NCBI RefSeq assembly: GCF_000013665.1
Contig: NC_007912.1
Location: 2,590,501 to 2,654,500 of the forward strand
DNA: 64,000 bases
Direction: 5' to 3'
DNA from: Saccharophagus degradans 2-40
GTDB taxonomy: Bacteria; Pseudomonadota; Gammaproteobacteria; Pseudomonadales; Cellvibrionaceae
Below the pieces are notes generated by a model. It searched no databases, had not been told where the DNA came from, and was given only the letters and a program-made list of their open reading frames with translations. Both the position numbers and the translations under genes were made by a program. Below, in pieces: positions 1-64,000 of the stretch. Each line of letters opens with the position of its first letter. The first letter of the stretch is position 1.

Positions 1-510
1 CACACCATCCGCTGTGTTTGCACAGGCACTGTTAGCTCCAGCAGAAAGCGTTTGAACATTGCTAAGTTTTGGTGGAGTTAAATTACCGTTGCTGCTCAAG
101 CCCCAACAAACAACACCAGAGTCATCGAGCGCACAGGTGAAGTTTTCACCGGCAGCAATATCTCGTGGGTTAGATAATGTGGGGACGTCTAATAAGCCAT
201 AGTTACTATTACCCCAGCAAGTTACACCGTCATCATCTAATGCACATGCATGGTATGAGCCAGTAATAATTTTCTTGGGGTTAACCAGTGAAGGTACAGT
301 AGTAACTGCGTAGTTATTTTGGCCCCAACAAGTTACCCCATTGTCGTCCAAAGCACAGGAGAAGTAATAACCACTGGCAACCTGTTTAGGATTAAACAAT
401 GCCGGTACATTTGTAATGTTCGAAGAACTATAGCCCCAGCACTGCACGCCCTGCTCATCGAGTGCGCATGTGTGTAATCGACCTGGATCAACTTGATAAC
501 GAGGCAAAAT
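1..510 (-). repeat. RCC1-like repeats, block 2 (continues past the window edge)
   Basis: At least four units are visible, beginning at RYQVDPGRLHTCALDEQGVQ and including SCALDDNGVTCWGQNNYAVT and TCALDDSGVVCWGLSSNGNL. They have the same paired-cysteine pattern as the first RCC1 block. The last unit is cut by the left edge, so the propeller and the protein's true C-terminus are not seen. Confidence 0.88.
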
Positions 511-3500
511 TGGTGAACCACCGTTTGCAACTTCAACACCATCGTAACTGCCATCAGAATCTGTGTCAGCTAACAACGGGTTGGAGTGATGTACAAACTC
601 CTCTAGGTTTGTTAAGCCATCGCCATCCGTATCATTGTCACCATCGGCAACGAGAGGGTTCAAGCCAAAGTTTGTTTCCCAACCATTTGACATGCCATCG
701 TTATCAACATCTTCGCCATGCAATGAAAGTTGATACTCAACAATATTTGTAATGCCATCTGCATTTATATCTTCGTTGCTGTCATCTACTAGTGGGTTTG
801 AACCGATAGCACGCTCCCAAAGATCAGGCATTCCGTCATCGTCGGTATCTGCCGCGAAGTTAAATGCTGGGTTCATGCCATAACGATCGGATGTATTACC
901 CCAACATTTCACCCCTTCAGCACCAATTGCACACGCATAATGACTCCCAACGCTTACATCAACAACACCCGATATGGCAGGTGGCTGCTGTACACCGTAG
1001 TTCGTGTAGCCTAAGCAACTTAGCTCGTTATCAACCAGCTCACAGCGGTTAGAAGGACCAGCAGATATTAGAGATACACGCCCATCGGTTACAGTAGCTT
1101 GGTTTAAGCTGTAACTACTACTACCCCAGCAAACCACACCAGAATCATTAACAGCACAACTGTAGTTATCTCCAACTTCAACATCCGTAGGGTTAGATAA
1201 CGGAGGCACGTTTGTTTGCCCGTAATTATTATTCCCCCAACACACTACGCCCACGGCGTCTAAGGCACACGCATGGCTACTAGAAACGCTTATATCCTCT
1301 GGGCGCAATAATTCAGGCGCATCTGCAATGCCGTAGCCATCTCGTTCGCCCCAGCAATACACGCCTTCATCGTCTAGAACACATGTATTGGCGTCTGCAA
1401 AACTCGTAGCAAGCTTGCGAGGGTTAATAAAGTTTTTAGGCACTGCAGGGTAATAGGTTGAACTACCCCAACAGGACACACCTAAGTCGTCAATCGCACA
1501 TGCACCATAACTACCCACCGCGATTTCTACTGGGTTGATTAATGTGGGCACATTATTTATGCCATAACTTGTATTACCCCAACAGGCTACGCCGTTATCA
1601 TCCAATACACAGGATGATTCAGAGTAGGAACCTGCTTCAACTTGGTAGCGAGCATTAACAGGGGAAGTACCTATATCCACCTCGTAACCATCTGGCAGGC
1701 CATCCTGGTCAGTATCCGCAATAGTAGGATTTGTGAATCGAATAAATTCTTCGATATTGATCAACCCGTCACTATCAAAGTCCAATCCCGAATCATCTAC
1801 AGTTGGGTCGAGTCCATAACGCACTTCCCAGCCATCAGCTATTCCATCACTGTCTAAATCTGACTCATAGACTTCGTTAAATACTGGGTTAGTGCCCTCC
1901 ATATATTCTTGTAAGTTATTGATACTATCTCGATCGTTATCAAGTGACGCATCATCCTTAACTGGGTTTAGATTATTCTTAACCTCCCAACCATCCGGCA
2001 TCTGGTCGCCATCAGTATCGCTTTCTAATGGATTTGTGCCATTAGTTTGTTCTTCGAGATTCGTTAAGCCATCACTATCAGAATCTAACCCAGACTCGTC
2101 TACGTTAGCGTCGAAGCTTGGACTGAAGCCATATTTGCGTTCGAAACCGTCGTGTAAACCATCGAAGTCAGAGTCACTGTTAAATGGATCTGTGCCCTCG
2201 TTAACCTCATCAACATCAGAAATACCATCAAGATCCGAATCTTTACGGAAGTTAAAGTTAATAATATCGCGCTGCTGTTCTCGCGTTAGACCAACGAGTA
2301 TTGCTGGGTCACCCTCTTCAATTTTTTGTATTTCCTCAAGCAGCGGCTCTAACTCAGAATGCTGCACCCCAAACTGCATCAAAATACGACGACCGCCAGC
2401 AGGCACTGTGACTTGATAGTAACGTGTCAAATCATCTGAATTATTGTAAGAAACCGACGAAGGTCTAACAGCATTTAACGCTGAACCATAAACATGACCA
2501 GCCAAATCATCATTGAGTGTGGTTTCACCAATTGCAATGGCGTAGTCGTCTACCGTGAATAAACCATCATCGTTACTGCTATAAGCTAAATAACGATTTG
2601 AACTTATACCATAATTCGAATCCCACCCTAAGGTCACAGTAATATCATTTGCTGTTGGATTTTCTAACACATCTAACCAACGAGCAAAGTACCCATTGCT
2701 TGGCACATAGATTTCTCTATGAACATCTAGACCACTCATTGCTTTACTAGTTAAAACAATTTGGCGTCCGTCATTAACAATTTCGGCATAAGAGACACCA
2801 GGAAATGATGACCCGTTAATTAATAAAATTTCAGAACTATCAAAGGTATTATCTGCTCCATCGCCAACATAACCGGAGCTATATATATCCCATTGATAAC
2901 CATTCCCGTAAAGATTGAAAGTACTGGACACATTAAAGTTATGCATCTCTGTAACAATCCGGTTTGATTCGTTCTCAGCAAACGGTAAAAACAGCTGAGC
3001 CACACTGTCCACAACTATGTCAGGGATGGAATGTTCGCCATTGGTATTTGGATCGAACATTACGGATGAGCCAATTAACTGCTCATTACCGTAATACACT
3101 TCTGCCGCAACAGTTGCATGTAAAGCAAGTGAACTTACATTGGTAAATTCGTAGTTACCGTTTGCATCGGTATAAACCAACTCGTCTTCAAAAGTAACCG
3201 TTGCCCCACTTACTGTATTGCCAAACATATCAATTACACGACCGTAAAGGCGCGCACCGGCGTCGTCTTGCAAACTAAACTGGACAGATTCGCTTTGACC
3301 TTGCAAGTCCACGGTATCGGTTGCAACCATATACACGCTAACGCTATCGCCATAACCTAAGGTGTACTCAAGGTCGAAGTTAGCGTTGGTTGAAGTTTGG
3401 TAATACGTGTTATCTATGTAGTAATCCACACTTACAATACGGCCCTCTTCTATAAACGAAGGGACAAACCTTACTGTTTCCCCACGCGTTAACGTGGCAG

Positions 3501-6500
3501 TAGTCGGCTCAGCTAACATAACCTGTGGCGCAGTAGAATCTGCCAACAGTGGGTTATAGTCTTCACCGTCTAGCAAGCCATCACCGTCGTAGTCTGGATT
3601 TAGCGGTGGTAAACCTGCTAACAGCTCTTCGCCATCAGATAAGCCATCTTGGTCGGAATCCGCGAGCAAGAAGTCGGTACCGTGGGTAAGAATTTCTTCG
3701 CGGTTGATTATGCCATCGCCATCTTCGTCGGCGAACGCATCTGTTGCATTGTTTGGATCGAAATAATCGTGTCCAACTTCAAAGCTATCGATTAAACCAT
3801 CACCATCAGAGTCCATTCTTGTTGGATCTGTGTAATAGGTGTTTATTTCATCGTAATCTAATACACCATCGCTATCAGTATCTTGAACGTTGGGGTTAGT
3901 TCCACTATTAAATTCTTCATAGTCGGTTAAGCCATCCCAATCAGTATCCGAACTACGTGGGTTACTTATGTAGGATGACATCGCTTCTAAATAATCATTC
4001 AACGAATCGTCGTCTGTATCTCCATCATTTGGATGTGAATTAAATTCTTGCTCCTGCAAGGTAGATAAACCGTCGCCATCTGAATCTAGCGAGGCATCGT
4101 CTGCCACCAAGGGATCAAACCCGAATTGCACTTCAAAACCATCTAACAACAGATCGCCATCTGTATCTGCATTTAAGTAGTTGGTTCCGTTGTACAACTC
4201 TTCGATATCGGGCAAGCCATCTTCATCAGAATCTGGCAGAGCTTGACGATAGGCCCAAGTGAGTAAGTTTGGCCAATAAACCGTTTCGTGCTCGTCAGTA
4301 GCTTCTGTGGTGCCGAAATGAATAGCACCGAAATAAACGACACCTTCACCCCAAGGGTAATAGAAGCTAACGGCGTTATTAGAGCGGTAGTTCGTTTCGA
4401 GCGATAGTACCGGTACTACGCCATCAGCGAACGTCCTAACATCAACAGTGCCTCGCACGGAACTACTCTCGGTTAAAGAGCTATAGTTACCATACTTACC
4501 GTTCATAATCGGCGAATAAGCGTCAACGCGGTATGCATAGTAATTAGAAAGTCCACCACTACCTCTCGCGGGGTCACCGGGCAAATTAGGAATTTCAGCT
4601 TCCAAATTAATTGGGTCTCTGTGCACAACAAGCGCACCACCGTTCGCCACATACTCATCCACAATTGCTTGTTGCGGTTCTGAAAGTGTTACAAAATCCA
4701 TTGCTAACACATCAATGCCCAGCAGCGTTTCTGGCGTAAGCTCGCTCAAAGTAACTACGCTAAAGTCGCTACTCAAAGTAGCTCTTGTCTGAACGCTGTA
4801 ATAACCAACACGAATTACTGGCGACTCCAAAATAATTGTTCCGGCTTCGGTAATACTGCCCGCATCACAACAATTAGGCGCAACAGGAATAGATAGTGCA
4901 CTCACGCTTTCGCCAGCGATATTGCCTACAGCAAGCACCTGAATGTCTCCGAGCGCCATTGGTACATTAACCAAGTTAAAGCTACCATCGGCAACAGTAA
5001 CCGAGCTTACACCAGCAGCACTTACATCTACGCCCTCTAACGGATTACCAGATGCATCTGTAACGAAACCAGTAACAGTTGTAAGCGGGTCATCAATAAC
5101 ATCGTAAATTATGATGTCACTAGTCCCTTGGTTTAACGCGGTATCGTGCGCTATAACTTCAAGTAACAGTTGATTTGCGAATGTCTCCGGCACCGTCCAC
5201 GTTGTTTGGTATGGCGCAGTTGAGTCTGTAGCAATTTGTTGATCGTTAACTCTAAACGAGGTGGACTGCACAATACCTGCATCGGTAACTTGAGCGGTAA
5301 AGTTTACAGTTTGCCCACGCAATAGCGGCAGCTCACGCACAGGAGAAACAACATTTACAACCGGCGCTGTTTCATCGGCAATTAAAATATCATCGCCCTG
5401 CTCTTGGCCGTCAGGTATACCGTCGCCGTCGGTATCTGCACTCAATGGGTTTGAAAGTCGATCATTTACTTCTACACCATCGCTCAAACCATCGTCGTCT
5501 GAGTCTGGGTCGTTAACACCGGTACCCAAATCGATTTCGGTAATATTATCTAGCCCATCTCCATCACGGTCTTGGGTTGCATCATCGCCATTATTGGGGT
5601 TCATACCCAAGCTAATTTCAACACCATCCAAAATTCCATCACCATCACTATCTGGCGAATTAGGGTTGGTAAACGGCTGACTGCCAACTTCTACACCGTC
5701 GGTTATACCGTCACCGTCAGAGTCTGGGTTTAGAGGTTGAGTACCGTATTGCAGCTCTAGATTATCCCAGAGTAAATCGCCATCAGTATCACGTAAATTA
5801 ATACTGGTGCCCTGCGCAATCTCGAACCCATTAGTTAAACCATCTCCGTCCGAATCTTCATTTATATCTAGCACGCCATCGTTGTTCGAATCTGTACTGT
5901 ATGGCAATAACGTACCGCTCTCAATTTCTGCAAGGTTGGATATACCGTCACCGTCAAAGTCTCCCTCTTCACTGAATACACGGTATTGCTGATCATTTAC
6001 CGCAAAGCCTGCATAGGAATTATTGGTTACTTCTAACGCTAAACTTACAGTAGAGCCCTCAACAAACAATTCGTTGGAGAAGAAATTGGGCACAGTTACT
6101 AATTTGTTGGTGAAATAGGTACCCGTTGCACTGTTAAACACGCCAGTATTTGGAAGACTGTAGTAACCAGATGTGAGTACCGTACCGCCCATAGCGATGC
6201 TGAGGTAGCGAGGACGAGATGTACCGTCGTAGGTTTCAAACTCAACATCTAATTCTTGGCCCACATAAACGGCATCGTATGGCTGACCAGCCAAGCGGTA
6301 GCGTGGCGAACAAAGCTCGCGCTGCTCGATAACAATCGCATCATTTCGAGCAGCACCTTCTAAATCACTCGCCGATGTGTCGTATTCATAGCAAGTGTTC
6401 AAACGTATTAGCTGAGTTGGAGTAAAGATTAGTTCACTCTCTACTAAACTCCACACGCCGTCTACAGCTACGCCATTTTGACGCAAGCTTGGGTAGCTAC

Positions 6501-9500
6501 TTCCACCAGCAGACATAGCTAACGCTTCATCGTAGGAGAATTTAGCAACCAGCACATTCGAATTAGCCTCAGCGGTAAAGGCAGCTGAAATCAATTCAGG
6601 CGGCTGTTGATTGAAAGTAAGCCTAAAGGTAGACGTTGAGTTGATGGTTTCTAAACCTTCTGGAACACCAACAATAGAAACGGTAACCGTTTCAAACTCA
6701 GTATTCTGAACGCTAAAGCCACCATAACCGTTAACTACGTTTGCAACGCCAGAGCTATTACTTGCGTTAATGGTAGCGGAACCTGTTGCGCTTACAGTGA
6801 ATGCATATTCACCGGTGTCGATTAAGTTAGCAAACTCATCCACCAGCATTACGCTTAGTTGCGCTGTATGCTTAGTGCCATATACGGCAACATCGCCATC
6901 GGGTTGAACGTTACCGTTATCGTCCACTAGCAGCGCCTGTGCTGGAACATTATGAACAACAGTAACGGGCAACTCAGATACCGTCTGCGCGGAAGTATTC
7001 GCTTTATTATCGTGATCAAACCCAATTACAGCACCTGAAGAAACAACTGGTATAGCGTAACTACCAGCTTGTGTCGCGCTGTTAACCACAACCGAAGCAA
7101 CACCATCGTTAAGCGTAATGCTATTGCTTTGTACGGAGTTTTGCGGTGGTAATGTGAAACCCGTAGGCATGGTTAGCTGAACGGTACGTGTACTTTCTGT
7201 AGCCACAAAGTTACCCGCAGCATCGTGTGCAGAAAGATTAAGCACGAAGCTCTCACTCGCCATTACAGCATCGATATAAGCAAACCGCACTTCGGCTGTA
7301 GGCCCTGTGGTAATAGACATTACGTGGCGTGTATCTGCAATTGCTGGGTACGTAGGTATTTCTGCAATAACTTCATACTGGCCCTGCTGCAATACAGTGC
7401 TTATGGCAACTTCGGCCAAGCCGTTACTGTTTGTAGCCACAATACCTTTAGAGCTAATTTGAGACGTTTGTAAATTCTTAAGGCTCCACTTAACGCCAAT
7501 ACCCTGAACAGGCGTTGCGAAAGCGTCTAATACCTCTACACGGAAATTCGCGCTGCTACCTACTGCAAACGTATTTTCATTCAAGCCAGTCAAGGTTGGA
7601 GTGAATCGAATCAAGTTTGGTTTTTGATGAACAACCACAGGCACAATACTGCTAAACGCTTCTTGGCCGAGCTCGTCTCGCAACTTCACCTGCAACAACA
7701 ATTCGTTATTTGGTAAAGAGGTAGTAGGAATAGCAATTTCTTTACTACGCGAAGAAGTATTGCTTGCGTTAATAGTAGCCGTGTACAAAGGTTGAGCCGC
7801 ATCACCGGTAGCATCTAACAATTGCACGTTAAGGGCTGTACCGTCATCGGTATTTTGCAAGCCATTAATGGTAACGGTAACTTTACTACCATAGAACGCT
7901 AATTGATTGGTGCTTAAAGACACACCTGTAGCCACAGGAGCTGCATCTTGCACTACGGTAACAAAGTTAGTGCTGTTTTGAGTTAGCTGCTCTTTAGTAT
8001 CGAATACTCTAACTAATACAGGCACATCTACACTGCTAGTGAGCCTAGAAGCGCGCATATCGGTTATAGCGAATGTTTTGCTACCCGCTTTAGCGCCATT
8101 AAAGTTATGACTGTAAGTTGTAGACCCAAAGTCTACTTCCAACCGCCCTAATCCAGCATCATCAGCGGCAGACACAGTAACGTTAAATGCACTGGCCTCA
8201 CGAATTTGCGCAGGTGTAGAAACACCGGTAATTTCTGGGTATTGATCCGCTACCAGCGATAAATCTTTATTAGAATTGAAGACATTACCAGCATTATCAG
8301 TTACTTCCGCACGATAACGTACGGTACCAATAGTTTGAGGGTTCGCTGAATAAGTTAGCTGAGCACTATTAAAGTTGGCTGCTACCAAGGTTTCGTTTTC
8401 GAATATTTTTATAGATGCGATGCCGCTCGCATCATCTTGTGCTTCAACCGAAATATTGTAAGGCACACCAATTACGGCATATACACCGGTTAGCGCATTA
8501 CCAGCTGCCGTTACAGAAGCTGTTGGTTGAACCTGATCTTGGAAGCGAGAGAATTGTACAGGCACAGATTCTGTGGAGTTACCAAACTCATCTATCGCTA
8601 CAGCTTTAATGTAGTAACCATCGTAGCTTGTATCGAAGTCACGCACTATTTGGTAATTAGGGCCGTATTGTTTCGCAATTAATTGATAAGGACCGACTTC
8701 GTTACTAGATAGATAGTATTCAACCAAAGCTATGCCGTAGTCACTATCGGATATTACAGCTTTAATTGCCAAAGGCTCTGGCCACCAGCTGTCTTGTGGT
8801 ACGTCAACCGATACACTAAAGCCATTGTAAATCTCATTTTGTGATTGAACACGTAACGTTAATGCATCGGCACTTACTTGTTCGCCCGCTAATGACTCAA
8901 CAGCAACCAATGTAGAAAAGTTTTGCCCATTAGCAATGGATTTAGGTATAGGTGTTTTAATTGTTTCAGCTACGGCATTAACATCCACAATAGTAGCGTC
9001 ATTAACACTAACGCTGGTACGTACCGCACCGCTATTACTATTAATCGTTAATTCTAGGGATTGATTGAGGTCGTACTCTGTTTTGCTTAATGGTGAATTA
9101 ACCACTGGGTAAGGGTAATATTTTAAAGCACCAAGTTGTTCAACTTGCACCCCGTTAACACCCAAGCCAAATGCAACCATATCGCCATCAATATCAATTG
9201 ACGATACTTTGCTCGCGCTATTAAACGTTACAAGATCGGTATTAATATCGAACACTGAAACAACATGTACGCGATTATTTGCAGTTGCTACCACTGCAAC
9301 ACCTTCAGAAAGTTGCACTGCGGTAATAGCACTTTCGAATTCACGTTGGGTGACAGCCATTGCATTTGCGCTAACAGGGAAGCTAAGCGTTGCATCCGTT
9401 GTTACGGCAATAAGCTTGCCGTTGGTGGCAATATTCTTAACAGCATACAAACCTTGCGAAAGTGTTTTAAGCGAGGTGTTGGCAGATAGCAATAAGCCTG

Positions 9501-12500
9501 TATCAGTCACAATGACTGCACCCAACTCGAGCGGTGCGATACCAATTGCGCTCGTGCCCGCTGGTAGTGTGAAGGAGCGTATAACGTCCCCATTTGCCAA
9601 GTTCAGCAAGTGAACAGTTTCTTCTTCAATTACAAATAAACCAGAAGGCGTCACCGCCATTAAACTTAAATTGGCATTGTTAATTAAAGTTTTAACGGCA
9701 CTCGTTTTACGATCAATACGAACAACTCTGCCTAGGTTTTTTTGCAACACATAATAAGCATTAGCCGTTATTTCTACTTGATCAGCTGCCTGTGTAAATT
9801 CGGTTGCAGGATAAGTAGATTGCGTCCATTTCTCGTCGTCAGACTTACGAACTATATAGGCACCAACGTTATTAGCCGCAGCTATTACCGCCCCCTGATT
9901 TATTGCTACGTCTGTAACGCTACCTTTTTGCTGATGACCATAGCGAGAAGCTCGGTACAAAGGAGCAACGTAATCAAGCGATTCGGTAATTTCTACTACA
10001 GTATTACGCGAATCGCCAAGCAGCAGCTTACCGCCGGTCCAGACTGCATTATTAACGCCTACACCCATAGCAACTGCATGTTGCGCTAGTTTCGACAACA
10101 CATCTTTGTGACGTGCGTCTATTACTGTAAGCGACTCTTCATTTTCGCTTATGGCTAAAATATCCCCGCCGTGGGCAACCAATTTATCGGCATGTATATC
10201 GGCTATTGTTGCTTGAATATTTAAGGAAGTGTCGAAACGAACAATGCTGTTATCTATTGCTGCAAAAATGGCATTAGCCTGAACAAGCACATCGTAAATG
10301 GGAGCAATTGCGGTGTAAGAATATAGCTCATTGCCATTTATACCGAACACACGCAATGTGTTTGCAGCAGACACCGCAAAACCTTGATTTGAAACTGCAA
10401 TGGTATGTGGCTGTAAATTATTGTGCTTAACAATTAGCTCTAATGCATTCGCTCGAATTGCATAGAATGCAAGTTGCCCTGCCTCATTCACAGCAAGCAC
10501 ACCATTATTATGCGCTAACGCAGTTATTGAATTAGTAAATTGCTGCAAGCTTATTATTTCTAGTGTGGCTACATCTACAAAGGCCACACCAAAACCTTTT
10601 AGCGCTACTAGCAAGCGCGCACCTACGCGCTCTATTGCAGTAACCTCTGCTTCAAATACTTTAGTTGCTCCACCACTGTGTGTTAATTGATTGCCATTAG
10701 CATACCAATAGCCGCCCACTTCTGGGCGAATCACATTAAAGGCGTGCGTTAAGGTTGATAATGAAACGTCAAAGCCTACGTCTACCTGGGCATTAAAGCG
10801 GCTTGATGACACATTACCCAAGCCGTTCTCTAGCCTTACATCTACATTTAATTCTGTAACTTGCTCAGGCACGGTGAATACTAGTTGCTCACCGCCGGTA
10901 AGCAAAATAGCGCCGCTGCCATCACGCACCGTTATAAATGCTGATACTCCATCTAAATTATTCGCTACTTGTAGCGATAACGTACCACCAGAGAACACTC
11001 GTGCAGGAAGGCCGTCTAAACGGGGCTCAGGTAATGCATAGCTAGGTGATAAACGCAGCAATCTATTACCAGATGCCTTGGTATAAGAGTCGTTGTAGTA
11101 GGCATTTACCACTAAACGATAATTCTCTTGCACATTCACGTTTGGTAATACTAGCGCCACAGAGCCTTCAGCACTAGTGAGTGTTGCGTTCCATAAAATA
11201 TTGTTATTAAAGTCTCTTAATTGTGCATCTACATACTGCAGAGTGTCTCCGTTGTTACTTTGTGCAGTGTAGTTAAAGTTCAGAACGTCGCCTTCTGTAA
11301 AGATCGCGTTATTTTCAAAGCCCCCAATATTGATAGTTGTTTGCACAGGGGTAGTTTCCACCACACTGTAATTAACACTATCGTAGCTTTGCGCTGTTGT
11401 TGCGCTAACGCTTACATCTGAAGCTTGGTCGCCATTTTGCAACCAAACCATCGAACCGTTTAAATAGCTCGCAGGCGCAGCTTCACCATTTAGCTGAATC
11501 GTTACAACATCGTCACCAGAAGACACATAAACAGGTAACTTAGAGCCTTGAGCCAATACTGCGTTATTAGTAGGCACGAACAACAATACCGTGCCGTTAG
11601 CATCAGGTAATGTCGCGTATTGAAGGGTGCCGCTATAGGTGGTGGTAAATGAAACTGTTTCACCACTATTAACATTTCGCTTACTTAATTTAATACGCAG
11701 TGAAGAATCATCGTTAATTGCGATGGTGTAGTTAACTGGTTCACCGTTCGCATCCCAAACTTGATATTGCGCCCTTGGAATGACGGGCGAAATGATCAGA
11801 TCAAAGCCCGTAGCGGTGGCTTCCGTCAATACAGTTACAGATGCTACAGACGGATTTGTCCTAGGACGGGCAAAAACATCGTTATTTTCGATATAAAGTA
11901 CATCGGAAGCGCCAAAGAACAGCTTGGTAGCGGCGTTCATCCACTGCCCCACATACTCGCCGCTTTCGAGTGCTTGCCAATAATTTCCCGTTAAACTGTT
12001 TTCGATTAGCAGCCAAGTTATATTCGCATCCCACTTAGCATTAACAACTTTACCGGTGTACGACAGTGTATTTAATACAGTTATCTCATTGCCAGCTTGC
12101 TGATAATGAGCAATTTGGTCGTCATTCCAAATATATAACGCGTGGTTTTGTATGGTGAAACCTACGGGTGAAGTAACCCCATGCTCGTATTCATTGGCTA
12201 GAGTAAGCGTATTTAGATTTGTTAGTTCATAAACAAATAGCTTCTCATTACCTAGAACATAAATAGCAGAGTTATCTATTTGAACTTTAACAGCCGAAAC
12301 ATCAATGGCTGTACCGAGTAAATCCACCCACTCTTGGCTATTTGAGTCAAATTCGGTAACCCCTATTACTGCACCGTAACGAATGAAGTGCTGATTACCA
12401 ATTGCACCGATGTATTCGCCCTGGATTGGTTTAGCGCCAGCTTCCGAGATAACCACACCATTAATTGTGTTGGCAACCGCAAATACCTGTACTAATTTGC

Positions 12501-15500
12501 CCTGCACCGAATCTACTAGCGCATGCAGGTAACCACCTTGGTAACTAAGCTGTTTTAAATGACCATACTGCGCACTAAACAATACCTCACCTGCTGCATT
12601 TACCAGTCTATAACCCTGTTCATAGTGGTTTTGCGCTATTAGGGTACCGCCATTCACACTTGGGAATACTACGGCATCTGCAGTTACCCATAATGGGTCG
12701 CCTTCGAGCAACAGTGTCGCATCGTCAACAAAGTACTCAGTCATAGTGAGTGAAGACTGTAACGATTTGCTGTGGCCACTACGATCTTGTAAATGGGCCG
12801 TCGCGGTTAAAGCAGACACTGCGTTCGCTGTTGTATAAACGATATTTTCTTCGTAGGCGAAATTTTCTGCTACTGCATTCTCTTCAATGGTCAAACGCGA
12901 CTGTGACGCCATGTCATCCATTGCTTGATCTACAGTTGCTTTCGCAAACAGACTTGCCCCACTTAAAATACGATCACTTGGAGTTAGCTCAAGTACAGGC
13001 TCTGCTTCTATACCATCGTCTTTAATTAAGTTAACTATTGTCTGCGCTTTAAGTGCACGGCCTTCGCTATCCGCTTCTGCCCTTAATAACAGAACGCCAC
13101 TGCGGGTTATATCTGCTGGCAAAGTAACCGTTGTATTAACCGTATAAGGGCTAGCTGTAGTACGCGCCACAGAAATAGGCCCTAAACTGCCGTTAGCAGA
13201 TGGGTCTCCATTTATATCTAGATAAAGCTCTGCTTCTACAAGCTTGTGCAAGTACAACTGCACGTTAATAGTTTCACCTGCATGAAATGTATCGCCAGCC
13301 AATGGCGAAATCACACGTAGCTCAGGCGCACCTTCCCTGCCGTCGTATGGGTTTAAGGTAAGCGTTGCTACCGCGCTTTCTAGCCCATTGGTGTCTATTG
13401 CTTTTGCATGCAGCACTATCGCGTTTACAGCATTTGGATCAACAGTAAACTTAAAGCTATTCGGGTTAGAAAGTATCGAACAAGCTTGAGCATCATCAAA
13501 TGGGTTTGCAGAAGCACTATCTTTACACAGCTCAACGCGATCAATACCGTATTGATCAAAGCTACGTAAAATCACATCTACCTGCTCGCCGCGTGGAACG
13601 AACCCACCATTACCAGGCGCAACAAATGCTAACGTAGGCGCTGTTGAATCTGGGTTTAATTCATAGCTTTCAGCAAAGTTGGCAATAGTTGTTTCACTTT
13701 GTAAGCCATAGGCCACTCGCAATCTAACTGGAATAGTTGTTTGGCCGTTCAGATCAGACAAGCGTGGCTGATTAAATTGGATTGACGTTTTACCCGTACT
13801 GCTATCTACGAGCGCAGGCTGCCATACGCCGTCGTCAAACACTTTTATTTCTGCAGTTTTAATTAACTCTAAGTCCCCTACCAAGTGGAAACCAATTTCC
13901 GATGGATTAAGCTCTTCAACCCACTCAGGGTTAGTAAAGAACGCAGGGAATTGAGGGTTGCTAGAAAGCTGTACGCTCGCAGGCACAGTTACAACATTGA
14001 AGTTTTTCTCAATGGCGTTTGCACTTGCATCAGTTACTCGTACTTTAAGTACAAGGTTCGATGCATAAGACGGTACCTGTAAAGTGAACTCTTCAGACTG
14101 GGTCCAGTTATTTACAAAGTTCAAACCACCATCGAAAGAAACGCGGTATTGATAGCGCAATTGAGCGCTAGTTTGATAGTTATCTTCTGCTTGCGGAATA
14201 AATGTGTACGCAGCCCCACGTTTTAACGACGTAGTACTTTCCACGTAGCTACCGTTTAGCGCTAGCCGAATGGAATCTAACTTAGCCGGCAGAGTATCGT
14301 TAGCTACAAAGCTGGTGGTGTATACACCAGCAATCATGCCCTCGCCGTCAAACGGCAAGTTTTGTGCGGTGTCAGTTATACCACTTATTACAAATGTATA
14401 AAGAGCATTGTGCTCAAGCGCAAAACCTTCCCTTAAACCTAACTTAATACGGGTATCACTTAACTGCGAAAGTACAAAGCGATTAGAAACATCTATGGAG
14501 GTTGTCGCTAGGTCGCTATAGTCCTTAAAGGTTTTAGTTACGCTAAAGCCATTTAAACTTGCCAATACTAGCGCTTCGTCACCTTCCAAAATAAGAGCAT
14601 TCTGGTACGAAGGTGCAGACACCACCGTTACTTTAGGCTTGCTATTATCCACTGCAAGCAATTGGTTTTGTTCGCCCGAGAACACCAACTCGCCAGTAGA
14701 TACGCGCTTAATGGCCACTTCATACGCCTGACCGGGTTGAGCTGCAGGCGCATTTAATGTGATCTCACCGCCCGAAAGATGGAACGCTACTTTATTGCTG
14801 GCATCTGGCACCATTTGCACACCAGCTCTTAACCAGTGCACAGTTAAATCGTGAGTAAACCCTTGACCGTTAACGGTTATCTGGTCGCCACCAAGGTTAC
14901 TAACCGAGGTAGTGCCCAAATTACTTGAGGATTCAACAGAGTCGATAGACAGAGCAGGCACTACGTTCAATGCTGCTAGAATTCCGTCGGTAGTGGTACC
15001 TTGCGATACGGCTACGCTTACTAAGCCTACGCTATTCACTGCTGCATTAAAGGTAATGCGGCTGCCATCCGCGCTGGCATTAAATTGGGAGCTATTAAGT
15101 TCCAAGCTACCTAACACCAAGCGCTCTACAGTGTTTAACCCCTGCCCATAAACAGTAAACTCTACCGTTTGCCCTGCAACGGCTGTAGCTGGTGCAAATC
15201 GTTTGATTGCTATTTCAGCTTGATCGAAAGCGTTAGACGCAACGATGCGGCGAGGCATATCTAAATTGATGTGTCCGCCATCCAGTGACTGATTCGGCAG
15301 CGTTGTTAACTGTAGATCGTAGGCTTCACCCGGTTCGTAGCTACCAGTAATTGCACTAAAGCTTAGGGCGTTGCCTTGTAGTACCGTACCGCCAACTACT
15401 GCAACACCGTCGCTAGAGCGTTTAACAGATAACTCACTCACAGACCAATCTAAAGGCTGACGCTGCACAGTTAAACTAATTACATCGCTTTCAGACCCTA

Positions 15501-18500
15501 TTAAATATGGGTCTACCAATTCTAGGTTAGCGAACGGTAATTCAACGCTGTAATAGGATGTGCTATCCAGCCAATGCAGAACGCCGCTGTTAATCCAAGA
15601 GTGTTTAGTGGCCGTTAATCGACTTCCTTCGTTATCTACATCTGCTTTCCAACTAATTTGCAAACCGTAAGTTTGATCGTAATCCACATCGTATACGGCA
15701 ACATTAGAAGCAGTATGCAATGTGAGTAGATCACCCACTAAGCTTGCCGAGTAAATTCTTGAATTGAAAGATAATGAATCAAGTAACGCGTTCTCATCAA
15801 ATTGATAAGTATCGAATAACTGAACACCATACGGTTGTACTATTGTTAGATATTGGTTATTTACGCTAGCTTGTAACAAGCCAGAGAAATCGCCATATAC
15901 GGTACCAACCGCTTGAGAAAGGTCTGAAAGTAAACGCTTTTCTATTTGGGTAGCACCAATTAGGTAAAGCGCATCTTCAGCAATTGTTAACTCAACAATA
16001 GAGAAAGATACATCTAGCGCAAGTAACTCATAGCCATTATACGAACCCACCAGTACTGACGAATCGGCCAGCAAGTAGGTTTCGCCATTGCGAATTATAA
16101 TTTCGCTGGCATTTAAACCACTTTGATTCGTAAATGCATTTACAAACTGAGCGGAATAAATATTCGCCAACGAGTAATAATGCACCGTGGCTCCATCGGC
16201 AAGTAGTACAGCTATATCATAGCCATCAACCGCAATATCACGAATTACACCGCCAGCATCAAACTTAGAAATGAACGCAGGTACAGTGCTATCTTGAATG
16301 CTATAAATACGCACTTCTGAGTTAGAGAATGTAAACAGGTTATTACCAACTTGCTTAACCTTAGACACGTCAGACAGCTGTTTATTGCCATCTAGCACAA
16401 CAGATAGCGTTGTGTCTGCAATGGTATCTTCTGCAAATCCGTCGTTGCTAATCTCAACATTAAGTACACCAACCGTATTATTAGGAACAACAAAGCTTAG
16501 CTCCTGATACCGCTCCTCTACTACGTTTGGTACATCTTTTCCGTTTACACGGATATGGGTATCAGCACTTAAGCCTTTGCCCTGCATGCCAATTACTTCA
16601 CCGGCATTGAAGTAGAACTTTTTATCGTTTTTATCAAGTGTTTGACTAGTGCGGTTGTAGCTACCTATTGCCGATAGCGTTGGATCTGTCACGTAGGTAA
16701 ATGCAGATAAATCGGTAGCCTGTAGCGGACCGTTCAAGACACTTATTGCCACCAATCTGTTGTCTTGTGGTGCGCTATTCAAACCGGGCAATATAAATTC
16801 TAATGTGTTCTCAGAAACAGAAAGCACATCAACCGAAGGCACTTCAAAGCCCCCTACTTCAATTACCGAATTAGAGTCAAAACCATTACCTGTAATGGTA
16901 ATAATCTCACCGCCACGCCAACTGCCTTTAATGGGGAATACATCGGCAATAACTGGCTGAGCACCCTCAACAGCTGTAAAGCGGAACGTGTAATCATTAG
17001 GTAACGTTTGACCGTGAAGAGTTTGAATAGATTGATCAATATTGAACTCATACAAATTGCCAGCTACCAAAGGCTGCGAAGGTACGAATATTAAATTCGC
17101 GCCGTCGTTATCTATTTGCTGAGAAACAAAGCCTGTAATCACTCCACCACCCACTTCAGTAAGAGTAATTAAACCTTGGGCGTTGTTTTGTAATTGCTGG
17201 TTATTCAACACCCTATTAAACGAAACTCGAATGGCATCTTGATAAGGCAAATAGCCACTAACTGCGGGCCACTGAGCGTGAATAAGTAGATCTGTATTTA
17301 CAACAGTCGTTAAACCACCGCCCATGCGAGTTACATCTTCGTCAATGGGGTTCTCCGCTGGCTCGTCGCCTATATAAGCAAAACTTGAACCCACATAGAT
17401 CGCACTGGGGCTAAACGCCATTGAAGACGCATTACCCACCACAGAGAAGTAGTTCTGTAATTCAACAGCAGCAGTAAATTCGCCTAGCAGCCAATTAGAT
17501 ATATCAAATATCTGAACATCACCCTGCTCGGCAACGACGTATAAGGTTTGCCCCCACACTGCAAGATTATTTGCAGACAACGTACCCTGGCTTACAAGGT
17601 AAGCAAGGTTGATACTTGCTACTGGTGTTGCAGAAGTTTCGCTGTTCAGAACATAAGCCTGAACCGATGCAGACGAGCCTGTAGCAACCAATAGAAGATT
17701 ATTAACTACTACAAGATCACTGGCAGCTAATTTATTAGCTATGCCGGCATCCACGTTGTCGACTGTATCTACTCGACGTTTTATGCCGTATGTTCCGGAA
17801 GCAAGCTCTACTTCAATAACTTGTTTAGCCGTTGGTAATGCTACCCACAAACTATCGCTATAGATTTTGACTTTACCTGGCACTGAGCCAAGTTGCTGTA
17901 ACGATAAGCTACCTGCTGAGCGCAGCGCTTCATCTACTAGCTGGTACATACTAATGCCATTAGCATGCGAAACCACAACAGTAGAACCTTCAACCGCAAT
18001 CGAGTTAGCCTCGTGGGTCAAGTTAACCGTTTGCAGTCGTAGCGGGTCCGTTGGCAAAGTAATGTCGAACAGGAATAACTGCTTGCCGCCGAGAACAATT
18101 AAAAGGCTGTCGTTAACATATAGGTCTATAAAGCCCTTAGGCGATACGCCGCCTTGTACATCAAAGTGGTATGGGAAGCTCGAACCTGCAAATTCTTTTT
18201 CTAAAATTATGGGGTGAACAGGATCAGATATATCTGCCAACACCAAACGAGCGGTTGTGCTCGACAAGTTGGCAGTAATATCACCACTGGTATTAACAAC
18301 TTCAAATGCTCCGCCGGTTACTGCATAAAGCACCTGGTTTTGCATTGCAATTGCGGCCACGGGGCTAGATTGGTCATTAGCCAAATTAACCGAACCGGTA
18401 CCCTGACCAGTGTAGAAGTATGCCGTTGGAGAAACAGCCACTTCCGAAGTAAATAAATCAGATGTAGTTGTAACCTCTACTTCACCAAAGCTGCCTGCTG

Positions 18501-21500
18501 GCGCCCTAACGCGAATGTGATTACTACTATAAACTTTTAAATCGCCAGCTAAAGTGCCGCCGAATAGCACATTACTGTAGTGGCTAAAACCACGACCATA
18601 AATATCTACATAATTACCGCCCTGTGGAGGACCAGTTTGCGGATTTATATCGTCGATTTCTATTTGCGGAAGAATACTTAACGCACCGTATAACACGTAA
18701 GCCAAACCACTATCTTTGCGCACTATACGCAAAGGCATACTTGCACTTACGCCATCTACGTTCAGGTCAGGCACATTTAGTTTTAGCGTTTCACCATCGA
18801 CTAATGTCACATCACTCGCATTAATGAGTTCTGTCCCTATGTAGACCTCAAGCTGATCACTTTCTGTACCAAAACGAGCACCGCGTACGATCGCCACTTC
18901 AGTACCATTGGCATGGAAGTAATGATTTAACAGCTCGCCGTTTTCTTCTCTTACCACAGAATCTATAAATGGTCTTTCACCAGCTAACATAGTGTAACTA
19001 GCAGTAAACGCTTCGTTTAATTGACGTCCATCTAGATTCGTTAAGCTTTCTAATACAGAAAGCGTTATCACACCGTTGTATGTTAATTGATTACTAAACT
19101 TAACAAGTAAGCGGCCGCCTTGCAGCGTGTTTTCCGCAACCAATTCATATTGATCGGCAGGTATAGGTTGCCCATCGGCGCCCAGTATTTCGATGTTTTC
19201 TGTAACGTGTACAGAATCTGTATTAAATAAGTCATTGAAACCTATAGTTACCGTTTCGCCTTGACCCAAATCGGCATTGGCGAAAGGCTCAACGCTGGAA
19301 ACAGCAAAGGCACCGCCATTTACAACTTGCATACCGTCTGCAACCGATGTAAATACTTCGCCACTATTTTCTATAATTTCGCTGTGACCGTTTTGCAGCA
19401 ACTGCCAATAAGATAGTTCGTAGCCACTAGCAGTGCGAGTGTATACAACAACGTCTTGCGCACTGCCGTCTAGATCTTCTGGTGCATTAGCTGCAGATTC
19501 AGACTTAAGAATAATTTGGCCATTCTGTACGTGCATAGATACATCTGAAGGCTTACTTACTTTTAAGCGATCAATGGCTATTACTTCGTATTGGGCTGCA
19601 TTTGGCAAGTCATTAAATATAGCAACAAATACTTGCTGATCGCGTACAAATGCAACATACAGGCTGCCATCGGATAACCACTGCACATCTGCAGGTGTAC
19701 CAAACAGGCGAAGTGGATCATCGCCCTCTTCGCTGAATTCAATCGAGCCAAACCCTTGTGCTGGAACCAGTTCACCTTGCTCAAGTTCGAAGAAGCGGAG
19801 TATTCCTGTATCGAACGGATGCGCGGCAGCAGCCACACCTAACCCGCGAACAAAATCGAAATCCACATCCATTGCTCTGTAACCGGGAATACTCATTCCA
19901 GTTAGCAGCAACGGTTGATTTAAATTAGTAACGTCAACCAACTGAACGCCAGCGCTGTCATTTGCTAACAGCAGGCTGTTGCCCACCACCGCAATACCAT
20001 GGACTGGCGCATCAAGGGCAAGCTGACTTAATCGAACAGGACGCTCCCAAATATTAATATCGAAAATCTCTAAACCGTATTCCAATAGGAAACGATTATA
20101 AGCATTGCGAGTAGTCGCACCCTCTTTTAAGCCAATAAACAAAATATCATCGACTAATTGACCCGCACCTATCACATGCGGCGGATAGTTGGGTAAATCT
20201 ATTTCTATACCTGTCGCTTGAGTGTAAGAAATACTACCCACAAATATTTTATGGTAAGTATCACTGTCGGCACTGCTATGGGCGCTACCATTAGGTATGC
20301 GCAAATACAAGTCGTACAGCTCTGGATCGATTACTGCAGGCAAGTTGAATGAAAACTTCTGCAATGTTTTCACATCGTCGCGCAGGTCAATGGTGTACTC
20401 GCCAAACACCTCATCAAACTCGCTACGACCTGTATGAATTAAATAATCTGGGTCGCGATGCTTTTTCAACACGGCAATAGTGCCTGGCAAAATCACTTGC
20501 CGGGTTGAGTCAATCTCGATGGTTTCACCACCGGTTGTTAGTGCTGAATCTGCGCTAAGTTTAAAATCAGCTTCACTTAGCCCGTCTAGAGAATCGCCAA
20601 CCAACAGCGCACCGTGCCATGTGGCTCGGAAGCTTCCAGAAACAACAGCAATATTGTGCTGACCAGGCTCAAGCACAATACCCGCCATTTCAAAGGCTTT
20701 AGCTGGTATTTCGATTAGTGAATCGCTAATAATTTGCGCAGAATCTACTGGGTAATTATTTACATATACTTCAGTAACGCCATCAAAGCCTGCGCCAGTA
20801 ATAGCAATTAACGGTTGGTTATTAACCGCAAATAAACCACCATCTACACGATGAATTTGAACATCAATATCGCCTTCTTGTGCAACATTGAATGTTCGTA
20901 CAGATTTAGCCCATATAGAGCCGCCCCTGCCATTGCGCGCGTCATTAACAGCTAAACGCATTTGCGCGTTAGGCACTCTATCGAACGTTACCGTGTACTC
21001 TGTTGCTAAACCTTCTGCTTCATCTACAGGTGCAACAGCTACAGAAACGCTGCTTGCTTCACCAGTAACAGTGTCAACAACTTCTACAAGTACATTACCA
21101 TCAGCAATAACGGAATCTATTGTTGTAAGTTCGTTGAAGGCAATAGTTAACGAAAGGTTATCGCCAGCCTCTACTAAGCCACCTTCACGTACACCAAAAT
21201 CTGATACAAATGAGTGGGTAAACTCAAAAGTTTTAAGGCCATCAGACGCACCGGCCACTAATGTACCTTTCTTAACTAAAATACTTTCTACTTTCTCGCT
21301 ATTACCCGCCGACAATATGCGCGGTGCATCGATATCTGCAATATCAATTACAACAACGCCACGACCAGAGCTTACGAATAAAGTAGAGCCGAAAACATCT
21401 AACTTAGTCGCAGTTGCCGCAACAGCTTGCAACCCATCAAAGTTGATTTTTAAGTGCTGTTCTAGATTATGTAGAGGCACTATCTCGATGCCCTCGGCAC

Positions 21501-24500
21501 CAAGTGCAGCAATTAAATGATTACCGTATACAGCAACATCCATTACTCCAGCACTAAACACGACGTCGTACGTAACGTTCTTATCAACAAGGTTAATTAC
21601 ATTTACAGTATTGTTACTAACTGCCAATGGCCCAGCAGTAAATGGCGGTGTAGTACCACATGCACCAGGTACCCAACCAACAGATTTACGCGCACCGCCA
21701 GAAAACACCCAATCATCGTACTTATGAATAAATATAGGTGACTGGCCACTAGGCAGTTCGCCAACATAGATAGGGTCGAATGGAGCAATATAGTTATGCA
21801 GTTCTATATTACCGCTGTACTCGCCTCCAATTGCATGTACACAAATAGGGTCAGGTTGACTTGGAGTTTTACCGTTAGGCGACACGCTACCAGCAAGTAC
21901 CGAGTAACCAGCTTTTTCGATGGCCACAATATGTTTACTTGGCGCGTCGTAGCTTTCCTCACCGTTGCCAGCAGGCTGCTCGCTAATAAACTGCATACCC
22001 GCTTCTTCGTCGAGATTTAAGCGAGCAATACCGCCATTACCAGACGCAACATATAAACGATTTCGCCACACATTTTCTTCTAGCTCACGCGATTGATATA
22101 TATCGAGTGAATCTAAACCAAATGCATAATCGCCAATTGTGTTAGAACCCGTTACAGAATATGAATCTAGCGCGTAAGCACCACCTACCATTAACGGCTG
22201 CAGTGGGTTCTCAACGTCAAAACTCGCTACGCGATAGTTATCGGGTACCGCTGCTACGCCGTTAAATACAACTAAGTCCTTACCTGTTGGGTCTAGCGTC
22301 GTTTGTAAACGACCCGTAGTAGCAATAACAGCGCCGCTATCGGCTTCAAGCAACTCATTGATATTTACGCGTGAAGGGCTAATAGCCGCAAGCTGCTTTA
22401 AGCCGTAACCGAAGGTTTCTTCGTTATCTACAACACTTGTGCGACCGTGACGGTCTGTAGCTACCAGCGTGTGCTTACCTGGTGAACCAGGAGGCGTTAA
22501 CGCGGTCATCTCAGTAGTTGAGTACACATCCAAACCAACTAGCGGCAGCGAGCCCAAACGTAGTTTGATGGTTTCAGAAATAGAGGTACCAGGCTCAAAA
22601 CCGTTACCTGTAATTGTGATGCGACTACCACCGCTAATTGGGCCCCACAGAGGTGAAATACTCTGTATTTCTATTGGTGCATCTACCGCCACTGCGCCTC
22701 TTAACGTATCGCTAACCCAAAGCGAGTTGTGTTTAACCTCTACGCGTAGGTCATACAAACCGGCGTTAGCGATAGCAGGAACAACCACTTCTGCAATAGT
22801 TACTTCGCCATCATCACCGCTAACTTGTATACCAGTTAAATTTAGCTCGAGTGCCCCTAGGAAGAATCGAATATCAGTTAGATTTTCTGAAGCATTACGC
22901 ACAGAAACCGTTACAGTTTTAGCTGTATTCACAGGTACGCGACGCGGAACAACGCTATCGATTTCTGGCATTTCTGCGCGTTCACCGCGGTAGGTAAACT
23001 GTTTGGTTACTGGCTTTTTCAGTTCGTAAAGCACCAAATAATCGTTGCCGTTACCCGGTTTAACTGCGGCTACACCTGCTTGAATATTTACGTCAAGTAG
23101 GTCACCAACTGTTAGTTGGTCAACTTCACTTTGAGCAAGTTTTATAATTGCATCGTTATTAATTATCTGTGTTGATATCGACAGGTCGCGACCTGCGCTA
23201 TCCGACACACTAAATAAACCTAGGTTTGCGCTATGCAAATCAATAGCTTTATTGAACCTAACAATAAATTTAGCAAAACCGTCTAAACCTATATCAAGCA
23301 GGCCGTTTACTGGGTCGATGTGATGAATTTTTAATACTGCGTCAGGCAACACAGTAATTATGCTGCTAAATTCATCGTAACCTAAGCCATAAGCGGCGTA
23401 AGCACCGGCTACAACAGTAGAAATAAACCCAGTTTCTAGATTATCAAAGCCTTCGCGTACTGCAGGCGCATAAGGGTTGGTTACATCAATTGCTTTAACG
23501 CCATTTTCGCCAAGTGCGGCATAAATGAAGCCACCACTCAAACCTATGTCGTATACAAAACCAATATTGGCCACTCGGCTTAATATTGCAGGCTTTGCTG
23601 GGTTGCTAATATCAACCACTACTAGACCACTGCTGCCCGCTGCGAGGTAGGCAACATTTCCATCCACAACAACTTTAGAGGCAGGTACATCTAAACTAGC
23701 TAAAACTTGGAAGCCATTTTCTGGGCCGTTTGTAGCGATATAAAATCCACCTGCACCAACAGTTTCTTCAGATATTAACTTGTTATCACCGTAGTGGAAT
23801 GCGCCCCCAACAAGCGCATACAAAGAATCTTTTATAGACTCGTTATTAAACGCTGCAACATCTAACACTGCACCCTGCTGTGGCATTGGGTACGCATCGA
23901 AAGTATATTGCTTATCTTGCAAATAGGAGTCGACGATTACCAAACCGCCTTTATCGCCGCCAACAAGTACGCGATTATTCTCTATTTCAATGTGGCGAGC
24001 AGCGTTCACTGGCAACACAAGCTCTTCGATAATAGTAGATTGGCTAATATCTATAGCATCAAACGATAAAGTAAATAGCTTAGGATCAGCCGCCTGCTCT
24101 CCCATTACTCTTGCGCCGAGCACAAACACTCGATCGAAACCGCGCTCAAAATAAGTAGCAACAGACAGCGCAGAATACCCACCAGGTAGGCGAATATTGG
24201 CAACAAGCCGATCGTCTTGCTCATCCCCATCCTGATCGATTAACTCTAATAAATCTTCAGGGTTAAGTGGGTTTTCCTCGTTCGCGGTATAAGTGGATGC
24301 ATCGGTATTTACAATCACCACACCATCTGTACCCGCAGCCACCACTAAGAAAGTGCCGCTAGGGTCGCGAACCGCGTCGTAGTATGTGGATTTAGATTTT
24401 TCGCCAGCGCGGATAAGCGATTGCATTGGCTGCAAATATTCGAACGCATTGCTAAGCACGCCCTGTTGCTTACCAATAACCTCTACCGTCACGTCTACAG

Positions 24501-27500
24501 AACCAATACGCCCGCCAGGCACAGTGACCTGTAACGTTTCAGAATCGATTACTTTAATGCTATCGGTTGCGGCGAAATAAGGGCCGAAGCGCACAGACAT
24601 TTCATTGCTGCCACTGCGGAACCCCTGCCCTTTTATAGTTACTATTGTTCCACCTTCTAAACTACCGGCGCTTGGTGAAATACTGTTCAGCAGCAGCGGT
24701 TCTACGTAATATAGCGCCCCCACAACTTCTACGGTATCGCCATCATTACGCACAACCCTTAAGCTGGCAGGCCCTGGTGAATTACCCGGCACTTGAACTG
24801 AGTAGGTTTCAGAGCCATCGTCATTTGGTGTGCTACTTATTACGCTAGCTGCTTGGCCAGACACCATAAAGCTAGGCGCATTACCACCGTTGTTTAACAC
24901 TACATTAACTAGGCCACCATCAACGTCTGAAACACTTGGCTCTAACGATATAAATTCAAGCTCGGGGCCTGTAGCAGAACCGGTAACAAAATCTAAAGCG
25001 TAATCAAACAAACCTTGTGTGCGACGACTAGAAGCTACGCCGGTTAAATTCACGATGTAACGTTGATTTGATTCGAGCGAATCTTCTGGAGTAACAACAA
25101 CTGTACGTCGATCATCACCTTCAAAAGAAAGTGTGAACGCAACACTTTCTAAATCTGCAGTGCCGTTATCCTTATGCAAGTTAATATACGACAACAGTTC
25201 ATCTTCGGAATAGCCGATGGGTTGAGTAAAGTTCAACACAATAGGTTTATCTAGATGTACGCCGCTGGCACCTTTTGCAGGTGAGGTCGAAGCTAGATCT
25301 AACACCAACAGGTCAACAAAGTTTAACGAGCTTCTAAAACTTTGTGCACTGCCATCCATCCAACGGTTAACCGCAAATAATGCCAAACCATCGTCGGTCA
25401 TTACTACAGTTTCGCGACCATCTTCAACAACACCAGCATCTGCTGCAGATCGCGTAATATCAACGACAAGCGCATCGAGCAAATTAATGTTTTTGCGATC
25501 ACTTACGTCATAAGCACCCAAGTAAAAACGACTAAGTGCACCACTTCCAGAATTAAAGAACGATACTTTTTCGCCACCTAATGAGTAGCCAATATTCGGG
25601 CTCTTATTGTTATCGCCTTTCAGCGGCTCGCGACTTAAAAATACGCTTGAGCTTACCAAACTATTTGCGGATGTAACGGTGCCAGGTATAGAAAAACCAA
25701 AGCCGTTATAGCTGCCGTCTGCACGTAAATATTGCGGATAAGTACTGTCTACCAGCTGTAAATTTCCACCTGTAGTAAAGGCTTTTTCATTTACTAAGGG
25801 CGCACTTATATTAACAAAGTTACTCGCACCCAGTTGCGGTAGTGAGGGTTTGGTAATATCAAATACAAAGCGGTATTTAGTGCTAGGGCTTGCTGTAAGC
25901 CCAGCAACCACATGCAATTGTTTACCAACAAGTTCGATATCCCACACAAATAACGCTTTTGCTTTACCAGCTACTGTACCTTGCGTTAAGCGCGTTACAA
26001 CCGATGGTTTAACTGGGTCCGCTATATTTACAACAACAACCCCATCGCTACCGGCAGCAATAAAGACCAGTTTATCTTTAATTATCGCTTTAGTTGGTGT
26101 GTGCTCTATAGGTAGAGGTAACGAGTATAAAATATCCCGTGTTTTACCTTCTTCAGGTATATCTACCTCGTCGCGCAATTCACGATCGTATACAAGTAGT
26201 ACGTTTGTATCTTCGTATGGCGTATTGATACGATCTAGCTGGTACCCAGTTGCCGTAACGTAGAGATACTCTTTATCTAAAGCGATATCCGTAGCTACAA
26301 GGTCTTGTGGTAAATCGTAGTAACCAAAACCGTGACGCGGAGCCGCTTCAGTTAAGTCGGTACGATCGTATTTAACTAAGCTTATCCAACTAGGTGCGTA
26401 GTAGGTGTAAAACGCATCTTTGCTAGACACTTTATCTAGCCACATACCTTTGTCTGTTAAGCCCTTCTTATATTGAACACCGCGACCAAGCACATACACC
26501 CAGTTCAAATCGGTATCTACCGCTAAATCTACAATTTCACCTGGCGGCAAGCGATCTAGGCTCTTCACGTTCGAGCTAGGTGGCTCTAGGTACTCGTCTA
26601 CTTTCTTGGGTGTAATTAAATCCGCAGTTTCAATACTACGATTTATTACCAATCGGCCATAGAACAAAGCATTTTGTAGTAAGAAGCTGCGCCCTAAATC
26701 ATCGCTAATTTGTACATCTACAAACCCGCGATAGGGTTGACCGGCACCATCACTAAAGTCTGGCACTACCCACGTCATTTTTTCTGCACTGTAAAGCGAC
26801 AAGCTATCGCCATTTACTTTAGAAACAATTGCAGAACTAGGCACACCGCTTTTATAAGCGGTAAGTTTAACCCCGGGGTGGAAGCCAAAACCGACCACAG
26901 AAACTTCGTCGCCCTCACCTGCCTGTACTACGCGAACAACAGCGGGGTCGATAAAACTAATTTCGAGAATATCCACATAGGTATAACCACCTATTACGGT
27001 ATCGCTCAGATTCTGCTTATTGGTAACTTTTACAGCGGCTGGGCCTGCATAATTAGGCGCGGTTTTAGCAAAGATAGTACCGTACGGGTCATCAATTGTT
27101 GCAGGGGTGTACGATTGCACAACTAGCGCTTGCCCACCGATTTCCAAAGTTGGCTTATCAGAGAAATTCAAGCCTCGTACGGCAATCTCGGTGCCGCCAT
27201 TAATGGAGCCGGCCGCTCTACAACCACTTTCGCCATTCTGAATAGACACCAAAGTACAAATAGATGTTATTTGTGGTGCAGCGCCATCGTTGGCCGCAGT
27301 AACGAAACTAAATTCGTAATCTGTGCCTAACGGATAACCAGTGAGTGCAGGTAAACCCGCTTTTACACGTACATAGTAACGTTGGTTAGCGTAAAACTGA
27401 TTATTATCGAAGTGCTCTAACTTAATAATGCGACGATGATCTTCGTATGCATTTGCGGTTGAATTGAAGCGCTGCTCAAAGCCAAGAGAGAATTGATCTG

Positions 27501-30500
27501 TAATATCAACACCGCCAAGTGCTGGGTTACCTTCAAACACCTGAATATATTGAGCGAGATCAATGCTCTGACCAAGTACTGCCGAAAGCTCGATAATAAT
27601 ATTATGCGTTGCTGTACTTACATCAAACTGCTCATAGTAAGGCGAGTGCTCAAGTACAGTAAGTTCTGGCAATTCTAGGCGGTTAACACCCTGCTTACCC
27701 GAAGCAATTTGAATAGCACCACGCGCCAAGGCAATATCCATTGGTGCAATGTCGTTACCAACAACTGCCCTGTTCACCATAACGGGGACACTAGGATCGA
27801 CCGCGCGCTGGGATAGTTTATTTAAATCAACAATTTCAACAACAGACTGCGCAGGTATGTCTTCTTGATCGGAATACAAAACGCTGGAATAAATAAGATT
27901 ACCCAGTACTTTTACGTCGTAAACACCGTCAGACACTAGATCTTTACGTGCGGGTTGTAGTTCAACAACACTTTGCATTTTAGGTTGGAAAGGATCACTA
28001 ATATCAACTACGTTAACCGCAGAAGTAAAACCCTCGCCTGCCATATCTGTTACGAATAAACGGTTACCAACTATTTCAATGCGGTTGGCTATACCCAAAG
28101 TGTCTATTTTGGCAATAATAGGCATTGACGGGTCGGCAACATCTGCAACTACAACACCTTCGTGAGACGCTGCGATATATGCGTAACGGCCTGCTATTTT
28201 AACGTCGCGAGTAAATCCGTTGGGCTTGATATAACCCACATGGTAAGGCGCACCCAAATCACTTATATCTATTACCTGTACACCACCGTTACCGTTGGCT
28301 ACAAACGCAATATTATCTTTGGTATCTATACCATAAACATCGCTGTACGGCAGATCGATACGACCCGCTAAAATATAAGGCAAGCCAAAGTTATTATCGG
28401 CATTGACAGTATTAAACACTAGCAACTCACCACCCAAGTTAGAGTAGTAAAGCTCTCCGCTACCTTCTGCGCCAGTATCTCCGCCCAGCCAATCTGCTTT
28501 TACTTCGGTTTCAAGTTTAGAAACAAAAGCGCCGCCATTTGCTGCTTCACCAAACACTTGTTCGAGTACAGCTTCTATTTCATCGTCGGTTAAACCATTA
28601 CTTTCTAGTAGTGATTTAGCTAACTCATCGTCGGGTATAAACTCGGCAGGCTCAAAGCCCATTTTGCCTGCAACAATGATATTTTGCTCCGCTTTAACAG
28701 AGGAGATGGTACCGGCAAATACTTCAGCAGCTGGGTTTAATAGGGATGAGTAAACATGAACATTACCGTTGCCCTCGCTAAACGCTTCATCGGCCGCATC
28801 CATTAGGTACAAGCCGGTGCGCGGTATATTCGCGCCTTGTTTATCAAACTCTTTAAGGTTTAACCCTTGCTCAAACATCAACGGAGTTTGAGAAGCCCAA
28901 GCCACAACCATGCCGCCGGTACGCTCTAACGAGTGATACTGATCGACAGCCGTATAGTAAATATCTTTACCAGCATTTATGTCTGAGCTGTTTGGTTGAA
29001 TGTAACGGCGCTCGGCAATTGGCAAACCAACTTCGTATACCGTTTCCTCTGTAACAACATGGTCAGGCGTTTTTACTTCGGTAACAACTTTAACCCTTTC
29101 ATTGCGCGCATCAGTGCGCTTAAGAATATTGCCGTTAGTAAAATCTGCCCAATAAACGTAGTAATAGTTTTCGGGGTCGCTCGAAGGCAAACCCGCACCT
29201 GCCGATTGGGTATCGTCACGGAACAATTCTATTTCGCTTTCCTCAAGCGCGACCCAAGCACCACTCTCTACTTGGTATTGGCGAACCCAATACTGTTTGA
29301 CATGCTCAATGGATAAGCCTAAGTCACGAACAGACACAGCCGTACGCAAAGTTTCGGCTGTTGTAATAATTTCGTTATCAAATGGGTACAGAACATTCAA
29401 TTCAGGCTCAACAGTATCTTTAATAGAGCCAACCATAATTGTTTGCGACTGCCCAACTTGCCCTAACTTATCGTAGGCAATTGCATAAATGTAGTAACCA
29501 TCTACGCCTGGGGGAGTTTCTAATGAAGTTGTATAAATATGATTCTGAGCAACAGACCCGTTGCGCTCGCCCATGCTGTCGTAAACAGTAGCCACAGGCT
29601 TATCGTTTACATAAAAGACGACACGATCGATACCATCTGCACCGAGATCATCGAAGGCCTCTACCCACACTTCAATATTTTCACCGTTAATAACAACCGT
29701 ATTTTTGTTATCTGGTTTAACTATTTTTGCTGTTGGCGGTTTATCGGCAGTTAAAGTAAGCGATTTTAGCACCGGCGAAATACCCGATGCATAGCCATCA
29801 ACATCGACGGCTTCGGCTTTAAAGCGCAACACTTCACCAACTCGTCCGGTTGGAGTGGTTAAATGGAACTGGAACGGCAGAGCAACGTCTTCGCCAACCA
29901 CATGGTAAGCACCTTCTACCCCGCCTACGCTTAGAGACTGGTATAACGTAACGCTATCTACACCAGCCTCTGGGTCTGAAGCGAGCACCGAAATGACAAT
30001 ACCGCGACCTTCCGTTACTTCAGTAATGTCACCTAGGTTGTAGCCTCTAGCGTCGAGGGTCTTCATCGAGTTCACGCTAGGTTTTTGGTTGCGCTTAAGC
30101 ACCATTGCGCGCTCTACAACGCTGTTGTTGCCGGCACCATCAAGAGCAGTAATTTTGAAAGTCATTAATAACTGGTCGGGTACGGGCAACCCAGCTGGCA
30201 CGTAGTCTTCAATTTTACCTACAGACATTACACCGTAATAAGGCGCGCCTAGTAATAGCTGACTACCCACCGACTTTTTAGAAACGTCATTGTTTTCATC
30301 GGTAATATGCGCAAGCAGCTCCAAGCGAACAGAACGCACTTCAACATTATCGGTAACATCTAAGTTGTAAGTGAAAGGACGCCCTTCCGTTATTGCGCTA
30401 TCCGCAACTGGGTTAAATACTTTAATTACAGGCGCGGTCGCATCTTTCATAACTTTAACGTTAATTGGCGTTGGGGTTTCTGCTGTACGCGCAACACCAT

Positions 30501-33500
30501 TTTTTCTTATCTCGGTTGCGTAAGCGGTGAACTTAAGGTTGCTACCCGCTTCACCATATGGAATATGTACAACAAAATCATAGGGGTAAACCAAATCTGT
30601 TACTGTTTTAGTCCCTGCTTTTAAACCATCAATATTAAGTACAACTTGCTGAATACCAACATCATCAGTTGCGTTCACCTGCACCAACAAATACCGGCCT
30701 TCGGTAACCTCAGAGTTATTCTCGGGCACACCTATGGCAACCAATGGCCCTTGGTCTGGCTTAATCTGTACTTGTACGGTTTCTTCTGCTCTGTGGGCAT
30801 CTACATCTTGGTAATTAACGCCATAGCTATCAACGGCTTCTACAGAAATTGTGATTAAATTATTCGCCGCATTATTGGCATCATAAGCAGGCACTGGCAC
30901 GCTGTAATTATAAGGAGGTGCCTTTAAGCGCATTTGATATGCAGGTTGGCCGTTACCATAAGTAGCCACCAAATTTACGTAAGCTATAGCCACGTCATCA
31001 AATGCATTAACATTTACATACAATGGCGTATTTTCTACAACAGTAGCGTTATTTAATGGCTCTACTATATCTAAAACGGGTCGTTCGTCTGGCCGCGTAG
31101 TGACGCTGTTTGTCAAAGAAACTTCATTATTGGTATCGCGTACCACTACAGTAATAAGCGTATCAAAACGAGCAACATCGGCATAATTTACCGACAAGGT
31201 AGCCGCAATATCGCGCAACTTGGGTGTATTAACCAGCTGCGAGTATTGTGGCGTATCAATATTATTTGTAGTGATCGGTCGATCATCTATACGAGGAATA
31301 TCATCGATAGTTCGCAGTAAATCTGGGGTAGATTTTATGTACTCACCAGAATTTAACAGCACACCATAACCACGATACAGCTCTAGCTGATTAACCAGCA
31401 CGTTATCTGCACCGCGATAGGTGAAAGTAAAATCTGTGCCTTCTATAGCGCCATCAGGCAAAGCCAGTTCGCTAACAATTGGGGCTATATCATCGGGCAA
31501 AACGTTTAGCGTTACACGGCTAAATGCAACCGCACCGTCAGAGTCGGTAACGTAAGCTTCTAGCTCTATTTCTGTTACATTAGAAGATAACCCTGCCGGT
31601 AAATCCACGGCATAGTTACGGCTTAACGCATAGGGGCTTGATGGACGACCGTACTCTTTAGCAATTTCAACACCGTAATTGCGTTCGAATTCGTCGTATA
31701 TTTCTGCAAATTTCTGCTCTACAGATAAATCATAATCGTCTACATCTAAATCTGTAGCCTCAATGGGGCGTGGAGCATTTAGCAGTAGACCATTCGCGTA
31801 CATCTGAATATTACTTCCAGATAAGAAACGATCATCGGCTAAAACAATACCAACCTGTAAATTGAAACTGCCAGACGCTACTTCTTGGTTCTGCGCTGGG
31901 CTTACAAACCGAAGTGCTGGTGCAACGTTGGCTATTGGATGCACAAGGAATGTGCGAGTTGTAATTTGGCCAAGAGAGTCAATAAGTTTAAATTGATACT
32001 CCGTCGGCTCCGCTCTATCAAACTCTACTGCTATTTTTCGCTGAACAGATTTAACAGGATACTCAGGGCAGCTATTGCCCATAGACTCTTCAAAAATAGT
32101 TTCTGCTACAGATCCGTCATAATTTAAACGCGATAACTCAATATGGCTAAGGCTAGCATCATCAGAGAACAGCCCCTCTACATCGAAAGTTTCACCTTGA
32201 CGTACCCAAAACTCGCCGTAATTTAGCCGTGCAGCTTCACGAATAGATTTTAGTGGCTTGCCGTTAACTTTATAGCTTTCAAACGCTACAAACTTAAACT
32301 CAGGCTTTTCGTTTATGCCTACAGGGTAAGTAACATTAAATTCTGTTTCATTGCCACTTTTGTCTACCCCCAATACCGTAAGAGTATATTCATCAAACGT
32401 GTAGTTATTGGGTATACGAATTGGGAACTCAAACTGAGAGCTCTTCCAACCAGGGAAATATTCCACCAACGGTAGGTTGTAGTTCTGCTTAATTTTGATT
32501 GCATCTAAGTATTCAGAACCGCTCAAATACAATTTGAAAGGAATGGCTTCACCTGCAACAAACTCGCTACCCTGCTCTGGGCTACGCAGTGATAAATCAG
32601 GCACTAACTCATCTTGTTTTAACACCCAACTTTTTACCGGTGCTAAATTTTGGTCTTGAGCTCTGAATAGCTCATAACGATCTGTACCCAATGAATATAA
32701 CGCAACACTTTCTAGCCATTCATTACGAGGTACCCATAGGCCCTGAGTCTTAGATGTAGAAACGGAAGAAACAACGGAAGGTTGCAATGGCTGCACCACT
32801 GCCAAGCCCGATGCAGAGTTGCGATCTAGAATATGAAGCGTATAAATAAACTCGGTAGATATACCTTTCAAGCGCGCCAATTTAACATCTAACTGCTTAA
32901 CCGGCAGCGCTACACCATTTAGCGCAAAAACCTTAATTGAAATTTCAGAAATGGTTTTATCGCTAGCATAGTTTGTTAAATCTAGCTCACCCGCCGATTG
33001 CACTTGCTGAGTAGTTACACCTAGCCCACACTCATCTTGACTGTAAACAGTAATTTCAAATAAGAATTCCGCTACATCTTCGTGCTTGAAGTTAACAATG
33101 TAATCAAGAGGCCCAGCTTTTGATAAAAGGTTTAGTTTAGATTCAGCTGCCTTGAGCGCAAAGCTACCTGCAGTAAGTTGAAAGCTACTGCCTGAATAGT
33201 CTGGGTAGGCGGCACTTACCACCTGCAGAGTATGAGTATTATTTTGAAGAATGGTGGGTTCTATAGCGTTAGCGTATAAATCTGCTAAAGAGGTACTCAG
33301 GGGGTAATCAATTAAGTTGTCATCTGCAAACGCATAAACCGCAGATGTGAAAGCTCTTGGCGAGGTTCCATCTTCTCCTTTTAAGCTAGATAACATACCA
33401 ACCCATCGTACTGGGTTATTCGGCGTTACATAGTCATCTGCTATATCCAGCGTTATCTTGGTATAAGCGCCGCTGTACAAATCTGTAAGTGCTTGTACAG

Positions 33501-36500
33501 ATACGCTAGGCCGCGAATCGGGCAAAATAGAAGAGAGCTGGCTCTTGGTAGAGACATTACCAGCGGTATCAGTGGCTTCAACGATAAACGATAACGGCAC
33601 ATTACCGTTGGCGAATGACGTGTACTCAGAAATATCGATCGAAATTTCTGTATCACCACTCTTAGGAACAGCGATATTATTGTTACCTTGTAAACCTTCA
33701 TAAGAGCGCAATAATTCACGCTCCTTCCCGCTTGCTTCCACATATACCTTAACCGATGCAAGGCTAACATTGTCTTTAACGTTAGCTTTAAAAATTACAT
33801 CTTGAAGCACATAAAGGTTTTTTGCAGGTGACGAAATATCAATAACTGGCGGCTCTTCGTCTAGGGCTACAGTAAAATCGACACTTAAAGAGTTTCCTAC
33901 ATTAATTCCTCTATCGAGTGCACGAACGCTTAATTTAAACGTCTCGCCCGCTCTAGCAGTAAAGCTGTCTGGTAAGGTTATGCGCCCTTGAAAATCTGTT
34001 TTCATGCGAGTGGACGCAACTATCCCACCGAACGTACCCGGGTTTGGAATAGTTATATTCTCTACTTGATCTTTTCTACCAAAGGCTAACCACTCGAGTG
34101 GAGTCTCTACGCCATTTGCATCCGTCAATACAGCCTGAATAGAGTCGATATAAATATTGTCGTTGGCAGCACCTGCAACTTTAAATGATTCACCAGGCAA
34201 CACCGTTATTGCCGTTGAAGGCTCAACCATACTGACATAAGGCGCTTCATCATCATCAATAATATCAATTTGGAAAAGCGCTTCTGTTATTTGCGACGCT
34301 GAATCTGTAGCGCGCACACCAAGCTCCATCACCTCACCATCGTTGCGATGCGGAACACGAAGACTCTTGGAGTAGTACTCTGAAGCACCCTTTGCAGAAT
34401 TAACGTTAACCGAGAATTCCTCTAACGATTCACCCGTAGTTGCATTGCGCACAAAAAATACGATAGACCGAACTTCGCGATCATCATCAACCAATACATT
34501 CGCAGTAAATTGTTCGCCTTCATACAACCTAGCGCCAGCAGCAGGCGTTCGTATAGATATTGATGGAGGGGCATCGTTACGTACTTTAAATGTCCAAGTG
34601 TCTTGCGTTGTATTTTGGTGAATATCTGTAACTTCTACACTTAAATCTAAGCTATCGCCAGAGCCTATCGCCGTGCTGAAAGAACCGGAATATACCTTTT
34701 CGTTGGCACTAAACGTTTTAGAATGCACAACAGTCGCACCATTGCGAACAACAATAGATTGCAAACCGGCATTATCTGAAAGGCCATATTCAAAGGACTG
34801 ACTTAACCCAGTATACAAAGGTGAGCCTTCAACAGGGCTTGCCAATGCTAGAGCAGGTTTTTGAGCATCCTTTAAAATTCTTAGGTGTGGCCTTAGGTCT
34901 GTACCATCAGATAAAAGTACATCGGACAAAGTCCCATTACCGTCCTCTACCTGCAGTTCAATTCGAACAACTTGATTTTCATTAGCAAGCCCAAACTCGC
35001 TTAATGGAACAGTAAAAGCATGCACTAAAATATCCGCCGGAGTTATACCATCGGCAGCGCGCACGGTTTTTTCATAGAATGGCGTAGCATCCGCGCCCAA
35101 GTAAAGCGCCAACCTAACTGCATGCACCGAAAGGTCATCTGTAGCTAGCGTTTCTATAACGGCAACGTCATTTACGTAATACCCTGCTTTATCTGCCTTC
35201 GCCCTTACAGCAACTGGCTTATCATCGGCGAAAACGCCAACAACAACTTCAACAGTAGACACATTACCGGCTAAATCTCGCGCCTCTACCTTGATAGGGT
35301 AACTATCGAACGGAACACCGACATCATTTTTAAATTGCGGTGCCTCTAACAATTTAAGCGCAGAAAAAGCATTTACATTGCCAGGTACAGGCTGTGGAGC
35401 AAACTGCTCGCCAGTCAAAACATCGTCAAAATTGCCAGTCAGCTCATAAGGCATACCAGCTTCTTTTCTAACTCCGTAAAGCGTTAAGCTTTGAACTTCT
35501 ACGTTGTCGTAACCTGTTACCTTTAGTACAAACTTGCTGCCTTCAACCACTTCAGAAACATCTACACCTGCATGTTTGGCAGTAACAGCTGGTGACGAAA
35601 TATTAACAACAGGCGGCGTTTCATCCTTACCTAGTGTTGCATTAACGGTGTTACTCGTAGCTACCTTACCGGCGGAGTCTGTAACAACAGCATAAATGGC
35701 AAGTGGCTGCTCAGTTTGGATGTTTTCTGGCGTAGTAAACACAAAACTAAAAGGTGCGGCAGCATCAGAGCCAACGAGCTTACTGTTTACAAAAAAGTCG
35801 ACTCGTTTAATACCCAAATCATCGCTAGCGTTTGCTCGAAGCTCTACTGGCAAACCAGAAACAATATGCTGCCCTTCGATAGGGTGTGAAAGCGCAATAG
35901 TAGGTGCCTGATCGCCTTTAATCGGCAGTAATAGTGGTTCGGATTCGCTTATCTCTTGATGAAAATCTTCTATGCGCCCTACTATTTTCAAAGTTTGGCC
36001 AATCATTGCTTCGGTTATAGCAAACTCGAAAACTTCTACATGACTGTCGTAACCGTACTCTTGAACCGTGAACGCAGAAAAATCGGCGCTGGGCTTAATA
36101 TATTTTTTAGTATCTACAACTTCATCGTTAACCAATAACTGGTAACGGGTACCCAAGCCTAATGTATCATCAGCACCCTGCAGCGACACGCGTACTTTTT
36201 GGCCAGCGGTTGCAATTGCTCCTGTTAAAGGCTGAATAATTTTGGCCTTTGGTGAATCGTTATTTTTAATACGAATTATTTTGCCACCAGCGTCTTTGTG
36301 CTGATTACCTACAAAAACCCTTGCCTCCAATGCTAGGCTTGTTTCGTTGGTGCTGATTTCAGGTGCAGTAATTTGATACTGCCAAAGCTCGTAAAACTCT
36401 TCACTTGTTTTATCTTGCTCTATCGCAGCGTAATAAGTTTGGCCAAGCTTACGGCCGTCGGCAAAAAACTCCACATAAGTAATGGCAGATTTTTCTGGTG

Positions 36501-38274: not shown

Positions 38275-38302
38275 AACACCCCTAATATCGACCAAGTAAT
38301 CA

Positions 38303-38412
38303 CTATTGGCGTATCCAATAGGTACTTAGTCGAGTCCTTCCCCAAAACGAGGGCCTTTACCAAAAATAAAGGCAAGAAATTTTTAAATTTTTGTAAGCCG
38401 AGAGGAACTCTC
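38303..38412 (-). promoter_or_regulatory. Three stacked stem-loops in the 5' leader of the giant gene
   Basis: Three perfect short inverted repeats lie within 110 nt, ending 29 nt before the ATG: CTATTGG/CCAATAG (38303-38309 and 38315-38321, 5-nt loop), GCCTTTA/TAAAGGC (38353-38359 and 38367-38373, 7-nt loop) and GAGAG/CTCTC (38400-38404 and 38408-38412, 3-nt loop). In the mRNA they could form three successive hairpins before the ribosome site. They match no riboswitch consensus that I know. A role in translation control or mRNA stability is a guess. Confidence 0.35.
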
Positions 38413-38503
38413 AAGCAAAAGCCTACTCTTAGCACTGCCTACCAAAGACAATCACCAGAAAGTAAAGCGAAGAAATATGACAACAGTAGCTACATTTGAG
38501 CGA

Positions 38504-38521
38504 TTGCTGAACATTCAGCAA
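38504..38521. promoter_or_regulatory. Palindrome TTGCTGAA-CA-TTCAGCAA, possible operator
   Basis: A perfect 8-bp inverted repeat with a 2-bp centre lies 230 nt upstream of the giant gene. The plus strand continues with an A-run, so it would not work as an intrinsic terminator for plus-strand transcription. On the minus strand the T-run precedes the stem. A protein-binding site for a dimeric regulator is the simplest reading. It matches no consensus that I can name. Confidence 0.35.
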
Positions 38522-39196
38522 AAAAACAAATACTGCGCACCAAAATATTGCTACTAAAGTATGGATAATTCACTAAGAAGCAAGGGCAAATAAAACGCCA
38601 AAAATTTTGGAATTAGAAGGCTACAGAAAGACAATTTTCAAGTCAATCTGAGTGATTAGCGGCCATTATTTTCACCTGTAAAAAAATATAACGCTCTTAG
38701 CACCCAGCAGAGTGCAGCCTACAAATCCGACAAAAGTTCAAACGTTATTTTTCTATCAATCCGTTAAAGATGTCACATAAATACATCTTATAACGCCCAA
38801 GTAAGCAATATCCCACAATTGGCGAATAAAAAACCAACTACAGATGTAAATTATTCCGACATCAACTTTTTTAAGTTTTTAACAGCTTTTCACCGAATGG
38901 CAATGTGGCTATTTCCACTGCGATCGACATAAACAGCGAACTCTCCCCAGCTAAACCACAGTTACGCCTAACCAGCCCCCCCCCAACCAAACCCAACTAC
39001 CACCTTCATAAAATGAGCAACAGCAGAAAGTGGACTCAAGCTGCGAGCAAAGGGTTAAAAGAGGCCGAAATATAGGATTGATATGATAATCGCCAAATAA
39101 TGCGCCAAAGCTTATACCATTGTCCAAATTAGTAGACACCAAAAATGCTTACCTTCACCCTATCGAAGCAGGTGAAAAAGAAATTCCCCCTACTTT

Positions 39197-39892
39197 TTAC
39201 TTACGCTTAGCAAAATAAGCCTGAATTAGACCCGCTTGATAAAAAGGTGTTGCAGAATCAAACCCTGCCCTTTCGATAAGAGATAGGATCTCGTGTTGCG
39301 GAAGTATGGCAACATCATTCGCATAAGCGTTTTTCATCTTTTCAATATTCTCCGCAGATATATCTGCATCCGACATTACGCTAAACCATAACGCTAACGC
39401 ACTCTGATAATTTTGAGCATGAATATCAAAGCTTAAATCTGAGCCTATTAGCAGCCCAGAAGGCTTGAGTGTATCTGCAATTTCAGCAAAAAAAGCCGTG
39501 CGCTTGGCTATATCGACAATAAAATGCGATACATTAAAACAAGTTGCTACGTCATGCCTGTCGGTGCTATGTAGCGTATTCAGATACCCCTCATGAAAGT
39601 AGCAGCGGGAATCCATCCCCTGCTTTGCCAATGCATCACGGCAAATATTTAACATTGCCCCAGAAGGCTCCACAACGGTAAATGTCCAACCTGGGAAGCG
39701 CTTAGCTAAAAATTGTATTTCTTTACCTGTTCCCGCTCCTACACAGATAATTTTTGCATTAGCGGGGAGCTTTGCAACCAATGACTCGATAAAAAAATAC
39801 ATTCCATTGTGGATGGCAGACATTTTCTGCCATTGCTTATCGTAGTTTGCGGCTTGCTGATCAAAGAGCGCGGTGATTTCTTCTTGATTCAT
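39197..39892 (-). CDS. Class I SAM-dependent methyltransferase
   Basis: This 231-residue protein carries the glycine-rich motif I of class I methyltransferases, IICVGAGTGKEIQFLAKRF (about residues 48-66). An acidic strand end VVEPSGAML follows, where the glutamate or its neighbour binds the SAM ribose. The substrate is not recognisable. The gene is transcribed away from an Rrf2-family regulator gene and shares with it a 123-nt intergenic region rich in palindromes, so it is probably the regulator's main target. It ends 922 nt before the giant gene and is probably a separate transcript. The start is ATG at 39892 with a modest GGGA Shine-Dalgarno 7 nt upstream. Confidence 0.85.
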   Translation of the reverse strand: MNQEEITALFDQQAANYDKQWQKMSAIHNGMYFFIESLVAKLPANAKIICVGAGTGKEIQFLAKRFPGWTFTVVEPSGAMLNICRDALAKQGMDSRCYFHEGYLNTLHSTDRHDVATCFNVSHFIVDIAKRTAFFAEIADTLKPSGLLIGSDLSFDIHAQNYQSALALWFSVMSDADISAENIEKMKNAYANDVAILPQHEILSLIERAGFDSATPFYQAGLIQAYFAKRK

Positions 39893-39905
39893 AGCGGAAT
39901 CCCTA

Positions 39906-39952
39906 ACTTTGAAATAATATGTAACAATAAATATTACATATTATTTCAAAGT
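39906..39952. promoter_or_regulatory. Large perfect inverted repeat, probable Rrf2-family operator
   Basis: The arm ACTTTGAAATAATATGTAA (39906-39924) is matched exactly by its reverse complement at 39934-39952, with a 9-nt centre. It lies 14 nt upstream of the methyltransferase ATG and about 64 nt from the Rrf2-family ATG. A 19-bp perfect match in intergenic DNA is unlikely by chance. The inner ATGTAA/TTACAT halves recur in the second site at 39964-39980. Regulators of this family bind AT-rich dyads and often repress their own divergent promoter. Confidence 0.75.
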
Positions 39953-39958
39953 AAACAA

Positions 39959-39988
39959 TAGACGTAACATCAATTGTTACATTAATAT
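39959..39988 (+). promoter_or_regulatory. Candidate promoter for the Rrf2-family gene with an embedded second palindrome
   Basis: A -35-like TAGACG (39959-39964) and a -10-like TAATAT (39983-39988) are separated by 18 nt. Inside the spacer lies a dyad, GTAACA (39964-39969) and TGTTAC (39975-39980). The expected transcription start is about 20 nt before the ATG at 40016. A palindrome between -35 and -10 is the classic position for a repressor, which fits autorepression by the Rrf2-family protein. The promoter hexamers themselves match only partly. Confidence 0.45.
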
Positions 39989-40015
39989 ACAAACTACCAG
40001 AAATTGAGGAGCACC

Positions 40016-40432
40016 ATGAGAAAAGACAGCCGCTTGTCCCGCGTACTACATATATTGGCGCACCTTGCCACTAGCGATGAACCGGTAACATCAACCCAAA
40101 TCGCCAAGTTCCAATCTACAAATCCAGTGGTGGTGCGTCGCACAATGGGGTTGCTTAGAGAACACGGCTATGTAGAGTCAACGAAAGGCCGTAATGGCGG
40201 ATGGGCTATCAGTAGACCCTTAAGCGATATTACCTTACTAGATATTCACAGAGCTTTTGGGGAGTCTTCTCTATTCACTATTGGACTTACGGATGAACAT
40301 GCACACTGCCCCATCGAGAAATCCATCAATGAATCATTGGCGGCTGTGATGAACGAAACTGAGGCACTTTTGCTTAAACGTTTTGGAGAAATCACATTGG
40401 ACGCACTATACAAGCAATTCCCTAAGCATTAA
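40016..40432 (+). CDS. Rrf2-family winged-helix transcriptional regulator
   Basis: The family signature is clear: an N-terminal winged helix with SRVLHILAHLA, the recognition segment NPVVVRRTMGLLREHGYV, and the wing GRNGGWAISRP followed by ITLLDIHRAFGE. The protein is 138 residues from the ATG at 40016, which has AGGAG 4 nt upstream. A TTG 12 nt further upstream is less likely. Only one cysteine is present (HCPI), so the three-cysteine iron-sulphur cluster site of IscR or NsrR is absent. It resembles the YwnA/CymR-like branch, whose signal is not an Fe-S cluster. It probably represses itself and the divergent methyltransferase gene through the palindromes between them. The physiological signal is unknown. 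Confidence 0.9.
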   Translation: MRKDSRLSRVLHILAHLATSDEPVTSTQIAKFQSTNPVVVRRTMGLLREHGYVESTKGRNGGWAISRPLSDITLLDIHRAFGESSLFTIGLTDEHAHCPIEKSINESLAAVMNETEALLLKRFGEITLDALYKQFPKH

Positions 40433-40860
40433 TTCCACGTGATTGCTTTTGGGTAAGCTCGGGCTTATACGCGTATTGCTCTAGCTTAGACGATTTTGGC
40501 GCAGAGATAAGGCTTGATTAAATACTTTACTTGTTACACATTCACCTAAATACCCCAGCTAAAACTTTACTTTAATCCCTAAAGACATCAATAAGTAAGC
40601 CCCTAGTTACAAAAGGGGGCCCAACTCTTAAAGATACAATATAAAAAAAACAGCGAAATACGAGCTATAACCCTGCAGACCAGAGCATCTCTGCCATCGT
40701 AATTGCTTTTGCCCTATCCTCTAAACTTCGACGTAAGTAAACCTGTAAAAAACCCTGCTGTACATCACAAACAGTATTGCCATCACAAGCTAACGAGAAT
40801 CCACTTGAGAAATTTCCGCCCACTATAATCTACTAAGAGGATATTTAAGATTGGTTATTT
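40433..40860. other. Gene-free region between the Rrf2-family gene and the tRNA cluster
   Basis: About 430 nt with no convincing ORF on either strand. The only structure noticed is GCCCC (40599-40603) and GGGGC (40616-40620) flanking a short loop. It lacks a T-run on either side, so it is not a standard intrinsic terminator. The transcripts arriving from the Rrf2-family gene (plus) and the tRNA genes (minus) converge here. Confidence 0.5.
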
Positions 40861-40885
40861 TATATAACAAGGCTAGAGGCCTTGT
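40861..40885 (-). terminator. Probable intrinsic terminator after tRNA-Leu
   Basis: ACAAGGC and GCCTTGT (40867-40873 and 40879-40885) form a perfect 7-bp stem with a 5-nt loop, 7 nt beyond the tRNA CCA end on the minus strand. The sequence after the stem is TATATAAAATAA, an A/T-rich but not pure T tract. A weak terminator or a processing hairpin for the tRNA transcript is likely. Confidence 0.5.
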
Positions 40886-40891
40886 AAATAA

Positions 40892-40978
40892 TGGTGCCCG
40901 GGGCCGGACTTGAACCGGCACGACCGTGAAGTCGGGAGATTTTAAGTCTCCTGTGTCTACCAATTCCACCACCCGGGC
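40892..40978 (-). tRNA. tRNA-Leu (anticodon UAA)
   Basis: The minus strand folds into a class II tRNA of 87 nt. The acceptor stem GCCCGGG pairs with CCCGGGC, followed by discriminator A and an encoded CCA. The D arm is TGGTGGAATTGGTAGACAC. The anticodon loop CTTAAAA gives UAA. An extended variable arm and the T arm GGTTCAAGTCC follow. It lies 65 nt downstream of tRNA-Cys, the same order as cysT-leuZ after pgsA in Escherichia coli. Confidence 0.97.
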
Positions 40979-41043
40979 AGGGAGGGGTGAAGCGCTTGGC
41001 TTCGAATAGCTCGATTGAGCTACTTGGTAATAGTACTGCTATT

Positions 41044-41117
41044 TGGAGGCGCGACCCGGAATCGAACCGGGCTAAACGGATTTGCAATCCGGAGCATAAC
41101 CACTTTGCTATCGCGCC
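41044..41117 (-). tRNA. tRNA-Cys (anticodon GCA)
   Basis: A 74-nt class I tRNA on the minus strand. The acceptor stem GGCGCGA pairs with TCGCGCC, with discriminator T and an encoded CCA. The anticodon loop ATTGCAAAT reads GCA, and the T arm is GGTTCGATTCC. It lies between pgsA and tRNA-Leu. In E. coli a glyW tRNA-Gly sits upstream of cysT at this locus. None is visible here between 41118 and 41331. Confidence 0.97.
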
Positions 41118-41331
41118 TTAAATCTTTCTGCTTAGATCGACTTAGGTTGGCGAATTGTTAAATTGCTTGGCAATTTATAGCGCTGTGGCCTAGATCAATC
41201 TAATGCCTCTGACGAGCAAAACTTTGTTTGCCTACGTCGTTAAGAGGGTGCGCATTGTATAGCAAAGTTATTTTAAATCCTAGCCTGCACCACACTTTTT
41301 TGTAACTTTTTATTGCGATGTTATTAATCGC

Positions 41332-41889
41332 TTATTTTGCACCCTTTAGGCTCGGCCATGCCGCCCGCAGGTACACTATCATTGACCAAAGAGTAAGTAT
41401 TGCCGCCACATAGAGCGTTATATAACCAACTTTATTGAACAACGGATAGGAGGCGGGATTAAACGCTAAAAGCAGCACAATAGCAATAATTTGTAGCGTT
41501 GTTTTTACCTTTCCTATCATAGACACACCAACTTTAGCTCTAGCGCCCAATTCGGCCATCCACTCTCTTAGTGCAGATATAACTATCTCACGACCAATAA
41601 TAACTGTGGCAGGCAATGTAAACCAAACATCGGCGTGCGCCTCTATTAGCACGGCCAGCGCAACGGCAACCATTAGCTTGTCGGCTACTGGGTCTAAGAA
41701 GGCGCCAAAGGGGGTATCCATACCGTATTTACGTGCTATGTAGCCATCTAGCCAGTCTGTTATGCCGGCAAGCCCAAATAAGGCTGCGCTATACCAGTAT
41801 TTCCATTCTAGCGGTGAGTAATACACAACCACTAAGAGAGGGATAAACAGTATTCGGCCTAGGGTAAGTTGGTTAGCTATGTTGAACAT
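41332..41889 (-). CDS. pgsA: CDP-diacylglycerol--glycerol-3-phosphate 3-phosphatidyltransferase
   Basis: This enzyme joins CDP-diacylglycerol to glycerol-3-phosphate in the inner membrane, the committed step to phosphatidylglycerol and cardiolipin. The 185-residue protein is of normal family length. It has the CDP-alcohol phosphotransferase motif D-x2-D-G-x2-A-R-x8-G-x3-D-x3-D (about residues 42-68: DWLDGYIARKYG then GAFLDPVADK) and several membrane segments. It follows uvrC by 101 nt and precedes tRNA-Cys and tRNA-Leu, the conserved gammaproteobacterial order gacA/uvrY-uvrC-pgsA-tRNAs. The start is ATG at 41889. Confidence 0.97.
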   Translation of the reverse strand: MFNIANQLTLGRILFIPLLVVVYYSPLEWKYWYSAALFGLAGITDWLDGYIARKYGMDTPFGAFLDPVADKLMVAVALAVLIEAHADVWFTLPATVIIGREIVISALREWMAELGARAKVGVSMIGKVKTTLQIIAIVLLLAFNPASYPLFNKVGYITLYVAAILTLWSMIVYLRAAWPSLKGAK

Positions 41890-41990
41890 GTATTTCGGTG
41901 GAACTCCAAATAGATAAACCCAATATTAAAGCTAATAAGTAGGCGTAAGTTACACCAGTGCGCTTCACTACTCTTGGGAAAGCGAGCACG

Positions 41991-43829
41991 TTACTCACTA
42001 TGCAGTACATTGTAAATCTCTTGTGCCATTTTTTTGCTAATTGAAGGCGCTTTGGCCAAATCATCGACATTAGCACGCAATACTTCTTGTAAACCGCCAA
42101 AATGCACCAACAACTCTTTTCTGCGCTTCGGCCCCACGCCCGGTATTCCTTCTAACACAGAAGTACGACGCTTTTTGTCTCGACGCTGCTTGTGACCCGT
42201 AATTGCAAAACGGTGGGCCTCATCGCGTATTTGCTGAATAAGATGCAGGGCTGCGCTATCGGCCTTTAGTACACGCTCTGCCCCGCTGGTTAGCACCAAG
42301 GTTTCGAAACCCGGTTTACGCGTGGTGCCCTTGGCCACACCTATGAGCATCATATCGTGGATACCCAGCTCCTCCACAACGGCTTTTGCCTTAGACAACT
42401 GGCCTTTGCCGCCATCAATTAACACCAAATCAGGCATGCTGCTGGATTCTTTCTGCAGGCGCGTGTACCGGCGGGTTAATACCTGCTCCATCGCCGCATA
42501 GTCGTCCCCTGCTTTTATACCTTCTATGTTAAACCGGCGATAATCTGACTTTTTAGCGCCATTTTGGTCAAACACCACACAGCTACCCACAGTTAACTCG
42601 CCGCTGCTATGGCTTATATCGAAGCATTCAATACGATTAGGCGTTTCATCCAAACCAAGTATGTCTTGCAGGGATTCAAACCTAGCCACCAAGGTTTGCT
42701 TGTTATTTAGATGGTTCTTGAGGTTTTGACGCGCAGCTTCTAAGGCCATTGCTAGCCACTTAGCGCGGTAGGTACGCACGTTATGCGTTAGCTTAAGCTG
42801 CTTGCCAGTGGCCTTTTCTACTGCCTCACCAATAATTAATTGGTCGGCCAGCTTATGGCTAATAATAATGTGTGGCGGTACATCCATAGCGGCCCCACCA
42901 AGGTAGTGGTGAGCGAGAAATGCGCTTAGCACGTCTTCCTCGGTGCTATCGAGCTTGGTTTTTGGCAAATAGCTTTTGCTACCCACAATGCGTCCCTGGC
43001 GCACATAGAGTATATGAATGCAATGCACCCCAGATTCAGAAGCACATGCAACAACATCTTGGTTGCTATAGCCCGCCTCCATCACCTGCTGCGCTTGTAC
43101 TTGCCGCAAATCGGTAATTTGGTCGCGCACAACCACCGCGCGCTCAAAATCCAGCGCCTGCGAGGCTTGTTCCATCTCAACTTGCAGCTCTTGCTGCAAA
43201 ACCTCGCTTTTACCGTCTAAAAACATGGCGGTGTGAGCAAGATCTACCGCGTAATCTTCTACGCTTATGGCCTCTACACACGGGCCTGTGCAGCGCCCTA
43301 TTTGGTACTGCAAGCAGGGCCGCGTTCGGCTTCTAAATACAGAGTCTTCACACTGCCTTACGCGGAACGTGCGCTGCAAGAAGTTAAGCGTTTCTTTTAC
43401 AGCAGATGCATTCGGGAATGGGCCAAAATACTGGCCTTTTTTCTTTTTGGGACCACGGTGAAAAGCCAACTTTGGGTATGGCTCCCCTTCTGAGATAAAG
43501 ATATAGGGGAAGGACTTGTCATCGCGCAGCAGAATATTAAACGGCGGCTTCTGCGATTTGATTAGGTTGTGCTCAAGTACCAGCGCCTCTGCCTCACTAG
43601 GCGTAACCGTTACCTCTATGGCCTGAATACGCTTTACTAAAGCGTGCGTTTTGGGGGTAAGGCCTGTTGCCCTAAAATAGCTACTAAGCCTGTTTTTGAG
43701 GTTTTTGGCCTTACCAACGTACAAAATCGCCCCATCCGCGTCGTACATTTGGTAGACGCCGGGCAATTTTGTTACGTTTTTTAGAAAACTTGTAGAATCA
43801 AATACTGGAGGGGGTTGGTGCTGGGACAT
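41991..43829 (-). CDS. uvrC: UvrABC system protein C (excinuclease subunit)
   Basis: UvrC makes both incisions around a DNA lesion in nucleotide excision repair. The 612-residue protein has the N-terminal GIY-YIG nuclease (LPGVYQMYDADGAILYVGKA, about residues 23-42), a cysteine cluster (QCEDSVF, RPCLQYQ, GRCTGPC, about residues 160-185) and a UVR segment near 205-240. It ends with the RNase H-like half with IECFDISH and LVLIDGGKGQL, and C-terminal helix-hairpin-helix motifs around GIPGVGPKRRKELL. The ATG at 43829 lies only 3 nt after the stop that an intact gacA would use, so the two are normally tightly coupled. With the gacA frameshift the upstream stop moves about 60 nt away, which could weaken translational coupling. 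Confidence 0.98.
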   Translation of the reverse strand: MSQHQPPPVFDSTSFLKNVTKLPGVYQMYDADGAILYVGKAKNLKNRLSSYFRATGLTPKTHALVKRIQAIEVTVTPSEAEALVLEHNLIKSQKPPFNILLRDDKSFPYIFISEGEPYPKLAFHRGPKKKKGQYFGPFPNASAVKETLNFLQRTFRVRQCEDSVFRSRTRPCLQYQIGRCTGPCVEAISVEDYAVDLAHTAMFLDGKSEVLQQELQVEMEQASQALDFERAVVVRDQITDLRQVQAQQVMEAGYSNQDVVACASESGVHCIHILYVRQGRIVGSKSYLPKTKLDSTEEDVLSAFLAHHYLGGAAMDVPPHIIISHKLADQLIIGEAVEKATGKQLKLTHNVRTYRAKWLAMALEAARQNLKNHLNNKQTLVARFESLQDILGLDETPNRIECFDISHSSGELTVGSCVVFDQNGAKKSDYRRFNIEGIKAGDDYAAMEQVLTRRYTRLQKESSSMPDLVLIDGGKGQLSKAKAVVEELGIHDMMLIGVAKGTTRKPGFETLVLTSGAERVLKADSAALHLIQQIRDEAHRFAITGHKQRRDKKRRTSVLEGIPGVGPKRRKELLVHFGGLQEVLRANVDDLAKAPSISKKMAQEIYNVLHSE

Positions 43830-43832
43830 TAA

Positions 43833-44485
43833 TCACGACATGCTTTCAACATCTAGAATCTTGTGTTTCACAGCCAACAGAGCCAGCTCTACATCACTGT
43901 TGATTTTGAGCTTATCGAATATGCGGTAGCGGTAACTATTGACCGTTTAGGACTTACACAAAATGCCTCTGCTATTTCGTGCACCTTTTTACTGTTCGCA
44001 ATCATTATAGCCGTTTGCAGCTCGCGCTCGGATAACTGCTCAAATGGTGATGCAGAGCCTTTAGAAGAACCAAAATTACGCAAGGCTAACTGCTGCGCAA
44101 TGCTAGAGCTCATATAGAGGTCCCCGTTCAACACTGTGCGAATGGCGTTTACTATCTCTTCGAAACCGGCACCCTTGGTAACATAACCTGCGGCGCCCGC
44201 CTTCATAAGGCGCTCTGGAAACAGGTCGTCTGACAAAGCGGTAACAGCAATAATTTTACAGCCACTACACGCCTGATGAATTTTTCGCGTTGCTTCTAAG
44301 CCGCCCATACCAGGCATTTTTACGTCCATTAGAATAACGTCTGGCGCCAATTCTCTGGCGAGGCGTACGGCATCTTCGCCATTACAGGCTTCACCTACCA
44401 CCTCTATGCCTTCGACGTCACTCAACATGCGCACTATACCCATGCGCACTAAGTCGTGATCGTCAGCTACTAGTATTTTGGTCAC
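43833..44485 (-). pseudogene. gacA: GacA/UvrY response regulator, frameshifted in the DNA-binding domain
   Basis: GacA is the response regulator of the GacS/GacA system, which controls small RNAs of the CsrA/RsmA network. The receiver domain is intact (DDHDLVRMG, phospho-acceptor D in [10 protein letters not shown], conserved K in YVTKG). The LuxR-type helix-turn-helix is intact as far as VHEIAEAFCVSPK. The frame then breaks and the open frame ends after 198 residues at a TAG (43889). Inserting one A, i.e. TTTT instead of TTT at 43946-43948 on the plus strand, restores TVNSYRYRIFDKLKINSDVE and a 217-residue protein ending at 43833, 3 nt before uvrC. The recognition helix is therefore lost in the sequence as given. 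It could be a real null mutation, since Gac mutants arise readily in culture, or a sequencing error at a short homopolymer. Confidence 0.88.
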
Positions 44486-44625
44486 TCAAGCACCCCGTTT
44501 ATAATCAGTACTTCATCTTAGCGGTTAGACGCTCTGATTGTACGGTTGTTATCGTTCGAATTAGTTGTTACGTATGCACCGCGCAATTTAACATTGAAAC
44601 GGTAATTTTAACAGAGGCGATTAAC

Positions 44626-45240
44626 TTAACTGAAAATATATCTGAAGGTTAGATTAATTCTGGGTCCGATTTTTTTAGAAGTTTTTGCAACAGCATGTAA
44701 CCAGTTACGCTGCGTATCGCCTTTCATCACAATTAAATCACCATTATTTAACTCCAATTTAATAGACTTGCCGCCACGCTTAGGCTTAAGAGAAAAACTT
44801 CTGCTTGCCCCTAAACTTAAAGAAGCTATAACGGGACACCCGCCTAATTCTTTTTCGTCATCAGCATGCCAGCCTACACCATCTGCACCATTACGGTACA
44901 AATTCACCAGCACGCTGTTGTAGCTAGATTCTGTTTTATTTTCGATTAAGTCTTTTAAAGAGATTAATTCTTTTGACCATGGCGTAGGATAAAACCGCGT
45001 TGCAGAGTATTCCATTACACTATTTTCGTCGCCATACCACGCTTGTAATCGTGGAATTTTATGCCGCTGCCCCGCCACCCAAATTTCTGGTTGCTGCCAA
45101 TCAACCTCTGCAGCAAGCTTATTAAAATACTCAGTAGCTAAATCACTTTCCAACCAACCGCGATGCAACTCTAACTCGCCACCTTTTAGGTCAATGCTTT
45201 GTGGCTTATCAGCGTCTTGCTCGAACAGATTACATTGCAT
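44626..45240 (-). CDS. AlkB-family 2-oxoglutarate/Fe(II)-dependent dioxygenase
   Basis: Proteins of this family oxidatively remove alkyl groups from damaged DNA bases. The 204-residue protein has the iron ligands H125 and D127 in GWHADDE, the distal ligand H182 in NWLHAV, and the 2-oxoglutarate-binding arginines in RINLTFR (R194, R200). The size and the substrate-lid region resemble the ALKBH2/3-like bacterial AlkB group rather than E. coli AlkB itself. It stands alone, 140 nt upstream of gacA. No Ada gene is near, so adaptive-response control cannot be inferred. Confidence 0.92.
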   Translation of the reverse strand: MQCNLFEQDADKPQSIDLKGGELELHRGWLESDLATEYFNKLAAEVDWQQPEIWVAGQRHKIPRLQAWYGDENSVMEYSATRFYPTPWSKELISLKDLIENKTESSYNSVLVNLYRNGADGVGWHADDEKELGGCPVIASLSLGASRSFSLKPKRGGKSIKLELNNGDLIVMKGDTQRNWLHAVAKTSKKIGPRINLTFRYIFS

Positions 45241-45420
45241 AATTTAGCTCGTTTAGTTTCATCAACCTTCATTCAACTAGTGCGAATAGGAAGAAAAAAT
45301 TACAACCAATTGTTTTTTTACCTGTGAACCAACCCTTATAGTCAATCGATCTAATCTATCCAATCAACCTACCTAAATACCCCGTCTATTAGCCAACATA
45401 TCACTCAGGGAAATCAACGG

Positions 45421-46464
45421 CTAAGCAATACACTGTGGCTCAATCTCTAAGGCTATTCCACTGTGCTGTAAAACGCTTGCTTGGATTGCACTCGCGGTGG
45501 CCAACACACAAGCAGTTGAAAGTTTGTTTGGATTGGTGAGCACTAGTGCCTGCTGCTTATGCACTGTAACGCCATTCACCTCTTTCCCTTTCCAGCCCAG
45601 CTTATCAATTAGCCAGCCTGCTGGTATTTTTTTTGTGTTTTCGTCAACATTAAAGACAACGATGTCAGGCCACCGCTGTTTAAGCTCTTCTACTTTTGCA
45701 TTTGCAACAACTGGGTTTTTAAAAAAGCTGCCTACATTTGGAAGTTGCTGAGGGTCTGGCAGCTTCGACTGGCGCAAGTGAATAACAGCATTGGCAACAT
45801 CTATAGGCGATATTAGCTCGGGCTTAAATGGGCCCCTACTGTGTTGCCACAGTAGTTCAACCGTGCTTAGCAACGCAGGATAATCAAGCGCTGCACTTAT
45901 AGTTTTGTTAAACACCAAAGTAACTTGCGTAATAATATATTTATCTTTTGCGATTTTCTTAAACACACTATCGCGATAGCCAAAATCACACTCGGCTTTT
46001 GTGAATATTTTTTCATGCAGGGTATCGCGATTTACTGCGGTTAAACTTTTAAAGCAATGCTCTAGCTCTACCCCGTATGCACCAATGTTTTGGATGGGTG
46101 CCGCACCAACCGTGCCAGGAATTAGCGCTAAATTTTCCACACCGTAGAAGCCATTGCTAAGCGCCCACATGACTAGTTCGTGCCAAACTTCGCCAGCACC
46201 AAACTGAACTTCAGCTTGAGTATCTGTATTCTGTAATACTTCTTTGCCAAGCAGTTTAATATGCAGCACTAGCGCATTAATAAATTCGTCTGGCAGAACA
46301 TTGCTACCACCGCCAAGCACTACCACTCGCTCGCCTTTTGCTTGTGCCCAACGCAACGCTTCGAGTAAATCCTGCTGTGAGTGAATTTCGCAATAAAACT
46401 TTGCAACAGCTGGCACTGCCAAGGTTACAAACGGCTGAATATTTACTTTCTCTTGAATATGCAT
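45421..46464 (-). CDS. murB: UDP-N-acetylenolpyruvoylglucosamine reductase
   Basis: MurB reduces the enolpyruvyl group of UDP-GlcNAc-enolpyruvate to UDP-MurNAc in peptidoglycan synthesis, using FAD and NADPH. The 347-residue protein matches the E. coli-type (type I) enzyme: FAD-binding VVLGGGSNVL, LIPGTVGAAPIQNIGAYG, catalytic-region arginine in GYRDSVF, proton-donor serine in VGSFFKNP and a C-terminal glutamate in IALEIEPQ. Its ATG abuts the stop codon of the phosphatase gene upstream (TAAATG), so it is translated as the last gene of the exbB-exbD-lpxK-kdsB-ptp-murB operon. Confidence 0.97.
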   Translation of the reverse strand: MHIQEKVNIQPFVTLAVPAVAKFYCEIHSQQDLLEALRWAQAKGERVVVLGGGSNVLPDEFINALVLHIKLLGKEVLQNTDTQAEVQFGAGEVWHELVMWALSNGFYGVENLALIPGTVGAAPIQNIGAYGVELEHCFKSLTAVNRDTLHEKIFTKAECDFGYRDSVFKKIAKDKYIITQVTLVFNKTISAALDYPALLSTVELLWQHSRGPFKPELISPIDVANAVIHLRQSKLPDPQQLPNVGSFFKNPVVANAKVEELKQRWPDIVVFNVDENTKKIPAGWLIDKLGWKGKEVNGVTVHKQQALVLTNPNKLSTACVLATASAIQASVLQHSGIALEIEPQCIA

Positions 46465-46956
46465 TTAACTATTTTTTTCCAAAATAGTTTTTAGCAAGCC
46501 GTTAGAAGCGTCTTCGATTAGGTCCAACACCAAGGTAAAACCCTGCTTGCCCCCATGGTACGGGTCAGGCACTTCGCTGTAATCCTGTTGCTGAGAAAAA
46601 TCTAAAAACAAACCAAGGTGACCACTATAGTTTGAAGGTGCAAGTGCTATTAGGTCGAGCAAGTTTTGCTCATCCATTGCCAATACATAATCAAACTGCT
46701 CGAAATCTTGTTTACTAACCTGACGGCCGCGTAGGTAAGATAAATCGTAACCTCTATTTGCCGCTTCGCGTACACTACGGCTATCTGGCGGCTCACCAAT
46801 ATGCCAACCAGAAGTACCGGCTGAATCTACATTTATTAGATGAGTGAGCTTTGCATCTTCTACATACTTCTGAAATACGCCATCGGCCGTTGGTGAGCGA
46901 CAAATATTGCCCAAGCATACAAACAATACGTTTACTTTTTTCTCTTTAATATTCAC
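46465..46956 (-). CDS. Low-molecular-weight protein-tyrosine phosphatase
   Basis: The 163-residue protein begins with the catalytic P-loop VLFVCLGNICRSPTADGVF (C-x5-R-S, nucleophile at about residue 14) and has the general-acid loop EVPDPYHGG near residue 130. Both are diagnostic of this family. Its substrate here is unknown. In pseudomonads the same gene sits between kdsB and murB, which suggests an envelope-linked or simply conserved operon position. The start is GTG at 46956 with AGGTGAG 4 nt upstream. Confidence 0.95.
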   Translation of the reverse strand: MNIKEKKVNVLFVCLGNICRSPTADGVFQKYVEDAKLTHLINVDSAGTSGWHIGEPPDSRSVREAANRGYDLSYLRGRQVSKQDFEQFDYVLAMDEQNLLDLIALAPSNYSGHLGLFLDFSQQQDYSEVPDPYHGGKQGFTLVLDLIEDASNGLLKTILEKNS

Positions 46957-47037
46957 AACTCACCTTTTTACTTATTTGCTTATGCGTATTGGACGCTAAC
47001 CGCCGACCTTTAAACTCTAACTTCTAAACGTTGAACG

Positions 47038-47805
47038 TTACGAGCTTTTTAGCTTTGCACGTACACGATCTAAATCAGCTTGCGTATCCACCCCACCGGG
47101 TACTAGTTCGCACGATGGAGCTATATGTATTTTTTTGCCGTTAGAAAGTATACGCAACTGCTCCAACTTCTCTACAGCTTCCAAAGCAGACATTGGCCAC
47201 TGCACGAATTGGTTTAGCAAGTTTACTTTATAGGCATAGATGCCAATATGACGCTGAACCAAACCATCTGTACGTGGTGCCACTTGCGAAACTGGTTGCT
47301 GATATTCGTCGCGATACCAAGGAATTGGCGCACGGGAAAAATAAAGCGCAGCACCATTGACATCCGACACCACCTTAACGGCATTGGGGTCAAACACCAT
47401 TTCACTCTCTACCAAAGGCTCAGATAGGGTTGCCGCACTTGCCCAACTATTACCTTGAATATTAGCTGCTACCTGATTAATAACCGCGGGCGGAATAAGT
47501 GGCTCATCGCCCTGCACATTTACAATTATTTCGTCTTTAGCCAAGCCTAATTGTTGCGCAACTTCTTGCAGTCGATCTGTACCAGATTCGTGCTTTGGCG
47601 ATGTCATTAGCACTTCGCCACCAAATTCTTTTACGGTATCAAAAACTTGTTGGTTATCGGTGGCTACGATAACTTTGCTGGCATCACTTAGCTTGGCGCG
47701 CTCGTACACCCATTGAATCATTGGTTTGCCTGCAATATCTGCAAGCGGTTTACCCGGCAAGCGTGAAGAAGCAAAACGAGCGGGAATAACAACTATAAAA
47801 TTCAT
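47038..47805 (-). CDS. kdsB: 3-deoxy-manno-octulosonate cytidylyltransferase
   Basis: KdsB activates Kdo with CTP to CMP-Kdo for the lipopolysaccharide inner core. The 255-residue protein starts with the nucleotide-binding motif [19 protein letters not shown], carries [11 protein letters not shown], and ends near [12 protein letters not shown], all typical. It lies 21 nt downstream of lpxK, so two steps of LPS core-lipid A synthesis are together. The Trm112-like small gene found between lpxK and kdsB in Pseudomonas is missing. The start is ATG at 47805 with TAGG 7 nt upstream. Confidence 0.97.
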
Positions 47806-47826
47806 AAGAAACCTAAGAAATATTCT

Positions 47827-48912
47827 TTAATTATAGAGGGCAATAACTTTGCGTATTTGTGCGCAAAAATCGGCAATAAACGTTTGTGGCAATTTAAGGT
47901 CTACAGGCACATACCACATTGCATCTGTTGCAAAAGGTGTGCATTTTACGGCGTCTTTTTCGGTCATTACGATTGCTTTGTTATCAAACTGGCGGAAGTC
48001 GGCACTTGTAAATTTATGATGATCTGGGTAAGAAAACGTATCGAAACCTGTAATACCGGTAGATTGTAACGTTTTAAAAAAACGAGCTGGGTTGCCAATA
48101 CCCGCCACCGCAACAAAAGCCCCTAACTCTGTAATATTCTGCAATAGCAAAGTTTTACCAGTAGCTAGGTTAACAAGCTTTACCGCTTCTAATTGGGCAA
48201 ATACAGGTGCTGGAGTTTTATTTAATTTGTTTGGTTTGCTAGATAACTCAGCGGCATTGATCGCCTCCAAGGCTTGCAATCTAGCATTAACATGTTCGGC
48301 GCTACCGCCATTTACAAGTAGCCAGTTAACGCTTTGCAAGCGCTTAGGGTGCTCACGTAAAGGCCCAACGGGCAATAGCTGACCATTACCAAATACACGC
48401 TCACCATCCACCAGTGCCAGCTCTAAATCTCGCCCTAATTTATAGTGCTGCATACCATCGTCGCTAAGAATTACATCTACTGCGTGGCTCTTTAGTAGCG
48501 TCTCACAAGCAGCGACACGATTCGACCCAACAGCCACAACACAGCCGGTACGCTTGTAAATTAATAACGGCTCATCCCCTACCATCGCAGCGGTGGCGTT
48601 TGCATCTAGCACTCTCACCTCATCTTTAGCTAAGCTCGCACCATAACCTCGTGCTACTACACCTGCAGTAATACCCTGCTCTGCAAGCGCATGAACAAGT
48701 GCAATAATGGTTGGAGTTTTACCTGTACCGCCTATCGCTATATTACCCACAATACATACCGGCACAGCAAATTTGACACTTGATTGCGTTTGCGAGCGAC
48801 GCCGAAAATAGGAGAGTAAACGAAAGAGTAAAGCTAGAGGGTAAAGCAACCAAAGAATACCGGGTCTAGAATACCAGCGTCGTTCAATTGCTTTAGCAAG
48901 GGCGGCGGACAA
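47827..48912 (-). CDS. lpxK: Tetraacyldisaccharide 4'-kinase
   Basis: LpxK phosphorylates the 4' position of the lipid A precursor at the inner face of the inner membrane. The 361-residue protein has the P-loop [18 protein letters not shown] (about residues 54-71), an N-terminal hydrophobic segment ([15 protein letters not shown]) and [16 protein letters not shown], the conserved second kinase motif. The start appears to be TTG at 48912: it lies 5 nt after the exbD stop, and the exbD end (GGAGTAGG) provides the ribosome site. No upstream ATG or GTG fits better. Confidence 0.96.
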
Positions 48913-48917
48913 GTAAC

Positions 48918-49349
48918 CTACTCCTCTGCCCCTTGTGGGTGTCGCGTGGTTAAGCTTAGGTTTACAAAACCAAGCTGGCCGGCTAAATCCATAACAGATA
49001 CTACCGCTTGGTACGCTGCATCGGCATCGGCGGTAATAATAAACGGTGTGTTAGTTTCGTCACCAGCCACATCCAAAATAGCGTCGCGCAATGTGCCTAC
49101 TTGTTTGTTCACAAGCTGTTGGCCATTAACTGAATAATTGCCTTGCGCATCCACGCTTACTTCAATGTTATCTGCAGCAACCGCTGCACCCTCGCCAACG
49201 GCTTCGGGTAAGTCGATGTTTAAATGCGTTTCTTTAGTAAAGGTAGTAGACACCATAAAGAAAATGAGCAGCAAAAACACCACATCAATAAGAGGTGTAA
49301 GGTTGACCGATTCTTCGGCCTTAACCTGTCGCTTAAATTGCATAGCCAT
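48918..49349 (-). CDS. exbD: ExbD/TolR-family proton-channel subunit
   Basis: ExbD works with ExbB as an inner-membrane proton channel that energises TonB or a Tol-like system. The 143-residue protein has one membrane segment near residues 18-38 ([17 protein letters not shown]) with the essential aspartate, then a periplasmic domain. It is encoded 13 nt downstream of exbB and directly before lpxK. In pseudomonads this exbBD pair beside lpxK is distinct from the tonB-linked pair, so its partner here may not be TonB. No tonB gene is visible. Confidence 0.93.
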
Positions 49350-49362
49350 AGGTTTAAGTCCG

Positions 49363-49992
49363 TTATGCTGCTTTCATATCTACGCGGCGATCATTATGGA
49401 GGGCATCCACTAACTTAATCGCTTCTTGCTCAAGGGTAACCACTAATGCTTCTACGCGACGCACGAAGAACCTATGAGCCATCATCGCAGGTATCGCAAC
49501 AAACAAACCAACAGCGGTGGTTACTAATGCTTCAGAAATACCACCAGCTAATGGCGCGGCATTAGTTGCCCCTTCTAAATTGAGCGCGGTAAACACTTTA
49601 ATCATACCAATTACCGTACCCAACAAACCCAACAACGGAGCGATAGCTGCGATAGTGCCCAAGGCACCCAAAAACTTTTCTAGCTCGTGCACAACTTGAT
49701 TGGCAGCTTCTTGGATACTGTCTTTCATTACTTCGCGGCCGTGGCGTGAGTTACTTAACCCTGCGGCTAATATACGACCAAGTTGAGAGGAATGACGCAA
49801 CTCTTTAAGTTTTTCACTATCCAACTGATTGTTTTGCAACCAATTCCACACCTGCCCCAACTGATGCTTCGGTGCAATTTTAGAGGGGTCTAGAGTCCAA
49901 AAGCGCTCGATACTAATAGCTATAACCGCTACGGAGCACAGTAGAAGCGGCACCATTATTAACCAACCGCCAGAAGCAAGGATTGCAAACAC
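49363..49992 (-). CDS. exbB: ExbB/TolQ/MotA-family proton-channel subunit
   Basis: The 209-residue inner-membrane protein has an N-terminal membrane segment (GGWLIMVPLLLCSVAVIAIS). The paired core helices of the family come later: TIAAIAPLLGLLGTVIGMIK (about residues 110-130) and SEALVTTAVGLFVAIPAMMAH (about residues 150-170). It forms the proton channel with the ExbD-like protein and heads the envelope operon leading to murB. The start is GTG at 49992 with AGGAG 8 nt upstream. The 338 nt before it have no gene and should hold the operon promoter. Confidence 0.94.
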   Translation of the reverse strand: MFAILASGGWLIMVPLLLCSVAVIAISIERFWTLDPSKIAPKHQLGQVWNWLQNNQLDSEKLKELRHSSQLGRILAAGLSNSRHGREVMKDSIQEAANQVVHELEKFLGALGTIAAIAPLLGLLGTVIGMIKVFTALNLEGATNAAPLAGGISEALVTTAVGLFVAIPAMMAHRFFVRRVEALVVTLEQEAIKLVDALHNDRRVDMKAA

Positions 49993-50330
49993 GTTAGAAA
50001 CTCCTAATTAAGAGAGATACGGTAATAAATTGGCGCCTATGGTAACCGAAAAACCGCTATAAATCTTCGGAACTGTTGAACAAAACAATCAAACTATTAA
50101 GCGCTACCCGAATACTTGTAGCAACCCTGTCGGGCCATTAAAGTGCTTTAAAAACCGCTACAGTGTGCAGACAGTCATGCGCGCTTTAAGTTTCTCGCAT
50201 GCTTTAAACTCATAACCTCAACAACACTGTAGCAGCGAAGCTTATCCTTTAACGGCAGCATCGCAATTAGGGCTAAGAAGGGCCTGTTTGTTACCCCCAC
50301 TTAGTTAGCCCTAAATTTCAATCGACTGAG
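49993..50330. other. Gene-free region between gpmA and exbB, with a 10-bp inverted repeat
   Basis: No coding sequence is seen. Just beyond the gpmA stop lies a perfect inverted repeat, TTAGGGCTAA (50267-50276) and TTAGCCCTAA (50305-50314), enclosing 28 nt that contain a further GGG...CCC pairing. It has no T-run, so it may be a 3' stabilising structure for the gpmA transcript or a factor-dependent termination region. The exbB promoter should lie in 50000-50250, but I could not pick convincing -35 and -10 hexamers. Confidence 0.5.
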
Positions 50331-51020
50331 CTAAATATAACGCCAACTAGAACACCGGCCATGCTTGTTTATATTTAGCTCAATAGGTATACCCGTTGGA
50401 ATTTCAAACCCTTCCACCTCTTGTACACTCATATTAGCTAAGTACATGATTAAAGCCCTTAAGGTATTGCCATGTGCCGCCACCAACACAGAACTATTAT
50501 TACGTATGCTTGGCAATACCTCTTTCTGCCAGTAATTTACTGCGCGTATTTGGGTATGCTTTAGCGACTCTACACTGGGTAAGCTGGTCGGCTCTACCCC
50601 GTCATACTTGGTATCAAAGCGCGCGTGCATTGGGCTAGCTAGCGGCATAGGTGGCGGCATATCTTCAAACCCTCTGCGCCAGCGCCATACCTGCTCTGCA
50701 CCTACTTGCTTAGCCAATGCCTCTTTACTTTTGCCTTGCAGCACACCGTAGTGGCGCTCGTTAAGCTGCCAACTTTTTGTTAGCGGTACTTGGCAATTAA
50801 GGCTTTTAGCGATAATGGACGCGGTTTCTGTGGCCCGCTGCAATACCGAGGTATAAATACGGTCAAACTTTAGGCCTAGCTTTGCCAAATTACTTGCCGC
50901 TTCTGCTGCTTCCTTGCGCCCCAGCGGGGTAAGCACAGGGTCTGCCCAGCCAGTAAAGAGGCCTTTCGCATTCCATTCGCTTTGTGCATGGCGAATCATT
51001 ATTACCTTTTGGTCAGTCAT
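50331..51020 (-). CDS. gpmA: 2,3-bisphosphoglycerate-dependent phosphoglycerate mutase
   Basis: This enzyme interconverts 3- and 2-phosphoglycerate in glycolysis and gluconeogenesis. From the ATG at 51020 the protein is 229 residues. It has the phosphohistidine motif MIRHAQSEWN (H11; RHAQ where most homologues have RHGE/Q), LNERHYGVLQG and the second histidine in VAAHGNTLRAL. The upstream GTG at 51029 lies inside the Shine-Dalgarno region (AGGTGA), so the ATG is preferred. It is co-transcribed with the DUF2061 gene, whose stop overlaps this ribosome site. A Fur-box-like sequence lies upstream of the pair; E. coli gpmA has also been reported as Fur-regulated. Confidence 0.95.
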   Translation of the reverse strand: MTDQKVIMIRHAQSEWNAKGLFTGWADPVLTPLGRKEAAEAASNLAKLGLKFDRIYTSVLQRATETASIIAKSLNCQVPLTKSWQLNERHYGVLQGKSKEALAKQVGAEQVWRWRRGFEDMPPPMPLASPMHARFDTKYDGVEPTSLPSVESLKHTQIRAVNYWQKEVLPSIRNNSSVLVAAHGNTLRALIMYLANMSVQEVEGFEIPTGIPIELNINKHGRCSSWRYI

Positions 51021-51029
51021 AATAATCAC

Positions 51030-51218
51030 CTACGCAACTACGCTTGGACGAGCTGCAATTCGCGCCCAAGCGCGCTCGTGAAAGAAGTAGGCAACACTGT
51101 TTACCGCTGGCTCTACAATTGCTACTAAGCCCCCTACTACAAAGTCACCAGTAAGCATCCAAGCAACGCCAAACGCGATAGTGAAGTGCATTGCGGTGTA
51201 GGAACATGTTTTCTTCAT
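51030..51218 (-). CDS. DUF2061 small membrane protein
   Basis: The 62-residue protein has two short hydrophobic segments, matching the DUF2061 family pattern: MHFTIAFGVAWMLTGDF, VGGLVAIVEPAVNSVAYFF and a closing HERAWARI. Its function is unknown. The ATG at 51218 has GAGGG 8 nt upstream. Its TAG overlaps the gpmA ribosome site, so the two are translated from one transcript. A Fur-box match 35-53 nt upstream suggests iron regulation of the pair. Confidence 0.85.
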   Translation of the reverse strand: MKKTCSYTAMHFTIAFGVAWMLTGDFVVGGLVAIVEPAVNSVAYFFHERAWARIAARPSVVA

Positions 51219-51252
51219 GGCGAAACCCTCTTTTCTGTTTGATTTCCTACAG

Positions 51253-51271
51253 AATAATGAGAATCACTTTC
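51253..51271. promoter_or_regulatory. Fur-box-like sequence upstream of DUF2061-gpmA
   Basis: AATAATGAGAATCACTTTC agrees with the classical 19-bp Fur consensus GATAATGATAATCATTATC at 15 of 19 positions by my own count. It lies 35-53 nt upstream of the DUF2061 start, where a promoter is expected. No other comparably good match was noticed in the intergenic regions I read. Confidence 0.55.
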
Positions 51272-51382
51272 AAATAAAATTTAATTAAAGAAATACTCAT
51301 AATAGGTAAAACCTATTAAAAAGGTAACCGGCTATAACTAAGCTAATCTAAGCGGTAAGCAGAGAATTTGGGAGGGTGAGTA

Positions 51383-51415
51383 TTAGCTGGCGCACTAACA
51401 ACGGTCGCCAGCTAA
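51383..51415 (-). terminator. Strong hairpin after the TM2/pilin-like fusion gene
   Basis: TTAGCTGGCG (51383-51392) and CGCCAGCTAA (51406-51415) form a perfect 10-bp stem with a 13-nt loop, 42 nt beyond the stop of the TM2/pilin-like gene. No T-run follows on the minus strand (TACTCACC), so it is not a canonical intrinsic terminator. It may protect the 3' end or serve as a weak terminator. Confidence 0.4.
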
Positions 51416-51456
51416 ATCAAGAGAGGTTGTTTTGCCTTAGTTTGCCTTAGCTTCGA

Positions 51457-52551
51457 CTAATTCTTACGGCATGCCACAGGACGATACATATTAGGCAGCG
51501 ATCCTCCCCTACAATCCCAGCTAGCGGAAAAGATTTTACCGTTTCGCGTATTAAACTGGGGCGTTAGCGTAATTGAATGAGACTCTTGGTTTGCTGTAAA
51601 CGGGTTAAATAAAAGCTCAATTTCACCGCCCTCAACTACTTTAATGCTATTTAAGTGCGGACTAGTCGCCTTTAGGTTTATTCCTGCATCTAAGTTGCTA
51701 TTTGGAACAAAATTAGATGAAACGGCAGTCTCTTCGACAGCCACTTGCCACGCGCGAGCTTCCGCCAAACTACCAGCTACTTTTGCTCGAATTGTGTAAT
51801 CTTGATAAGCAGGTAAAGCAATCGCAGCTAAAATACCTACAACCGCAATAATGGGGATTATGGCAATAAGCGCAATAACCAAACCGGAACTCGCTGGTTT
51901 ATCACCATACTTTTCATCCCAGCGCTCCTTCGAGCAGGCCCAGAAATAAATCGCTTCCACCAGCGAAATAAAGCTCGATAAGAAGAAAATAAAATAGAAT
52001 GGTATATAAAAAATACCCCACCACTGCCCCAGATAAAAACGGTGCACACCAAATCCACCGAGGAAAAACGCCAGAAAGCCTGCAACAACTTTGCTCCGCC
52101 CAGTACCAGTTGCCATTGTCGCCCCACAATTTATGCAGACTCGCTGCTCAACCGGCATTTGGCTACCGCATTGGCGACAGAAAACTTGTTTACCTACTGG
52201 GGCAGCCGGTGCTTGATAGATATTATCGGCGGTGTCGTGCTTACCTGCTGAATCGCTACTCGCGTGTTTTGATTCACCATTCGCTTGGGGTAGATTGTCC
52301 GCTAGCTCTAATTCCACCACAATAGAATCGTCTACAAGTTCTGCTTGTAAGCCACAATCAACAATAGCCGCTTCTAGTTTTTTTGCCGTAGCTTCGTCTA
52401 CCGCCCTTTTAATTATTGCTCGTTTCTTATTTTGCAGGTTTTGAGCCTGCTCCGGTGTAAGCCTAAATTTCGCTGCTAATAGCGCGGCCGCCTTTGCTAC
52501 CTGCTCCTCTGAGTCCAATACGTTAATGATATATACGTCGTATAAGGCCAT
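51457..52551 (-). CDS. Zinc-ribbon, TM2-domain and type IV pilin-like fusion protein
   Basis: The 364-residue protein joins four parts. Residues 1-75 form a small alpha/beta domain reminiscent of the ribosomal L7/L12 C-terminal fold. Residues 125-142 are a zinc ribbon (CRQCG then CINCG). Residues 152-205 are a TM2 membrane domain (GFLAFFLGGFGVHRFYLGQ). Residues 222-364 look like a pilin (GILAAIALPAYQDYTIRAKV, then a C-terminal disulfide-loop pair CRGGS and ACRKN). The usual prepilin peptidase site and glutamate 5 are absent (IALIA where pilins have FTLIE), so the pilin part is probably a fixed membrane-anchored domain, not a fibre subunit. The gene is monocistronic between two hairpins. Function unknown. 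Confidence 0.88.
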   Translation of the reverse strand: MALYDVYIINVLDSEEQVAKAAALLAAKFRLTPEQAQNLQNKKRAIIKRAVDEATAKKLEAAIVDCGLQAELVDDSIVVELELADNLPQANGESKHASSDSAGKHDTADNIYQAPAAPVGKQVFCRQCGSQMPVEQRVCINCGATMATGTGRSKVVAGFLAFFLGGFGVHRFYLGQWWGIFYIPFYFIFFLSSFISLVEAIYFWACSKERWDEKYGDKPASSGLVIALIAIIPIIAVVGILAAIALPAYQDYTIRAKVAGSLAEARAWQVAVEETAVSSNFVPNSNLDAGINLKATSPHLNSIKVVEGGEIELLFNPFTANQESHSITLTPQFNTRNGKIFSASWDCRGGSLPNMYRPVACRKN

Positions 52552-52664
52552 ATGTTCGTTCCCTTTGTATCCCTTGCGTTATTATTAGATTCGTAAGCAT
52601 CTAAATACACTATGCAAACTTTCGCGTCAAAAAAAACTTTGGGTTACCTTTATTTGTCAGGCAG

Positions 52665-52693
52665 AAAAAAGCCCTCGCGTGGAGGGCTTTTTG
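52665..52693 (-). terminator. Intrinsic terminator downstream of amtB
   Basis: GCCCTC (52671-52676) and GAGGGC (52682-52687) form a 6-bp stem with a GCGTG loop, flanked by A-runs and T-runs (AAAAAA/TTTTT), so it can work in both directions. It lies 43 nt beyond the amtB stop on the minus strand. Confidence 0.88.
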
Positions 52694-52735
52694 ATAGCTA
52701 GTTACTTGTAGCGACTAAAGCGAGAACAAAGTAGA

Positions 52736-54031
52736 TTAAAGTTTATAACCTGCTTCGTCGTGTAATACTAAGTCTAACCCTTGGGTCTCTTCATCTTTGT
52801 CGACACGTATACCGCCTGTAATCCAACCGGTAACTTTAATGATGATGTAGGTCATAACCGCTGTGAACACAATAGTAGTAATGACACCCACAAACTGAGA
52901 CCAAACCTGCGCACCCATTGTTTCTATTCCATCTGCGAAACCGTGGCCAGAGAAAGCACCAATACTTGTAGAGGCAAATACACCGGCAAGCATAGTACCC
53001 AAAATACCGCCAACGCCGTGCACTGGGAAAACGTCAAGAGAGTCATCAATAACTAGTTTGCGTTTGATTAACTGGGTGGCATAAAAACACACTACACCAG
53101 CGGTTATACCAATGACTAACGCACCACCAGGGCCAACAAACCCAGACGCAGGTGTAATAGTACCTAAACCTGCAACCATACCGGTAACAATACCCAACAC
53201 GCTTGGCTTACCAAACTTGAGCCATTCGATGGTCATCCATGCTAACGAACCGGCAGCAGCAGATATGTGCGTAACCAGCATTGCCATGGCGGCATCGCCA
53301 CCCGCGCTTAGCGCACTACCAGCGTTAAAACCGAACCAGCCTACCCACAACATACCCGCGCCTGTTACGGTCATTGTCATGTTATGCGGGGGCATCGGCG
53401 TATGTGGAAAACCATTACGATTGCCAATCATAAGTGCAGTTACCAGTGCAGCTACACCCGCAGTAATATGCACAACAGTACCGCCGGCAAAGTCGAGTAC
53501 ACCAAACTGGCTAGCTAACCAACCGCCGCCCCACACCCAATGACAAACAGGTGCGTAAACAAGAGGTATCCATAAAACGGTAGAAATGAGCACCGAAGAG
53601 AACTTCATACGCTCTGCAAATGCACCCACAATTAACGCAGGGGTGATAATCACAAAGGTCATTTGAAACATAGCAAAGAGTGGCTCGGGTATATCGCCAG
53701 ACATTGAATTTTTACCCATGCCATTAAAAAAGGCTTTGCTTAGGTCTCCAATAATCATATTGCCTTCAGAGAAAGCGAGGCTATAGCCGAATGCAAACCA
53801 AATTAACGATGCGATACACGCAATGGCGAAGCATTGCATAAGCACACTTAGTACATTTTTTGTGCGCACCAAACCGCCGTAAAAAAGCGACAGGCCGGGC
53901 AACGTCATAAAGAGTACTAAAGCAGTAGCGGTAAGTATCCATGCGGTGTTTGCACCATTTAAGTCATCTGCTAAGGCAATACTTGGCAATAGCAGTGCTG
54001 CCAATGGCAACGTGCGAAGAAGGGGTTTCAT
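52736..54031 (-). CDS. amtB: Ammonium transporter
   Basis: Amt proteins conduct ammonium across the inner membrane as trimers of an 11-helix subunit. From the ATG at 54031 (AGAGGT 8 nt upstream) the protein is 431 residues: a cleavable signal peptide (MKPLLRTLPLAALLLPSIALA) and typical Amt motifs, including LSLFYGGLVR, DFAGGTVVHITAGVAAL, WFGFNAGSAL and VHGVGGILGTMLAGVFA. A longer reading to 54184 is possible, but its extra N-terminus is not Amt-like. Usually a glnK (PII) gene precedes amtB; none is present here, so a PII partner must be encoded elsewhere. A candidate promoter and NtrC-like half-sites lie upstream. Confidence 0.97.
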   Translation of the reverse strand: MKPLLRTLPLAALLLPSIALADDLNGANTAWILTATALVLFMTLPGLSLFYGGLVRTKNVLSVLMQCFAIACIASLIWFAFGYSLAFSEGNMIIGDLSKAFFNGMGKNSMSGDIPEPLFAMFQMTFVIITPALIVGAFAERMKFSSVLISTVLWIPLVYAPVCHWVWGGGWLASQFGVLDFAGGTVVHITAGVAALVTALMIGNRNGFPHTPMPPHNMTMTVTGAGMLWVGWFGFNAGSALSAGGDAAMAMLVTHISAAAGSLAWMTIEWLKFGKPSVLGIVTGMVAGLGTITPASGFVGPGGALVIGITAGVVCFYATQLIKRKLVIDDSLDVFPVHGVGGILGTMLAGVFASTSIGAFSGHGFADGIETMGAQVWSQFVGVITTIVFTAVMTYIIIKVTGWITGGIRVDKDEETQGLDLVLHDEAGYKL

Positions 54032-54058
54032 CAATGGGACCTCTTTTGACGAGATATT

Positions 54059-54086
54059 ATTGTATTTTTTAAATATATTGCGTCCA
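54059..54086 (-). promoter_or_regulatory. Candidate sigma-70 promoter for amtB
   Basis: On the minus strand TGGACG (54081-54086) and TACAAT (54059-54064, 5 of 6 to TATAAT) are separated by 16 nt. Transcription would start near 54052, about 20 nt before the ATG. I found no good sigma-54 (GG-N10-GC) element in the region. Confidence 0.4.
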
Positions 54087-54114
54087 TCTGCTCTGTTGGC
54101 GATTGAACGAATAT

Positions 54115-54145
54115 TTGCACCAGTTTGGACTATTTGCTTGCACCA
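54115..54145. promoter_or_regulatory. Two direct TTGCACCA repeats, possible NtrC half-sites
   Basis: TTGCACCA occurs at 54115-54122 and again at 54138-54145, 23 bp apart (about two helix turns), roughly 60-90 bp upstream of the candidate amtB start. TGCACCA is the half-site of the NtrC dyad (TGCACCA-N5-TGGTGCA). Here the halves are direct repeats rather than a dyad, so the assignment is tentative. Confidence 0.35.
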
Positions 54146-54253
54146 TATGCAGTAATGCGCACAGCTACAGAGCATTGCAACCAATCAAAGAAAGATACCA
54201 TAGGATGCCAAACATGCACACCCCATATTGGGCCACGCTAATTTAGAAAGACT

Positions 54254-54739
54254 TTAACCACAATCATCGTAATAGTTGCATACATTATTTAAGCATTCAT
54301 CTAACTCACTACCGCTAGCAGCCGAGTCTGCTTGCCTCAACCCTCGCGCGGTGCGCTTCAAAGGCGGGGCAGGATAAGCGGCAAAACACTGATCTCGAGT
54401 TTCGATTGAGTCACCACTCCCGCCTTGTGATATCCCTGCTTCACGCTTAATACGCGCTATTTCTGCTTCAGAATCCCACTCGGGTTCTTCAACTTGCTCT
54501 GCCTCGACTTCTGCGGCTGCCGCGGCTTCGGCTTCTTCTTGTAATTCCAAAGCATCACGCTGAATCGTTTCAACCTGAATATTCTTATCTTTAGGTGGTC
54601 TATCCCCGTAGTGAACCTTACCGTTTTCATCCACCCACTTTACTATCGCGCCTTGCGAGTGAACGGCACCGCTCACACCGGTAATAATAAGCAGGGCCGA
54701 AACATACAGAACAAACTTTTTTCTGTTTCGTAATACCAC
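54254..54739 (-). CDS. DUF4124-containing exported protein
   Basis: A 161-residue protein with an N-terminal signal peptide (FVLYVSALLIITGVSGAVHS), then the DUF4124 core VKWVDENGKVHYGDRPP (about residues 32-48). A long acidic, alanine/glutamate-rich segment likely to be helical follows, and the tail has several cysteines (DQCF, DECLNNVC, DDCG) suggesting disulfides. DUF4124 proteins are common, small, envelope-located and of unknown function. The start is GTG at 54739 with a strong AGGAGG 5 nt upstream. It follows the transglutaminase gene by 29 nt and is probably the last gene of that operon. Confidence 0.85.
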   Translation of the reverse strand: MVLRNRKKFVLYVSALLIITGVSGAVHSQGAIVKWVDENGKVHYGDRPPKDKNIQVETIQRDALELQEEAEAAAAAEVEAEQVEEPEWDSEAEIARIKREAGISQGGSGDSIETRDQCFAAYPAPPLKRTARGLRQADSAASGSELDECLNNVCNYYDDCG

Positions 54740-54768
54740 AAACGCCTCCTAATGCATTCACCTAATAA

Positions 54769-56820
54769 TTATGGCGGGCTCACCTTACTGTAGGGAAATA
54801 CCTTCAGCACTGCTGCAAGCCGCTTCACTCCAACAGCGATATTTTCTGCCGAGCTTTGATAGGCCGCAGCATAAAATGAATCCCGCACTTTGAGCAATGG
54901 ATCGGCCAACTCGGGGTTAGCCTTTGCAATGCGCTCAACAAATTGCGCCGCAGTCTCACCTTTTAAACGTGTATACCCCAATTTACAAAGCTTTTTTTCA
55001 AAGATATTGAACAGCTTCACTTCCGCAGGCTGACTAGCCCCCTTTTGCAGCATGGGAGCAATAAAATACATACATAACAACACTGCCACACTGCCAAATA
55101 GTGCTAGGGCTATACGCCAATATTCCGTGCCACCCAATAAGCGCTTAAACAAACTTTTTTGAGCATTGCTGTCGTAGGCCAAAACCTGAGAATGCCATAA
55201 GTAATTTATAGAATCCCATCGCATTTGCAGTCTATTCAATAGCGCAAACTGCTTAACAAAGCGGCCCTCAAGTTGCGCGGCCTCACTTTCTTCTACAGAA
55301 TTAAAAAGGCCTTGCTCTATACGATTTGGAGCGACCACATGGGTGGGGTCAATTCGCTGCCAGCCTTTCCCTTCTAACCAAACCTCAGCCCACGCGTGCG
55401 CATCTGATTGCCGCACAAGTAAATAGTTTTCTATGCTATTTTGCTCGCCCCCCTGATAACCAACCACTACGCGCGCGGGAATATTGGCCAAGCGCATCAT
55501 ATAGGTAAAGCTACTACTAAAATGCTCACAAAAACCACGGCGCGTTATAAACAAAAACTCATCAATCGCATCACTGCCTAATGGCGGTGGGTTTAACGTG
55601 TAGTAAAAACTTTCTCTATATAAATCCAGGGCTTTTTCTATAATTTGTTGCTGAGTTAACCCACTTGCCAACCAACTTTCAACCAATTCTTTAGTTCGAG
55701 GGTTTAGCTCATCCGGCACCTGAAGAGATCGTTTAAGCTCATCCCGCCTTAAGCCTTCTGTTTGAAAACTATATTTTTGAGCGGATCGGATTTGGTATTG
55801 AATACGCTGAGTTACTGGTAGATTAGCGGAAAGCAATGCCTGAGGTTTAAAACCTATACTTACCGTGCTATTTAATAGCACCTCTGGAGCCATAAGGGTA
55901 AACAACCAACGCTGCTGGTGGGGTTCCATTAAAATAGAATATTCTACATATTCGCCTGCGGTTACAACCTCACTCGTTACCTCTTTGTTTGAGGATCTTG
56001 CGAAATCTGCAGCCTGCTGATACCGGTTTCGCTTCCAACGGCGACCGTCGTAATCTTCCAGCACTAAACCGCGCCAATATAAATCTTGCTGTTTGGGTAT
56101 AACAGGTTCGGCAACATCTTCGTTACTACTAGTAAACGAAGCACGAAAAGCGACCGCGCTTGAGCGAATCAAATTGCTAATATCACCAGGGGCCATCGAG
56201 TCACTGAACCCAGTTGTGCCACTAGCATTATTTAATGGCACCGCCCATAACTGCCCCAACCTTGGCAACACAAGAAATAACACAACGGCTAAAGGTAGCG
56301 CCTGCAAGGTTAATTTGCTGGCATAAAAAAGCCTGTGTTTAATACGGTTTGCCACAAGGCTAAACACTGCAGTAAATGCTGCAATTATTACAACTAACGA
56401 AATAATGGCATAGAAAGCGGCAATAATAGTTTGATTAAAAAGTAACTGGGCAGCTACAGCCACAAAACAAACGTATAAAACGATAACCACATCTTTTTTA
56501 GTGCGCGCTTCTAATAGTTTTAAAACAAATGCGCACACTAAAAATGCAACAACCGGCTCTACCCCAAACCCACCTCGATAAGTAACCCAAAGCCCAGCAA
56601 TACAACTAAGCCCTAAAAGAAGTTTCACAAAAGAAGGTGGGTAACCCCAGTGGCCGCGGTAAATTTGCACTCGCCACGCTGCGGCAACCAACCACAAAAT
56701 CGGCACCCAAAATGGAAAATAGAAAAACAAAGGTAGAATACAAATACTTTGTGCTGCCAAGCACCACGCTAATGCGTCGCGAGATATTTGGTTTTTAACA
56801 ATGGCTATTTGGCTAGTCAC
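54769..56820 (-). CDS. tgpA: Membrane transglutaminase-like protein, TgpA type (DUF3488/DUF4129)
   Basis: The 683-residue inner-membrane protein has about six N-terminal membrane segments (residues 10-190) and a large periplasmic part with the transglutaminase-like core. One more membrane helix (about 562-583) and a cytoplasmic DUF4129-like tail follow. The catalytic triad is visible: cysteine in RGFCEHFSSS (about 428), histidine in DAHAWAEVW (about 474) and aspartate in RIDPTHV (about 490). In Pseudomonas aeruginosa the homologue TgpA is needed for viability; its substrate is not firmly known. Here it follows the MoxR and DUF58 genes with 5-nt gaps, the usual grouping. The start is GTG at 56820. 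Confidence 0.93.
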   Translation of the reverse strand: MTSQIAIVKNQISRDALAWCLAAQSICILPLFFYFPFWVPILWLVAAAWRVQIYRGHWGYPPSFVKLLLGLSCIAGLWVTYRGGFGVEPVVAFLVCAFVLKLLEARTKKDVVIVLYVCFVAVAAQLLFNQTIIAAFYAIISLVVIIAAFTAVFSLVANRIKHRLFYASKLTLQALPLAVVLFLVLPRLGQLWAVPLNNASGTTGFSDSMAPGDISNLIRSSAVAFRASFTSSNEDVAEPVIPKQQDLYWRGLVLEDYDGRRWKRNRYQQAADFARSSNKEVTSEVVTAGEYVEYSILMEPHQQRWLFTLMAPEVLLNSTVSIGFKPQALLSANLPVTQRIQYQIRSAQKYSFQTEGLRRDELKRSLQVPDELNPRTKELVESWLASGLTQQQIIEKALDLYRESFYYTLNPPPLGSDAIDEFLFITRRGFCEHFSSSFTYMMRLANIPARVVVGYQGGEQNSIENYLLVRQSDAHAWAEVWLEGKGWQRIDPTHVVAPNRIEQGLFNSVEESEAAQLEGRFVKQFALLNRLQMRWDSINYLWHSQVLAYDSNAQKSLFKRLLGGTEYWRIALALFGSVAVLLCMYFIAPMLQKGASQPAEVKLFNIFEKKLCKLGYTRLKGETAAQFVERIAKANPELADPLLKVRDSFYAAAYQSSAENIAVGVKRLAAVLKVFPYSKVSPP

Positions 56821-56825
56821 AATAT

Positions 56826-57887
56826 TTAGCCCCTAGCCGCGGTATTGTAATGCGCATCAAATTCTGCCAATGCAGTTAATACTCTTTGCGTATGCGCGTC
56901 GCCCGATGCTGGCTCTATTTTAACGCTGGGTAAGTGCAGGCCGTAGTTTTCATTTAATTTATCGTATTCTATTGCCCAATAGCACAAGCCAGATAACTTA
57001 GCCTCCATATCCATGGCTAATGCCGAGAAGTAGTCCAGCCAAATTTCACATGATTCGTTTTGACTGTACTCTTTTACGAATAGGCCTTTGCCGCGTGCAG
57101 AGGCCTTCCATGCGATATTGCGCAGCGCATCACCAGGGCGGTAGCGGTCTAAACCGCTAAAATCTTCGCCGCCTCTTATTGGGTGCTCAGCTTCTTTGTC
57201 GCCTTCTATCTCGCTGGAGTTTGGCGGGGGTATTTCAATAGGTTGGGGATACACAAGCGCTTTACAATCGAAATTAAGCCATGTCCAGCAACGTAACATT
57301 CCTAGAGGGTAAGTTGTTTGAATGCACAGCCGCCCCGGCGTTAACCAACCTCGCTTAGGTGCTGGGAACGCAACTTCAGCAACCGCGCTCTCTTGCGCTG
57401 GAATATTAATAGCTGCCTCGCCTTGCGGATTATATTGCCAATACAATTCTATATTTTCGAATTGTCGAGTTGTTGTATTTTTCAGCTTAACTAAAAAATG
57501 AGCGCTATCCCCTGCGAACACAGGGGCAGCCCCCTTAACTGTTACCTCTAAGTCTTTAAGGTTTAGATAGGTGTGCAAAATAGCCACTACGAATAACGCT
57601 GCCATGAAAAACGAAGCCGCCAACACCAAGTTATTTTGGTAGTTGGTACCAATAAGCCACAACACCATGGTTACTATTAAATAGCCAAAGCCGCGCAAGC
57701 TAGGAAAGATATAAACATTTTTACGAGTTAATTTATGCGTGGTGGCGGACGGAGCCATGGAATCTAACCAGCTATTTATTCTACTTCGAAAAGCATCACG
57801 TAAAGCTTGAGGAATAAATACATAAGCATTTGTTTTGCTCGCGTCTTCCTGCTGGGCTGCTCGCATTCTGCTCATATTTTTTACCAA
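56826..57887 (-). CDS. DUF58-containing membrane-anchored protein
   Basis: The 353-residue protein has two membrane helices (about residues 68-110, GFGYLIVTMVLWLIG and FFMAALFVVAILHTY) and the DUF58 signature RGGEDFSGLDRYRPGDALRN followed by IAWKASARGKGLFVKEY (about residues 240-277). DUF58 proteins are often encoded next to MoxR ATPases and may act as their substrate or adaptor, with a von Willebrand A-like fold. The spacing is 5 nt after moxR and 5 nt before tgpA, so the three are one translational unit. Confidence 0.93.
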   Translation of the reverse strand: MVKNMSRMRAAQQEDASKTNAYVFIPQALRDAFRSRINSWLDSMAPSATTHKLTRKNVYIFPSLRGFGYLIVTMVLWLIGTNYQNNLVLAASFFMAALFVVAILHTYLNLKDLEVTVKGAAPVFAGDSAHFLVKLKNTTTRQFENIELYWQYNPQGEAAINIPAQESAVAEVAFPAPKRGWLTPGRLCIQTTYPLGMLRCWTWLNFDCKALVYPQPIEIPPPNSSEIEGDKEAEHPIRGGEDFSGLDRYRPGDALRNIAWKASARGKGLFVKEYSQNESCEIWLDYFSALAMDMEAKLSGLCYWAIEYDKLNENYGLHLPSVKIEPASGDAHTQRVLTALAEFDAHYNTAARG

Positions 57888-57892
57888 GTAGT

Positions 57893-58813
57893 TTATGAAT
57901 TAACAACATCCACATTTTTAACAAGGTAATCACTTAGCGACCCCGCCCCACTAGCGCCCGCTCCCGTGCCTCTTATGCGATGCCCAACAACAGGCTCTAA
58001 TACGGCTTGTATATCTTCAGGCACAACATGGTCACGATTGTGTATAAAAGCCCAAGCTTTTGCCGACTTCAGCATTGCCAAAGCACCACGCGGGGAGATG
58101 CCGTAACTAAAACTGCTATCGTAGCGGGTAAAATCCACCAACCGTTGTAGGTAATCCAGCACGCTATCTGTTGCTTGAATAGTATCTATGTGTGTTTGAA
58201 TGGCATCTAATTGTGGAAGGGTAATAATAGGCTGCATGTCAGCGAGCCGTTGGCGTGGGTCTACCCCTTTAAATAGCATTTTTTCAGCTGCACGGGATGG
58301 ATACCCTAAGCTAATGCGCAACAAAAACCGATCTAACTGGGATTCAGGCAAGGGATAGGTACCCGCTTGCGACAAAGGGTTTTGAGTAGCAATAACAAAG
58401 AACGGCTTGGGTAACTGTCTAGTACTACCTTCGATAGTAACCTGCTTTTCTTCCATGGCTTCTAGCAAGGCACTTTGCGACTTGGGTGTGGACCTGTTTA
58501 TTTCATCCGCAAGCAGTACCTGCGAAAAAATCGGCCCCTTATGAAAACGAAACTCACTGGTATTTTGGTCGAATATGGATACGCCTAGAATATCTGCTGG
58601 CAGTAAGTCGCTGGTAAATTGAATGCGCTCATAATGTAGGCCAAGTACCTTGGCTAAGCACTGGGCCAAGGTTGTTTTACCCATACCGGGTAAATCTTCA
58701 ATTAATAGGTGCCCTCTCGCAAACAAGCATGCCAATGCAAGCTTCACTTGATGATTTTTACCTAACAACACCTGCCCTATGGCATCTATTAAATCTTCAA
58801 TTTGTTTATTCAT
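57893..58813 (-). CDS. MoxR-family AAA+ ATPase
   Basis: The 306-residue protein has all AAA+ elements: Walker A LPGMGKTTL (about residues 41-49), Walker B with the MoxR-specific LLADEINRSTPKSQSALLEA (about 104-123), sensor 1 in IATQNPLSQAG and the arginine-finger region LPESQLDRFLLR, with a C-terminal lid (GISPRGALAMLKSAKAWA). MoxR proteins act as chaperone-like ATPases on partners encoded alongside, here DUF58 and the transglutaminase. It is the first gene of the MoxR-DUF58-TgpA-DUF4124 group, 49 nt after the VanZ-like gene. Confidence 0.95.
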   Translation of the reverse strand: MNKQIEDLIDAIGQVLLGKNHQVKLALACLFARGHLLIEDLPGMGKTTLAQCLAKVLGLHYERIQFTSDLLPADILGVSIFDQNTSEFRFHKGPIFSQVLLADEINRSTPKSQSALLEAMEEKQVTIEGSTRQLPKPFFVIATQNPLSQAGTYPLPESQLDRFLLRISLGYPSRAAEKMLFKGVDPRQRLADMQPIITLPQLDAIQTHIDTIQATDSVLDYLQRLVDFTRYDSSFSYGISPRGALAMLKSAKAWAFIHNRDHVVPEDIQAVLEPVVGHRIRGTGAGASGAGSLSDYLVKNVDVVNS

Positions 58814-58862
58814 AGCAAAATATCAAGGTTTTCCAGAAAAGAGTAATAAACTAGCTAAACCT

Positions 58863-59810
58863 TTATTCTAGCCTAAAGTGGTCTAAATACAGGGTTACAG
58901 GTGGAGTTTGCTTACCAGTAAACACTATTAACTCGTCTACTTGGCTTAGGTCCATCACACGGCCCGACTTCAGCTGAGATATGCGCGCTAGTGGAATTTT
59001 AATTTCGTTATAGCCGGGCACCAATTCTAATTGTGCATTAAAGCGGTCGGAGTATTTACGGCTGTATGATTTATCGGTAATGCGTAGCGATAAAGTTACA
59101 GGTGTTGCCTGAGGGTTGTAGGCCTCGAAAACAAAATTATTGTATGCAGTCCAGTCTGGTTCTAGCTCGTAAAATACCACACTAGGCCAGCGACCACGGC
59201 CAAATTCAACGCTTAGCACCCTACCCGATTTATTATTCGCCCAAATGGTTGGCGTTGGGATAATCTTGGCTTTTGCCTTGGATCGCCCATCCACAAACAT
59301 GCTGAGCCATCTATTTTCAAAGTCGGCAATTACCGGGAAACACTGCCCCCGCTGATGCTCTGCAATTAGCCATCGAATAGGTAACGATAAACTGTTAAAC
59401 AATAACGCTGCAGCCAGCACTGTAGCCACAACGCGCGAAACCCTGCGAGTAAACAACGCGAGATAAACGCAGATGCCGGCAATTGCACCCTGTGCATCGA
59501 GCCCCATATCACTCCAGCTGGGCTCCCTGCCAATAAACCCCTGTATTAGCTCTACAACCCCGCCAAACACGAGGCTTACCACCAATACAACAAAAGCTAT
59601 GTGAAAGGGTTTATTTTTGTAACGCGTCGCAGCCAGCAGTGCGCTAAATACAAAAGCAATGGCAAAAAATAGTATTGCGTGACCCGCATTTTGGAGGGAC
59701 TGCCAGAAATGAGTATTACCTGGCAGACGATAGCTTAGTAACAACCAACAGCTAACTAGGACAGTTGCTAGCGCTATTGCAACAATAGCAAAGCGTTTAT
59801 AAGCAAACAT
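58863..59810 (-). CDS. VanZ-like membrane protein with C-terminal carbohydrate-binding-like domain
   Basis: The 315-residue protein has about five membrane helices in its first 150 residues, with the VanZ-like pattern QNAGHAILFFAIAFVFSALL, VVELIQGFIGREPSWSDMGL and AIAGICVYLAL. The remaining 165 residues form a predicted beta-sandwich (VIADFENRW near 160, VFYELEPDWTAYNNFVFEAY near 225, a closing LYLDHFRLE) resembling CBM or galactose-binding domains attached to carbohydrate-active enzymes. VanZ homologues are implicated in glycopeptide resistance, but in most species their function is unknown. It lies 39 nt downstream of metZ, without an obvious link to methionine. Confidence 0.8.
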   Translation of the reverse strand: MFAYKRFAIVAIALATVLVSCWLLLSYRLPGNTHFWQSLQNAGHAILFFAIAFVFSALLAATRYKNKPFHIAFVVLVVSLVFGGVVELIQGFIGREPSWSDMGLDAQGAIAGICVYLALFTRRVSRVVATVLAAALLFNSLSLPIRWLIAEHQRGQCFPVIADFENRWLSMFVDGRSKAKAKIIPTPTIWANNKSGRVLSVEFGRGRWPSVVFYELEPDWTAYNNFVFEAYNPQATPVTLSLRITDKSYSRKYSDRFNAQLELVPGYNEIKIPLARISQLKSGRVMDLSQVDELIVFTGKQTPPVTLYLDHFRLE

Positions 59811-59849
59811 AAGATGATCGAATATCGTTATTATAGCGGTTTGGGCCTA

Positions 59850-61043
59850 CTAGGCGCCCAAACCTCTCGCTAGATCGGCTTTGATATCGTCGATATCCTC
59901 TAAGCCTACAGCCACACGAATTAAGTTTTGCGTGATTCCCGCTTCTACTTTTTCTTGATCCGATAAACGGCCATGAGTCGTGGTGGCAGGATGGCAAATA
60001 GTGGTTTTTGCATCGCCTAAATTGGCAGTAATAGATAAGAATTTTGTGCTATCTATAACCTTCCACGCCTCAGCTTGCCCACCTTTTACTCTAAACGACA
60101 ACACGCCACCAAATGCGCTTTGCTGCTTGGCGGCAAGTGCATGCCCTGGGTGCTCTGGCAAACCCGCGTAAAACACTTTCTCTACGGCAGGATTAGCCTG
60201 CAACCATAGCGCTAGTTCCAAAGCGCTTTTAGAATGAGCCTCCATACGCAAGCGCAATGTTTCTAAACCCTTCGCGAAAACCCACGCGTTAAATGGGCTC
60301 ATAGAGGGGCCACAACTGCGAATAAAGCCGCGAATTAAATCTATGGGCTCTGCAGGGCCAACTACCGCTCCCCCCAAGCATCTACCCTGCCCGTCTAGGT
60401 ACTTAGTTGCCGAATGCACAACCAAATCGGCGCCTAATGCCAAAGGCTTTTGTAGCGCGGGCGAACAAAAACAGTTATCGACTACCAGCAAAGCGTCTTT
60501 ACTGTGGGCTATTTCGGCCAACGCAGCTATATCTGCCACATCACACAAAGGGTTTGAAGGCGTTTCCACGAATAGCAATTTGGTTTTTTCGCAAACGGCA
60601 TCGCGCCAAGCATCTAGATTTGTGAGTGGCACCATTACAACCTCTATACCAAATTTCTGCATATATTTGGTAAACAGCACCGTTGTGGTACCAAAAACAC
60701 TGCGAGAACACACAACTTTATCGCCGGCTTCAAGCAGGGCCATGCAAGTACTTAAAATTGCGGCCATCCCCGACGCGGTTGCTATACCGTCTTCTGCACC
60801 TTCTAGCGCGGCAATGCGCTCTTCGAATAAGCGTACGGTTGGGTTGGTGTAGCGCGAATACACATTGCCAGGCTCTGAACCACCAAAGCGCGCAGCAGCT
60901 TGTGCTGCAGATTCGAATACATAGCTAGAAGTAGTGAAAATAGGTTCGCTGTGCTCACCCTCGTGGGTACGATGGTGACCCGCACGAATAGCTAGAGTAT
61001 CGAGCGCCAAGCCTGCTAAATTGTCGTCCTGATTATCTGTCAT
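59850..61043 (-). CDS. metZ: O-succinylhomoserine sulfhydrylase
   Basis: MetZ makes homocysteine directly from O-succinylhomoserine and sulfide in methionine synthesis. The 397-residue pyridoxal-phosphate enzyme of the Cys/Met-metabolism family has YSRYTNPTVRLFEERIAALE, the aspartate in LLVVDNCFCSPALQKPLALG and the lysine in VVHSATKYLDGQG (about residue 213). The order cvpA-purF-metZ is the same as in pseudomonads, which supports metZ over metB or metC. It follows purF by 105 nt containing a stable hairpin. The start is ATG at 61043. Confidence 0.94.
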   Translation of the reverse strand: MTDNQDDNLAGLALDTLAIRAGHHRTHEGEHSEPIFTTSSYVFESAAQAAARFGGSEPGNVYSRYTNPTVRLFEERIAALEGAEDGIATASGMAAILSTCMALLEAGDKVVCSRSVFGTTTVLFTKYMQKFGIEVVMVPLTNLDAWRDAVCEKTKLLFVETPSNPLCDVADIAALAEIAHSKDALLVVDNCFCSPALQKPLALGADLVVHSATKYLDGQGRCLGGAVVGPAEPIDLIRGFIRSCGPSMSPFNAWVFAKGLETLRLRMEAHSKSALELALWLQANPAVEKVFYAGLPEHPGHALAAKQQSAFGGVLSFRVKGGQAEAWKVIDSTKFLSITANLGDAKTTICHPATTTHGRLSDQEKVEAGITQNLIRVAVGLEDIDDIKADLARGLGA

Positions 61044-61109
61044 TTATATTCTCTGAACATGTAAACCACAGTTAGGCACCACAGGGATTAGCGCCTAGAA
61101 GTTGTTAGC

Positions 61110-61139
61110 GCTACCGCCATATTGCTAAGCGGCGGTAGC
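61110..61139 (-). promoter_or_regulatory. Stable hairpin between purF and metZ
   Basis: GCTACCGCC (61110-61118) and GGCGGTAGC (61131-61139) form a perfect 9-bp GC-rich stem with a 12-nt loop, starting 10 nt after the purF stop. No T-run follows on the minus strand, so it is not a standard terminator. It may mark the end of the purF message, a partial terminator, or an RNA processing site before metZ. Confidence 0.4.
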
Positions 61140-61148
61140 TTTACGGGA

Positions 61149-62663
61149 TTAACCGTCGTTGTGAATACCCACCATGGCATTGTTAGACTGGCTTTGATCC
61201 CGCATTTTTGATGAGTCGTTGCGGCGATCTTCCAACTTTTTAAGATACTCGGGGGTTACATCCCCAGTTACGTAGTTGCCATTAAATACAGCACATTCAA
61301 ACTGGGTAACGTCTGGGCTACCCTCGCTAGAAGCGGCGATTAAGTCTTCTAAATCTTGGTAAATTAGCCAGTCGGCGCCAATCTCCTTGCACACTTCTTC
61401 TTCTGTACGACCGTGAGCAATAAGCTCTGCGGCGGTTGGCATATCAATACCATAAACATTAGGGTACTTCACAGCTGGTGCCGCAGAAGCAAAATACACT
61501 TTGGCCGCACCTGCATCACGCGCCATTTGGATTATTTGCTGGCAAGTGGTGCCACGTACTATGGAGTCATCTACTAACAGTACATTTTTACCGCGGAACT
61601 CCAAATCAATTACGTTCAACTTTTGACGCACTGATTTCTTACGCTGCTGCTGGCCCGGCATAATAAAAGTACGACCAATATAGCGGTTTTTAACCAAGCC
61701 TTCACGGAACTTAACGCCTAAATTTTGAGCTAATGCTTGCCCAGCAACACGGCTGCTATCTGGGATAGGAATAACCACATCTATGTCGTGATTAGGCGTT
61801 TCACGCAAAATTTTCTCTGCTAGTTTCTCACCCTGACGCAAGCGAGACTTATATACAGATACGCCATCCATAATGGAATCTGGACGAGCAAAGTACACGT
61901 GTTCGAATATACACGGGCGCAAACTGGGGTTTTCGGCGCATTGACGTGTATGCAGTTCGCCATCAACCGTTACAAAAATGGCCTCGCCCGGTGCAACATC
62001 GCGGATTAAGCGAAAGCCCAGCACATCCAGCGAAACACTCTCTGAGGCGATCATATACTCGGTGCCTTTATCGGTAATACGCTCACCGAATACCAGCGGA
62101 CGAATACCGTGGGGGTCGCGGAAAGCTACGACGCCGTAGCTTGCAATCATAGATACAACCGCATAGCCACCGCGAATGCGCTTATGCACTCTGGCAACGG
62201 CATTAAAGATATCTTCTGGTGCAGGTCGCAATTTACCTTGAAGCTGCAATTCGTGAGCAAAAACGTTAAGTAAAACTTCAGAATCGGACTCTGTGTTTAC
62301 ATGACGTAGATCTTCTTTAAACAAGTCTTCGCTAACTTTCTCGGTATTAGTAAGGTTACCGTTATGCGCCAAGGCAATTCCGTATGGTGAGTTAACGTAA
62401 AACGGCTGCGCCAAAGCTGGGCCAGAGCTGCCTGCCGTTGGATAGCGCACATGCCCAATACCCATGTTGCCCACTAGGCGCTGCATATGACGCGTACGAA
62501 ACACGTCTTTTACTAAGCCAACAGCCTTTTGTTGAGCCAATTTGCCGTTATGGCAAGTCATAATTCCTGCGGCATCCTGGCCACGATGTTGTAGCATCGT
62601 TAACGCGTCGTACAGCGCTACGTTCACATCGCTCTTACCAACTATACCCACTATTCCGCACAT
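61149..62663 (-). CDS. purF: Amidophosphoribosyltransferase
   Basis: PurF catalyses the first committed step of purine synthesis, making phosphoribosylamine from PRPP and glutamine. The 504-residue protein begins MCGIVGIVG, so Cys2 becomes the N-terminal nucleophile of the glutaminase domain after methionine removal. It has [10 protein letters not shown] and [10 protein letters not shown], and later the PRPP-binding motif [17 protein letters not shown] (about residues 364-380). It is full length, lacks a propeptide as in E. coli, and lies 12 nt after cvpA. Confidence 0.98.
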
Positions 62664-62675
62664 ACTTGCACAACC

Positions 62676-63182
62676 TCAAACTTCACTGGAAAACACGCCA
62701 GAAACCAGCTTAGACAGCTCAGATACAATCTGCCTACACCAACCTTCTAGCTCTAAAAATTTAGGGATAAGAGCGGACTCTCTCCACCAAGGATCTTGAT
62801 CTATTGGCAACAGGCCGGGCACAAATATAAGCACCGCCATCACAATAACAAAACCGCGAATAACGCCAAATATCATACCAAACAAACGGTCTGTGCCAGA
62901 CAACCCAGTAAGCCTTACAAGCTCACCGATTAAGTAATTAACCATTGCCCCAACTATAAGCGTAGCGGCAAACAGTATGGCAAACGCGGCCATATCCCGT
63001 ACTGAGGGGGTAGCTATTTGCGCTTGCAACATATTAGATAAAGGGTCTTTAAAGGACATAGCAATAAAGAAGGCAATTACCCAGTTCAACATGGATAGTG
63101 CTTCTTTAACGAAACCACGCTTAAGACTGATAAGGCTAGATACTAACAGGATTGCCAGAATGGCCCAGTCTGCCCAATTCAT
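62676..63182 (-). CDS. cvpA: CvpA-family inner-membrane protein
   Basis: The 168-residue protein has four or five hydrophobic segments and the family pattern MNWADWAILAILLVSSLIS, LKRGFVKEALSMLNWVIAF, LSGTDRLFGMIFGVIRGFVI. CvpA is needed for colicin V production in E. coli and for envelope stress tolerance in other species; its molecular role is unclear. It is the first gene of the cvpA-purF operon. The start is ATG at 63182, with no strong Shine-Dalgarno nearby. Confidence 0.94.
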   Translation of the reverse strand: MNWADWAILAILLVSSLISLKRGFVKEALSMLNWVIAFFIAMSFKDPLSNMLQAQIATPSVRDMAAFAILFAATLIVGAMVNYLIGELVRLTGLSGTDRLFGMIFGVIRGFVIVMAVLIFVPGLLPIDQDPWWRESALIPKFLELEGWCRQIVSELSKLVSGVFSSEV

Positions 63183-63216
63183 GCGCGTAATTTGCCTAGA
63201 AGAGAAATGAGCCGCA

Positions 63217-63225
63217 ATTCTAACA
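63217..63225 (-). promoter_or_regulatory. Candidate extended -10 promoter for cvpA-purF
   Basis: On the minus strand TGTTAGAAT matches the extended -10 form TGnTAnAAT, about 35 nt upstream of the cvpA ATG. The region 17-18 nt further upstream (TTTCGA) is a poor -35, as is common with extended -10 promoters. Confidence 0.35.
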
Positions 63226-63384
63226 GACGCGCCTCTAATTTCGAAACACCCTATCGCTCTTAGTGGCGTTTTTTTCGTAATACGTACAACTAAACTTAAA
63301 ATGTGGCAATAATTCGCTCGGGATTCTATATAACCAATGGGTATAGGCTACACTTAAAGTTACCTTAAACTTGAACCGTGCAAC

Positions 63385-64000
63385 ATGAAGCAAATAGACA
63401 TAATTCGCACCTACGCCCAGAAGCGCTGCCTAATTGTGGACGATGTACCAGACATTCGCGCCTCCCTTAAACGCATGCTAACTGACTTTGGCTGCAGCGA
63501 TGTAGACACAGCGGGTAATGCAGAAGAAGCTATTGACCTGTGCGAGCGCAACCACTACCAAATTCTCATCGCCGACTACAACTTGGGTTCCGGCAAAAAT
63601 GGCCAACAACTGCTCGAAGAGCTTCGTTTTCACCGTCTACTAAGAAACACCTCGCTATTTATAATGATAACGGCCGAAAACGCCAGCCACTATGTTCTGC
63701 ACGCGCTCGAATACCAGCCCGACGACTATCTAAGCAAACCCATCACACGGCAAGGCCTTAGAGCTCGACTCGATCAAGACCTACTAAGAAAAGAAACATT
63801 AACCCCAGTAAACGAATGCCTAGACCAAAACAAACCGCGCAAAGCCATTGAAGCCTGCATGCAATTAATGCAGGAAGAAACACGCTATAAAACCGATATT
63901 TGCAAAGTGTTGGGCGAACTATTGTGCGAAGTTGAAGAGTACCCGCAGGCACTACAGCTTTATAGCGGGCTATATAACGAGAAGTCGCCTATTTGGGTGC
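63385..64000 (+). CDS. Response regulator with C-terminal helical/TPR-like region (partial)
   Basis: The first 205 codons are visible and the gene runs past the right edge. Residues 13-130 are a receiver domain: acidic pocket D19/D20 in LIVDDVPD, phospho-acceptor D64 in ILIADYNLG, T96 in IMITAEN and K118 in DYLSKPI. A helical stretch with EACMQLMQEE and YPQALQLYSGLYN follows, resembling tetratricopeptide repeats, as in a known family of receiver-TPR proteins. No DNA-binding domain is in view. It is divergent from cvpA. The ATG at 63385 lacks a clear Shine-Dalgarno, so the start is less certain than the identity. Confidence 0.88.
   Translation, partial: MKQIDIIRTYAQKRCLIVDDVPDIRASLKRMLTDFGCSDVDTAGNAEEAIDLCERNHYQILIADYNLGSGKNGQQLLEELRFHRLLRNTSLFIMITAENASHYVLHALEYQPDDYLSKPITRQGLRARLDQDLLRKETLTPVNECLDQNKPRKAIEACMQLMQEETRYKTDICKVLGELLCEVEEYPQALQLYSGLYNEKSPIWV

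Follow-up and report, generated by a model that had tools for sequence, protein, structure and literature searches.

A zinc-ribbon and TM2 membrane protein of Saccharophagus degradans that ends in a type IV pilin domain lacking processing features

What might a type IV pilin domain be doing at the end of a protein that already has a TM2 membrane hairpin and that lacks the marks of pilin processing? The question is raised by a gene at 51457-52551 on the minus strand of the window, by which we mean the whole 64,000-nucleotide stretch of Saccharophagus degradans 2-40 DNA that was analysed. From an ATG start the gene encodes 364 residues, made up of a bL12-CTD/ClpS-like domain, a disordered linker, a zinc ribbon, a TM2 domain and a pilin domain that appears to stay uncleaved; all parts described below lie on the same minus strand.

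Architecture of the fused protein

The fusion architecture is well supported. A Pfam scan of the 364-residue protein finds TM2 (PF05154) at residues 151-198 (4.8e-13; 49.5 bits, above the curated cut-off of 27.9), Pilin (PF00114) at residues 255-362 (5e-10) and, slightly under its cut-off, Zn_Ribbon_1 (PF13240) at residues 124-144 (5.8e-5). The ribbon (residues 123-144; 52120-52185) has four cysteines, C125, C128, C139 and C142, in a CxxC...CxxC arrangement that is invariant in 10 aligned relatives. An earlier sequence-only reading, according to which one protein joins zinc-ribbon, TM2 and type IV pilin-like domains, is thus borne out by Pfam and by the invariant cysteines. The TM2 hairpin (residues 151-198; 51958-52101) has its hydrophobic peak at 180-198, and Pfam, the AlphaFold model and hydrophobicity together predict three transmembrane segments in the protein. 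The AlphaFold model (mean pLDDT 82, with a pTM of 0.41 that makes the placement of the domains unreliable) consists of four parts, namely a b-a-a-b-a-b domain at residues 1-75, a disordered linker, the ribbon with the TM2 hairpin, and a single helix, residues 224-279, that runs into the pilin head.

The domain list of the sequence-only reading stands except that it overlooked the N-terminal domain (residues 1-75; 52327-52551), which is modelled with pLDDT > 90 and is predicted to be cytosolic. Over 68-73 residues VIA-align matches its fold about equally to the C-terminal domain of L7/L12 (1ctf, Z 10.5) and to ClpS (9ayn, Z 10.7). PF00542 gives no match to the window protein itself in the Pfam scan; it does match the N-terminal domain of one relative, L037 (9.7e-7; 29.5 bits, cut-off 25.9), and more weakly that of others, so that the sequence evidence leans to L12. 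The low-confidence linker that follows (residues 80-119, pLDDT < 50; 52195-52314) contains the motif NIYQAPAAP at residues 110-118, which recurs in relatives. A motif of the form [N/S]PYxxPxA is also seen in N-terminal tails, predicted to be cytosolic, of otherwise unrelated membrane proteins, including TM2, DUF805 and DUF2628 proteins and a small membrane protein (window 52198-52224, minus strand, residues 110-118; also L004, L016, L019, L148 and L173), and may be the ligand of a shared adaptor.

The C-terminal part is indeed pilin-like. In addition to the PF00114 match, residues 226-364 align with the Neisseria pilins 1ay2 and 4v1j at Z 12.8-13.0 (VIA-align), and the C-terminal cysteine pair, C347/C361, is invariant in the aligned relatives. 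In pilin numbering, where G14 is residue 239 and P22 is residue 247, three segments can be told apart: positions 1-13 (residues 226-238; 51838-51876), which are hydrophobic and diverged; positions 14-30, GILAAIALPAYQDYTIR (residues 239-255; 51787-51837), which are conserved; and the remainder of the helix with the globular head and its cysteine pair (residues 256-362; 51466-51786), predicted to be periplasmic.

What the pilin part has lost is equally clear, and agrees with the earlier statement that the prepilin cleavage site and Glu5 are missing. The window protein has Val at position -1 and Ala at position 5, and neither Gly-1 nor Glu5 occurs in any of 26 aligned fused relatives; free pilins recovered by the genome scan all have Glu5, and Gly at -1 in every case except one with Ala. 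The N_methyl signature (PF07963) matches two free pilins of this genome but neither the window protein nor any fused protein scanned. There is no short leader ending in Gly or Ala at -1, as in a class III signal peptide, in the window protein; TM2 lies upstream instead. From these sequence features cleavage of the fused protein by prepilin peptidase is unlikely, and the view that the pilin head is tethered to a membrane module in a way that makes normal processing impossible draws support from conservation across the family.

Relatives, other partners and selection on the helix

The same fusion recurs in other genomes, so widely that chance cannot account for it. Among 144 genomes from the same family, some 20-25 encode fused relatives with intact frames, mostly at 32-49% identity; beyond the family the fusion occurs in Ketobacter, Solimicrobium, Aliiglaciecola, Motilimonas and others, across gamma- and betaproteobacteria; a search for plasmid copies found none. 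The architecture varies somewhat. Seven proteins (L008, L010, L012, L013, L017, L018 and L030) have an additional PsbP-like domain C-terminal to the pilin head, one of them (L030) has lost the ribbon and TM2 and retains the N-terminal and pilin domains, and two (L022 and L023) have the pilin helix only and no head. In one Pseudomonadales MAG (L036:6424-8744) the fusion gene is tandemly duplicated beside a cation/proton antiporter-like gene.

Moreover, TM2 is not the only partner. Pilin domains without Glu5 also follow GYF_2 (L046, L100) and DUF2628, with or without a ribbon (L173, L174), and form the C-terminus of HtpX-like M48 peptidases (L125, L175, L178). Within the family, 15 of 17 DUF805 proteins, one of them from this genome, end in a segment resembling pilin positions 14-30 without any head; among these DUF805 proteins (L004/L186 and L187-L202), some have a long acidic tail after that segment. 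In most of these fusions, to judge by domain order, a cytosolic module and a membrane segment ahead of the pilin helix would put the head outside. Fusions of a further kind (L167-L170), about 730 residues long, consist of a lipoprotein-like domain of ~600 residues followed by a C-terminal pilin domain; in the one that was scanned (L170) Pfam finds no match upstream of the pilin part. Their hydrophobic stretch is weaker (peak 1.7-1.8 vs about 3) and how they sit in the membrane is a puzzle, their N-terminal part being expected on the outside; one topology may not fit all fusions. DUF4845/PA0769, a twitching effector (PMC9427106), was considered as a further relative and set aside, the copy in this genome bearing no clear resemblance to a pilin.

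How did these domains arise? A tree of 98 pilin domains, built from the small number of 129 columns, sets 39 of 43 fused domains apart from all free pilins on a branch with support 94/95 and places the remaining four among free pilins. On the same 129 columns the data are compatible with a single origin of the fused domains (p-AU 0.30) and with a single TM2 clade (p-AU 0.107). Since a single origin is not rejected, the pilin module either arose once and then moved from partner to partner or was taken up on several occasions.

The strongest pattern is in the helix itself. With redundancy removed, mean pairwise identity among TM2 fusions is 23% over positions 1-13, 78% over positions 14-30 and 27% over the head, against 20%, 78% and 24% among the other fusions and 96%, 88% and 31% among free pilins, the values over positions 14-22 being inflated for some rows because the genome scan beyond the family and the extraction pattern used part of the 14-30 motif. 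The search of the 144 family genomes did not use the motif, and one member that it returned (L029) lacks it; moreover, positions 24, 27 and 30 are near-invariant though they lie outside the extraction pattern. Within 14-30, Y24, D26, Y27 and R30 are nearly as conserved in fused proteins as in free pilins. Where two fused proteins share an amino acid they use the same codon at a rate of 0.37 in 14-30 and 0.39 in 1-13. The codons are thus as scrambled in the conserved segment as in the diverged one, which means that 14-30 is held by selection on the protein rather than by recent copying from pilin genes; recent recombination with pilA is ruled out as the source of its conservation by the same codon divergence.

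The Gly14-Pro22 region (residues 15-23) is non-helical in the assembled pilus (PMC5059446; PMC10191384), and the residues that break the helix there are believed to aid a step of pilus assembly (PMC5059446). That 14-30 is constrained to a similar degree in proteins that presumably do not assemble, while 1-13 has drifted, amounts to a natural experiment separating two functions of the pilin helix. The alignments suggest that this 17-residue stretch serves some purpose other than pilus building, and a role of positions 14-30 independent of assembly becomes directly testable.

Possible roles of the pilin part

Ordinary pilins lose their leader by cleavage at Gly-1, and the Glu5 of a subunit forms a pair with the Phe1 amine of its upper neighbour (PMC5059446; PMC10191384). 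What we infer of the topology, the partner and the pilus role of the fused protein is the following. The cytosolic bL12-CTD/ClpS-like domain and zinc ribbon would come first, followed by the TM2 hairpin and then by pilin alpha-1 as a third membrane segment, inserted N-in like a prepilin, so that the head would lie in the periplasm. The upstream membrane domain would replace the leader, and there would be no PilD-type cut, no free Phe1 amine and no docking through Glu5. Lacking the cut and the charge pair, and held by two more membrane segments, the protein should stay in the inner membrane. There, alpha-1 positions 14-30 could be a contact surface for pilins or another shared intramembrane partner, and the cytosolic bL12/ClpS-like domain and ribbon could be the output or recruiting side, coupled to this intramembrane contact. 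Two precedents are available: TfpY has three transmembrane helices and a periplasmic C-terminus and likely contacts pilins while remaining outside the filament (PMC11841053), and PilS contacts PilA via transmembrane segments (PMC6058289). Given these precedents and the retention of 14-30, we propose that the fused protein is a type IVa pilin relative locked in the inner membrane, an accessory or adaptor whose segment 14-30 touches pilins or some other partner within the membrane, a proposal that we hold tentatively, at slightly short of an even chance. It could possibly be a sensor or regulator of pilus assembly, as had also been suggested from the sequence; its connection with type IV pili is putative.

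The most serious alternative, plausible though in our judgment somewhat improbable, is that the pilin part is an exapted envelope domain without a pilus role, the head serving in the periplasm as a stable domain for binding or structure and 14-30 being retained because it kinks the helix or matters for insertion or topology. The diversity of partners that have nothing to do with pili (TM2, DUF805, DUF2628, M48, GYF_2), the wide divergence of the head and the lack of pilus genes next door would all fit such a history. However, a generic membrane helix needs no exact sequence, and here 14-30, including Y24, D26, Y27 and R30, is conserved nearly to the level of free pilins while 1-13 is not; DUF805 tails without any head retain it too. 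Far less probable is that the pilin part acts as a plug, as the sequence-only reading had considered, or as a terminator, docking at the filament base or at a PilC-bound subunit and so blocking or anchoring the pilus. A membrane-locked anchor with the filament-core segment 14-30 retained would permit lateral packing, but a subunit that docks beneath another does so through its Glu5 and the Phe1 amine of the upper one (PMC5059446), Glu5 is missing throughout the family, and with both partners of the salt bridge absent a plug becomes less likely. We give still less credence to processing of an unusual kind, in which an internal cut, for example after Gly223, would free the pilin part to join the pilus as a minor subunit. 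Minor pilins without Glu5 are known at pilus tips (PMC10191384), and Gly223 does precede a hydrophobic stretch (SSG-LVIAL) on the predicted cytosolic side; but it is two residues out of register, it is absent from the closest relative (L007) and unconserved in general, and there is no N_methyl signature. Finally, a neutral or recent gene fusion and a strain-specific misassembly, the latter named by the sequence-only reading as a refuting condition, have nothing in their favour and are excluded by recurrence, the frame and the motif being conserved across many genomes whose heads have diverged to 27% identity.

How does the membrane-locked relative that we favour compare with known systems? With the type IVa major pilins (PF00114; PilA, PilE) it shares the pilin fold (Z about 13), alpha-1 positions 14-30 and the C-terminal cysteine pair, but it lacks the class III signal peptide, Gly-1 and Glu5, and cytosolic and membrane domains precede its pilin part. 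Modular pilins such as PilB and PilC of S. sanguinis are likewise pilins fused to other domains; there, however, the graft sits on a processed and assembled pilin, whereas here the modules lie upstream, replace the leader and leave no site in register. Tip minor pilins of the GspK/PilK type also lack Glu5, but they keep a leader and are cleaved, and the fused proteins have neither leader nor cleavage site. TM2 and zinc-ribbon membrane proteins (PF05154, PF13240) have the same ribbon and hairpin, to which the fusion adds the C-terminal pilin helix and head and the N-terminal bL12-CTD/ClpS-like domain. The likeness to TfpY/FimB would lie in architecture: three transmembrane helices, a periplasmic C-terminal domain and a place outside the filament, all of them predicted features in the fusion, whereas TfpY heads have not been described as pilin domains and the fusion gene stands alone. 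GltJ of Myxococcus, a motility protein, is a cytosolic adaptor with a zinc ribbon and a GYF domain, and the GYF_2 part of one fusion (L046) resembles it at 1.1e-8, far under the cut-off of the GltJ model; unlike that fusion, GltJ has no pilin domain that we know of.

Our literature search, which covered mostly open-access papers, found no description of this architecture and no paper joining a pilin with TM2 or GYF domains; one paper mentions DUF805 together with pilins, outside its main text. More generally, we consider it possible, at somewhat less than an even chance, that these proteins form a large class, so far undescribed, of pilin derivatives that are tethered to the membrane and do not assemble. 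In this class 14-30 would be a mobile module for docking within the membrane, with a function apart from filament assembly, and would connect pilins, or some other common partner, with varied cytosolic effectors: bL12/ClpS-like, zinc-ribbon, GYF_2 and M48 peptidase modules.

Gene neighbourhood

In the window the gene is flanked by an ammonium transporter gene upstream and a histidine-phosphatase gene of the phosphoglycerate-mutase type downstream. Pilus genes adjoin the fusion gene in none of about 25 neighbourhoods inspected, which rules out an operon with them at these loci. PilQ is encoded in 20 of 20 fusion genomes tested, and with base rates of 122 of 151 in the class and 144 of 144 in the family this co-occurrence has little power as proof of a pilus link. 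In one genus the fusion gene lies ~10 kb from pilQ, a proximity that is probably incidental. The only recurrent same-strand neighbours, both seen in one genus, are a protein that we take by eye to be DUF1993-like (C1) and a small membrane protein (C11). Between the ammonium transporter gene and the fusion gene, at window positions 52664-52692, there is a GC-rich hairpin with runs of A and T, absent from the pattern-scan output, that looks terminator-like by eye.
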